Source of the DNA: Sorghum bicolor
Taxonomy: Eukaryota > Streptophyta > Magnoliopsida > Poales > Poaceae
Reading direction: 5' to 3'
Length of the DNA: 64,000 nucleotides
Assembly (NCBI RefSeq): GCF_000003195.3
Contig: NC_012879.2
Coordinates: forward strand, 26,686,949 to 26,750,948
The position numbers and the translations under genes are program-made. Each line of letters opens with the position of its first letter. Positions within the stretch are counted from its first letter, which is position 1. The notes below the pieces were generated by a model. It was not told the origin of the DNA. It did no database searches and worked only from the letters and a program-made list of their open reading frames with translations. This document shows, piece after piece, positions 1 through 64,000 of this stretch.

Positions 1-372
1 TGGGATGTTTCATTGTTTTATATATACCGTTTATATTATAAATTGTATAGTAAATTAAATATTTTGCATAATGTTTTTTAAACAGTGATATATATTGTAA
101 TTTGTTTTAATGTACACATGAAAAATTTTAAACTTAAATATCTTATTGTATTTTTAAAATTTGCAATGATTCTCTAAGAAATGTTTAGTATTTTGTTAAT
201 CCAAAACAATATTATTCCAATAAATTTACAAAAACTATATCCAATGAACGGGAAATTTATTTTCACATCATATTGACGTAAAACTTTTTATTTTTGTTAT
301 TTATTACTAGGAATGCTAGTTGGGTATAATTTTCATCAAATAAAAAATCATATAAAAATATATATCTTGATG

Positions 373-943
373 AACACACCATTTGACCGAACCCTAGATT
401 GTCCCAAATGGAAAAGTCATGAATACAAAGTTTGCTACACTCATCAAGTTCTACATGTTGTCTAATGGTCAACTTTTCATTTGGAAAAGTTTGAACCACT
501 GAATTTTGAATTTTCATAGAACTCATAGCCACGCAGCGGTTTCGGAACCTTAGATGGTCTCGAATGGAAAAGTCATGAATTCAAATATTGTTCCACTCAT
601 CAAAATCTACATTTCATATATAGACCACTTTTGCATTTGACAAAGTTTTGGGAAGGTGTAGTTGAAAATCCACAATTGACACATATAGTTTCATATAGTT
701 TGTGTGAGACTCAAGAATTGGTGGGTATTGTTAACTTAGACTTTCTCAAATGGAAAAGTTGTGTATATAAAAAGTTTAGATCTTGAAGATATCTAACAAC
801 TTGGTATTCAAAATATTTTCATTGGAAGTAATTTAGTTTGTTATTTGACCAAGTTTGACCAAAACCCGTCTTGGATTTTATAGAAATGTAATTAGGATTG
901 GCTCAAAATTATCCAAATAGAAAAATGGACAATATATAAAATA
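373..943. repeat. Direct repeat, copy 1, in CACTA non-coding region
   Basis: The stretch starting AACACACC(A/C)TTTGACCGAACC is repeated about 679 bp downstream with only scattered mismatches. It contains repeated short words such as CCAAATGGAAAAGT and TTTGACCAAGTTTGACC. No coding frame of interest is present. Confidence 0.85.
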
Positions 944-1051
944 TAGATCTTGATGATCTCTAACAACTTTGTATTCAAACTTTTTTCATTTGAAGTCATC
1001 AAATGGGCTATTTGACCAAGTTTGACCAAAGTCAAAGCATTGGTTTTTACA

Positions 1052-1633
1052 AACACACCCTTTGACCGAACCCTAGATTGTCCCAAATGGAAAAGTCCTG
1101 AATACAAAGTTTGCTACACTCATCAAGTTCTACATGTTGTCTAATGGTCAACTTTTCATTTGAAAAAGTTTGAACCACTGAATTTTGAATTTTCATAGAA
1201 CTCATAGCCACGCAGCAGTTTCGGAACCCTAGATGGTCTCAAATGGAAAAGTCATGAATACAAATATTGTTCCACTCATCAAAATCTACATTTCATATAT
1301 AGACCATTTTTGCATTTGACAAAGTTTTGGGAAGGTGTAGTTGAAAATCCACAATTGACACATATAGTTTCATATAGTTTGTGTGAGATTCAAGAATTGG
1401 TGGGTATTGTTAACTTAGACTTTCTCAAATGGAAAAGTTGTGTATATAAAAAGTTTAGATCTTGAAGATATCTAACAACTTGGTATTCAAAATATTTTCA
1501 TTTGAAGTAATTTAGTTTGTTATTTGACTAAGTTTGACCAAGTTTGACCAGAACCCGTCTTGGATTTTATAGAAATGTAATTAGGATTGGCTCAAAATTA
1601 TCCAAATGGAAAAATGGACAATATATAAAATAT
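1052..1633. repeat. Direct repeat, copy 2, in CACTA non-coding region
   Basis: Second copy of the repeat at 373-943. It ends near AATATATAAAATATA, after which the two copies diverge. The 108-bp segment 944-1051 separates the copies. Confidence 0.85.
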
Positions 1634-1690
1634 ACAAAGTTTGTTACACACATCAAAATTCACAATTCTCAAATATAGTTTCATACAAAG

Positions 1691-2879
1691 TCAAGCCGAC
1701 ACAACAGTGAACTTCTTGACGTATGACCCTTGGTTATGATCCTGCCGTAACCATGGAGTATCCTCATTGTTTAACAGAATGCTTGGGTCTTTGTTGACTA
1801 TGAAGGGCGGAATTCGATCATCCCTTTCATAATCGCCTGACATGTCTGACTTGTCCTCAATTCCGACAATGTTTCTTTTTGCCAGAAAGGACAATGTGGC
1901 GCTTTGGCTCATTGATGATTGAGTGGTCATCATTTTTTCCTCTCTTTGGTTTCGTAGACATATCTTTGACATAGAACACCTGACTCATGTCTGCAGCAAG
2001 GACGAATGGTTCGTCTTTGAACCCACTATTGTTAAGGTCCACGGTTGTCATCCCATACTCCTTGTCGACTGTTACCCCACCTCCGGTCATCTTCACCCAT
2101 TGGCACCGGAACAAAGGAACTTTAAAATTAGCTGCATAGACTAGTTCCCATATGTCTTCTATGCGTCCATAATATGTTTGTCTGTTCCCATTTGGATCCG
2201 TGGCATCCACGCGTACACCACTATTTTGGTTGGTGCTCTTTTTATCTTGGCCAACTGTGTAAAATGTGTTACCATTTATCTCGTACCCTTTGTATGTGAG
2301 GACATGCCATGATGGTTGCCTGGCCAACAAATAAAGCTGCTCATCAATGTTTTCATCACCTTGACATTTTTTGCGCAACCAATCGCCAAAAGTTTCCATG
2401 TGCTGACGCATTATCCTAGCTTCATTCTTCCCGGGCCACTGGGACCGTAGGAAGTCTTTGTGTACCTCAACATATGGTTCCACCAATGAGGAGTTCTGGA
2501 GAACTGTGTAGTGTGCTTTATTGAAGTAATCGTTTCCCATACCAATATATGTTTTCTTCCCAAGTGTTCCCTTTCCGCTGAGTCTGCCCTCGTGTCGAGA
2601 TTCAGGAATGCCAATTGGGTCAAGGTCTGGAATAAAGTCAACACAGAACTCTATTCCCAAGTGTACCTCAATATAGTTTGGTACGAAACTAGACTTTAAT
2701 AAGTGTGAATGAAGAGTTCTTGAGTTAGAATATTCCATCAAATTCTTGCACACGGCACATGGACAGCACATTAAACCGTCCCTCTTATTTGACTCGGCCA
2801 CACTTAAGAAATAGTGCACGCCATTAATGTACTCTTTGGAGCGCCGATCGGCATTATACATCCAATTACGTCTTACCAT
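1691..2879 (-). pseudogene. CACTA transposase-like protein, central domains deleted
   Basis: The ATG at 2879 follows a splice-acceptor-like AATGCAG. The first ~75 residues match the transposase-associated domain (WMYNADRRSKEYINGV, then a CPC..CKN segment). The frame then jumps to the region found after DUF4218 in intact TNP2 proteins (SRHEGRLSGKGTLGKK, RQHMETFGDWLRKKCQG) and continues into a DUF4216-type domain (RVDATDPNGN, YYGRIEDIWEL, PLFRCQWV, YGMTTVDL). The Transposase_21 catalytic domain and DUF4218 are absent, so the encoded protein cannot be a working transposase. The frame stops at 1857, but the family's C-terminal sequence resumes in another frame (NIVGIEDKSDMSGDY, then WLRQDHNQGSYVKK) down to 1691, which marks a frameshift near 1880. 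An upstream exon may lie above 2881. Domain names are from family knowledge; the deletion and frameshift are read from the sequence. Confidence 0.85.
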
Positions 2880-2974
2880 CTGCATTAAAGATAACATATA
2901 TATTATGAAAACCATGCACACATATAGTTTCTCATCTTATTGCACAACATGTCTAAGATACATAGTTGATTAAT

Positions 2975-3497
2975 TTAGGAAAGCTTGGCTACAACAAATA
3001 CAATCGCAACTTGCATTAAAAAAAACAAAACTAAAATGCACTTAAGCAACATAATTAGTTCGCGTCCGATCCCAACTATAATAGATAGATGATTCGCTTG
3101 ATCAACATCATTGAACTCCTTTCGTCGGCTCACTCCCTCACCACCTTCAGCCTCAACCACCTGTGCAAAAGATTTCTTAATGTGTTCAATGTATTCTTCC
3201 TCCCAGTACCAACCCGTACATCCGCCGGTACTGTCCCACTGAAATTAAAAGAGAGAATCAAAAGTTGAATTAATATCATTTAAAAAAATATGCACATATA
3301 TAAGCAAATGTCTGGAAATAACTCACATTACGATCTGGACACTTGTAGAATATACGACCCTTGTTTACTCCCTCTTTCAACACTTTGTACTCCATCAAAA
3401 TCTTCTGCCCACACTTGCCACAAGTAATGAGAGGGAGTTCCGGACGGTATCGCTTTTGAACCCGTTGAGAGACTGAAGACCCGGTCACGGTTGCCAT
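2975..3497 (-). CDS. GRF-type zinc-finger protein with C-terminal membrane helix, two exons
   Basis: Exon 1 (3497-3327, 57 codons) starts MATVTGSSVSQRVQKRYR and holds the GRF signature CGKCGQ...GRIFYKCPDR. At 3326 a GTGAGT donor follows the last codon. A TTTTAATTTCAG acceptor ends at 3239 and exon 2 (3238-2975) continues in phase with WDSTGGCTGWYWEEEYIEHI, typical of the second half of this family. The joined product is 144 residues. It ends in a hydrophobic segment (LIMLLKCILVLFFLMQVAIV), a likely tail-anchor or transmembrane helix. GRF zinc fingers in other proteins bind single-stranded nucleic acid; the role of these small grass proteins is unknown to me. It lies beside the CACTA transposase remnant in the same orientation, so it may be element cargo. 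No lesion is visible. Confidence 0.75.
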
Positions 3498-3758
3498 CTA
3501 CTATCCATACTCAATTTTTAAACAACTATAAATTCAACATTTACTAGTAAACATGTATGATACAATGGACATTATATGTAGTAATAAAAATAAATCAAGT
3601 GATATTAACAAACCAATTAATTTGAACTATCCTACTTTCTATGATCATAAAAATATACTATAATTCATTTTTGCAAAATACATTAAAACTAGGTCAACCA
3701 TAAATTATGATATATATATATGGATACTAATTCATGTGAATGATTCAAAATAACAAAG

Positions 3759-4556
3759 TGGATTTGAGCTAAAAAATGATGGGAACATCACAAGCCAAAA
3801 ACAACATGAAAAAGACAAGAAAGGCTCCAAGAACAACAATGGTGCTCTCGGTCTGGACAAGAAAGTTAGTCACCTCCAAGCACGAAGAGATGATGACGGA
3901 GTCGAAGAAGATCAACGATGGGCGTTGGAGATGAAGAACAAATGAAGAACAAGCAAGAAGAAGCTCCAAGAACAACAATGGTGCTCTCGGTTTCAAATGG
4001 GCAGAGGGGAGGAGGGAGCCGGCCTATAAACCGGACCTTTAGCACCGGTTCAGGGCAAAAACTGGTGCTAAAGGGTTACCTTTTAGCACCGGTTTGTAAC
4101 ACAAACCGGTGCTAAAGGGTTTGCCTCGGCCCGTGGCTCTGGCCGGTGCTAAAGGGACCCCTTTAGCACCGGTTAGAGCCACGGGCCGAGGCAAACCCTT
4201 TAGCACCGGTTTGTGTTACAAACCGGTGCTAAAAGGTAACCCTTTAGCACCAGTTTTTGCCCTGAACCGGTGCTAAAGGTCCGGTTTATAGGCCGGCTCC
4301 CTCCTCCCCTCTGCCCATTTGAAACCGAGAGCACCATTGTTGTTCTTGGAGCTTCTTCTTGCTTGTTCTTCATTTGTTCTTCATCTCCAACGCCCATCGT
4401 TGATCTTCTTCGACTCCGTCATCATCTCTTCGTGCTTGGAGGTGACTAACTTTCTTGTCCAGACCGAGAGCACCATTGTTGTTCTTGGAGCCTTTCTTGT
4501 CTTTTTCATGTTGTTTTTGGCTTGTGATGTTCCCATCATTTTTTAGCTCAAATCCA
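3759..4556. repeat. Large palindrome, arms about 399 bp
   Basis: Bases 3759-4157 are the reverse complement of 4158-4556, with two adjacent mismatches that I found close to the centre (GGCTCTGG against GGCTCTAA). The right arm runs directly into the run of Ns. The arms carry subterminal units of the CACTA element. The near-perfect symmetry next to a scaffold gap makes a fold-back assembly error as likely as a true inverted duplication. Short open frames occur identically on both strands here and are not genes. Confidence 0.9.
4029..4287. repeat. CACTA subterminal repeat cluster (CCGGTGCTAAAGG units)
   Basis: At least eight copies of CCTTTAGCACCGG or its complement CCGGTGCTAAAGG occur in both orientations, spaced by 10-30 bp. 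Units of this type are typical subterminal repeats of grass CACTA elements, where the element-encoded DNA-binding protein is expected to bind. Confidence 0.75.
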
Positions 4557-4656
4557 NNNNNNNNNNNNNNNNNNNNNNNNNNNNNNNNNNNNNNNNNNNN
4601 NNNNNNNNNNNNNNNNNNNNNNNNNNNNNNNNNNNNNNNNNNNNNNNNNNNNNNNN
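4557..4656. other. Assembly gap, exactly 100 N
   Basis: A run of exactly 100 Ns, the usual placeholder for a gap of unknown length. It separates the palindrome from the putative CACTA terminus, so the true distance between them is unknown. Confidence 0.99.
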
Positions 4657-4682
4657 GCCATTTTGGGCATCGACCAATGCCT

Positions 4683-4697
4683 CATTCTGTAGTAGTG
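4683..4697 (-). repeat. Candidate CACTA terminal inverted repeat
   Basis: CATTCTGTAGTAGTG reads CACTACTACAGAATG on the minus strand, matching the CACTACTA(C/G) start of grass CACTA elements. Sequence to the right is Athila/Tat-like. The 3-bp target duplication would begin AGT at 4698; its partner lies outside the window. Confidence 0.55.
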
Positions 4698-6101
4698 AGT
4701 TAGGGCATAACTGTTATAATTTAACTCTGCTCTAAACCTGAACTTGTGGGAAGAGTACTTGATCTAAAGTCTAAGTCGTTAACGGATACGATATGGGATG
4801 GTTGAGCTGTTGTTTATCTGTTCCTAGAGATGCTAGAATTCTGGAGAATTTTATCTTTGAAAATCTTTAAAATGTTGCATGATGAGTTCCTATATGATGA
4901 GAGTTTAAATTCCTACCACAACCATATATACATGCTTGCAAGACTTTGAGCCACACATTTACTTTTTTACTGCTTATGAGCATTGGATGTGGTCAAGCTG
5001 TGTAGACCCTTAGGAGCTTGTCATGTGGTTAAAATCAAGATTCACTTGCACGTTCACTCACACATGCTCCTTCTACTCTGGAAGTACGCATCCACATATA
5101 TCCACCCATTTCCATCTCGGAAACCACTCAAAAATATTCTACTCCTAATCCGGGAGAGAATAGCCAAAAACATTTTTGTTTTCCCCTGTCAAATAAATGC
5201 TCAAGTTATCTTGGTTACTACCACTTGCTATATTATTTCAGGAAATGAGTGCTCTAAAAAAAGAAGATACGAGGAAATAATAAGGGGCAAGTGCCCGGAA
5301 CCTCGAAAGAAAAGAAAAAGTGAGACGAGAGGTAAAAATGGACAAGTGTCCGACAGTAGAATTAGGGGTACAAGATACCCACCTAAGAGAAAAGAAAAAG
5401 AAAATATAGAGCATCTCATTCTCCTCAAAAAGTTTCAAAAGAGCAAGAAAGGTATGTATCCCCTCAAAAGAGCAAAAATAGAATTAGACATTCACCATTG
5501 TTATCACCATCATCACCATACACCATTCATTCGCAACACATGCACATCTTGATTTGACTTAATGACTTGTTTCTCTGGATCCATGGTTTGACTATGCAAT
5601 AAATGACTTGTAAGTATGTATTAGTTGTCTCCCACCTATGAGCTCCAGATATCAAAACATTATTAGAGTATGGTGAGAGAGAAGGCAATGCCACTATGCC
5701 TCATACCAAAAATATCACATACTTTGAGAGAAGGCATACACCATTACTGCCTTGGTAAGGATCCAAAAATACCACAAAAGAGAGACTAGAGAGAGTCATA
5801 CAAGGAATCTCTGAGTTTTATTTGAAAATCTGCAAAAACTCCAGAGCTATAGTTAATCGAAGAACAAGAGACATTGCGCTTGACTAGACCGTTCTATCTT
5901 TTAACTGCTCAAGACACAAGTGATGGTTGCAAGCCCCATGGTGGAAGGTAAAATGAGTAAGTTTAAATCTTAACAGTTTACCCTAACCCAGAGATGAGAT
6001 CTTGTTTGAACGCATGTGTATCTTTAAGGCATAAAACCACTGCAAAAACTCTTGAGTCCATCTTTGCTCAGGGACGAGCAAAGGTTAAGCTTGGGGGAGC
6101 T
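4698..6101 (+). mobile_element. 3' non-coding internal region of an Athila/Tat-like Ty3/gypsy element
   Basis: The sequence is homologous to the reverse complement of 50277-52562 (for example around TCTAAACCTGAACTTGTGGG) and shares motifs with 58572-60486. It ends in a polypurine tract directly before an LTR, so it is the 3' end of a plus-oriented element whose coding part is missing. The 189-codon open frame at 4983-5552 falls in a purine-rich tract whose homologues in the other copies are not open, so I do not call it a gene. Two short palindromes, GGGCAAGTGCCC (5285) and GGACAAGTGTCC (5340), lie here. Confidence 0.75.
6091..6101 (+). promoter_or_regulatory. Polypurine tract of Athila/Tat-like element
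   Basis: TTGGGGGAGCT lies immediately upstream of the LTR start TGTTGACGG. It primes plus-strand DNA synthesis in this class. Confidence 0.75.
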
Positions 6102-7358
6102 TGTTGACGGTCCTTAATGCTCACATTTAACCGTTAACTAATCATGGAAAAGGATCTAAATGGAACCAACACCTAGACTTAGGGTTTTATCTGACAGAAA
6201 TCCACGAGTTTTGGTGTTTGTCTATTTCTGCAGGGGGTTATCAGGAAATACGGAAGAAAGGCCCACACGTCAGGTTTACATAGAGATATTAACATGCCGT
6301 GCAATTTTCTACCATCTAGAAGACTCCAGAAGCCACGGGAAGGAAGCGGAGGCCGAACGGGGCCAGGCACTGGGCGCCCGCCCCCTCCTAGAGTCCAAAC
6401 AGGACTCTCTTTCGGGATCAATCTCCACCGACCTAAAGGATCAAGGATAACCATTCAATCAATGTCGGTTTGATCCAACGGCTCATATTCACTTGAAGGG
6501 ACTACAAAACCAGACCCCCTGGCCCCTGGAGATCATACCTCTTCTACAGAATCAAAGTTAGGGTTTCAATCCTTCATCCATGTAGAGAGGATCCCTCTAG
6601 TTCTTCTACTTCTATCTCTAGTTCATCTAGATCTAGTTCTAGTTCATCTAGTTCTAGTTCTAGTTCCTCTAGTTCTAGTTTTAGTTAGTTATAGTTGTAA
6701 TCTAGAAAATAGGGAGAGAGAAGAGGAGAGCGGAGGAGGAGCCGGATCTGTCGTATCTTCCTCAATATTGTACTTTTGCAGCAACTGGTTCGTTCTTCAT
6801 CGTTCTCCAGGTTCTTTAATTCATAATTCCTTAGTTCTTTAATTACTTTTATTTACATTCAAGTTATTTATTGGATTCCCGCTTGCATCAACCACTCTAA
6901 TCTTTGAAACATTAGAGTAGTAATTAATAGATTAGACGTGGTGTTTAGTCTTGCAATTACCTGGAATTGCACCTAATCCTGCGGATCGTTGTGGTAGCCT
7001 TAGGGTAGTGACAGCCCTAACGGTCGATGTATTCCACCTCATTCGGATCGGTGTTTGTAGGACCGTAGTCAGACCTTCCTAGCCCCCTTCTCATCTCTTT
7101 CTGTGGTTAGTGCTCTGATGTCCCGATATAAATAATCTTTGAAGTAATTCTTGATTCTTAGATCAACTAGAGAACTCTCAAGAAACTTCCTCTCTTCCCA
7201 CCAAAAATAATTATATAGTTATCCTTGGCGATCTTGGATCTTAATTAGTACACTCACGTTCTCTGTGGAAAATCAATACTCTGGAATACTCCCGAGTGAA
7301 AGCTACATCGGTATCCGTGTGCTTGTGGATTTTTTTGTTTGCGTTTAAATACCCAACA
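6102..7358 (+). mobile_element. 3' LTR, Athila/Tat-like family, 1257 bp
   Basis: It starts TGTTGACGGTCC and ends ATACCCAACA (TG...CA). The same family occurs at 24325-25547, 48894-50276, 52563-53794, 57339-58571 and 60487-61939. It contains the family's GGGCGCCCGCCCC box, a heat-shock-like motif at 6319 and a decayed TATA position (CTACAAAACC near 6500, against CTATAAAACC in other copies). Confidence 0.88.
6613..6692. repeat. (TCTAGTTC)n low-complexity repeat inside LTR
   Basis: Imperfect tandem units of TCTAGTTC and TCTAGTTCA, likely grown by slippage within the LTR. Confidence 0.85.
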
Positions 7359-8160
7359 GGCAGCTAAGGACCGATCGTCGTATGTCCTCTTGTCATGTTG
7401 AACGCATGCCTGACACTTAGTTGGCCGGATAACTCGTTCCGACCGTGAAGCCTAGTAGTATGACTCAGGCCGGAAGACCGACAAGTATAAAGTGCGCACT
7501 ACCGGAGGAAGTGCGCTGTGCGGGGGGCCATTGGTGTAAGACCAAGGGCAGGTGATTTAAAAGTCCTGATCTTCATGGCAGAGTGGCAGCCGTGGGAGTG
7601 CAGCGCTGATCGGAGCCGTGATTCCTGAGTCGTACCAAAGGTGACTCGCTTGCTCTCCGACGGGGTTGCATGGGTGGCTGCTAGGAATAACCCTCCAGCT
7701 GGATAGGAATCGATTCGAATCACCATCTCTCTCAGATAGTGAGAACTTGATAGAGCAGCGGCAAACATAGCATTCACTAAGTACTAATGGTTCTTAATGA
7801 TGATGTTGAGGATAGCAAGAAAGAACATATGATGAAACTTGATATGTTTATTATTGTTTGTTAATAATCAAGTGAAGTCCTTAGTCTAGGTGCTAATCTA
7901 GTGGTAGGCTAATGATAATCAATATGATGCTTATAAGAATGGTTTATTATCCAATCTAAGCTTTTTGGGAAAAAGGTATAAGTCAGGCCAGCTACAATTT
8001 ATACTCAGCCTTGCATGATCTTTGATGTCTTTTATTTTGGTTAGATGGGTAAGTCTAGCTAAGTACATCCTCGTACTTAGGGTTTATTTCCCCAGCTGTT
8101 GCAGATGATATCTTCTATGATGGTTTCTGCAAGACCTACCTTCATCCCGCTGGGGATGAG
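7359..8160 (+). mobile_element. Old Tekay-like LTR fragment, left half
   Basis: Its reverse complement matches the element 1 LTR around 9229-9320 (GTTATCCGGCCAACTAAGTG, GCATGCGTTCAACATGACA), so it is a related LTR in the opposite (+) orientation. It is cut by element 1 and resumes at 23626. Its left end abuts the Athila/Tat-like LTR. The short frames inside are not genes. Confidence 0.75.
8156..8160. repeat. Target-site duplication of element 1 (left), ATGAG
   Basis: ATGAG directly precedes the LTR start TGTAACA and is repeated directly after the other LTR at 23621-23625. Confidence 0.93.
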
Positions 8161-11100
8161 TGTAACAAAACAGTCAAATTTATAAGAATTCAAGTGAATT
8201 AGCGACCACGGAGGCAGTCAAGCCAATGGACTTGAACCCATATAAACCCGGTAGTCCGACGAAATCTCAAAAGACCTCGATTCAACCAACATACAACCAA
8301 GATCGTACATGATCAAGCATCACCATCACAGATTACAACATTCATCACAGAACATAGTTTTACATCACATCAGAGTTTAAAGTGGTTATTACAAACCAAA
8401 GCAGTAGCGGAAACAAAGTAGTTTTGAAACAACAACAACTCAGTTTATAATACATGCCAGTTCCATGGTCAAGTCCCAACAAAAGCACAACTGAAGATAA
8501 AGGAGGTGATCACGCCCATGATCTATTCGTCATCCGCAGCCGGGTGATGACACTTAGCACAGTAGCCGTGGTAAACGACATCATCTGCAACAGGGTAAAT
8601 AAAACCCTGAGTACGAGAATGTACTCAGCTAGACTTACCCGTCATAAACCAGAAATAAAGTGACACCAAGGAGTATGCAAGGCTGATCTTTGAGGACTGG
8701 TTTGACTCACCTTTTGCATAAAAGCCTTTGTTGTAAGTAATTCATGTATCATAATTCAGCAGCAAGTTCATTACTTAGCGACTATCCACTAGATTAGCAC
8801 CTGCTCTAAGCATACACTTGAGGCTTTAAGCATTACAATAATAACCATATCCGGATTATCACATAGCTATCAACATTCTCATTATAACATTAAGTTTATT
8901 TAGTGAATTCTACGTTGCCGCTGCCCAAGTCAAGTTCTCACTATCCGGGAGAGACGGCGATTCGAATCGATTCCTATCTAGCTGGAGGGGTATTCCTAAC
9001 ACTCACCCAAGCATACTTTATGACGGCAGCTCGGATCACCTTTAGCACAACTCCGGACAAATTCGCGGGTCCGTACGGCGCCGCACCCCCAGGGACCGCC
9101 AATCTGCCAGGGTCAGGACTCTAACCTGACACCTCGGTCTTACGCCATTGACTCCCCGCACATCCTTACTACCAACCGGGGTGCGCACTTTAACTAGATC
9201 CGGGTATCCGGCCGGAGTTGCACTCGTAGGCTTCGCGGTCGGAACGACTTATCCGGCCAACTAAGTGATAGGCATGCGTTCAACATGACACGGGGACGTA
9301 CAGCGATTCGGTCCTTAAACGACAAGGACGGGGATAGGTTCACACCCAAGACCTCCATGCCTGGTTGCTGCACTATCATCGTCCCGCCCGGTCTCAAGTT
9401 TATTATTACCACTTAATGCAACAATATATAACCATAGTCATTTGATAGCTGAATATGATAATAAAATAGTAGGAGGCTTATAATGCTCCGGGGCTTGTCT
9501 TCAACGTAAGTAGAGGGACGATGGTCCGGGCACTCCGGCAAGTCCTCCTCCTCCTCAGCTCCTTGAGGTAGCTCCCCTTGCTGTCCTTCCGGCTCCGGCA
9601 GCTCGAACTCCAGCACCGTTACTCCCTTGGGTACACCTATGTATGCATGACAAGGAGATGAATATAGAGAATGCTCATATGATGCATGATGTCATGACGA
9701 GGATCCAAATGGACATAAACAAGGTATAACATGAGCATAACCCTTAAGATTAAGTGAAACATGGGCTAACGAGTAAGTGCGTACTTCTTCTCTGGTAGAG
9801 AGACTAAATAGACAAGTTAAACAATTTCTAGCTACTCCTACTCAGCCACTGGTTTAGTAGGCAAACCAACCAGTCAAAAGTTTCAGCCATAACTCAAGCA
9901 TCTTTTAACCAAACTAAGCAAGCAAGTACTTTCTGGAAAGCTTAGCAAATTGTCTACAATTCACTTTTAGACATCCCAGACTGATTCCCAACTTAAATAT
10001 GCTAAAACCTATAAAGTTGGCTGGCTGCTCTGGAAATTCCAGAGAGCAAGCACTTTGCGGCAGCTACTTGCAACATGCACAACTTTCAAACTACTCCACC
10101 AAATGTCATGAAATTTGGACACGAAGTAGATCAGTAAGTTAGCTACAAGTTTGTTGTAGACAAGTTTCCCAGAAAACATCATCTTCAATTAGTTCTTAAT
10201 CATTTGCTATCAGCTGTACAGAAATACTCTAGGAAAGGCAAAAATAGCTAAAATAATATTTTACACATATTGAGAATGTATCAAAACAACAATTCAATTG
10301 CACCAGTAGGTAGAACATATCTAAGAAACACCGGAAAACATCATGGCAAGGTCTAAAACCAATTCTATCCTCACCTTTTTCATTTATTTAATTATTAAGG
10401 TGTTTTAATGAACATGCATTCCAATTGTTCCAAAAATCCTAAGAAAATTACAGCAAGCTCCTTATGCTGACATAAGATCACTGTAAAAGTTTTAGAACAT
10501 CTGCACATACATATTGTGAGATACAAAAATAACAAGCTAGCAAAGGCATGCAAGGCATAAATGTGAAACCTCATCAAAAAGTGTCAAACAACAGATTTCA
10601 GATTTTTCCTAGCTTTGTCTACACATAAGTACAACACTCAGCAAGTTTCATCACAAAAGGAGCTATAAATAATTTATTAAAAATATCACAAGAATCTCCT
10701 ATTTAAGCAAGAACTATTTTTAACTCCTCACCCAGGCTTCCAAAAATCATGATAAATTTACCAGAGCCTATCCATATCATAAGTAACAGTACCCTAAATT
10801 TTCATGGACAGCAAATCAATAGATTTTAAGATATAATTACCCATTAAAAATCGAAGATTAATTCATATCTATTTATTTATGCAAAAACATGGCATGTTTC
10901 ATATTTTTATTAAAAACTAGACTTATGCTGGAACCTAGCAAAATTGGAACCATGTCATTGGGATCTCTAAAACTCTAGATATGAATTTTACAAAAACAGC
11001 ATTGGCTCTGAAAAAACAGTGACCAGAGGGGTGAGAGAGGAGAGGCTGACACCCGTGACCCGCGCGTCAGTGAGACAGAGCAGAGGAGATGCTCGTCGCC

Positions 11101-12470
11101 AGCGAAGCTCAACGACGACAAGGTCTCGGCCAGATCCAAGGGCATCTACGTGTTCCTCTCATCAAGGCGACTCGGTTGACCTACTTTACCCACGCTCTAC
11201 TGGACTCTAGGGTGCTCGCCGTCGGGAATGGCGGAGCGGCGGCGCTGCGCGGCGGTACGCCGGCGGATCCAGGCAATGGCGACGCTGTAGAGGTTGCGGA
11301 CGAGCAAGAACAGTTCAAGGCGAAGCTATAGGAAGAAGAATCACGGCCAGAGGTGAACCAGAGAGGTCTGGCCACGTTGCCGGTGATCTCTGTGAACTCC
11401 GGCGAGGTGAAGCTCGCGACGGAGATGACAATGTGACCTCACCGGTGCTCGGCTAAGGGAATGGAGTGGACGTCGAGGTAGAGGACGTCGAGGCGGAGCT
11501 CTGAGCGGACTGGCTTGGCCGGAGACGCGGTGAAACGGACGGAAGAGCTCGCCGAAACGCGACGGAGCTCCCTGAGGCGACGGCGCAGCGGAATGGGAGG
11601 CACTGAGCGAGTGGAGAGCGCGTCGGAGGCGTCCACTCGGTGGGTGGCATCTTGTGGACGACGTCGGGGCTGACAGGCGGGGTCGTCGACGGCGTATGGC
11701 TGGCACCTAGCCGGACACGCGGCGGCGGATGGTTTCTGACGAAACTGAATCGCGTGATTCAGTCGTCGCCAACAGTGACTAAAACTCAAACTTCGTCAAC
11801 GTTGTACTCTCAGCTCAATCGATGGTTTTGGCTGGGATTTGATCCTCTGGATAGAGCTATAGGAGCTCTACAACTTTGATTATAGGATCAGAGCCTAACT
11901 CGGTCTGGATTTCAAACTACAAGGCTCCCAATCACCCTTGGTCGAAACTGCGTGATCCAACACTTAGCCAAATTCGGCTAAGTATGAAATCAGCCCTGAT
12001 TTTTGGCTTGTTAGCAATTTTTGGATGTGTTCTATGCTTTTTCATAAAAAGTCATCAACATAACTTTTGTAGCTTGTGCAATTCTCTAAAACTTTGTTTC
12101 AGGTGTCAAAGACATGCAAGGTCTCTAACACCAGTTTCATAAAACATCTTTGAAAAGAGGTCTAGGGGGTCAAAAAGGTCATTCTAGGGTTAACCATGAC
12201 TTAGGGGCATTTTTGGCCAAAACCTTCAACATGAACTTTGTTCCAAATGATATTCTAAACATGATTGAGGTATTTTGGAAGATAATGTACAATTGTTTGC
12301 ATTGGCTACCCCTTATAGTCACTCAATTCAAGTCACACAAGCAATTCAATCATACATGGTATACATAAGATGACATGTGATCATGATAGATGCTTATGAA
12401 TGAGCATGATGATGCTTATGTTAATGCAATGCTCATGGTTAACATGCAAGCTAACACTAGGAGTGTTACA
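8161..12470 (-). mobile_element. Element 1 3' LTR (4310 bp)
   Basis: On the minus strand it runs from TGTAACACTCCTAGTG (12470) to CTGTTTTGTTACA (8161). It is closely similar to 19116-23620 but lacks about 195 bp present there at roughly 20360-20560. A GC-rich domain spans about 11020-11760 and gives open frames on both strands; these overlap each other and are not convincing genes. Confidence 0.92.
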
Positions 12471-12483
12471 GCCCTCCCCCCTT
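12471..12483 (-). promoter_or_regulatory. Element 1 polypurine tract
   Basis: AAGGGGGGAGGGC on the minus strand, immediately before the 3' LTR start TGTAACAC. Confidence 0.85.
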
Positions 12484-12486
12484 ACA

Positions 12487-12505
12487 AAATCTCGTCCCGA
12501 GATTT
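12487..12505. repeat. Palindrome adjoining the polypurine tract
   Basis: AAATCTCG-TCC-CGAGATTT is a perfect 8-bp inverted repeat. It recurs unchanged in element 2 at 36063-36081 and decayed in element 3 near 26660. It also encodes the last residues of pol, so its conservation may be for protein or for structure. Confidence 0.8.
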
Positions 12506-15500
12506 GAAAGACGTACCATTTTTCGTAGAATGAGGGATAAGTTACTTGTAAATAATCTTCCCTTTCCCAAGTGGCATCTCTCTCATTTTGACGGTTCCAC
12601 AAAATTCTAAAAAGTCTGATCACTCTCCCACGAGTAACTCGTTCTTTGACATCAAGAACTTGTACAGGCTTTTCTTCATAAGATAGGTCTGACTGCAACT
12701 TGATATCTCTTGATTCAACTCTCTCTTCGGGCACACGAAGACACTTCTTAAGTTGAGACACGTGGAATACGAGGAAAATAGCTCTCATTTCGGGAGGTAG
12801 TTGTACTTTGTAAGCTACCTTGCCACTCTTCTCAATGATTTGGTAGGAACCCACATACCTAGGGGCAAGCTTTCTTTTAACACCAAAGCGATTTACTCCC
12901 TTCATAGGCGATACCTTTAGGTACACAAAGTCACCTACTTCAAACTCGATTGGCTTTCTTCTTCGGTCACCATAACTTTTCTGTCTAGCCTGGGCAGCTC
13001 TCATGTGTTGTTGGATCAGGAGAACTCACTTTTCGGCTTCCTTGACAAAGTCAATTCCGTAGTACCTCCTTTCGCCGGGTTCAACCCAGTTTAAAGGAGT
13101 TCTACATTTGCGGCCATACAAAGCTTCGAAAGGAGCCACTTGGATACTCTCTTGATAACTATTGTTGTACGAGAATTCAGCTAAGGGTAGCCATTTCTCC
13201 CATGCACCCTTGGAAGATATAACACATGCCCTCAACATATCCTCTAAGATTTCATTCACCCGCTCAGTCTGTCCGGAGGTTTGAGGATGATAGGCTGAAC
13301 TATGAACCAATTTTGTACCAAGGAGTGAATGCAGATGCTCCCAAAAGCGAGCAGTGAACTGAGGACCTCTATCAGAAATAATAGTGCGAGGCACTCCGTG
13401 CAATTTAACTATCTGAGAGAAGTACAACTCAGCATAGTCGGATGGTCGGTATGTAGAGTGTATAGGAATAAAATGAGCTGACTTGGTCAAACGTTCAACA
13501 ATCACCCATATGGTCCTTTTTGAGTAAGGGGAAGTCCAACAATGAAATCCATGCTGATCTCTTCCCACTTCCAACCTGGAACCGACAAGGGTTGCAATAA
13601 ACCTGCAGGTTTGAGGTGAACTGCCTTTACCCTGCAGCAAGTATCACACCTTGCCACATAAGCTGCTATCTCTTTCTTCATTTTGGTCCACCAGAAATGA
13701 GGTCTCAAGTTTTGGTACATTTTACTACTCCCCGGATGAATGGACAATTTGGAAGAATGAGCTTCTTCTAAAATTTTGTTGCGTAGATCACGGTCTTTGG
13801 GTACAACTAGTCGATCGTCAAACCACAGTACACCCTTCTCATCTACCCGGAAATGCTTGGTGTCTTGCTCTTGCATTTTTCTCTTGATATGAAAAATACC
13901 AGGATCAGATTTTTGGAGCTCTATGATTTGACTTTCTAACGAGCAGCTGACTATGATGTTGTGCAAGACCACAGGATGCAATAAATTGAAGCCTTCCTCT
14001 AGGAGAGGTCTAACATGTTGTTTCCGACTAAGAGCGTCGGCTACAACATTGGCTTTTCCTGGGTGATAGTGCACTTCTAAATTGTAGTCTTTTATCAATT
14101 CCAGCCATCTTCTTTGTCTCATATTCAGCTCGGGTTGTGTAAAGATATATTTGAGGCTCTTATGGTCGGTGTAAATGTGACAAAGATTACCCAGCAGATA
14201 ATGTCTCTAGAGTTTCAACGCATGTACAACTGCTGCTAACTCTAGGTCATGAGTAGGGTAGTTGGCTTCATGTTTCCTCAGCTGCCGAGAAGCATAGGCA
14301 ATAACTCGGCCTTCTTGCATAAGTACACAACCTAGGCCAGTACCAGATGCATCACAAAAGACATCAAATGGCTTTTCAATGTCAGGCTGTGCCAGAACAG
14401 GAGCGGTGGTCAGCAAATGGCGTAGAGTGGTGAAAGCAACTTCACACTCCTCAGACCACACAAACCTCACATCTTTTTGCAGTAGCTTGGTCATAGGCTT
14501 AGCTATTTTGGAGAAGTCTAGAATAAAGTACCGATAATATCCAGCAAGACCGAGAAAACTCCGGACTTCGTGCACTGAAGTCGGGGCCTTCCAGTCTAGA
14601 ACCTCCTGCACCTTTGACTGGTCAACAGAAATACCCTCTTCGGATAAAATATGGCCTAAGAAAGGCACTTTCTTCAGCCAAAACTCACACTTGCTGAACT
14701 TGGCATAGAGCTAATGTTCTCGCAATCTAGTGAGTACAATCCGAAGGTGCTTCTCATGTTCTTGTGCATTTTCAGAATACACCAATATATCATCGATGAA
14801 CACCACCACAAACTTATCCAGTTCGGGCATGAACACCGAATTCATCAGGTACATGAAATGAGCAGGGGCATTAGTCAGACCAAAGGACATGACTAAATAC
14901 TCATATAACCCATACCTGGTAGAGAAAGTCGTTTTAGGAATGTCTTCAGGTCGGATCTTGATTTGATGATACCCAGATCGCAGATCAATTTTGGAGAATA
15001 CTTTGGCCTTGGCTAATTGATCAAACAGGATATCAATGCGAGGCAGTGGATACTTGTTTTTAATGGTCACGGCATTCAGCGGACGATAGTCTACACACAT
15101 ACGTAGAGACTTGTCCTTCTTTTTGACAAAGAGAGCCGGACAACCCCATGGAGAAGAGCTAGGCCGAATAAGACCCTTCTCTAAGAGTTCTTGCAACTGC
15201 TTTTTCAACTCTGCCAATTCATTAGGTGGCATTCGATATGGCCTTCTAGAGATAGGTGCGGTACCCGGAATTAAATCAATTTTAAACTCGATGTCCCTGT
15301 CCGGTGGCAACCCGGGCAGATCCTCTGGGAAGACATCTGGAAACTCACACACTACCGGAATCTCTGCCAAAGTGAGTGGCCGAATGGCATTGGCAGCATG
15401 ACGAATGTCATCATTCTTGGGAAGCTGGACTAAGAAGGCTTCTTTGCTATCAGGCTCCCACAACATAACTACTCTTGTGTAGGTATCTATTAACACCCCA

Positions 15501-17261
15501 TGCCTGCTCATCCAATTCATTCCCAGAATAACATCTATCCCTAGGCCTGGCAGTACGACTAAATCTGCTGCATAATTACGCCCTTCTATGGCAATATGTA
15601 CATCCCTCACTACTTGATTCGTAGCAATTTGATTACCAGCAGCACTAATGCAAAATTTTCCACTATCAAGGTCAATGACATGTTGCCCATGCTTAGATGC
15701 AAATGCTTGATTCATAAATGAATGTGAAGCTCCCGAATCAAATAAGATAACTACAGGGTGTTGATTTACAAGGAACATACTAGCGGTAACTGCTTTGCCC
15801 TCAGGGATTTCTTCAACAGTGGTGTAGTGCACACGACCCATACGGTTATTGCCTCCAGCTGCAGAATTCCTCTTGGGATAAGGGCAATCTCTCGCCCAAT
15901 GACCAACTTGTTTGCAATTGAAACAAGGGTGGTTATCAAGAGGATTCTTGGGGCTTCCTTGACCCGTGGCACCTCTTGAGAGAGCAACTGTGAAGGACTT
16001 GCGCACTCCCGTCTTCACATTAGACTTTTTCTGCGGTGGCCTGTACCTTGTCACAGCATTGGGTGGGCGGTAGGCTGGTTTGCTTACCACTGGAGCCTTG
16101 GACTGTGAAGCACCTGCCTCATAGGCCCTCTTGCGATTCTTGGACGCGGCATATACAGCATTGGAGTTCTCTTGAGTCAATGCATCACTCACAAACTCAT
16201 TGAAGGTGGTACTCTTATTACCAGCCATGTTCTTGGACAACTTGGGACCTAATCCCGTCTTGAAGCTAGCAAGCTTTTTGACTTCAGTATCAACCATCTC
16301 AAGAGCATAGCGAGACAAATTGTTAAAAGCATGAAGATACTCAGTCAAGCTTTTAGTGCCTTGCGTCAGGTTCATGAACTCAGTGTGCTTGATAGTCATT
16401 AAGCCTTGGGGAATGTAAGTATTCCTGAAAGCAGTTGTGAACTGATCCCAGGTTACAACAGCATTGGCAGGCAAGCTGGTCCTGTAATGACTCCACCAGA
16501 CACCTGCTTTGCCCTCCAACTGGTGGGCTGCATACTCCGCCTTTAGCTCTTCGGTCACCCTCAGCAATCAGAACTTCTGCTCGAGAGTGTTGAGCCATTC
16601 ATCAGCTTCTAAAGGTTCAACTGCCTCCTTGAAAAGCGGTGGCTTTGTGTCCTGGAAATCCTTGAAACTGCTGTACTGATTTGCTTCTCCGCCTTGGCGG
16701 GCATGGCGACCACCCCGGTTCTGTTGCGCCATAGTTTGCATAGCCTCATTGAGCATACGCTGGCCCTCAACGAGAGCTGCCAATAGCTCAGTCGGCGTAG
16801 GCGGGGGAGGAGGTGGTGGCAGTGGCACCTCGTTGTGACCGGAGCGAGTATTTCGAGCCATCTGCACAAGGCATACCAAGTGACCGTTTAGGACAACAGA
16901 TATAATTGCCATGAACTTCAATTGCTGCCATACGGAATTTAATGAAGCAAATTCACATAAATGAAGGCGCAATAATCCATGTACAACAAGAGAGTATCAT
17001 CCACAACACTTGGTTATTCTCACGATCATTCAGAGTCACACTCCACAAGGATTAAAGTCACTACCGAAATTTATTTAAGCTCAACATAAACATGGAGCAT
17101 CACAATTGTGTGCATAGGGTTACACAGAGTCACTGCCACAACTCAAGTTTTACAGGAGGGGCACCATGGCCAAATACATAGAGTCTCAACTAAATTTCAG
17201 ATTACATGTCCATTACATAAAGAGATGGAAACTGATACTTGATCATAGATTTATTGCTAGG

Positions 17262-18185
17262 CTACATATCTTCCTCAGATTCTCCATTAGAGATGATGCC
17301 ATCACCCTGATCTTCCTCACTAAGAGCTTCTTCATGATTAAAAGGGGCTGGTTGCGGGATAGGATTTATAATATTGTTTAAGCAGTGGACATCCAACTGT
17401 AGCTCAGCAATCCTAGTGATCAGCTCTTCCTCTCTAATTTCAGCATGGAACAAGGCTCTAACTCTAGCAGCTTCTCTATTTTCAGCCAAGCGCATAGCTT
17501 CATCTCTCTCTCTAGTCATTTGCATCATGCGGGCTTGTGCCTCATTGCGCTCTCTAACTGCATTTTCAACTTGGTTGCGGCGGGCTTGCAAAGCGGTGTG
17601 ATAGTTTTGGATTTCAGCTTGTGCATCCATAAAAGCCTTGCGATGCTTGCGCACTCGCTTGCGCAGTTTGCGCTGCCCAACTTGTGCTTGTTGGAGCGCT
17701 ACCATAGCGTCTATGTAGGTGTCCTGTCACACATAGTACAGCTTAATCACCGCTAGCATGGCACTCATGGCAGGGCTAGAACTATGTCCTAGCAAGGTTT
17801 CTCTCATCTCTAAAGACTCATTACCAACCTGGGACACAAATGTGTCAGTTACACTCACTCTGGGAACGGATCCAGCTGGGCCATTCACTAACTCATCACC
17901 ATGCTCTTGGCAAATCTCTAGCAAAACCTCTAGGGCTGCTACTTGGGCACCCTCCCACGGAGTTTGGCCATCACAGTCAACTAACCAACCTAGCCACTGT
18001 GGGTTATTTGGACAAGAGGGAACTGTAATTTGGACATCTGCCCAAGGTAAGGCCCCTGCATGCTCAGCCTCGGTCCAAGTGTACTTAGGTGGTTCCTCAT
18101 ATCCAACTGAACTTAGCACCCTCCACAGCAAGGTGGGAGTGCCAAACATGTCCAGGAAAGTTTCACTTGCGTGCGGGGCTGCCAT
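17262..18185 (-). pseudogene. Element 1 ORF0 (PTLLWRVLSS family), one in-frame stop
   Basis: The first ATG (18185) follows TCTACAG and starts MAAPHASETFLDMFGTPTLL. A core region contains PTLLWRVLSSVGY, W-rich segments (WLGWLVDCDG, TPWEGAQVAALEVLLEICQE) and SSPAMSAMLAVIK. A TGA at 17727 interrupts the frame, which then continues in phase with a basic stretch (QRKLRKRVRKHRK), a predicted coiled coil (heptad-like, about 17400-17650), HCLNNIINPIPQPAPF and an acidic end (EEDQGDGIISNGESEED). About 306 residues if the stop is ignored. It lies between leader and gag, like the element 2 ORF0, but lacks its histone-H3-like head. Function unknown. Confidence 0.75.
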
Positions 18186-18421
18186 CTGTAGAAAGACCAC
18201 ATTTGAGTAAGGGAGATTAATTACAAGGAGAGATAAATAGATATATTTTCAGAATTTAATACCCAAGTAATGCATAAGAATGTATGAATGTTTCATGATG
18301 CATGCACGTTCCATACGTCCCTTCCATTCCTAGAAGAATGTTCTAACGGTATAGTCGGTGGCATACATACGTGCACTCTTATACGCAACTACACGGTCTA
18401 CACGTTTCGTTGTTAGTGTAC

Positions 18422-18719
18422 CTGCAGAAGATTTCATTTCAGCCCAGCCCCACAATAGTATAAGTGTAGAAATGTAAAACCAATTATCAACAATCAAGCT
18501 AGGTACTCCGATATATATTCCCGAATATATATCGCAGCACACTACCCATTTTGGATACACCCACATATACATCAAATATGTATACATGGCTCCACCTACT
18601 ACCCACAATTAAGTACCTTTATATATACATGTGTGAAACATGTAAATATTCCAGTAACCACAGCTAACACTCCCCTAGACCGACGGTTGGACGGTCATGC
18701 TCTCACAGCTCACACTTAC
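18422..18719 (-). other. Candidate leader intron in element 1
   Basis: On the minus strand a consensus donor G|GTAAGTG at 18719 is followed 298 bp later by a TCTTCTGCAG|G acceptor-like site (AG at 18423-18422) with CTGAAAT upstream as a possible branch point. Element 2 has the same donor and acceptor sequence 272 bp apart. ORF0 and gag start codons each also follow an acceptor-like CAG. Inference only; no transcript evidence. Confidence 0.4.
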
Positions 18720-18903
18720 CGTAGCGTACAGGAATATAGATCCATACATTACCACTCAAGCAAGTGGCATCCATACAATTTCACGCCGTATGGACGACGA
18801 AAGAAAACAAACAAGCTTACCATGGCGTAGAGGTATGTGATCCATTCATTACCACTTAAGTAAGCGGTATCCATATAATTACACGCCATATGGACGACGA
18901 AAG
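18715..18903 (-). repeat. Two-copy tandem repeat in element 1 leader (period 101 bp)
   Basis: Units 18715-18803 and 18816-18903 share the layout CTTACC..GCGTA.AGG..., ATTACCACT.AAG, CACGCC(G/A)TATGGACGACGAAAG. Element 2 has a single copy at about 42401-42489. The rest of the leader (18804-19101) shows no open frame. Confidence 0.75.
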
Positions 18904-19101
18904 GAAAAACCCCCATGTTAGTAATATTAAGCCACCTAGAAGTCCTTATATGGGCATAAAGGGCATGACCACTGGCATGGTATAATTTATCAAAACCTTT
19001 TTAAAACAGCCCTACATATAGCCTAATTTTGCCAAATTAACTTGGGAAAACCAAATTCATTTGTTTTTAAATACATCTATGATGGTTAAATGCTTAATCT
19101 T

Positions 19102-19113
19102 GCTCTGATGCCA
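19102..19113 (-). promoter_or_regulatory. Element 1 primer-binding site (tRNA-iMet type)
   Basis: TGGCATCAGAGC on the minus strand, two bases after the 5' LTR end. It matches the usual iMet-primed TGGTATCAGAGC with one mismatch. Confidence 0.8.
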
Positions 19114-19115
19114 GC

Positions 19116-22100
19116 TGTAACAGAACCGTCCAATTTATAAGAATTCAAGTGAATTAGCGACCACGGAGGCAGTCAAGCCAATGGACTTGAACCCATATAA
19201 ACCCGGTAGTCCGACGAAATCTCAAAAGACCTCGATTCAAACAACATACAACCAAGATCGTACATGATCAAGCATCACCATCACAGATTACAACATTCAT
19301 CACAGAACATAGTTTTACATCACATCAGAGTTTAAAGTGGTTATTACAAACCATAGCAGTAGCGGAAACAAAGTAGTTTTGAAACAACAACAACTCAGTT
19401 TATAATACATGCCAGTTCCATGGTCAAGTCCCAACAAAAGCACAACTGAAGATAAAGGAGGTGATCACGCCCATGATCTATTCATCATCCACAGCCGGGT
19501 GATGACACTTAGCACAGTAGCCGTGGTAAACGACATCATCTGCAACAGGGTAAATAAAACACTGAGTACGAGAATGTACTCAGCTAGACTTACCCGTCAT
19601 AAACCAGAAATAAAGTGACACCAAGGAGTATGCAAGGCTGATCTTTGTGGACTGGTTTGACTCACCTTTTGCATAAAAGCCTTTGTTGTAAGTAATTCAT
19701 GTATCATAATTCAGCAGCAAGTTCATTACTTAGCGACTATCCACTAGATTAGCACCTGCTCTAAGCATACACTTGAGTCTTTAAGCATTACAATAATAAC
19801 CATATCCGGATTATCACATAGCTATCAACATTCTCATCATAACCATTAAGTTTATTTAGTGAATTCTACGTTGCCGCTGCCCAAGTCAAGTTCCCACTAT
19901 CCGGGAGAGACAGCGATTCGAATCGATTCCTATCCAGTTGGAGGGGTATTCCTAACACTCACCCAAGCATACTTCATGACGGCAGCTCGTATCACCTTTA
20001 GCACAACTCCGGACCAATTCGCGGGTCTGTACGGCGCCGCACCCCCAGGGACCGCCAATCTGCCAGGGTCAGGACTCTAACCTGACACCTTGGTCTTACG
20101 CCATTGACTCCCCGCACATCCTTACTACCAACCGGGGTGCGCACTTTAATCAGATCAGGGTATCCGGCCAGAGTTGCACTCGTAGGCTTCGCGGTCGGAA
20201 CGACTTATCCGGCCAACTAAGTGGTAGGCATGCGTTGAACATGACACGGGGACGTACAGCGATTCGGTCCTTAAACGACACAGACGGGGATAGGTTCACA
20301 CCCAAGACCTCCATGCCTTGTTGCTGCACTATCATCGTCCCGCCCGGTCTCAAGTTCATTATTAGCACAAGGTTATTTCCACGATAGCAAATATAGCCAA
20401 CCGTGATCATCATCCACCTAATTCTCGCAGGTGACAGGAAATCACCTGGCTTCTACCGAACTAAGAATGGCTAAGCATTTCTTCGATCCTGGACCTACTT
20501 TGGTAATGTTTAAGGTGGACAAGGTAGTCATTATGCAGCAAGGGTGTCATATCAACGCCTACCACTTAATGCAACAATATATAACCATAGTCATTTGATA
20601 GCTGAATATGATAATGAAATAGTAGGAGGCTTATAATGCTCCGGGGCTTGCCTTCAACATAAGTAGAGGGACGATGGTCCGGGCACTCCGGCAAGTCCTC
20701 CTCCTCAGCTCCTTGAGGTAGCTCCCCATGCTGTCCTTCCGGCTCCGGCAGCTCGAACTCCAGCACCGTTACTCCCTTGGGTACACCTATGTATGCATGA
20801 CAAGGAGATGAATATAGAGAATGCTCATATGATGCATGATGTCATGACGAGGATCCAAATGGACATAAACAAGGTATAACATGAGCATAACCCTTAAGAT
20901 TAAGTGAAACATGGGCTAACGAGTAAGTGCATACTTCTTCTCTGGTAGAGAGACTAAATAGACAAGTTAAACAATTTCTAGCTACTCCTACTCAGCCACT
21001 GGTTTAGTAGGCAAACCAACCAGTCACAAGTTTCAGCCATAACTCAAGCATCTTTTAACCAAACTAAGCAAGCAAGTACTTTCTGGAAAGCTTAGCAAAT
21101 TTTCTACAATTAAATTTTAGACATCCCAGACTGATTCCCAACTTAAATATGCTAAAACCTATAAAGTTGGCTGGCTGCTCTGGAAATTCCAGAGAGCAAG
21201 CACTTTGCAGCAGCTACTTGCAACATGCACAACTTTCAAACTACTCAACCAAATGTCATGAAATTTGGACACGAAGTAGATCAGTAAGTTAGCTACAAGT
21301 TTGTTGTAGACAAGTTTCCCAGAAAACATCATCTTCAATTAGTTCTTAATCATTTGCTATCAGCTGTACAGAAATGCTCTAGGAAAGGCAAAAATAGCTA
21401 AAATAATATTTTACACATATTGAGAATGTATCAAAAGAAAAATTCAATTGCACCAGTAGGTAGAACATATCTAAGAAATACCGGAAAACATCATGGCAAG
21501 GTCTAAAACCATTTCTATCCTCACCTTTTTCATTTATTTAATTATTAAGGTGTTTTAATGAACATGCATTCCAAGTGTTCCAAAAATCCTATGAAAATTG
21601 CAGCAAGCTCCTTATGCTGACATAAGATCACTGTAAAATTTTTAGAACATCTGCACATACATATTATGAGATACAAAAATAACAAGCTAGCAAAGGCATG
21701 CAAGGCATAAATATGAAATCTCATCAAAAAGTGTCAAACAACAGATTTCAGATTTTTCCTAGCTTTGTCTACACATAAGTACAACACTCAGCAAGTTTCA
21801 TCACAAAAGGAGCTATAACTTATTTATTAAAAATATCACAAGAATCTCCTATTTAAGCAAGAACTATTTTTAACTCCTCACCCAGGCTTCCAAAAATCAT
21901 AATACATTTACCAGATCCTAATCATATCATAAGTAACAGTACCCTAAATTTTCATGGCCAGCAGATCAATAGATTTTAAGATATAATTACCCATTAAAAA
22001 TTCAAGATTAATTCATATCTATTTATTTCTGCAAAAACATGGCATGTTTCATATTTTTATTAAAAACTAGACTTATGCTGGAACCTAGCAAAATTGGAAC

Positions 22101-23620
22101 CATGTCATTTTGATCTCTAAAACTCCAGATATGAATTTTACAAAAACAGCATTGGCTCTGCAAAAACAGTGACCAGAGGGGTGAGAGAGGAGAGGCTGAC
22201 ACCCGGGACCCGCGCGTCAGTGAGACAGAGCAGAGGAGATGCTTGTCGCTGGCGAAGCTCAACGACGACGAGGTCTCGGCCGGATCCAAGGGCATCTACG
22301 TGTTCCTCTCATCAAGGCGACTCGGTTGACCTACTTTACCCGCGCTCTACTGGACTCTAGGGTGCTCGCCGTCGGGAATGGCGGAGCGGCGGCGCTGCGT
22401 GGCGGTACGCCGGCGGATCCAGGCAATGGCGACGCGGTAGAGGTTGCGGACGAGCAAGAGCAGTTAAAGGCGAAACTATAGGAAGAAGAATCACGGCCAG
22501 AGGTGAACCAGAGAGGTCTGGCCACGTTGCCGGTGATCTGTGTGAACTCCGGCGAGGTGAAGCTCGCGACGGAGATGACAATGTGACCTCACCGGTGCTC
22601 GGCTAAGGGAATGGAGTGGACGTCGAGTTAGAGGACGTCGAGGCGAAGCTCTGAGCGGACTGGCTTGGCCGGAGACGTGGTGAAACGGCCGGAAGAGCTC
22701 GCCGAAACGCGGCGGAGCTCCCTGAGGCGACGGCGGAGCGGAATGGGAGGCACTGAGCGAGTGGAGAGCGCGTCTGAGGCGTCCACTCGGTGCGTGGCAT
22801 CTTGTGGACGATGTCGGGGCTGACAGGCGGGGTCGTCGACGGCGTACGGCCGACACCTGGCCAGACACGCGGCGGCGGATGGTTTCTGACGAAACTGAAT
22901 CGCGTGATTCAGTCGTCGCCAACAGTGACTGAAACTCAAACTTCGTCAACGTTTTACTCTCAGCTCAATCGATGGTTTTGGCTGGGATTTGATCCTCTGT
23001 ATAGAGCTATAGGAGCTCTACAACTTTGATTACAGGATTAGAGCCTAACTCGGTCTTGATTTCAAACTACAAGGCTCCCAATCACCCTTGGTCAAAACTG
23101 CGTGATCCAACACTTAGCCAAATTCGGCTAAGTATGAAATCAGCCCTGATTTTTGGCTTGTGAGCAATTTTTGGATGTGTTCTACGCTTTTTCATAAAAA
23201 GTCATCAACATAACTTTTGTAGCTTGTAAAATTCTCTACAACTTTGTTTCAGGTGTCAAAGACATGCAAGGTCTCTAACACCAGTTTCATAAAACATCTT
23301 TGAAAAGAGGTCTAGGGGGTCAAAAAGGTCATTCTAGGGTTAACCATGACTTAGGGGCATTTTTGGCCAAAACCTTCAACATGAACTTTGTTCCAAATGA
23401 TATTCCAAACATGATTGAGGTATTTTGGAAGACAATGTACAATTGTTTGCATTGGCTACCCCTTATAGTCACTCAATTCAAGTCACACAAGCAATTCAAT
23501 CATACATGGTATACATAAGATGACATGTGATCATGATAGATGCTTATGAATGAGCATGATGATGCTTATGTTAATGCAATGCTCATGGTTAACATGCAAG
23601 CTAACACTAGGAGTGTTACA
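19116..23620 (-). mobile_element. Element 1 5' LTR (4505 bp)
   Basis: On the minus strand it runs from TGTAACACTCCTAGTG (23620) to GACGGTTCTGTTACA (19116). It is nearly collinear with 8161-12470 apart from the extra ~195 bp near 20360-20560. The GC-rich part (about 22170-22900) has open frames on both strands that I reject as genes. Transcription of the element should start within it and run toward lower coordinates. Confidence 0.92.
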
Positions 23621-23625
23621 ATGAG
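23621..23625. repeat. Target-site duplication of element 1 (right), ATGAG
   Basis: Matches 8156-8160 exactly. Confidence 0.93.
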
Positions 23626-23998
23626 GACTAAACCGTGGGCGCAGTTCTCTAACGGCTTCATACCCCTAATGCTTTTGGTGGATGTGATGAGACTCTGGCT
23701 GTAACAATAACTTGTGAAATGTGGATGTGAAAACTATATTGCTTCTGCTATTTCAAACTTGTGTTGTAATAACTTAAGTAACTCCGGTGTGGTGCCGCTT
23801 CATCGGCAATGAATGAACTATGTAACACTCGCTGTATTGTGTTGAACTATTATGATCTTGGTATGTTGCAAAGTTGGTTTGAAATCCTTTGTGATTTCGG
23901 TTGACTACCGGGATTATATGGGCTCAAGTCTGGAAACTTGATTGCTAGTTCGATCGTTTCTACACTTGATCTCTTATAATTTGGTCGGTTCTGTGACA
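23626..23998 (+). mobile_element. Old Tekay-like LTR fragment, right half
   Basis: It continues the LTR broken at 8160 and ends TTATAATTTGGTCGGTTCTG then TGACA, matching the 3' end of the element 2 LTR family in the opposite orientation. What follows is not a primer-binding site but an Athila/Tat-like piece, so the junction is rearranged or another insertion edge. Confidence 0.7.
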
Positions 23999-24324
23999 AT
24001 TGTAAATTCCCCCGAAAGCTACCACAAATTCAGCCAAATAGGGAGTATCTATGAGTATTCCTAGCCCAAGCACCACGATTACGCTATGAATAATTACTCT
24101 ATTCCCTACATGAAGCAAATAAAGTATATTCATAAACCAAAGAATAATAAGAACAATAACTTACTTGTTGATGTTAGTTACACACACAAAAGAATCAAAG
24201 AGAAAAGGTAAGATGTAAGAAAAGGTGAGATAACAGAAAAAGATAAAAGTGTAATACAAGGTAGAGTAAGACAAGGTTATCTAAGCAGACCATCTTTCTC
24301 CCCGGCAATAGTGCCAGAAATGCT
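23999..24324 (-). mobile_element. Rearranged Athila/Tat-like 5' segment with primer-binding site
   Basis: Bases 24003-24165 duplicate the middle of the adjacent LTR (about 24700-24865). At 24166 this joins a copy of the LTR edge (TGTTGATGTTAGTT) that recurs at 24325. Between them is a purine-rich leader and CCCCGGCAATAGTGCCA, a mutated reverse complement of the family's TGGCGCCGTTGCCGGGG primer-binding site. No coding frame. Confidence 0.6.
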
Positions 24325-25547
24325 TGTTGATGTTAGTTTCGCACATGAAAGAATCAAAGAGAAATAATCTACAAGCGCACAGATATCAGTGAGCACTTCA
24401 CCTAGGGAGATAAGTCTAGAGTATCATATTTATTTTTTTTCCATTAGGAGAAAGCATGTAAAAGACTAACCTTTTATCTTAACTACTACCCACGGGTTGC
24501 AAGACAAGATAGTGAGATATAAGCGATATAGCGAGAACTCTTTCTCCAGTCTTCTTCTAACCTATGGTAAGTGTGTAGATATTGTTCTAAGGGGAGTTAC
24601 TAGAGAAAAGAGACACCTCAAGAGCGCTTAACCCTTGTGCCATATACCCTACCTTACCTCCTGACGGGATGTGGATTACTGAAACCCAAGAGGATTATCA
24701 CTTTCCCCAAAAGGCTACCACAGATCCACCAAAACAGGGAGTATCTACGAGTATTCCTAGCCCAAGCACCATGCTTATGCTACGAATAATTACTCTATTC
24801 CCTATGTGAAGCAAATAAACTAAATTCGTAAACCAAAGAACAATAAGAACAATAACTTACTAGTATTAGAAGTTGAATTGTCGAACGATTGTAGAACCAA
24901 GCCTCAGATTAGGAGACTTAATCTTGAAGATACAAAGAAGAAGGCACCGATAGGCCGAGCTTCCTCAACTCCTATCCTCACTCTATACTCTCTCAATCTC
25001 TCTTGGTTCTATCACCCTAAAGAGACAGATCCATTCAAGGGACGCTCTCTGTCTAACTCTCTCTGCAAAATATGGATTAGGGTTTCAGAGTTACATCTTA
25101 GGGGGTCAGGGTCTTTATTTATAGCCCCCTAGGAATCACCATAGCCCTTGGAACAAACCAACTTAAACGTGCGCTTAAGATTAATCCTCAAAGTCGTTGG
25201 GGGTAGGATCCGTGAGGTTTGCTCTAATTGGTGGAGAGCCCCGGGCGGTCGCCCCACCTGGCAAGGGTGCTCGCCCCTGGGTAGCTTCCATGTGGGCCTA
25301 GGTTTCAGGTGGTGGCTCCTAGAGTCTTCTAGATTATTCCTGAGTTGACGTTCCGGTCTTCTCTCTATGTAAATCTAACATGTGGACCTTCTTTTGTTAT
25401 TATTCTGGTAACCCTCTGCAGAAATAGACGATCACCACAACTCGTGGAATTCTGTTAGTGATAAACATATATCTACTGAGTGCTTGCAAATAGGTCCTTT
25501 TTCATGCTAAGTTGACGGTTAAAATTAGGAGTTATCTACCACCAATA
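24325..25547 (-). mobile_element. 5' LTR, Athila/Tat-like family (1223 bp)
   Basis: It starts TGTTGATGTTAG and ends near CTACCACCAATA (family consensus end CTACCATCAACA). The adjoining primer-binding-site remnant lies at lower coordinates, so this is the 5' LTR of a minus-oriented element whose body is missing. It contains the TATA region GGGTCTTTATTTATAG near 25109 and a box GCCCCGGGCGGTCGCCCC near 25240. Confidence 0.8.
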
Positions 25548-26641
25548 GTAGAGCAGCACGAGGTTCGCCAGTGTAGGGGTCACGACGGCTGCGAGCACAG
25601 TGGCGACGCGCCCGAGGTTCGCCAGAGTAGGGGTCACCTGGTGTCGATCTCGAGCAGCCATGTGGTGGACAAGAGAGAGAAGCTCTAGGCAGACTTGGTG
25701 ACACTTGGAGAGGAGGCACGATGCGAGGAAGAGGACGTGCGGAGCTCGTAGGTGCTCGGTGTCAATGGTGATGGTGTTTCCACCGTCAGAGTGTGTGAGA
25801 GAGAGGGCAGAGAGACTGAGAGAGTGGCTGAGTGAGTGCCGGTGGCATGGCATCCTTGACGGCGTCGATGGCCTAACTGATGGGGCCAACACCGACATAC
25901 GGTCGCCGAATGGTGCTTGGGTGCTAACACTGGTCGGCCACGATGTTGCCAGGAGCTCGCGATGAGTGTTTCAATGCCAACTAATAGAGCTACTTCGTCG
26001 ATGATTATCTTCCAAACTAGTGTGAGTTAGGAGATGATATAGTTGACAAACTTGGAGAACTAAATGAGATCTACAACTTTGTCAATTGGAGCAAGAGCCA
26101 AATCGGCCTGGATGAGAATATGCAAAGCTCCAAACTACTTTCAAGCAAACTGAGTCATGCAGGGGACTTAGAAAATCTTCTCAGTGTCCAAACAGCATCC
26201 AAAATTGACTTGTGGGCCATTTTCATGAGATGGCCCTAAAATAACTTCTGATCCTTATAAAATTTTCTACAACATTGATTTAGAGAATTTTGACATGCAA
26301 AAAATTTATGAAGCACGTTTTAAAAACTTAAGCAAAAGATGTCTAGGGGGGCCACCCTAGGCCAACTATGGCTTAGAAGCATAATTAGAGCAAATGACCA
26401 ATATGAACATTGATCCCTAGGACATGTTAAGCATAGATAAACTATTTACCAAGATTATAAACACACCCTAGCACAAGGTACACAAGATCATAGGTATAGA
26501 AGGCATAAATTAAGCAGAAAATCAAACATAGCACATAAAATGACATGCTCCACATGATATGATGCTCAAGGAATGATATGATTATGATTATGCTCATGTC
26601 ATGCAAGAGATAGAATACAACCATAACACTTTGGTGTTACA
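25548..26641 (-). mobile_element. Element 3 3' LTR, truncated
   Basis: It ends CACTTTGGTGTTACA at 26641 followed by the polypurine tract complement GCCTTCCCCCTTAC. About 1.1 kb of a presumably 4-kb LTR remains; the Athila/Tat-like LTR cuts the other side. A short direct repeat, CGAGGTTCGCCAG followed by AGGGGTCAC, occurs at about 25559 and 25611. No gene seen. Confidence 0.7.
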
Positions 26642-29041
26642 GCCTTCCCCCTTACAAAAATTTCATCCCAAGATTTAGAAAGCTTACTAGTTTTTATAGA
26701 AGGTTTTATACACATCTCTTAGAGAGTCTTCCCATTCCTAGGTAGCATCTTCTTTCCCATGGTTACTCCACAAAACCTTGTAGAGCTTAACCACGCGATT
26801 ATGTGTTACCCGTTCCTTGCAATTAGTGACAGCTACAAGTTTCTCTTCATAAACCAAGTCTGACTCTAACTTGATACCTTGAGTTTCCACTCTTTTCTAA
26901 CAGACTCGAAGGCATTTCCTTAGTTGAGACACGTGGTAAATAGGAAAAATAGCTCGCATCTCAACCGGTAGCTGGATCTTGTAAGCTACCTTCCCTTTCC
27001 TTTCGAGAATCTGATAGGGTCGTACATAGTAGGGTGCAAGCTTTCGCTTGACTCTGAACCTTTGCACCCCTTTCATCGGAGACACTTTGAGGTACAAATG
27101 ATCCCTGACTGCAAAGCATAACTCTTTCGTTGAGCCTGAGCAGTTTTTAGATGTTGCTGGATTGTACGGACTTGTTGCTCTGCTTCATTTACAAAATTGA
27201 TGCCATAGTACCTTCTCTCTCCTGATTCTACCCAATTCAAAGGAGTTCTACACTTCCGACCACATAGGGCTTCAAAAGGAGCCATTTTAATGCTCTCCTA
27301 GTAACTATTGTTATAAGACAACTCGGCTAATGGCAACCATTCACCTAAGAACCTTGTGAAGATAAGACAAAAGATCTCAACATGTCTTCCAAGATTTGGT
27401 TAACACGCTCAGTTTGGCCAGTCGTTTGCGGATGATAAGCAGAACTTCAGACCAAATGAGTACCTATCTGCTGATGAAGACACTCCCAGAAACGAGCAGT
27501 GAACTGCTGTCCACGATCCGATATGGTAGTCCGAGGTACGCCATACTGACGGACAATGTGCTCAAAATACAACTCCACGTATTGGTGCAGATGATATTTA
27601 GTTCGAACCGGGATAAAACGAGCAACCTTCATCAGACGATCCACAATCACCCAAATTGAATCAGAACCCTTTGACAAAAGGTGGAAGTCTAGAGATAAAA
27701 TCCATACTCACTTCCTTCCACTTCCAACAAGGGTTTGGCAAAGGTTGAAGTAGACTCGCTTTCATGCGAACAGCCTTAACAAGACAACAGTTGTCGCAAC
27801 GGGCAACAAAAGCAACAATCTCTTTCTTCATTTTTGTCCACCAAAATAGAGATTTAAGATCCTAATACATCTTACTGCTACCAGGATGAATAGATAGCTT
27901 GAAACAATGAGATTCAGACAGAATCTGATTTTGGATCTCTCAATTCTTTGGTACAGCATGCCTATCCTTAAACCATAGAATTTCGTTCTCATCAACCCAG
28001 AAATGCTTATTTTCTGCCTCTTTCGTCTTTCTTTTTATGTGGTGGATACCCATGTCAGTCTGTTGCAACTCAATCACCAGATTACGAAGAGAGCTTTCTA
28101 GGGCAATATGGTGAAGTACCACTGGATGCATAAGACGTGATAAAGGAGGATCCTCAATTCTCACCGATTTTCAATGTGACTTCTGACTCAAGGCATCCAC
28201 AACTACGTTCACCTTTCCCAGATGATAGTGTACTTGGAGATTATAATCTTTGACCAACTCAAGCCACCTTCGCTGTCGCATGTTCAACTCGGGTTGAGTA
28301 AAGATGTACTTGAGGCTTTTATGATCGGTGTAGATGTTACACAGATTACCCAACTGATAGTGCCCCCAGATCTTTAGGGCATGAGCCACTACTACCAATT
28401 ATAAATCATGAGTGGGGCAATTGACCTCATGTTTTCAAAGTTGGCGCGACGCGTATGCGATGACCGAACCTTCTTGCATAAGCACGTAGCCCAGACCGAT
28501 ACCAGATGAATCACAAAATACATCGAACAACTTCTCAATATTGGGTTGAGCTAAGACAGGAGCTGATGTCAGCAAGGTTCTCAACTTGTTGAATGCCTCA
28601 TCACACTTTGGCGTCCACAGGAAATTTTCATTTTTTTGAAGTAAACGAGTCATAGACTTGGAAATCTTGGAAAACTCCAGAATGAAGCAACGATAATACC
28701 CAGCCAAACCCAGAAAACTCCACACCTCATGCACTGAGGTCAGAACCTTCCAATCCCGCACTTCTTGCACCTTGGCCGGATCGACCGAGATTCCTTCTTT
28801 AGACAAGACATGGCCCAAAAAAGGTACTTTCTTTAGCCAGAACTCACACTTGCTAAACTTAGCATATAGCTGATGCTCACACAACCGAGTTAGGACAACA
28901 CATAGATGCTCTACATGTTCCTCTTCATTTCAAGAATACTAAGATATCATCAATGAAGACCGCCATGAACTTGTCCAACTCAGGCAAGAAGACTGAATTC
29001 ATGAGATACATGAAATGCGCCAGAGCATTGGTCAGACCGAA

Positions 29042-29169
29042 GGATTTAATGAGATACTCTTACAACCCATACCTCATTGAGAAAGTCATCTTGGGTATAT
29101 CTTCAGGATTTAATCAGATACTCTTACAACCCATACCTCATTGAGAAAGTCGTCTTGGGTATATCTTCA
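29042..29169 (-). repeat. 64-bp tandem duplication in element 3 reverse transcriptase
   Basis: Units 29042-29105 and 29106-29169 both read GGATTTAAT(G/C)AGATACTC... through GGGTATATCTTCA with two differences. The length is not a multiple of three. Confidence 0.93.
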
Positions 29170-30247
29170 AGATGGATCTTGATCTCATGGTACCCAGATC
29201 GCAAATCAATCTTGGAGAATAGCTTGGCTTTAGACAACTGATCAAACAGGATATCAATGCAAGGAAGAGGGTATTTATTCTTGATATACACTACGTTGAG
29301 TGGATGATAATCCACACACATGCGCAAGGATTGATCCTTCTTCTCCATAAAGATAGCCGGACAACCCCAAGGAGAAGAATTAGGACAAATAAGACCCTTC
29401 TTCAACAACTCATTCAACTAGGTCTTAAGCTTAACTAGCTCATTTGGTGGCATTCTATAAGGTCTTCTAGAGATAGGAGAAATGCCTAGAAGCAATTCAA
29501 TTTAAACTCCATGTCCCGGTCCGATGAAAGCCTAGGCAAGTCATCAGGAAAGACGTCTCGAAACTCACACACCACTGAAATGTCCTTGATGGCACTAGAT
29601 GTAACTGCGTTCATCGTGCGATGGACGTTAATATCATGAAGAAGTTGCAATAAGAATGCCTCCTTAGTGCTAGTTCCCTTAACATCACCACGTGAGTAGT
29701 AGTGTCAATAAGGACCCCATTACCACTCATCCATTTCATTCCCAGAATCACATCTATGCTCACACCAGGCAAGACTACCAAATCAGCTAGAAACTGATGG
29801 TCTTCTATTTCCAGAGTAGGCCCCAAAATCACTTGATTTGTAGAAATATTATTCCCAGTGGCACTAATGTAGTAGCTGCCTTTATCAAGGGTGACTGCCT
29901 TGAGATTAGGCTTAGACACAAAGTCTGAACTCACAAATCAATGTGATGCTCCAGAATAAAAAGGCACAACTACAACACTTCGATTAACTAGAAACTTACC
30001 AGCCCTCACCACTTTACCAGCAGGAATCTCTTCAACAGTAGTGTAATGAACATGCCCTTGATGGATGTTTCCCTGATTGGTTTTCTTCGACGGGCACGGG
30101 CAGTTGCTTTGCCAATGACCCATCTTATTACAATTCTAGCATGGACGGTTGGCAGATGGAGCTTTGGCACTACTGGGCCTAGTGTTTCCCCTCAAAAGAG
30201 CAATGGAATACCCCTTACGGAACCGAGTTTTCACTAGATTCTTCCTC

Positions 30248-30252
30248 ACCGG
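30248..30252. repeat. Target-site duplication of solo LTR (left), ACCGG
   Basis: Pairs with ACCAG at 32072-32076, one mismatch. Confidence 0.7.
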
Positions 30253-32071
30253 TGAAAGGTCCAAATGACTAGAGGGGGGGTGAATAGCCTATTTAAATTT
30301 TCTACAAACTTCAACTAGACAAGTTGATTAGTAAAACAAATGGTGATGCTATTCTAGCACTAGCACAACTAAGCTATGCAAGCCACCTATACAAGTCTAG
30401 CAAGAAGTCTATATACTAAAACACAACAACTAGAGAAGGCTACACCACAACTCTATACTAGCAAGAACTAAGCTACACAAGCTAACCTAACAAGATAGGC
30501 AAGTATGTAAAGAGAGGAGAGTGATTGTTATACCGACGTTGTAGAGATGAGATATATCCAATCAATCACGTACACAATCACAAGAGAGACCTCGGCAAGA
30601 GATGACACAAGATTTTTTACTGAGGTTCACTTGCACTCACAAGATGGGGATCCTCCAAGCCACGAGCAATTCACTAGAGTAGCCAATTGCGATCTCCCGC
30701 GGTGAAGGCTCAAGAACCCCTCACAAACCACTTGGTGAGGCTCGAAACAATCTCCAATCACGAGCTCAACACCACCGCTGCTCCAAGCTGTCTAGGGCGT
30801 CGGGAAACACCCAAGAGTAACAAGAAATCCGTAGCAAACTCATGAATCAAGTGCCACTAAATGCAACTCTCAAAGCAATGCACTTGAATCTCACTCAATC
30901 TCACAAGGATTAGCAATCAAGCAAGGAGATGAGTGGAGGGAGTGTTCTCTAGCTCAAAGTATGCCTCAAGTAATCAAAAGTGCAAGAGAGAGTCTCCCAA
31001 AGCCGGCCACCTTCTATTTATAAGCCCACTCAAAGAAACTAGCCGTTGGCTGTTTTCACTGGGCTAAAAACGGGGGCACCTGACGCTACCAAGTGAGCAC
31101 CACACGCTCAACCCCCTACGTCCGGTGCACTGTGGTTGGCCACATGTCCTTCTTGAATCTCGCGTGTCAGACTCTAACGGTCACCTGCGGACCACCGGAC
31201 GCGTCCGGTGCACACCGGACTCATGCGCAAAGAGTTCCACAATCCTATAGGGTCACCGGACGCTAAGCTTGTCCACACCGGACGCGTCCGGTGCTCACCG
31301 GACTCATGTGCACAGAGGGTTGCAAAACCTCCTCACACCGGACGCAACCCACCGGACTCTCTCCGGTGCGTCCGGTGCACTCTGCTACACCTGACAGCAC
31401 ACCGGACGCTAAAGGCCAGCGTCCGGTGCCTCCGCGCTGAGCGTCCGGTGAGTGTTTTCTCACTGAGAAACACTCCGTGACTTCTCCAAATTTCCCACCG
31501 GCGCAATAGAAAATATGCACCTATTTTTCTCAAAAGCGTCGAATCCTGCCTCGCAAGCTCGTCGGGAGGGAGAGAGGAACCCACGCCCCTCTCAACCCTA
31601 GGAACTCCACCTCCTTTGCAAATGTGCTAACACCAACAAGTGTCCACCACCAAAGTGCAAGTGTGTTAGCTTTTCACAAACATTTTCACCAAAGGAGTTA
31701 AGTTAGCACTCTACTAGATCCTAATGCATATGCTCAAGATATGGACCTAGTAGCACTTGATTCGAGAGATGACCGTGATTTCCCCTCTTGATAGTCGGCT
31801 ATCTGTCCTAAATCCGATCAATCACTTCTCTACACATCTTAGACCGGCAAAATAAAACCCTATGTTTATACCTTTGCCTTGATAACTTTTGCTCCTCATC
31901 TATCAACATGATCTTCACTTCATGCTTCATCCCTTTGTGATCATGTGGCCACCTTTTTCAAGCCACCAAGCACCTTCATCACATGTGTTGCTAAGCCTAA
32001 CTCGCATCACTTAAACACAAGACATTAGCAACTTGGTGTCATTAATTACCAAAACCAAACTTGGGCTTTCA
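30253..32071. mobile_element. Solo LTR of another retrotransposon family (1819 bp)
   Basis: It begins TGAAAGGTCC and ends GGGCTTTCA (TGAAAG/CTTTCA ends), has the AGAGGGGGGGTGAATAG motif near its start, and is flanked by near-matching 5-bp repeats. No internal region is present, so it is probably the product of LTR-LTR recombination. The family may be a Ty1/copia type but I cannot assign it. No coding frame is convincing. Confidence 0.75.
31190..31455. repeat. Cluster of CCGGACGC/GCGTCCGG palindromic units in solo LTR
   Basis: ACCGGACGC and GCGTCCGGT words occur about ten times, in places fused to a palindrome CACCGGACGCGTCCGGTG. CpG-dense and surrounded by AT-richer sequence. Confidence 0.8.
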
Positions 32072-32076
32072 ACCAG

Positions 32077-32121
32077 AGGGCGGTACCGCATATTTGTTGT
32101 TGGTGCATGGTACAGGGGCTT
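32077..32121 (-). pseudogene. 45-bp island of element 3 gag between two insertions
   Basis: Reads YRPP-containing gag sequence on the minus strand, equivalent to the linker before the CCHC knuckle in element 1. It is bounded by the solo LTR duplication and the element 2 duplication. Confidence 0.65.
32117..32121. repeat. Target-site duplication of element 2 (left), GGCTT
   Basis: Repeated exactly at 46657-46661. Confidence 0.93.
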
Positions 32122-35100
32122 TGTAACAGAACCGACCAAATTATAAGAGATTAAGCCTAACAGTGACCATTTGCATAGTCAAACCACCACGCTTAAGCCC
32201 ATATAATCCCGGTAGTCCGTGAAATCTCGAAGGATTTCAAACCACATATCGCACAACAGCCAAGATCGTAATAAGTTTAGCGGTCGCCATTCACAAATAC
32301 ATCCAGATTACAACATTCATAAAACACATCGGAGTTCTAAGAATTATTACAAACCAAGTTCTTCAAGTAGCGGAAGCTTCATAGTTTGAAAATACAACAC
32401 ACACGCTTAGTCTGATACAGTGCTATAGTTCGGTCATTCCCACAAAAGCAAAAGAAGAGACGGAGTGACCATCGCCCTTGGTCTAGTCATCACCCATAGC
32501 TGGGTACAGACAGAGGATGCAATAACCATAGTACATTTGACCATCTGCAAAACAACATGGGAGTAGAACCCTGAGTACGAGAAGGTACTCAGCTAGACTT
32601 ACCCGTCATAAAATTAAAATAAAGACTCATCAAGGATCATGAAAGCTATATAGTGGGGTAGCTGACAACCATTTTGCAAAACCGCAGAATTTTTACTATC
32701 ATAACCTACATAAGTCTTTCTTCCTTTAATTTGCTCAAGTTGAAAGTATCATTACCTATCATCTAGGTTTGCACCTACACTATTACAAGCAAGTATAAGG
32801 ATATGATAGTACCTCATTGTGGCATTCATAAGCCATTTATCAATATAGTCCAAGTGTTCCATAGTCCTTACTACGAGGACGAAGCTCATGTCAAGTGCTC
32901 ACTATCCAGGAGCGATGGCGATTCGAATCGATTTCTAACCAGCTGGCGAGTTTATTCCCCACACAAACCACACTCACTGATCAAGAGAGCTACAGGTCAC
33001 CGTATTGCACTATCCAGGACCAATTCGCGGGTTCTACAGGCACCTCCCGTACCCGAGGACCGTTCCGGCGACCGAGGTATCCAAGGTATACCAAGGTTGC
33101 GCGCCGCGCCCTCGTCGTTCTCCTCAACCATCACTAATACAGCGCGTACATCGGGCCGATTCCCGGCCTGGATAGTGCTCAGGCTTCGCTGTCGGAATGA
33201 CTTATCCTTCCAGCTAAATGTGGGGCATGCGTTCAACATGACAAGAGGGCCGTCAACGATCGGTCCTTAATCGACGCAGGCAGGGGCACTATGGTCAACC
33301 CACCATAAGACCCTGCCCGGTCTCCAATTACATTCCACACTTGGTTATTCTTTTCCCCAAGCAACCACTGCTTAAACAAGCAGGTATCCAACTATATCTC
33401 GCAGGTGACAGGAAATCACCCGACTTCTACCGGGCTACGCAAGCTAAGCATAGACTCCGCGCCTATCTACATAGGACAAGGTAGATAAACAAGTAGGGAT
33501 AACAAGGAGTACATATGCAGCAACGGTATCACACAACTCCTATCACTTAAATGCAATATAGTAGAACAAGCATAGTATATCTTGTAAGTTAGCGAGAATA
33601 TGGAGACTTAGAATGCTCCGGGGCTTGCCTTTCTCAAACGTGCTGGGTCGGTGATCCGGACACGCCTGCAGTTCCTCTCCGGATTCCTGTGCTTCCGGAG
33701 GTTCCTGCTCCTGGATCTCCTCTGGTTCCTCGGGTCCCACCTCGTTCTCCTGCGAGCCTGTATGATGCATGTGTGCTTATGAGTGGAGTGCGAGATGCCC
33801 GAGTGGATGCTTGTATGAGAAAGTACCAAAGAAGTCATGACATGATGCATATGTAATGTACTCGGTCATGCTCATTACAAGGTAGTCAACATCATCCAAG
33901 AACAAACAATTGAATCAAACATCTATTGCATTCTCTTCTACAATTATTTTTCAAATGCAACCAGCAACCCACATGATGCTTCAAAGATACACCAAACCCA
34001 ACTTATTCTATTCAACCTATATACACAACAATTCATAATTTTCTTTATTCATTTCTAGGCCCATTAAAAATCACATGCAATTCTGTTCATCAATAAATTC
34101 CACAAAAATTACAGGAGACTACCAGTCAAGCATAGAATCTACTGTAAATTTTTCATAATTTTTGGATACTTATTGTGAGCTACAAAAATCACAAGGTTAA
34201 TTAATAAGGTAAGTATAATCACTCTACTGTGATATAAGTGTCAAACAACAGATTTCATATTTTTATAATTTGTCTAAAATCATTAGAAACACCCACAAAA
34301 TTTTCCAGATTTATTGCATGAACCATTAATTATTAAAAATCATAAACCACTGCCATGTAAGCATTTAAATTACCATAAATTCATTTATACACGAAATAAT
34401 GTATAGCAATGTTTTCCCAGTGAGTAAACATACATGCAGAGCCAACAAATCAAGTTTCACATTTTTCTGAACCATATTTTATTTACTATGCATTTTGCAA
34501 GTTTAGCAAAAACATGGATTAAATATATTCATACAGAAAAGTTACTCAAACATGACATGCAATCACATCAAGCTGTAGATCTAGAAATATAGAGCACACC
34601 AAAATTTATTTCATCAAATTTGGAGCTGTAGAACTCAAGATATGAATTTTACAAGTTTTGAATCAATTTCTAGAAAACATTTATTCAAGAAAACCGACGA
34701 AAAAGGCTAAGTACACCCAGATCTACACCCACCGCGGTCCCCCTGCGACTGACAGTGGGCCACTGACCCCACCAGTCAGCGAGACCGAGAGGGAGCTCAC
34801 CTCCGACGAGCAGATCTCGCCGGCGGTGAGGTTCCCGACCACGGGGTGAGCACCTTCGTGCTCCCCGCAGCGAGGCGCACCCAGCGGTACCCTCGGATTG
34901 GCCGGAGGATGACCGGAACACCTCCGACGAGCATGCATGGCGGCACGGCGGCGCTGCTCGCCGTGGCCAGGCCGCTCTGGTGCGTTAGAGCGCGCGCAAG
35001 AGCTCCTCCGAGCTTCCCCACCGAGCTACGGACCTAACGCGCTAAAGAGCGAGCGAAACTAGGCGGGATATCGCAAGATCCGTCACGGCGGAGTACTCCG

Positions 35101-36044
35101 GCGAGCTCGGGGTAACTCCGGCGAGCGATTCACGGCGCACGGTTGCTTCTCACCTCGGTAGAGCGCGCGCAGGGGCTTACCGTGGCGACGGCGAGTGCGC
35201 TGGTGCTCTTGGCGTCGAGGTTGGGGGTCTGTTGCGACCGGCGGCGAGCGGCGGAGCTTTCTCCGGCAATGGCGCGGGCGGAGCTGCCGCTGCTGCTGCT
35301 GCGCGTGCGCGGGGAGGAAGAACAGAGAGGGGGAGGCAGGCGACAGAATGGAGGGAGCGGTCTGGGGGCGCGGGGTGGCGTCCCGACCAGGGGGGTGGGG
35401 TGGCCGGCCGCGGCGCGTCCAACGCCGGCGTACGGCCGCCACGTGGCCGGCGCCGGGTGGAGCGGGGCGGCGCCGCGCACGCGGGAGAGAGGGGAGGGGG
35501 AGCGGGCCGCGCTGCCCAGCTGGGCCGTAAGGGAGACGGGTCGGCCCAGCAGCGCCTGTCCCCTTTCTCTTTTTTTTGAAAATCTTTTCTCAAATTCTTT
35601 CTAAATTCATTTGGACCAATTTAAAATCATTTTCACCTCTTGCTCCCAAAAACAAAGTTGTTCCAAAAGAAAAACCCTACAACTTTGTTTTAATAAGAAA
35701 GACCAAATTCCCAATAGAATTTGAATTAAAAATTAAAACTAGTTCTAGGTTTTTAAATAAATTCATTTTGGTCATTTTGTATAAATTCCATTTCTCAAAT
35801 TCTATAGCTCCAAAAATTGCACAAAAATATTCTTAATTCTTCTTACACATAAATCCACCTAGTTTGAATATTTCACATTTTTATAAGCAAGCATCATATT
35901 TTTAACATACTTAGAACACATGAAATAAAGCACATAAAATCATGTTTTGGGATGAATGACATGCTCATGATGCTATGCTTGATGAGAATGCTTATGCATT
36001 GCTTTGATAACGCTAAGTGCAAGCTTAACACCTAGGGTGTTACA
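32122..36044 (-). mobile_element. Element 2 3' LTR (3923 bp)
   Basis: On the minus strand it runs from TGTAACACCCTAGGTG (36044) to GGTCGGTTCTGTTACA (32122). A GC-rich domain (about 34700-35560) is open in several frames on both strands, an effect of base composition; I call no gene there. AT-rich arms flank it. Confidence 0.92.
35438..35447. promoter_or_regulatory. G-box palindrome in element 2 3' LTR
   Basis: GCCACGTGGC contains the CACGTG core bound by plant bZIP/bHLH factors and lies in the GC-rich LTR domain. The other LTR keeps CACGTG at 46050-46055. Confidence 0.45.
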
Positions 36045-36058
36045 GCCCTTCCCCCCTT
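36045..36058 (-). promoter_or_regulatory. Element 2 polypurine tract
   Basis: AAGGGGGGAAGGGC on the minus strand, immediately before the 3' LTR. The pol stop codon TAA overlaps its upstream edge. Confidence 0.85.
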
Positions 36059-39000
36059 AGGGAAATCTCGTCCCGAGATTTTGGGTTACTAACCATTTCT
36101 TATGAAATTTTGGATAAACTGTTTTCAAGTAGTCCTCTGTTTCCCAGGTGGCATCCCTATCGTCATGATGACTCCACACCACCTTATATGTTCTGACAAT
36201 TTTGTTTCGGGTTACCCGTTCCTTGGTATCCACAATTCCCACTGGTTGCTCCTTATACTCCAAATCTGCTTTTATTTTGATCTCTCGAGGTTCAATTCTT
36301 TGCTCAGGTACCTTCAAACATTTCCGTAGTTGCGACACATGGAAGACCGGAAAGATCGAGCTCAACTCTTCAGGTAGCTGAATCTTGTAGGCCACGGGGC
36401 CTTTACTCTCTAGTATTTGAAACGGTCCCACATATCTGGGTGCAAGCTTGCTTCGAACTCGAAAACGCTGAACCTTCTTCATTGGCGTAACCTTGAGGTA
36501 CACATAGTCACCTACTTTGAATTCAAGTGGCCTTCTTCTCTTATCAGCATAACTCTTTTGTCGTGATTGCACTGCTTGCATATGCTGCTGTATGATTTGC
36601 ACCTTCTTCTCGGCCTCATTCACGAAGTCGATACCATAGTATCTTCTCTCACCAGGTTCAACCCAGTTTAACTGAGTTCTACACCTCCGACCATACAAAG
36701 CTTCGAACGGGGCCATCTTAATGCTCTCTTGATAACTGTTATGGTAGGAGAATTTAGCCAGAGGTAACCATGATTCCCATGATCCCTTGGACGATAGCAC
36801 ACAGGCCCTCAGCATATCTTCTAACACTTCATTTAGCCTCTCCGTTTGGCCTGAAGTCTGGGGATGATACGCCGTGCTTCTTATCAGACTGGTCCCCAAA
36901 CTCTTATGCATGCGCTCCCAGAAGTGAGCGGTGAACTGTGGTCCTCTATCTGATATGATGGTCTTGGGAATACCATGCAACTTGACAATCTCGGCCATAT
37001 ATATATCGGCATACTCGGGAGGTCTGTATGTGTTCTTAACTGGAATGAAATGAGCCGACTTGGTTAATCGATCTATGATCACCCAAATCGAGTCATTCCC
37101 CTTCCTCGTGGTTGGTAAACCTGTGATAAAGTCCATACTAACCTCTTCCCATTTCCACTCTGGAACTGATAACGGTTGCAACAGACCTGCAGGTTTCATA
37201 TGGATGGCCTTAACTCTGCAACACGTGTCACAACGGGCTACATACGCAGCTATCTCTTTCTTCATCTTGGTCCACCAAAAGTGGGGTCTTAGATCTTGAT
37301 ACATTTTGCTACTGCCAGGATGAATGGAAAGCTTAGAGAGATGGGCTTCATCCATGATGCGATTCTTCAATTCCCGATCCTTCGGGACTACTAACCGATG
37401 TTGAAACCATAGTACCCCTTTCTCATCAACTCGAAACTGAGTTTTTGGCTCATCTTTGATCTTCTCCTTGATGTGGAAAATACCCTTGTCTGTTTTCTGT
37501 CCTTCAATGACTTAACTCTCGAGTGAACAACTGAGTTGTATGTGACATAAGACCTCTGGATGCATGAGATTGAACCCATCTTCAAACAACGGTTGAACCA
37601 CTTGATAGTGCGGCTTACGACTCAATGCATCTGCTACTACATTAGCCTTGCCTGGATGATAGTGAACCTCCAAATCATAGTCCTTGATTAACTCTAACCA
37701 CCTTCATTGCCTCATATTCAGCTCGGACTGAGTGAAGATGTACTTCAAGCTCTTATGGTCGGTGAAAACGTGACACTTATTCCCCAGCAGATAGTGTCTC
37801 CAAATCTTCAAAGCGTGCACTACTGCTGCTAACTCGAGGTCGTGAGTTGGGTAGTTGACATCGTGCTTTCTCAACTGTCGTGAAGCATAAGCTATCACTC
37901 GGCCGTCTTGCATCAACACACACCCCAAGCCACTCTTCGACGCGTCGCAAAACACATCAAAAGGCTTTTTGATGTTAGGTTGCGCCAGAACGGGGGTAGT
38001 GCTTAGCAACTTTCGCAAGGTGCGGAAGGCTAACTCACACCCTTCCGTCCAGACAAACTTATAATCCTTTTGTAGCAAACTTGTCATTGGCTTAGCAATC
38101 TTGGAGAAGTCAGGTATGAAACGACGATAATACCCGGCCAGACCAAGAAAACTTCTAACTTCCGAGACAGAAGTTGGTGCCTTCCAGTCCATGACTTCCT
38201 GCACTTTTGACGGATCCACAACAATCCCTTCTTCAGACATAATGTGCCCTTGGAAAGGAACTTTCTTCAACCAGAACTCACACTTGCTGAACTTGGCATA
38301 TAACTGATGCTCTCGTAATCGTGTCAGCACGATTCTCAGATGCTCGGCGTGATCTTGCTCATTTTCTGAATAAACCAGGATATCATCGATAAACACCACA
38401 ACAAACTTATCCAATTCTGGCATAAAGACTGAATTCATCAGATACATAAAGTATGCAGGAGCATTTGTCAATCCAAAGGACATGACAAGGTACTCATACA
38501 ACCCATATCTGGTGGAAAAAGCAGTCCTCGGGATATCTTGTGGACGAATCTTGATTTGGTGATACCCAGATCTCAAATCTATCTAAGAAAACACTCTTGC
38601 CTTGGACAACTGATCAAACAGGATATCAAACCTTGGCAATGGATACTTATTCTTGATTGTCACTGCATTGAGTGGACGATAGTCCACGCACATGCGCAGC
38701 GATTGATCCTTCTTTTTCACAAACAATGCGGGACAACCCCATTCCGACGAGCTTGGTCGGATGAACCCTTTATCCAGTAACTCTTTTTGTTGATTCTTCA
38801 ACTCAGCGAGTTCGTTTGGTGGCATCCGGTACGGCCTTCTAGATATTGGTGCTGTACCCGGTATCAACTCGATTGCAAACTCTACTTCCCTATCTGGGGG
38901 AAGTCCTGGTAAATCCTCGGGAAAAATGTCAGGGAACTCACACACCACGGGTATGTGCTCTAGGGGAACCACCTGTACTGCACACAAAAGACTGGCGAAG

Positions 39001-40528
39001 TCCAACCGCCTGGGTAGCTTGACCTGAAGCACACCCTTCCCTTGCGGGTCTCTAAGGGAAAGAGTTCTATTCCCGGCATCTATAACCGCACCCTAGTCAG
39101 ACATCTTGTTCATTCCAATGATGACATCCAAAACTAGCCCTGGCATGACCACAAGATTTACGCGAAACCTCCGGCCACTGATATCCAAAGTAACTCCTGT
39201 TACTGTTTTATTAGTCAACACATCGGCTCCGGCTGAGCTGATGCGATAGCCATAACCTAACTCAGTAACTGGCTGGTCATGCTTTTGTGCAAATGCTTGG
39301 CTCATGAATGAATGCGATGATCCAGAATCAAACAAAACAACTGCGAGATGTTGGTTGACAGGAAACATACCAGCTGTTACCGGTTCTCCTTCCGGGATCT
39401 CCTCGATCGAGGTATGGTGCACACGAGCTGGATAGGTTGGCTACTGCCTCTTGGGGTAGGGACATTCCTTAGCAAAGTGCCCCATCTTGTGGCAGTTATA
39501 GCACGGACCCTTGGGCGCATTGTTGACGGCAGGTGCTGCAGCTTGAACTGCCTTTGGCTTGGCAGGGGCTATCGCCACCTTGTACGGCTTCTGCTGTGTT
39601 GGATGCCCGGTGTTCCTTCTCTGCGGCGGTCGGAACCTAGCACCTGGGGCAGGAGGACGATACTGCTGTCGCCCTGCCACTGGTGCCCTGGACTGAGATG
39701 ATCCGGCTTCAAAAGCCCTCTTACGTGACTTGGATGCACTGTAGTTGTTGTTGTTGTTCTCCTGGGTGAGACAGTCACTGATGTAAGCATTGAAGATAGC
39801 CCTGGCCCTGTACCCATGGTCTTCAGCATCTTTGGACTCAAGCCTCTCTGGAAACTAGCAATCTTTTTAGCCTCCGTGTTCACAAACTCCGGGGCATAGC
39901 GAGCGAGATTGTTGAAAGCGTGTAGATACTCCTTCACCGATTTCGTCCCCTAGGACAGCCTCATGAACTCCCCAACCTTCATTTCAACCACACCTGGAGG
40001 AATATAATTTCCTCGGAAAGCAGTGGTGAAGAGGTTCCAGGTGATTGGGGTCCCCTCTGGGTAGGTGGTACGGTGATGGGACCACCAAATCCCAGCGGGT
40101 CCTTGCAACTGATGTGCCGCATACTCAGCCTTAAGTTCTTCTGTCATTCGGAGAAGACGAAACTTCTGCTCCATAGTGTTGATCCACTCATCTGCCTCGA
40201 GCAGTTCCAAAGCCTCTTTGAAGATTGGTGGCTTGGTATCCATGAAGTCCTTGAACGAACTGTACTGATTGACTTCACGGCCACCCTGATTATCCCCACG
40301 ACGGGTGTTATCAGCTATGTTGCGCAGAGCCTATTCCATGTTGCGTTGCATCTGTTCCATGTTGCGTTGGCTCCCCAGAAACTGCACGAAAAACACGTCC
40401 ACAGTGTACGGAGGAGGCGGTGGTGGTGGCGGTGTTGGTGCTCTGTCCTCATTCCGTTGAGCCCCACCTCCAGACGTACCTGCTCCAAGGCCCGGATTGC
40501 TGTTACCCCCGCCACGTGTTTGCACCAT
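36057..40528 (-). pseudogene. Element 2 gag-pol polyprotein, broken
   Basis: gag starts at 40528 (MVQTRGGGNSNPGLG) after a GTAG. In order: gag domain ([27 protein letters not shown]), CCHC knuckle CYNCHKMGHFAKEC (about 39.48 kb), protease FDSGSSHSF (about 39.33 kb), reverse transcriptase with FIDD, RNase H ([10 protein letters not shown]), integrase and chromodomain-like tail. The integrase-to-end frame (36057-37370) is uninterrupted: [17 protein letters not shown] and QTERLNEVLEDML hold the HHCC and DDE residues, and IVDTKERVTRNKIVRTYKVV with DATWETEDYL is the chromodomain-like part. Lesions: stops at 40331, 39950, 39441, 39093, 38583, 37704 and about 37513, plus a frameshift near 39810. Most stops are one transition from CAG, CGA or CAA. 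Confidence 0.92.
36063..36081. repeat. Palindrome adjoining element 2 polypurine tract
   Basis: AAATCTCG-TCC-CGAGATTT, identical to the element 1 palindrome. It encodes the NLGTRFP end of pol. Confidence 0.8.
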
Positions 40529-40848
40529 CTACATACGTCAATGATAAGCAATCGTTAGGAGTTGCCAGCAGCGGTAGAAATGTGTAGAATCATGCTGTAC
40601 TGAATTTACTGAGGGAATAAATTCGCACAATAAACAGAGGCACAACAATTCATCATCTACGCACAACATCACTAACAGATTACTTAACATTCACGCAACA
40701 AGGTTCGCGTACATCCAACTTGCCAGCATACATACACTGGACTTTCAGCATAACTCATAAGTCTTACATAGCCCAGATCCAAAAGTACACGACATGCCAT
40801 GCAACATACAACACAAAAGAAGAGGGACTAGCTCTAGAGCCCTAGCAT

Positions 40849-41892
40849 CTAGTCACTATGATCACTGTCCATGCCGGAGCCATCCTCATCCTCATCTCCA
40901 CTAGAAGCTGCTCCTATCGCGGGATCCGCATCCATCTCGTCCTCAGAGTCTAGCTCAGCTGCTCCAGGCAGGTGGTGAGGGTGGAGCTGGTTATGCAGCT
41001 GGTGGATCTCCTCATGCAAGTTCTCATTGTACTCCTCGGCATTAGCTAGCTGCTGCTCTAGCTCTAGCTGTCGGGCCCTCAAAGTGTCCTCCTCGTGCCA
41101 GGCTTCATTCCTCTGACCAAGCACATGGACTAGCATGCGCTCGCAGTTCCTGTGAGCAGTAGTCACCCTGTCCTTCTGCTCCCGCACTGCAAGCAGGTCC
41201 TGACTCAGCTCACTGTTCTTCTGGACTGCCTGATCCCTCTCTGTAGTCACCCGGGGCAACTCTGCCTGTAGCCTCTCAACCTCAGAGTCAAACTCACGCT
41301 GCAACTGACGCTTCTCATCCTGGACGGTGAGAAGAGACCTGGATAAGCGGCCCAAACAATGCTCCAGACCCCCATAGGTCTTCATCAACGCGTACATGGC
41401 ACTCATAGCTGCACTGTCACTGTGCTGGTCCTCATCCGCACTCCTCTCTAGAGCATTCACCTCGGACTGATCCCACACCGAAGTGTAGGGGTCACCCTGG
41501 GGAAACACCCCAGCGAAGACGTGGGCCAGCTCCTGTGGAAACCTCTCCATGAGGTCCCTCAGAACTACGAAAGCTGCCCTGCTGGCACCGTGGAAAGGCG
41601 TGACACCTCGAGACTCGTACACCCAGCCGCCCCAAGCAGGGTCACCTCCACTGGTAGGAACCACTGCCTCAATCCCCACCAGTGTCTCGTCACCAAGCGG
41701 CTCCTTATCCCAATAGTAGCGAGGCTCCCTTCCTTCGGGATACCCCATCGAACTGAGTACCCTCCAAAGCAAAGTGGGCATCCCAAACTGCTCCAGGAAC
41801 CTGCTCTTATGTCGCGAGCTCCTAGTTGCCAACGGGTGGCGAGGGGCCCGCCCACCAGTGGACTTGCGAGCGGTGAGTCTAGTGCGTGCCAT
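40849..41892 (-). CDS. Element 2 ORF0: histone H3-tail-like head, conserved core, coiled coil, acidic tail (347 aa)
   Basis: The first ATG (41892), right after GCAGCAG, starts MARTRLTARKSTGGRAPR. After Met removal, 18 of the first 26 residues match canonical histone H3. Lys9 and Ser10 are kept; the positions of K4, K14 and K23 are Arg, and those of K18 and K27 are His. Residues ~36-130 form a core (FGMPTLLWRVLSSMGY, WGGWVYESRGVTPFHGA) shared with ORF0 of elements 1 and 3. Residues ~180-300 are heptad-rich coiled coil, and the end is acidic (SGDEDEDGSG). There is no histone fold, so it is not a histone gene. It lies between leader and gag, on the sense strand. The frame is fully open although gag-pol of the same element has at least seven stops. 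Function unknown: an H3K9 mimic, or a chromatin-binding or chaperone-like accessory, are hypotheses. Confidence 0.85.
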   Translation of the reverse strand: MARTRLTARKSTGGRAPRHPLATRSSRHKSRFLEQFGMPTLLWRVLSSMGYPEGREPRYYWDKEPLGDETLVGIEAVVPTSGGDPAWGGWVYESRGVTPFHGASRAAFVVLRDLMERFPQELAHVFAGVFPQGDPYTSVWDQSEVNALERSADEDQHSDSAAMSAMYALMKTYGGLEHCLGRLSRSLLTVQDEKRQLQREFDSEVERLQAELPRVTTERDQAVQKNSELSQDLLAVREQKDRVTTAHRNCERMLVHVLGQRNEAWHEEDTLRARQLELEQQLANAEEYNENLHEEIHQLHNQLHPHHLPGAAELDSEDEMDADPAIGAASSGDEDEDGSGMDSDHSD

Positions 41893-42133
41893 CTGCTGCA
41901 AATGGAATACCGTGGGTAAGAGCGAGGATTACCTTTAATTATTTTATTTAGAATTGGGACAGATTAAATTGAGGGGGAAAGTAAGCAATGATATGACATG
42001 AACATGATGCATGCACGAACTTACGATCTCACAAACTTAGAAACAAAGGTTAACACTATGCGGTATATGCGGTGGCACACAACGTTCTCTCATAACGTAA
42101 CTAGCGTTCTAAGCGAGAACGTGGTTAGTGTAC

Positions 42134-42405
42134 CTGCAGAAAACTCATTTCAGCCCACCCACAGTATGCTAATGCAAAACAAAATTTAAAACTATGCACT
42201 CCACATACACTGACACCCGTCCATGCATGTGATGTGTTGCTACCCATATCATCGCCCTAATGACGGCATCGCCTCTCAGGACGGAATTCCCAACATGCGG
42301 TACGGTTTCCAAGACACACCAAAACATGTGTGCTTGACACAGTACCTAACAACACTCCCCTAGACCGGCAGTGTATCCGATCATGCTCTCACAGCTCCCA
42401 CTTAC
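42134..42405 (-). other. Candidate leader intron in element 2
   Basis: Donor G|GTAAGTG at 42405 and acceptor TTTTCTGCAG|G ending at 42134, on the minus strand, match the element 1 pair in sequence and order (272 bp here, 298 bp there). CTGAAAT precedes the acceptor in both. Inference; cDNA is needed. Confidence 0.4.
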
Positions 42406-42698
42406 CATGGCGTAGAGGAAAAATGGATCCATACATTACCACTCAAATGAATGGTACTCATACTATTGCACGCCGTATGAGCGACGAAATAAAAATATAA
42501 TGCATTAACCCCCAAGTCAGTACTTAGCTAGCCACCTTAGAATCCTTAACTGGGCATAACGGATATGACCATGGCACATTAGATAGTTTTCCAAAACTTA
42601 GTTTAACACTTTGATTATTATTAATTAATAAAATCTTTTATTAAACCGGTTTAGATTTTGTTTAGAACGTACTTATGAACAGTAACGCGCTAAACCTT

Positions 42699-42710
42699 GC
42701 TCCGATGCCA
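42699..42710 (-). promoter_or_regulatory. Element 2 primer-binding site (tRNA-iMet type)
   Basis: TGGCATCGGAGC on the minus strand, two bases after the 5' LTR; two mismatches from TGGTATCAGAGC. Confidence 0.75.
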
Positions 42711-42712
42711 GC

Positions 42713-45700
42713 TGTAACAGAACCGACCAAATTATAAGAGATTAAGCCTAACAGTAACCATTTGCATAGTCAAACCATCACGCTTAAGCCCATATAATCC
42801 CGGTAGTCCATGAAATCTCGAAGGATTTCAAACCACATATCGCACAACAGCCAAGATCGTAATAAGTTTAGCGGTCGCCATTCACAAATACATCCAGATT
42901 ACAACATTCATAAAACACATCGGAGTTCGAAGAATTATTACAAACCAAGTTCTTCAAGTAGCGGAAGCTTCATAGTTCGAAAATACAACACACACGCTTA
43001 GTCTGATACAGTGCCATAGTTCGGTCATTCCCACAAAAGCAAAAGAGGAGACGGAGTGACCATCGCCCTTGGTCTAGTCATCATCCATAGCTGGGTACAG
43101 ACAGAGGATGCAATAACCATAGTACATTTGACCATCTGCAAAACAACATGGGAGTAGAACCCTGAGTACGAGAAGGTACTCAGCTAGACTTACCCGTCAT
43201 AAAATTAAAATAAAGACTCATCAAGGATCATGAAAGCTATATAGTGGGGTAGGTGACAACCATTTTGCAAAACCGCAGAATTTTACTATCATAACCTACA
43301 TAAGTCTTTCTTCCTTTAATTTGCTCAAGTTGAAAGTATCATTACCTATCATCTAGGTTTGCACCTGCACTATTACAAGCAAGTATAAGGATATGATAGT
43401 ACCTCATTGTGGCATTCATAAGCCATTTATCAATATAGTCCAAGTGTTCCATAGTCCTTACTACGAGGACGAAGCTCATGTCAAGTGCTCACTATCCAGG
43501 AGCGATGGCGATTCGAATCGATTTCTAACCAGCTGGCGAGTTTATTCCCCACACAAACCACACTCACTGATCAAGTGAGCTACAGGTCACTGTATTGCAC
43601 TATCCAGGACCAATTCGTGGGTTCGATAGGCACCGCCCGTACCCGAGGACCGTTCCGGCGACCGAGGTATCCAAGGTATACCAAGGTTGCGCGCCGCGCC
43701 CTCGTCGTTCTCCTCAACCATCACCAATACAGCGCGTACATCGGGCCGATTCCCGGCCCGGATAGTGCTCAGGCTTCGCGGTCGGAACGACTTATCCTTC
43801 CAGCTAAATGTGGGACATGCGTTCAACATGACATGAGGGCCGTCAACGATTGGTCCTTAATCGATGCAGGCAGGGGCACTATGGTCAAGCCACCATAAGA
43901 CCCTGCCCGGTCTCCAATTACATTCCACACTTGGTTATTCTTTTCCCCAAGCAACCACTGCTTAAACAAGCAGGTATCCACCTATATCTCGCAGGTGACA
44001 GGAAATCACCCGACTTCTACCGAGCTACGCAAGCTAAGCATAGACTCCGCGCCTATCTACATAGGACAAGGTAGATAAACAAGTAGGGATGACAAGGAGT
44101 ACATATGCAGCAACGGTATCACACAACTCCTATCACTTAAATGCAATATAGTAGAACAAGCATAGTATATCTTGTAAGTTAGCGAGAATAGGGAGACTTA
44201 GAATGCTCAGGGGCTTGCCTTTCTCAAACGTGCTGGGTCGGTGATCCGGACACTCTTGCAGTTCCTCTCCGGATTCCTGTGCTTCCGGAGGTTCCTGCTC
44301 CTGGATCTCCTCTGGTTCCTCGGGTCCCACCTCGTTCTCCTGCGAGCCTGTATGATGCATGTGTGCTTATGAGTGGAGTACGAGATGCCCGAGTGGATGC
44401 TTGTATGAGAAAGTACCAAAGAAGTCATGACATGATGCATATGTAATGTACTCGGTCATGCTCATTACAAGGTAGTCAACATCATCCAAGAACAAACAAT
44501 TAAATCAAACATCTATTGCATTCTCTTCTACAATTATTTTTCAAATGCAACCAGCAACCCACATGATGCTTCAAAGATACACCAAAGCCAACTTATTCTA
44601 TTCAACCTATATACACAGCAATTACAGGAGACTACCAGTCATGCATAGAATCTACTGTAAATTTCTAGGCCCATTAAAAATCACATGCAATTCTGTTCAT
44701 CAATAAATTCCACAAAAATTACAGGAGACTACCAGTCAAGCATAGAATCTACTGTAAATTTTTCATAATTTTTGGATACTTATTGTGAGCTACAAAGATC
44801 ACAAGGTTAATTAATAAGGTAAGTATAATCACTCTACTGTGATATAAGTGTCAAACAACAGATTTCATATTTTTATAATTTGTCTAATATCATAAGAAAC
44901 ACCCACAAAATTTTCCAGATTTATTGCATGATCCAATTAATTATTAAAAATCATAAACCACTGCCATGCAAGCATTTAAATTACCATAAATTCATTTATA
45001 CACCAAATAATGTATAGCAATATTTTCCCAGTGAGTAAACATATATGCAGAGCCAACAAATCAAGTTTCACATTTTTCTGAACCATATTTTATTTACTAT
45101 GCATTTTCCAAGTTTAGCAAAAACATGGATTAAATATATTCAAACAGAAAATTTACTTAAACATGACATGCAATCACATCAAGCTGTAGATCTGGAAATA
45201 TAGAGCACACCAAAATTTATGTCATCAAATTTGGAGCTGTAGAACTCAAGATATGAATTTTACAAGTTTTGAATCAATTTCTGGAAAATATTTATTCAAG
45301 AAAACCGACGAAAAAGACTAAGTACACCGAGATCTACACCCACCGGGGTCCCCCTGCGACTGACAGTGGGCCACTAACCCCACCAGTCAGCGAGACCGAG
45401 AGGGTGCTCACCTCCGACGAGCAGATCTCGCCGGCGGTGAGGTTCCCGACCACGGGGTGAGCACCATCGTGCTCCCCGCAGCGAGGCGCACCCAGCGGTA
45501 CCCTCGGATTGGCCGGAGGATGACCGGAACACCTCCAACGAGCATGCATGGCGGCACGGCGGCGCTGCTCGCCGTGGCCAGGCCGCTCTGGTGCGTTAGA
45601 GCGCGCGCAAAAGCTCCTCCGAGCTTCCCCATCGAGCTACGGACCTAACGCGCTAAAGAGCGAGCGAAACTAGGCGGGATATCGCAAGATCCGTCGCGGC

Positions 45701-46656
45701 GGAGTACTCCGGCGAGCTCGGGGTAACTCCGACGAGCGATTCACGGCGCACGGTTGCTTCTCACCTCGGTAGAGTGCGCGCAGGGGCTTACCGCGGCGAC
45801 GGTGAGTGCGCTGGTGCTCTTGGCGTCGGGGTTGGCGCTCTGTTGCGACCGGCGGCGAGCGGCGGAGCTTTCTCCGGCAATGGCGCGGGCGGAGCTGCCG
45901 CTACTGCTGCTGCGCGTGCGCGGGGAGGAAGAAGAGAGAGGGGGAGGCAGGCGACAGAATGGAGGGAGGGGTCTGGGGGCGCGGGGCGGCGTCCCGACCA
46001 GGGTGTGGGGTGGCTGGCCGCGGCGCGTCCAACGCCGGCTTACGGCTGCCACGTGGCCGGCGCCGGGTGGAGCGGGGCGGGCGCCACGCGCGCGGGAGAG
46101 AGGGGAGGGGGAGCGGGCCGCGCTGCCCAGCTGGGCCGAAAGGGAGACGGGTCGGCCCAGCAGCGCCTGTCCCCTTTCTCTTTTTTTTTGAAAATCTTTT
46201 CTCAAATTCTTTCTAAATTCATTTGGACCAATTTAAAATCATTTTCACCTCTTGCTCCCAAAAACAAAATTGTTCCAAAACAAAAACCCTACAACTTTGT
46301 TTTAATAATCAAGACCAAATTCCCAATAGAATTTGAATTACAAAATAAAACTAGTTCTAGGTTTTTAAATAAATTTATTTTGGTCATTTTGTATAAATTC
46401 CATTTCTCAAATTCTATAGCTCCAAAAATTGCACAAAAATATTCTTAATTCTGCTTACACATAAATCCACCTAGTTTGAATATTTCACATTTTTAGAAGC
46501 AAGCATCATATTTTTAACATATTTAGAACACATGAAATAAAGCACATAAAATCATGTTTTGGGATGAATGACATGCTCATGATGCTATGCTTGATGAGAA
46601 TGCTTATGCATTGCTTTGATAAGGCTAAGTGCAAGCTTAACACCTAGGGTGTTACA
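42713..46656 (-). mobile_element. Element 2 5' LTR (3944 bp)
   Basis: Collinear with 32122-36044. It differs by a short templated insertion near 44622-44665 and scattered substitutions. The GC-rich domain (about 45310-46190) is again open in both strands without a credible gene. Confidence 0.92.
44622..44665. repeat. Templated insertion copied from about 100 bp downstream
   Basis: ATTACAGGAGACTACCAGTC followed by ATGCATAGAATCTACTGTAA replaces the CATAATTTTCTTTATTC found at the same place in the other LTR. The inserted words recur just downstream at about 44719-44760. Confidence 0.8.
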
Positions 46657-46661
46657 GGCTT
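46657..46661. repeat. Target-site duplication of element 2 (right), GGCTT
   Basis: Matches 32117-32121 exactly. Confidence 0.93.
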
Positions 46662-47441
46662 CACTGCCACTAGAGCCTTGGATTGGGATGCCTCGGCCTC
46701 AAAAGCTCGCTTGCGAGTTTTGGTTGTAGCATGCACAACATTGTAATTCTCTTGAGTAAGAGCATCACTAATGAACGCAGTGAATGTGGCCCACATGCTG
46801 TCGGCCATTGTCTTCATCGGCTTAGGCCTGAGACCCCTCTTGAAACTGGCAATCTTCTTTGCCTCGGTGTCCACAAACTCAGATGCATACCTTGCCAAAT
46901 GATTGAAACCATGCAAATACTCCATCAGAGTTCTGTTGCCCTGAGTTAGCTGCATGAATTTAGTATGCTTCATTTCCATGAGCCCAGGGGGTATGAAGTG
47001 CCCCTTGAAAGCATCATGGAACTGAGTCCAGCCAACCATGGTATTTTCTGGAAGAGTGCTCCTGTAATGACTCCACCAGATACAAGTGGGACCCTAAAGT
47101 TGATAAGCTGCATACTCAGCCTTCAGACTCTCAGTCAACCTGAGTAGACGGAACTTTTGCTCAACTGTGTTTAGCCATTCCTCAGCTTGAAGCGGTTCCT
47201 CAGCCTCCTTGAAAAGAGGGGGCTTGGTATCAAGAAAGTCCCTAAAGCTGCTGTACTGGTTGGGTGCTGGCCCATATTGGATATTCCAACCCCTAAGGTT
47301 CGCCATCTGATGGATAGCGTCAGTCAACAGCCTCTAATTCTCCACCACTGTCTGCATTAATTCAGCCAGATTGGGTGGTGGGGGAGGAGGGGGTGGATCC
47401 ATGTTCACACAATTTGCTCCACTGTGAGTGCTATGAGACAT
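46662..47441 (-). pseudogene. Element 3 gag, N-terminal portion
   Basis: ATG at 47441 starts MSHSTHSGANCVNMDPPPPP. The gag domain follows (NQYSSFRDFLDTKPPLFKEA; WWSHYRSTLPEN; LTQGNRTLMEYLHGFNHLAR). Stops occur at about 47335 and 47094. The frame runs into the element 2 insertion and resumes at 32121. Confidence 0.85.
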
Positions 47442-47739
47442 TTGTCAAGACACAGTCAGTGAGTATTGATGATGACAAGATTTGTTGTAGAAGAACTCAT
47501 AATCATGCCTGAAAGTATTCGAGAGGAATAACTTTATAGAAAGTAAGGCATAATAATTCAATTCCACAAAACAACATCACCAATCACAGAACATGACATA
47601 GATAGTCCGTTAAGCACACAAGAAAAGATAAATAATGATAGCGGTCATTCAAACATGATTATGCCATTACAACAACTGATCTAAGTAGTTATTACACCAC
47701 AACAACACTGATAACAGGAAATGAAACCATGGTTCATGG

Positions 47740-48893
47740 TTACAACACGATTACAAGGCAAGTTTTGCCATTGATCGAAACACAAAAGAACCTCCCAAAG
47801 GACAGTATTGAACTCCACTTACTACACTGCAGACTCGTCCTCCGTATCTCATCAAAGATCACCTCTCCGTCCTCGTCACTAACCGGCCCAAGCTCCTCAT
47901 CCTCCACATCCTCGTGCTGAGGGGGTGCAGCCGTGGCTAGCCCATCCACCTCCATGCCATCATCTTCAGCCACAATCACCTGAGGACCCAGGTTCGGATA
48001 AGCTAGTGCAGGGCGAGGAATTGGGTGCAGCAAATTGTTGAGACAATGTATCTCCACAAGACCAGCCTCAATTTGATCCTCCACCTAGCTGAATGGATAC
48101 AGTGCATCTCCAACGCATGACACCTATTCTACGACACACGTAGAGCAGTATCTCTCTCACGAGTGACCTGCACTAAGTTATCCTACAGGGCATCCTTCTC
48201 ATGGGACAACTGACTCATCTGATCTTGCTTATGATCCCTCTCATGAGCAGCCTTCACCCACAACTGCCTACGATACTCCGCAATGCCTTTCCAGTCATCA
48301 CAGTCCTTTTGGGCTTGCCCCAGGAGTCTAGCTTGCTTGCGAAACCTACAAGCACGCTTTTTTAGCCTTCTGTTGCATCTCCTAGGCTTAACGAATAGCC
48401 CTCATCACCTGAACATAGGTGTCCTCCCACTGACCAAATAGCTTGAGCATTGCCATCATAGCACTCATCGCAGGACAAGAGCTTTCAGCTTGCTCTCCAT
48501 TACCTCAGACCAACGCACAACCATTAGCTTGCTTCCACTTTGCTGTTGCTGGGTCAGCACGGGAATGGAAGTCGCTGGCCCTCCTATCAGCTCATCACCA
48601 AACCTCTGATAGATATTGATCATAATAGCCTAGGCTACAACCTGAGCCGCTTCCCATGGATTCTGCCCATCAGCATTGCAGTTCTAGCCTGACCATGTGG
48701 GCTTGTCCTCATGTGGAGGAACAACTCCACGCACAGCGAACCAACGCAAGCCTCCCTGCATGTCCATCTCCCACCAAGAGTACCGAGGGTGCTCCGAGTA
48801 CCCCACTGACTGCAACACTCTCCATAGCAGGGTAGGAGTACCAAACTTGCTCAGAAAGGTGTCACTGGGGAGAGGTGAAGCAGGCATGTCCAT
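47740..48893 (-). pseudogene. Element 3 ORF0 remnant
   Basis: It starts MDMPASPLPSDTFLSKFGTP and contains PTLLWRVLQSVGY and a W-rich core. After several stops and frameshifts it shows HCLNNLLHPIPRPALAYP and an acidic end (EDVEDEELGPVSDEDGE). It is the same family as ORF0 of elements 1 and 2 and lacks an H3-like head. Its start codon lies directly beside the Athila/Tat-like LTR junction, so the original upstream sequence is lost. Confidence 0.7.
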
Positions 48894-50276
48894 TGTTGAT
48901 ATTAGTTACGCACACAGAAAAATCCACAAGCACATGGATATCGTTGAGCACTTCACTCGGGAAACATTCCTGAGTATTGTTATTTATATTTTTACCGCTG
49001 GGAGAAAGCACTCATCGAACTAACCTAAATCTATATTTAACCCCCAGGCTCGCAAGACAAGATATTGAGATATGAGCAATATAGAGAGAACTCCTTCATT
49101 AGTCTTCTTCTAACCTATGGTAAGCTATGTAGATATTGTTCTAAGGGGAGTAACAAGATAAAAGAGACACCTTAGAGAGTGCTTAACCCTAGAACTACCT
49201 CCTGACGGGACATGGATTATTGAGACCCTAGAGGATTGTAACTTCCCCGAAAAGGCTACCACAAATCCGGCCAGATAGGGAGTATCTATGAGTGTTCCTA
49301 GCCCAAGCACCACGCTTACACTCTGAAAGATTACTCTATTCCCAAGCACAAGCGAATAAAGTAAACTCATAAACCAAAGAACAATAAGAACAATAACTTA
49401 CTAGTATTAGAAGTCGAATTGTCGAATGATTCCAGAACCAAGCCTCAGGTTAGGAGACTTGATCCCACAGATACAAGGAAGAAGAAACCGAGGGGCTAGG
49501 CTTCCTCCACTTCTATCTCCACCTTATACTCTCTCAACCTCTCTTGTTGCTAAAACCCTAAAGAGACAGATCTATTCGAGGGACCCCTCTCTGACTAATT
49601 CTCTCTAGAAAATATGAATTAGAGCTTCAGAATTCGCTACTCCCTAGGGGGGTCAGGGTCTTATTTATAGGGGTATCTGACCCCTCCTCTACCTTGCACT
49701 AGCGATGTGGTACTAATCTTTCCACCCCTAGGAATAACCATAGCCCTTGGATCAAACCCACTTAAACGTGCACTTAAGATTAATCGTGAAAGTCGGTGGA
49801 GGCTGATCCGCGAAGATCACCCTGATTGGTGGAGTTGATGGGGCAGGTGCCCCTGCCCTTCTGTGTGGCCGCCTAGAGCCTGAACCCATTTTCCCTACCG
49901 TTCGCTTTGGAGCCTCCTCGAACCTTCTGGATTACTCTAATTGATGAATCCCGAAAGGCCGTATCAAATGACATTAGTCTGAGTCCATCTTCCCTTGCTA
50001 TTGACGTATAGGTATGCGTATGCCTGTCTTTCGACACTTATCCAAGATTGGAGTAAGCAATCATAGCCTAGTTGACGTTCGCGGTATTCTCTGTATGTAA
50101 ACCTGACATGTGGACCACCTTTGGTTATTTCTAGCTGACCCCTATAGAAATAGACAATCAACAAAACTCATGGAATTCTGTTAGTGATAACCCTATATCT
50201 ACTAGGTGTTTTGCATATAGATCCATTTTCATGTCTAATTGACGGTTAAAATTTGGAGTTACCTACCATCAACAAC
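48894..50276 (-). mobile_element. 3' LTR, Athila/Tat-like family (1383 bp)
   Basis: It starts TGTTGATATTAG and ends CTACCATCAACA; the polypurine tract complement ACTCCCCCAAGCTT follows at 50277. The element therefore lies at higher coordinates and reads minus. It is inserted in the 5' part of element 3. A TATA-like TTATTTATAG lies near 49670. Confidence 0.85.
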
Positions 50277-52562
50277 TCCCCCAAGCTTACCCTTTGCTCA
50301 TCTCTAAGCAAAGATAAAATCAGTGATGGATCAAGAATTGCTACAATGCTTTCATGCCTCAAAAGTACACATGCGTTCAAACAAGAACTCTCCTCCGAAA
50401 TAGAGTGAACAATTCTGACTCAAAACTTACTCATATTACCTTCCACCATGGGGCTTGTAGCCATCACTTGGGTCTTGAGCAGTTGAAAGACAGAACAATC
50501 AAGTCAACTACTATCTTTCTTGCTCTTTGATCAACTATTATTCTAGAGTTTTTGTAAGTTTTTAAAATAAAACTCAGAGTTTCCTTATATGACCCTTTCA
50601 AGTCTCTCATTTGTGGTATTTTTGGATCCTTACCAAGGCATGAATGGTATATGCCTTCTCTCTACTCTCAGAGTATGTGGTATTTGTGGAATTAAGGAAT
50701 AGTGGCATTATGCCCTCTCTCTCTCTCACCCTACATCTAATAGGCTTATGTGGAGCTCATAGGTGGGGAGACAGCTCAAACATACATGCAACATATGTTG
50801 TATAGTTAAAACCATGGATCCAAAGAAACGAGTCATACAATCAAAGTATATGTGCATGTGAATAAGAGGAGTGCAGCGAGTGATATAAATGGTGATGATG
50901 ATAGTGGTGGAGATCTAATTCTACATTTGCTCCTTGGTGATAACATACCTCCCTTATTTGGAAACTAAAGACCTTGGAGGAAATTGGCTTGCTCTCTGTC
51001 TTTTTTTCTTTCTTGGGACATTTGTCCTCTTTCTTTCTTTCTTTTCTTTATCTCTTTTTTCTAGGAGCAACCAAGCCTCCTACTAGAAATATATGAATAG
51101 GGAATGATAACTAGAGTAACTGGAGCTTTATTGGATGATGGAAAAAAGATAGGATGGCGACATATATTTTTGGTGTTCACTCCCAGTGTAGGAGAAGAAC
51201 ATTTTCTAAATGAATGAAGTGAATGCATGTGAATAGAGGAGTGTGTAGTCCCAGGGTAGGAGTAGCACGTGTGCATGGAGTGTGTATATATGTGGGTGGT
51301 ACTTCCAGGAACAGAAGTAGCACAGAGTAAATGGGGGCTTACTTCTGAGGACAGAAGCAGCATAGATCAATGGATGGACAGCACATAATATTGACTTTAA
51401 CTGCATGACTAATTCCTAAGGGTCAACACAGCTTAACTACACGCAATGCCTACAAGCAGTATATTAAAGTGGATGGCTTTCCTAATCTAGCAAGCATGTA
51501 TATTTGGCTGTGGTAGGAACTTTGAACTCTCATCATACAGGAACTCATCATGCAGCAATTTAAGTTTTTCAAAGATAAATTCTCTAGAACTCTAGTATCT
51601 CTATGAACAAGATGGACAACAGCTCAAAACCTTCCAATATCATATACGTCAACTACCTTGACTTAGATCAAGCATTCGCTACCCACAAGTTTTAGGTTTA
51701 GAACAGACCTCAAATCAAAACAGTTGTTTCCAAAACTCGGGAGAGTTCAAGGTTGAAAACTAGGTACTTGAAAGGAATTACGGTAGAGCAACTATTCATC
51801 ATTTCCATATAAGAGATTATTCTATAGGGTCTCTTTTAGCAGGAAATTCTTCCAATACTCTCCTAAATAAATTTTATTTAGCAAACTTAATATCAAATAG
51901 AAAGATAGATATAGATATAAATAAATGGGGAAATCTTTATTTGGGTTTTTATGGTTATGTATCTTTTTATTTGTTTCAAATAAAATAGCACATTTAATAA
52001 ATAGATAAGTGAGTGATACTTAGTTGGATAAACAGGAGTCCTCTCCCCCAAAGTGGATGTTGACGTAGTCTATTGGTGTTGCTAGATGGTAGTGAAGGCG
52101 TACTTGTCCTCCCGGAGTGTCAGGGATGGTTGCTGTTGAGATAGCCTCGACTGTTGAAAATAGCACTGCGACAAGGGATAGAACATCCATCTGCCTGTTG
52201 GTTCTTCTTGATCCTATAAATTTTGTGAGGCTCAAATAAACAACAAAACTTGTGGAACTGATTAAGTGTTAGTGGTAAAACCCCTAAGCCTTGGTTGATT
52301 AAACTTTCTTAATATATTTAGCAGGACCATAAGATATATTTTTATATATTTTATTATATGTAGAAAATGTAGTAAGATGAAAACTTATTTTTATGCCACT
52401 ACCATGGATATCTTTGTGGGCTACCGCACCACAAAATTATCCACATGGGGCTTAGCATTTTCTAGATGCAGTACTAAAAAGGGAAATATTGATAAAAATT
52501 ACCAAGTTACCTCTTAGCACGGTGTTTGGTGCTTTAGGTCCTGTGAATAGGACCTTACCATG
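50277..52562 (-). mobile_element. 3' internal non-coding region of Athila/Tat-like element
   Basis: Homologous to 4698-6101 in reverse (polypurine tract, CCCACAAGTTTTAGGTTTAG, purine tract with GGACATTTGTCC at 51016). It is cut at 52563 by another LTR. Several short open frames (51061-51363, 52020-52235) have no recognisable relative and are probably chance. Confidence 0.75.
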
Positions 52563-52779
52563 TGTTGACGGTTCTTAAGTATCAATTTTAATTATCAAAT
52601 AAACAAGAGAAAGGACCAATATACAAACAACACCTAGAATTAGGGTTTGATCTAACAGAATTCCATGAGTTTTGTTGTTTATCTGTTTCTGCAGGGGGTT
52701 ATCAGGAAATAAGGAAGAAAGGCCCACATGTCGGGATTACGTAGAGATATCAACGCACCGTGCAATTTTCTACCATCTA

Positions 52780-52792
52780 GAAGACTCCAGAA
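52780..52792 (+). promoter_or_regulatory. Heat-shock-element-like motif, one mismatch
   Basis: GAAGACTCCAGAA has the GAAnnTTCnnGAA layout with CTC in the middle block. It lies about 190 bp upstream of the TATA box, as in the other LTR copies. Confidence 0.4.
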
Positions 52793-52984
52793 GCCACGAG
52801 AATGACGCAGAGGCTGAAAGGGGCTAGGCCTAGGGCGCCCGCCCTGAGGACCTGGGCGCCCGCCCCCCTCTGTACTCCAATCGGGACTCTTTTCGCACAC
52901 GACATTCCACCGACCTAAAGGATCAAGGATAACCGTCCAATCAATGTCGCTTTGATCCAACGGCTCACGTTCACTTGAGGGGAC

Positions 52985-52991
52985 TATAAAA
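52985..52991 (+). promoter_or_regulatory. TATA box of LTR promoter
   Basis: TATAAAA in the conserved context GGGGACTATAAAACCAGACC, shared with the LTR at 60487. Confidence 0.6.
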
Positions 52992-53802
52992 CCAGACCCC
53001 CTGGCCCCTGGAGGAGACAAGTTTATCATAGAGTTGAGGGGAGCCCTCGAAGGAAAACCTCTTCTCTAAATAAAATTTCTTTTTAGGCTTAGCAACCAAT
53101 GTGAGTAGAAATAGATCTTCTAGTTTCTACTAGATTGAGAGAGATAGAGTGGAGGTGTAGATCGGAGGAAGCCCGGCCTGTCCGTGTCTACTCCGAGCTT
53201 GTACCTACGGGATCAAGTTCTCCTAACCCGAGGCTTGCTCCTAGGATTCTTCAGTATTTCGACTTCTAAATGCTAGTAAGTTCTTATTTTATTGTTCTTT
53301 TGGTTTATGAGTTTACTTTAATCTCTTCGCGTAGAGTTTAGAGAAATCATCTCTAGCGTAGACGTGGTGTTTAAGCTAGGATACTCATAGATATTCCCTG
53401 ACTAGCTAGACCGTGGTAGTAGCGAGGAACGTGACATTTCCGAGTTACCTTTGTAGACCATATCTCGTTAGCAGGAAGGATAGGGTTTATAGGTGCAGGT
53501 TGAACATCCTCTGTGGTGTATAGATTCCGTTAGCCTCCCCAATAGAACAGTGGATCATCCTTACCAAGGTTAGAAGGAGATTATGGTTGTAGTCTTCTCT
53601 ATTTATCACTCACATCGAGAAACATTCTTTGTTGCCTAAAGGGTTAGTAGTAATAGACCGGGTTAGTTAGATGCACTCTTTCTCCTAGTGGTAAAAAAAT
53701 AAATACGATACTCTGGATAACTTCCCGGGTGAAGTGCTCACCGATATCCGTGCGCTTGCGGATCAATTCCTTATTGCGTTCCCAAATATCAACAAGCATT
53801 TT

Positions 53803-53815
53803 TGGCGCCGTTGCC
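53803..53815 (+). promoter_or_regulatory. Primer-binding site, tRNA-Asp type
   Basis: TGGCGCCGTTGCC eight bases after the LTR. The match to the tRNA-Asp 3' end is from family knowledge. Confidence 0.75.
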
Positions 53816-53928
53816 AGGTAGAAAGACGGTTTGCTGAGATAACCTTGAGTCTTACTACTAGCTTGTATCTATACTTTTATCTTTTCTTATCTTTTGTATT
53901 CTGTATTTATTTTCTTTACTATTACCTT

Positions 53929-54731
53929 ATGGAAAACCAAGATTCTAAATCAATCTACCAATTTGCAGCACCTTCGGAAACTGACCTTTTACCATGGGAG
54001 TCATCACAGCCTATCCAAACATCCCAGTATAGGTTAAGTTCTAAGTTGATTGCCATGATTCAACACCTATCTTTTCGGGAAAGGAAGACGAAAACCCTTA
54101 CCTTCATATTAGAGATTTTGAGCAAACATGTGATTGTCTTCGCACTGAAGGCATTTCTGATAAAACTTTACGTTGGAAGCTTTTTCCTTTTTCCTTAAGG
54201 GGTGAAGCTAGACAATGGTACAGTCAGAAGGTAAGTCAACAATGAGGTGAATGGGGAGTTTTAAGAGCCAAGTTTTGTCTAGATTTCTATTCCCTCGACC
54301 GTATCGGCGACCTTAGACTCGATGTCCTATCTTTTAAACAAAAAGATAATGAAACTTTGGGAAAATCCTGGAAACATTTTTTTGATCTTTTAGAATCTAG
54401 TCCAAACCTTAATCTTGAAGACCCTGTTCTTTTATTTCACTTTTTTCGAGGTCTTCAAAAAAATCATAAACAAATGCTACACACAATGTCTGGAGGTTCT
54501 TTCTTTCGCATCCCTACTGATGAAGCTAGAGTGATCCTAGATAGAATCCTAGAAGCTGAGATGGATAATACCCTTCATGATGAAACCTACAAAGCCGAAG
54601 TAGACACTCTGCCAAATTCTTCATCTACTTTAGCTATCCCAAGTTCTGATCCACAAGAGGAAGAAATTCCACCACCGGACTTCATGCTGGATATAGAATC
54701 CGATATTTTTGCCGATTTTGGAAACATTTGA
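53929..54731 (+). pseudogene. Athila/Tat-like gag, frameshifted
   Basis: ATG at 53929 (MENQDSKSIYQFAAPSETD). The frame is lost near 54065; the gag domain continues in another frame (FPFSLRGEARQWYSQKV, then after a TGA near 54244 LDRIGDLRLDVLSF, ETLGKSWKHFFDLLESSPN, MLHTMSGGSFF) to 54731, ending with an acidic stretch. No zinc knuckle was found. Confidence 0.85.
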
Positions 54732-54797
54732 AACTACCATTCTATTGACAAACCCCAAAACGACCAGTTTAGCATTTATTTGCCAAGTTAATATCAA

Positions 54798-55250
54798 TTG
54801 AGAGAGCTTATCTCAGTCATGAGTAGCGAGTGGTTGGAGGAATCGGAGCTTTCCTCTGATGTGATCCGTTTGGACACACCCTCTATAACTATACGCTGTG
54901 CTTATGATTCTGATCGATTTAATGCTCTCTATAATCCTGTTATGGGGATCAACATCATGTCTGAATCTTTTGCACTTAAATTATTTAAAAATCTTGCCTT
55001 AACCCCCACAACGGAAGTCATAAAGGAATCTTCGGGACGATTAGTCCCCAGTCTTAGAATTATTAATGTCCTACCTCTTACGGTAGAAGGCTCCATGGTT
55101 CATTTGAACTTCTATATCTTTGATACATGGGACTTCGACCTGTTGATAGGACAACCTTTTAGAAGACTCCTTTATGAAGGTCATATTGGAAAGCTACACA
55201 TTTCATTTGGAAAAACCTTTAAATTCCCAATAACAATTTCACACTCTTAA
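54798..55250 (+). pseudogene. Retropepsin-like domain, catalytic Asp not visible
   Basis: The 150-codon frame has the fold markers of a retroviral-type protease (GINIMSESFALKLFKN, DFDLLIGQPFRRLL), but the position expected to read D(L/S)G reads NPVMG. It follows gag and precedes reverse transcriptase. It is either an inactive domain or a decayed one. Confidence 0.6.
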
Positions 55251-55273
55251 ACAATAAGGCCGAGTCATATCTT

Positions 55274-57338
55274 TTGCCAGATCCTATGGAGGAGGTAAAG
55301 GCTGCATCTCTTGAACTTTTAGATGAACCAGACTTAGAAGACGAAACTCCTTTCTTCATAGAAGAAGAAGCCGAACCTTCTGAACCTGAACCCTTAGATG
55401 AGTTTGCAGAAACACCTAGACCCCCCATAGAGCTTAAAACTTTACCACCCGATCTTATCTATGCTTTCCTAAACAATAATCCAGAGTTTCCTGTGATCAT
55501 TAGTGATAAACTCACTCAGGAGCAAACTCTGCGATTAATGACCATTCTTGAGAAACATCACTCAGTTTTCGGCTACTCACTCCAGGATCGTACAGGAGTC
55601 AGTCCTATGATTTGTACCCATCGTATTCCAACAGATCCTTCTGTTTCACCTTCTCAAGAACTCCAACGTAGACTTAACAACACTCTGAGAGAGATAGTTA
55701 AAAAGGAAGTTATAAAGTTGCTGCATGCAGGGATTATATATCCTGTGCCGTACAGTGAGTGGGTAAGCCCAGTACAAGTTGTGCCTATAAAGGGAGGCAT
55801 GACTGTTATTATGAATGAAAAGAACGAGCTAATTCCGCAACGCACCATCACAGGATGGCGGATGTGCATAGACTATAGAAAACTAAACAAAGCCACAAGA
55901 AAGGATCACTTTCCTTTACCTTTTATAGATGAGATGCTAGAGCGATTAGCGAACCATTCGTTCTTTTGTTTCTTAGATGGATATTCAGGGTATCACCAAA
56001 TCCCGATCCATCCCGATGATCAAAGCAAAACCATTTTTACATGCCCATATGGAACTTATGCTTACCGTAGAATGTCTTTTGGGTTATGTAATGCACCAGC
56101 TTCTTTTCAATGATGCATGATGTCTATATTTTCTGATATGATTGAAGAGATTATGGAAGTTTTCATGGATGATTTCTCTGTATATGGAAAAACTTTTGAT
56201 AGTTGTCTTGAAAACTTAGACAAGTTTTTGCATAGATGTGAAGAAAAGCACTTAGTCCTTAATTGGGAAAAATGTCATTTCATGGTTAGGGAAGGATAGT
56301 GCCGGGACACCTAGTGTCTGAAAGAGGAATCGAGGTAGACAAAGCTAAAATTGAAGTAATTGAACAACTACCTCCAGCTGTGAACATAAAAGGAATTCAA
56401 AGCTTTCTTGGCCATGCTGGTATTTATCGTAGATTCATAAAAGATTTTTCATTTATTGCTAGACCACTTACTCTTTTGCTAGCCAAGGATGCTCCTTTCG
56501 AATTTGATGATGCATGTCTAACATCTTTTAGTTTATTAAAGAAAGCACTCATCTCTGCACCAATCATTCAACCCCCTGATTGGTCGTTGCCTTTTGAAAT
56601 TATGTGTGATGCTAGTGATTATGCTGTGGGGGCAGTATTGGGACAAACTAAAAATAAGAAGCATCATGCAATTGCTTATGCCAATAAAACTTTGACAGGA
56701 GCTCAACTTAACTATGCAACTACTGAAAAAAGAGCTTCTGGCTGTTGTCTTTGCCATTGATAAATTTAGATCTTATTTAGTTGGAGCTAAAATAATTGTT
56801 TACATTGATCATGCTGCACTAAAATATTTGCTCACTAAAAAAGATGCTAAACCTCGCCTGATTAGATGGATCTTATTACTCCAAGAATTTGACTTAGAAA
56901 TAAAAGATAAAAAGGGAGTAGAAAATTCTGTTGCATATCACTTGTCTAGAATGTATTTTAAGAGTCCACAGGAAACCGCCATCAATAATTCACTCCGGGA
57001 CGACATGCTCTATGGGATTAACAGGTCTGACCCCTGTTATGCAGATATTGTTAATTTTATGGTTTCAGGGTATGTACCACCAGGAGCAAACAAGAAGAAG
57101 CTTATTCAAGAAAGTCGTTCACATATATGGGATGAGCCATACCTCTTCCGAGTATGCTCTGATGGCTTACTCAGGAGATGTGTGACCACTGAGGAAGGAT
57201 GGAAGATCATCGACAGATGTCATTCATCACCATATGGAGGTCACTATGGAGCATTCCGTACACATTCAATGATCTGGCAGTGTGGATTCTACTGGCCTAC
57301 AATGTATGAAGACACGAAGCAATATATCAGAAGATGTG
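55274..57338 (+). pseudogene. Athila/Tat-like reverse transcriptase-RNase H-integrase start, broken
   Basis: Reverse transcriptase: WRMCIDYRKLNKATRKDHFP, FLDGYSGYHQI, SFGLCNAPASFQ, then a TGA at 56111 and the FMDD box. A frameshift near 56295 (VREG/PGHLVSERG) and an extra A in the run at 56726-56731 break the frame again. RNase H follows ([38 protein letters not shown]), with the last Asp changed (AYHLSR where DHLSR is expected). The integrase HHCC finger ([15 protein letters not shown]) is cut after RRC by the LTR at 57339. Confidence 0.9.
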
Positions 57339-58145
57339 TGTTGATATTTGGGAACGCAATAAGGAATTGATCCGCAAGCGCACGGATATCGGTGAGCACT
57401 TCACCCGGGAGGTTATCCAGAGTATCGTATTTATTTTTTTACCACTAGGAGAAAGAGTGCATCTGACTAACCAGTCTATTACTACTAACCCTTTAGGCAA
57501 CAAAGAATGTCTCTCTATGTGAGTGATAAATAGAGAAGACTGCAACCGTGGTCTCCTTCTAACCTTGGTAAGGATGATCTACTGTTCTATTGGGGAGGCT
57601 AACGGAATCTAGACACCACAAAGGATGTTCAACCCGCACCTATAAACCCTATCCTTCCTGCTAACGAGATATGGTCTGCAAAGGTAACTCGGAATTGTCA
57701 CGTTCCTCACTACTACCACGGTCTAGCTAGTCAGGGAATATCTGTGAGTACCCCAGCCTAGACACCACGTTTACGCCAGCAATGATTACTCTAAACTCTA
57801 CGCGAAGATATTAAAGTAAACTCATAAACCATAAGAACAATAAAACAAGAACTTACTAGCATTTAGAAGATGAAATACTGAAGAATCCTAGGAGCAAGCT
57901 TCGGGTTAGGAGAACTTGATCCCGCAGGTACAAGCTTGGAGTAGACACCGACAGGCCAGGCTTCCTCCAATCTACACCTCCACTCTATCTCTCTCAATCT
58001 AGTAGAAACTAGAAGATCTATTTCTACTTTACATTGGTTGGTAAGCCTAAAAAGAAATATTAATTAGAGAAGAGGTTTTCCTTCGTTGGCACCCGTCAAT
58101 CTCTATGATAACTTCTTGTCTTCTCCAGGGGCCAGGGGGGTCTCC

Positions 58146-58153
58146 TTATATAG
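58146..58153 (-). promoter_or_regulatory. TATA box of minus-oriented LTR
   Basis: CTATATAA on the minus strand in context GGAGGACTATATAAGGAGAC. Confidence 0.55.
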
Positions 58154-58341
58154 TCCTCCTCCTCTATGCGTTTTTGGGTCGGTAGGCGAGGTGGTACTAC
58201 ATTATCTTTGATCCATTAGGTCGGTGGAACATCGTGTGCGAAGAGAGTCCCGAAAGACTTCCAGCAGGGGGCGGGCGCCCAGGTCCTCAGGGCGGGCGCC
58301 CTGGGCCTGGCCCCTTTCGGCCTCTGCTTTCTTCCCGTGGT

Positions 58342-58354
58342 TTCTCGAATCTTC
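58342..58354 (-). promoter_or_regulatory. Perfect three-block heat-shock element
   Basis: TTCTCGAATCTTC fits TTCnnGAAnnTTC exactly. It lies about 190 bp upstream of the TATA box in the LTR's sense direction, at the place where other family copies have one-mismatch versions. Confidence 0.5.
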
Positions 58355-58571
58355 TAGATGGTAGAAAATCGCGCGGTGCGTTGATATCTCTATGCAATCC
58401 CGACATGTGGGCCTTTCTTCCTTATTTCCTGATAACCCCCTACAGAAACAGATAAACAACAAAACTCGTGGAATTCTGTCAGATCAAACCCTAATTCTAG
58501 GTGTTGGTTGCATATTGGTCCTTTCTCTTGTTTATTTGATAATTAAAATTGATACTTAAGAACCGTCAACA

Positions 58572-60486
58572 AATACCCCCATACTTAGGCTTTTACTCAT
58601 CCTCAAGAAAACGATGGTTAAGAAAAATATCTGGGGTAAACATTTAAAACATTCTCTTTATAATTGTAGGGTGTTAAAAATCCACTGTGTATCATAGTCA
58701 GGGAAGTTTATGGTTAAAAGTAAAGATCCTTTCTTCTCAATCCTGTCATTTGGAGTTTTTGTATATTTTTGGAAGAAAGTTAGCATACCTTTTTATCCTC
58801 ATAGGTTCTCTCAGATCACTCATTATCTTTTATATATATCTCACTGAGGCTATTTTAATTTGCAAAAATTCTCAAGCATACTTACTTTGCATTTATTGCC
58901 TGATCAAAAGGGATCCAAGGAGGGGAATGTCATACTCTTAGATCAAAGACTTTGGAAATTAAAATCTTTGTCAACTCTTGCTGGCATATTGCTTATTAGA
59001 GGGACCATGGGCTATCATTTTCTTCTTTTCTTTTCTTTTTTTTAAGTGAATACTGAGGTATCCCTAATTCTACTGCCGGACACTTGTCTATTTTTCTGCG
59101 AGGTTGTCGAGCATTTGCTCCTTTTTATTTCCTCGAAATATCTTTATTTTTGCATAGCCCATGCCTCTAATGCAATAATACTTTGGAAGAGTGAATCTTT
59201 CTGAATAAATGTCTTGATCTTAGGAGCTTGATAAATCTCTCAACAAGGGTCTAACTCATTTTGAACAAACTCAATACAGAGTAGATAGCTTTTATAATCA
59301 TAATTAATATTTTCAGTTTTATCAGGCATATAAAACACTGAGGATGGTAGCTAGAATTTTGAAGATTTTGAAATAAATTCTCCAAGCAACAATGATATCA
59401 AGAATAAGAAACTCATACTCTACCATCTCACATTCCATACTGTCTTAAGTAACACAGGGTTTTAAAATGATTTTATAATAGTTATAAGTTTTAGGAAATA
59501 TCACAGAGTGAGATTAATCATGATTAGAAATATTTTAATCTTTTCAATTTATCATGTCGGAAACAATATTCTGCATAATCCAAGATATGTGTACGTGTAA
59601 AGTAAAGTGTGCAGAGTGTGTGCCTGAATCGTGGAGTGGTGTAGTCGGAGTGTGTTTGGCATGTCGCGGGATCTCCCCCATACTTGTTTTCTGCTTTCTT
59701 ACAAAAAATAAAGTAGAGACACACAAGACATAATAATAATAATAATACTCTTTATTAATCTTGAGGCATTTATTACAAAAGACTAGTAGCAAACTGACGA
59801 TAGAAGTAACAAACTGATGATAAGAATAAACCTAAATCGAATTTAAAGTTAGATGACTAAGATGCATTGCCTCAAGGTCTAATCTAGATAACTTAGCGGC
59901 GCTCTAATTCCTTGATCTTCTTGTTGGCACTGGCAAGATCCTGCCTAAGGCCTAGTATATTGGTATTGTGGTTAGAGAGCTGCCTAGTGAGGGAATTAAT
60001 CGAGGACTGGAGGTCTATGATAACTCTATCTAGTCTGCGAACATCCTCATCAATATCCATTATAGTCTTGCGACGCTTGGGAGGTGTCTCAAAAGCATTG
60101 AGAGCGTGCTTTGGGGCTGCCTTTGGAGGGATGAAACGGACTTTGGCTGCTCTAATCCCTTCAAAGTAAGGCCTTTCCTCCTCCGTAGTGTAGCGAATAC
60201 TGCTGATCTCACCACTCTGGTTGGTCTTGACTCCAACGACCCTCTAATTGCGTCTAGGTGGAAGGATCCTTGTGCCGGTTGGCACCTTGATGGTGGTCTT
60301 CGTCTTGGATGATGATCCTTTGAGGAGTAGGGGCTGTGGCGGTGCGGTGAGAACTGGTTGAGCATGGTAGGATTGGGCGGAGCTACGTTGGCGTAATGAC
60401 ATGGCTTCTAGCTGTCGCTCTGTGTTGGCCGGGATGAGAGCACGGGCATCTGGGTCCTCCACAGGCTCCATGTTGAGGTTGAAGGG
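58572..60486 (-). mobile_element. 3' internal region of minus-oriented Athila/Tat-like element
   Basis: Mostly non-coding (58572-59892), with the family's pyrimidine tract, GAGCATTTGCTC (59109) and GGACACTTGTCT (59078). The extra ORF at 59893-60471 follows. A plus-oriented LTR cuts it at 60487; the pol of the same element probably resumes at 62481. Confidence 0.75.
59893..60471 (-). pseudogene. Additional ORF downstream of pol, coiled-coil protein, one stop
   Basis: The frame starts MEPVEDPDARALIPANTERQ and runs 75 codons to a TAG at 60244. It continues in phase for about 116 codons (SSIRYTTEEERPYFEGIRAA; AFETPPKRRKTIMDIDED) to TAA at 59893. The C-terminal ~60 residues show heptads (DRVIIDLQSSINSLTRQL, LRQDLASANKKIKELERR), a likely coiled coil. 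PPKRRKT resembles a nuclear localisation signal. Athila/Tat elements often carry an extra ORF here; its role is unknown. Confidence 0.65.
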
Positions 60487-60703
60487 TGTTGACGGTCCTT
60501 AAGTACTAAAATTAATAATCAAATAAACATGAAAAAGGATCAATATGAAACAAACATCTAGAATTAGGGTTTTATCTGACAGAATTCCACGAGTTTTGGT
60601 GTTTATCTATTTCTGCAGGGGTTTATTAGAAAATATGGAGAGAAGTCCCACATGTCATGTTTACAACGAGATAATTACGTGCCGCGCAATTTTCCTCAAT
60701 CTA

Positions 60704-60716
60704 GAAGGATCCAGAA
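60704..60716 (+). promoter_or_regulatory. Heat-shock-element-like motif, one mismatch
   Basis: GAAGGATCCAGAA, about 190 bp before the TATA box. Confidence 0.35.
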
Positions 60717-60908
60717 GCCACGGGAACGAACGGGACGCGATTCGGGCTCGGGAGCTGGGCGGCCGCCCACCCCCCTTGGGCGCCCGCCCTGGCCAGGAAG
60801 CCAATCAGGACTCTGCTTCGGGACAGCTCTCCACCGACCTAAAGGATCAATCTAAACCATACAATCTATGTCGGTTTGATCCAATGGCTCACGTTCACTT
60901 GAGGGGAC

Positions 60909-60915
60909 TATAAAA
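60909..60915 (+). promoter_or_regulatory. TATA box of LTR promoter
   Basis: TATAAAA in the conserved GGACTATAAAACCAGACC context. Confidence 0.6.
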
Positions 60916-61942
60916 CCAGACCCCCTGGCCCCTGGAGGAGAGAGGAGAAATCATTATTCAGAGGTAGCCATCAAAGTTAGAGTTTAGATCTCTCTCCCAC
61001 AGAGAATTAGAATTAGCTACTCCCTAATCCTTCAAGTTTAGAGGTTGATTAGATAGCAATTAGAGAAGTAGAGCACTACGCTCTGGATTCGGATCTTCGG
61101 TAATAAAGATTAGTATTATTCATATCTTTCTCTAATTCCATTGTTCTAATTGCATTATGTCTCTAATTATTATGTTCTTAGTTTGCTCTAGTTCTATATT
61201 TGATATAGTTCTAATTGATAATGAGTTTATGTATAAGTTTGCAAAGCGCTTATCTCTTGTCACGAGGGAGTTAGGTGATAGATCACATGTGAGCGTGGTG
61301 CTTAGATGTTATTTATCTGCAAATGTATCCTATTGGCCGAGTCGTGTGGTAGTTCGCGATAGTGACAGCTTCGTTGATTCTTATATAGTCCACCCTCCGT
61401 TGATAGGACAGGCAGAACCGGTATTGTGGAGTAAGTCATGCGATGTTCTGATTTACTTTATCAATGTTCCTTATACATGAATGAAGAGTCTTTTATGCTA
61501 TATATGATCTTGTAGATAACTAGGGTAGATTATGACTTAGTAGTTAGTATTTAACTTAGAATCCATTCTCTAGCTAATCCGACATCACCTACATATATGA
61601 GGAGTAGTCTATTTTCTAATCGCTGTGTTATCTACCCATGAACTTATACTTTATTATCATTATCTTTATGGTTTACCCCCTGCTAAAGTAAGTGACTGTA
61701 TGACGAGTTTCTCATTAGTAATCATGTTCTAGCAAGTTTATCTCTAGTCTATGCCTTGATAGATTTTGCCCCTTTGATTTAATTCCATCTTCTTTAGATC
61801 CCTAGAGCAAAATTATAAATAACGATACCTGGAATACTTATCCTGGTGAAATGCTACAATGAGGTGTTTTATCTGTGCGCTTGCGGATAGAATAGATTAT
61901 TTTCTAGAGAGCCTTTACATTTATAAATACCTTTGTACACTC

Positions 61943-61959
61943 TGGCGCCATGCTAGGGA
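61943..61959 (+). promoter_or_regulatory. Variant primer-binding site
   Basis: TGGCGCCATGCTAGGGA matches the TGGCGCCGTTGCCGGGGA type at the ends but differs in the middle. Confidence 0.5.
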
Positions 61960-62480
61960 TGACAACCTAGTATCTAAGTGGTGTTAGCTAGTGTCAACAA
62001 AGGGGACGACTTCCCAATCATCGTGGCACTTCTCGGCCATTGGGGCAGCAAGGAACTAATCAAGCTCTAATTGAGGAAGAGAAGGCTTGGTGGTTTGGTG
62101 TTTGAAAACTGATGTCAGGGGTCAGTTTATATAGGGGTCAAAAAGTGCCTCTAGGGGTTGTTCGGGTTGCTCCCGTCGATGTGCGTGCGAAACTTTCCAT
62201 CGGAGGGATTATTCGGATTACCATAAGTGCATTTTCCATAACAGAGAAAATTGGGACCGAGGGGGAACAGGAGCTGGGTGCCCGCCCACCTGATCTGGGC
62301 GCCCGCCCTCTCTCTGGCCCCTCTATGGGCCTACTTTCTCGAGCGCGTTACTGGATGCAAAATTATTTAGAAAAATATATATATGACCCAAAAAACATTA
62401 GACTAAAAAGGTCGGGCTCTAATTCTCCATGGGAAGGTAAAAATGGACTATGTCTATTTCTTCTAATTCTTTATTGGGCT
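61960..62480. other. Unassigned LTR-like segment
   Basis: It contains a GTCAACA end-like word (61995), a TTTATATAGGGG TATA-like word (62128) and the family's GGGCGCCCGCCC box (62290), so it is probably a piece of a related LTR. I cannot place its boundaries. The open frame 62112-62495 has no recognisable features. Confidence 0.4.
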
Positions 62481-63354
62481 CTAAAAATAATTTAAGACGT
62501 TGACCATTACCTTGAATAACGTACCTTCATTATTTTGAAGTGTGATAGCTCCGTGGGATGATGAATTAATTACCTTGAATGGTCCTTCCCATTTGCTCCG
62601 GAGTTTTCCATGCCTGAAAAGCATCACCCTGGAATTAAAAAGTAATACCTTATCTCCGGGTGTGAACTCCTTCTTCTTGATTGTTTTGTCAAGCCACCTT
62701 TTGACTCTTTCTTTGTAGATCTTTGAGTTGTGATATGCCTTCTCTCGCCATTCTTCCAATTCTGATAGTTGCATTCTTCTATAATTTCCAGCAACATCTA
62801 GGTCCATATTCCATCTCTTTATGGCCCAGTGTGCTTTGAACTCTAGTTCAACAGGTAGATGGCAAGTCTTCCCGTACACCAATTGGTATGGAGACATTCC
62901 AATTGGGGTCTTGTATGCTGTCCAGTATGCCCAGAGTGCATCGGGTAACTTGTCTTTCCACGCTATTTCCCATTTCATTTACTGTCTTCTGAAGAATATT
63001 CTTGATTTGCTTGTTGGAAGTCTCTGCTTGGCCACTTGTCTGAGGATGATATGGGGTAGCGACGTTGTGACGGATTCCATGTTTTGATAGATATTGCTTG
63101 AAGCGTTTGTCGATGAAGTGTGCTCCTCCATCACTTATCACTACTCTGGGGACTCCAGATCTTGGAAATATAATTTCTTCAAACATCCTCTTTGAACTGA
63201 TATTGTCGGCATGCTTGCAAGGTAATGCCTCTACGCACTTAGAGACATAGTCAACTGCCACCAAGATGTACTCGCACTTCTTTGATGGAGGAAATGGTCC
63301 CATGTAGTCTATTCCCCATACATCAAAGAGCTCAATCTGAAGGTTGTTGGTGAG
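62481..63354 (-). pseudogene. Athila/Tat-like integrase, frameshifted and truncated
   Basis: From 63354 down: [18 protein letters not shown] and [10 protein letters not shown] give the two Asp residues, and [16 protein letters not shown] gives the Glu. A frameshift near 62975 moves the frame to [40 protein letters not shown] and KWEGPFKVI, ending at 62481. HLPVELE is typical of Athila/Tat integrases. It is probably the pol of the element whose 3' end is 57339-60486. The 5' side is cut by the LTR at 63355. Confidence 0.88.
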
Positions 63355-64000
63355 TGTAACACTCCTAGTGTTAGCTTGCATGTTAACCTTGAGCATTGCA
63401 TTAACATAAGCATCATCATGATCACTCATGAGCATCATACCATGATCACATGCCATTTGCTTTATACACTACATGATTAAATTGCTTGAGTGACTTGAAT
63501 TGAGTGTTTATAAGGGGTAGCCAATGCAAAGAATTGTACATTGTCCTCCAAAATACCTCAATCATGTTTATAATATCATTTGGAACAAAGTTCATGTTGA
63601 AGGTTTTGGCCAAAAATGCCCCTAAGTCATGGTTAACCCTAGAATGACCTTTTTGACCCTCCTAGACCTCCTTTCAAAGATGTTTTATGAAACTGGTGTT
63701 AGACATCTTGCATGTCTTTGACACCTGAAACAAAGTTGTAGAGAATTTCATAAGCTACAAAAGTTATGTTGATGAATTTTTATGAAAAAGCTTGGAACAC
63801 ATTCAAAAATTGCTCACAAGCCAAAAATTAGGGCTGATTTCACACTTAGCCGAATTTGGCTAAGTGTTGGATCGCGCAGTTTCGACCAAGGGATGTTTGG
63901 AGCTTTGTAGTTTGAAATCCAGACCGAGTTAGACTTTGATCTTGTAACCAAAGTTGTAGAGCTCGTGTAGCTCTGCCCAGAGGACCAAATCCCAGCCAAA
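63355..64000 (+). mobile_element. 5' end of a Tekay-like LTR (element 1 family), plus orientation, cut by window end
   Basis: It starts TGTAACACTCCTAGTGTTAG and is homologous along its whole length to the reverse complement of 11820-12470 and 22970-23620. GTGAG at 63350-63354 would be its target-site sequence. It inserted in the integrase pseudogene. Confidence 0.88.

Follow-up and report, generated by a model that had tools for sequence, protein, structure and literature searches.

A histone H3-like N-terminus on the ORF0 protein of a grass LTR retrotransposon: a possible decoy for H3K9me2-directed silencing

Why should a protein encoded by a plant retrotransposon begin like the tail of a histone? 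The question is raised by a reading frame in a stretch of 64,000 nucleotides from the Sorghum bicolor genome (the window, always taken at its full length). The frame occupies 40849..41892 on the minus strand, is intact in the window copy and encodes 347 amino acids, beginning with MARTRLTARKSTGGRAPRHPLATRSSRHKS; the length, position and first residues given for it in a preliminary description were reproduced. It lies between the 5' LTR (42713..46657, minus strand) and gag, on the same strand, and starts 820 nt inward of the 5' LTR. The 3' LTR (32122..36045, minus strand), delimited by LTR-LTR alignment, is 97.0% identical to its counterpart over 3947 columns, and the two LTRs measure 3924 and 3945 bp, both above 3 kb. 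Stops and frame changes interrupt the gag-pol region (36057..40528, minus strand) of the window copy. Pfam matches above the cut-offs were obtained in the pol region for RVT_1, RT_RNaseH, Integrase_H2C2 and SH3_Tf2-1, together with weak matches, below the cut-offs, to rve and Chromo (E = 0.0017). Because its position and the LTR size fit the published description, we assign the frame to ORF0 of a Retrosat2/RIRE3/RIRE8-like, Tekay-type LTR retrotransposon (Retrosat2 is classed under Tekay in PMC6317226). The ORF0 family comprises at least 117 near-full-length copies in the same genome (94-100% identity, scored out of 3292 first-look candidates), and perhaps thousands. Pfam returned no known family for the protein other than weak coiled-coil matches, and no relatives were confirmed among viral contigs and prokaryote genome contigs.

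ORF0 itself is already known. Gao et al. 2012 (PMC3485330) described it for Retrosat2, RIRE3, RIRE8 and Sorsat2 from grasses including sorghum, and named sorghum, maize and Brachypodium homologs; like the frame in the window, it is an additional ORF that grass Ty3/gypsy elements carry after a 5' LTR of >3 kb and before gag. It is presented there as fast evolving, with a function not established, and, unlike our reading based on an H3-like head, enzyme functions were assigned to it from 3D models; the word “histone” has no occurrence in the main text of that paper. The extra ORFs of Ty3/gypsy elements have been sorted into 314 groups, with domain hits given in the supplement (PMC6317226). Among open PMC papers, covered by title and start of abstract, no H3-like retrotransposon protein was found. 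The open PMC papers likewise yielded no retrotransposon dsRBD or silencing suppressor like ORF0, PMC6338049 treating other domains, and “histone” does not occur in the main text of a 2026 review on plant-transposon gene capture (PMC13317346). Within the open PMC literature covered, the H3-like head is apparently undescribed.

The likeness to H3 is restricted to a head of 29 residues (41806..41892, minus strand). Aligned without gaps after Met, N-terminus on N-terminus, the head and the H3 tail share 15/20, 17/23, 18/26 and 18/28 residues; the 18 identities in 26 residues originally reported were therefore recovered, and lie far above the values for shuffled sequences. Across one million (1,000,000) shuffles of the 28 head residues, identities averaged 3.35 and never exceeded 13, and the next-best 28-residue window in the six frames of the 64 kb had 9, which together rule out a chance origin of the likeness. 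Searches with phmmer against 177,635 distinct PDB sequences, in which H3 was not supplied as a hint, ranked H3 tails first both for the whole 347-aa protein (E = 1.9e-4) and for P0032, from a short family considered below (E = 3.2e-4). No histone fold was detected: the phmmer match to H3 stops at residue 29-30, and PF00125 was not among the Pfam hits. CENH3 was also set aside as an improbable source of the head, as the stretch TARKSTGG..APR..LA belongs to canonical H3. K9 (residue 10, counting Met) is the sole lysine within residues 1-28; it is kept in a TARKS context, with Arg or His at K14, K18, K23 and K27. The head is disordered in the structure model (pLDDT about 29), and it offers what is looked for in an H3K9 mimic, a lysine flanked as in ARKS and, going by the modelled disorder, accessible. 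The initial proposal that a plant transposon encodes a non-histone protein displaying an H3-like N-terminus thus stands at the level of sequence; “mimicry”, as a function, would go beyond this.

The head is not a peculiarity of a single copy. A first sample from the sorghum genome, chosen by protein similarity (60 loci, 41 distinct ORF0s), had the head in frame in 41/41 distinct ORF0s. Because choice by protein similarity is biased, a second sample was chosen by the noncoding sequence that separates ORF0 from gag (40 places scored of 796 candidates, the window copy included). Related copies might, it had been cautioned, lack the head or carry it out of frame; it was present in frame in 35 of the 39 other copies, every one starting with ATG-Ala. 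All 35 heads contained K9, 33 were free of stops over 30 codons, and the number of H3 identities out of 28 was 16-17 in 34 heads and 14 in one. The four misses corresponded to one copy cut off where the retrieved sequence ended and three that were headless at the expected place.

Beyond the sorghum genome, public catalogues of proteins contain the head in P0012, which shows an overall identity of 50%, and again in a short family (P0025-P0037, P0039, P0041 and others), the full-length members of which, at about 180-210 aa, keep the head with K4 and K9, the coil and the acidic tail, the core being missing. The short family as such was not found among 150 scored matches in the sorghum genome. One sorghum locus, L100 (G000:C4:27028470-27029040), has an in-frame inner deletion that takes out most of the dsRBD-like core together with the beginning of the coil, giving a layout close to that of the short family; in sorghum, a relative bearing an inner deletion carries GGQAPRHQLAPRSS, including Q19 of H3. 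Altogether, the head was found in 38 of 146 proteins (query counted), always directly after Met. The remaining 108 were mostly called from inner Met codons on short contigs, and were therefore counted neither for nor against the head; a search for relatives with residues 1-90 alone retrieved only 3 close ones. K9 is retained in 37 of the 38 heads and K4 in 36, with Arg replacing K4 in P0001 and P0012. Apart from K4 and K9, the H3 lysines up to K23 have been lost, K14 being replaced by Arg in 38/38 and K18 by His in 37/38, and position 23 never being Lys. Since the non-H3 residues R14 and H18 are common to heads in three lineages, they show that the H3-tail head of these lineages arose once. 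The many R-to-C/H changes in heads, frequent in the short family, look like the decay of methylated CpG in dead copies.

The head was also the best-conserved part of the protein in all five pairs of families compared. Identities were 19/24 in the head, 51/88 in the core, 59/137 in the coil and 10/30 in the tail for P0001/P0012; 19/24, 64/102 and 12/34 in the head, coil and tail, respectively, for P0001/P0032; 16/24, 41/95 and 16/30 for P0012/P0032; 15/24, 60/102 and 10/34 for P0001/P0037, where the lead of the head was narrow (63% vs 59%); and 17/24, 40/95 and 13/30 for P0012/P0037. We regard the H3 resemblance of the head and its spread among relatives as real, with very little doubt. Does the conserved property amount to a positive charge? 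The head could be a basic nuclear-import or nucleic-acid-binding tag, its H3 likeness a relic of host H3 capture and K9 not special. H3 tails bind importins, residues 1-29 include 9 K/R and no D/E, and several head lysines have turned into Arg or His, all of which favours such a tag. It is, however, the uncharged residues A1, T6, A7, S10 and G13 that are kept in 36-38 of the 38 heads (37, 36, 37, 37 and 38, respectively), whereas the basic residues R2 and R8 are kept less often (29 and 30), and the head always stands immediately after Met. We consider the tag explanation unlikely.

Two other ORF0 relatives in the window are headless, so the head, kept in most of the sampled copies, does not extend to every ORF0. 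A second, diverged ORF0 with one stop (18185-17259, minus strand), in which the core, coil and acidic tail are recognisable, begins MAAPHASETFLDMFG, with no H3 head; its element is built like the one described above, with a repeat pair at about 8161-12470 and 19116-23620. The third, decayed, relative (48893-47851, minus strand) begins MDMPASPLPSDTFLSKFG (MDMPASPLPSDTFLSKFGTPTLLWRVL). In the core tree, in which the third ORF0 spans 39% of columns, these two branched apart from the 12 others with support of 93/95, just below the mark for firm support. Because the headless ORF0s stand apart, the head may be a gain in one ORF0 clade or a loss in another.

Within the family, pairwise pN/pS was estimated for 16 of the 39 flank-sampled copies; ORF0 is interrupted by a stop in 8 of them and has a 26-base gap in a further one. 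The ratio was 0.41 for the head, 0.08 for residues 30-37, 0.20 for the core, 0.26 for residues 126-159, 0.23 for the coil and 0.27 for the tail; without CpG codons, the corresponding values were 0.70, 0.06, 0.22, 0.47, 0.23 and 0.24. The pN values were similar across parts (head 0.028, core 0.025, coil 0.033), with a lower pS in the head. The head gave 0.19 in the 41 distinct ORF0s of the biased sample chosen by protein similarity, and 0.48 over 31 distinct heads chosen by noncoding flank. The distinct changes among 35 heads, most of which postdate insertion, were 23 amino-acid-changing, 7 synonymous and 1 stop; the amino-acid-changing share of 77% showed no shortage relative to the 71% predicted by a simple mutation model in which the CpG weight was chosen (P = 0.81). 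Given the bias of the protein-picked sample, the flank-sample values of 0.41-0.70 and the absence of a shortage of changes, within-family data are not taken as a sign that the head is under purifying selection. The synonymous diversity of the head among copies is about half that of the core, coil and tail, and similar to that of residues 126-159. CpG density is 9.2 per 100 bases in the head (41806-41892) vs 3.6 in the remaining ORF0; both this density and the low synonymous diversity perhaps reflect an origin rich in CpG or some additional constraint, for instance from splicing.

What does the head sit on? The core was initially called unrelated, which is correct for histones but overlooked a dsRBD-like predicted fold. 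In the predicted structure, residues 38-125 (41518..41781, minus strand) are arranged as helix-strand-strand-strand-helix, and fold comparison placed the dsRBDs of DRB7.2, Staufen and DCL4 at the top, with ribosome-hibernation factors also among the matches, at lower ranks. The predicted fold is like that of the plant DRB7.2/DCL4 dsRBDs (PDB 8igd, 8z49, 9k9p), at 14-16% identity in the structures compared. Unlike these domains, the core has no dsrm match: the profile was absent from the Pfam hits at E ≤ 1 for the window protein and from the 25 Pfam families listed for 14 relatives, and a core-profile search of PDB sequences gave 7 hits, with no dsRBD. The core is a dsRBD fold by structure prediction. 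KKxAK-type lysines at helix 2 are the RNA-binding motif of dsRBDs. They are missing from helix 2 of the core (TPFHGASRAA in the window protein, TPKEGAGKAA in P0012), and RNA binding by the core is therefore not claimed. The coiled coil and acidic tail were as initially noted: residues 160-303 (40984..41415, minus strand) form a single long predicted helix, with a pLDDT of 89-98 from about residue 181 and lower before, and residues 304-347 (40852..40983, minus strand) contain 15 D/E and 0 K/R.

An N-terminal head also depends on where translation starts. The leader between the 5' LTR and ORF0 (41893..42712, minus strand; 820 nt) starts with GCTGGCATCGGAGC, which presumably resembles a tRNA-Met primer-binding site, and contains 22 ATGs, a number that would make it hard for ribosomes scanning straight from the LTR to get to the ORF0 start. 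The ATG is adjoined by a putative 3'-splice-site-like stretch (41893..41908, minus strand), the exact 16-mer ATTCCATTTGCAGCAG, which precedes it in 51/60 loci; in the window family, TTTGCAGCAG directly abuts the ATG. The diverged second ORF0 likewise has a pyrimidine-rich stretch and CAG before its ATG (CTTTCTACAG), and the MILPL..NFLLQ peptide upstream of Met in many short-family members is compatible with a pyrimidine-rich stretch followed by CAG. To judge from sequence, the stretches preceding the start codon look like a 3' splice site, and splicing there would make the head N-terminal, rather than leaving it internal, as had been feared. The leaders of two diverged elements share the conserved sequence TTCTGCAGGTACACTAAC (42150-42120 and 18440-18410, both minus strand), in which an acceptor-like site directly adjoins a donor-like one, an arrangement resembling that of recursive splicing.

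In plants, H3K9me2, non-CG DNA methylation and small RNAs form a loop that silences transposons; SHH1 is one H3K9me2 reader, and removal of the initiator Met is expected for Met-Ala starts. In this loop, SUVH4/5/6 write H3K9me2 and CMT3 reads it, and ADCP1 contacts R2, K4 and K9me2 (PMC6318295). The head retains Ala1, R2, K or R at position 4, and K9, residues used by H3K9me2 proteins, the other H3 lysines being gone. ORF0 might thus work as follows. Splicing to the site before the ATG would make this ATG the first on the spliced RNA, and loss of the initiator Met would expose Ala1, as in H3. The coiled coil would yield oligomers displaying many heads, each of which could receive K9 methylation from SUVH4/5/6-type enzymes, attract H3K9me2 readers (candidates being CMT3-type methylases, ADCP1 and SHH1) that bind it, or both. 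The dsRBD-like part would bind element RNA or a DCL/DRB protein and, with the head, titrate the H3K9me2/RNA-directed silencing loop that acts on the element, or misdirect it. We give a probability of roughly 0.4 to ORF0 being such an anti-silencing decoy or lure, because the H3 likeness is far above chance, the head has a single origin and K9 and S10 are kept in 37/38 heads; because it is the part best conserved between families and is in frame in 35/39 flank-sampled copies; and because of the predicted dsRBD fold, the known SUVH/CMT3 loop and the pN/pS values of 0.08-0.27 in ORF0 outside the head. Some function relying on the H3 likeness is rather probable. The full scenario, in which a grass retrotransposon lineage captured an H3 N-terminus that became joined to a coiled-coil protein with a dsRBD fold, as an H3K9 decoy linking the H3K9me2 and small-RNA arms, is put forward tentatively.

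Partial parallels exist. The C-terminus of influenza NS1 (PMC12937675) is an H3-like stretch in a non-histone protein, as in ORF0, and the G9a/GLP automethylation sites (PMC9768651) are H3-like, with a lysine that is methylated and bound by HP1. These mimics are described as C-terminal or internal, whereas the ORF0 head covers about 25 residues at the N-terminus, with Ala after Met, of a retrotransposon protein. VANC proteins of VANDAL transposons (PMC5735166, PMC10398659) counter epigenetic silencing, as proposed for ORF0; the likeness concerns the proposed role, VANC being a sequence-specific anti-silencing factor of Arabidopsis VANDAL elements.

The methylated head could instead be read by heterochromatin proteins that bring the particle or integration complex to H3K9me2 chromatin, standing in, in trans, for the type II chromodomain of the element itself, in which the aromatic-cage residues are missing. 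Seed-plant chromovirus chromodomains are reported to lack the cage, the partner of type II chromodomains being unknown (PMC6317226), the chromodomain of the window copy is itself a weak Pfam match, and a relative, FRetro3, turned centromeric in Oryza brachyantha (PMC3485330). Nevertheless, nothing here points to a connection of ORF0, a separate frame, with Gag or integrase, and the published account has Retrosat2 and its homologs dispersed, with no concentration in specific regions (PMC3485330); such tethering seems improbable. Still less credit is due to the head being a passenger that stems from capture of an H3 N-terminal exon, the splice acceptor perhaps included, and lives on with no role of its own in a recently amplified family: neutral-looking head changes within the family and the headless relatives suit it, but the head is kept at 15-19/24 between families in which the coil is at 42-63%, and in three diverged lineages.

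We know of no earlier transposon-encoded H3 mimic. If the decoy reading is true, a transposon protein wears the very H3 end that is read by the loop silencing it, and would be the first such mimic known. The H3-like head would make the old question of ORF0 function directly testable, and may bear on the partner of type II chromodomains.
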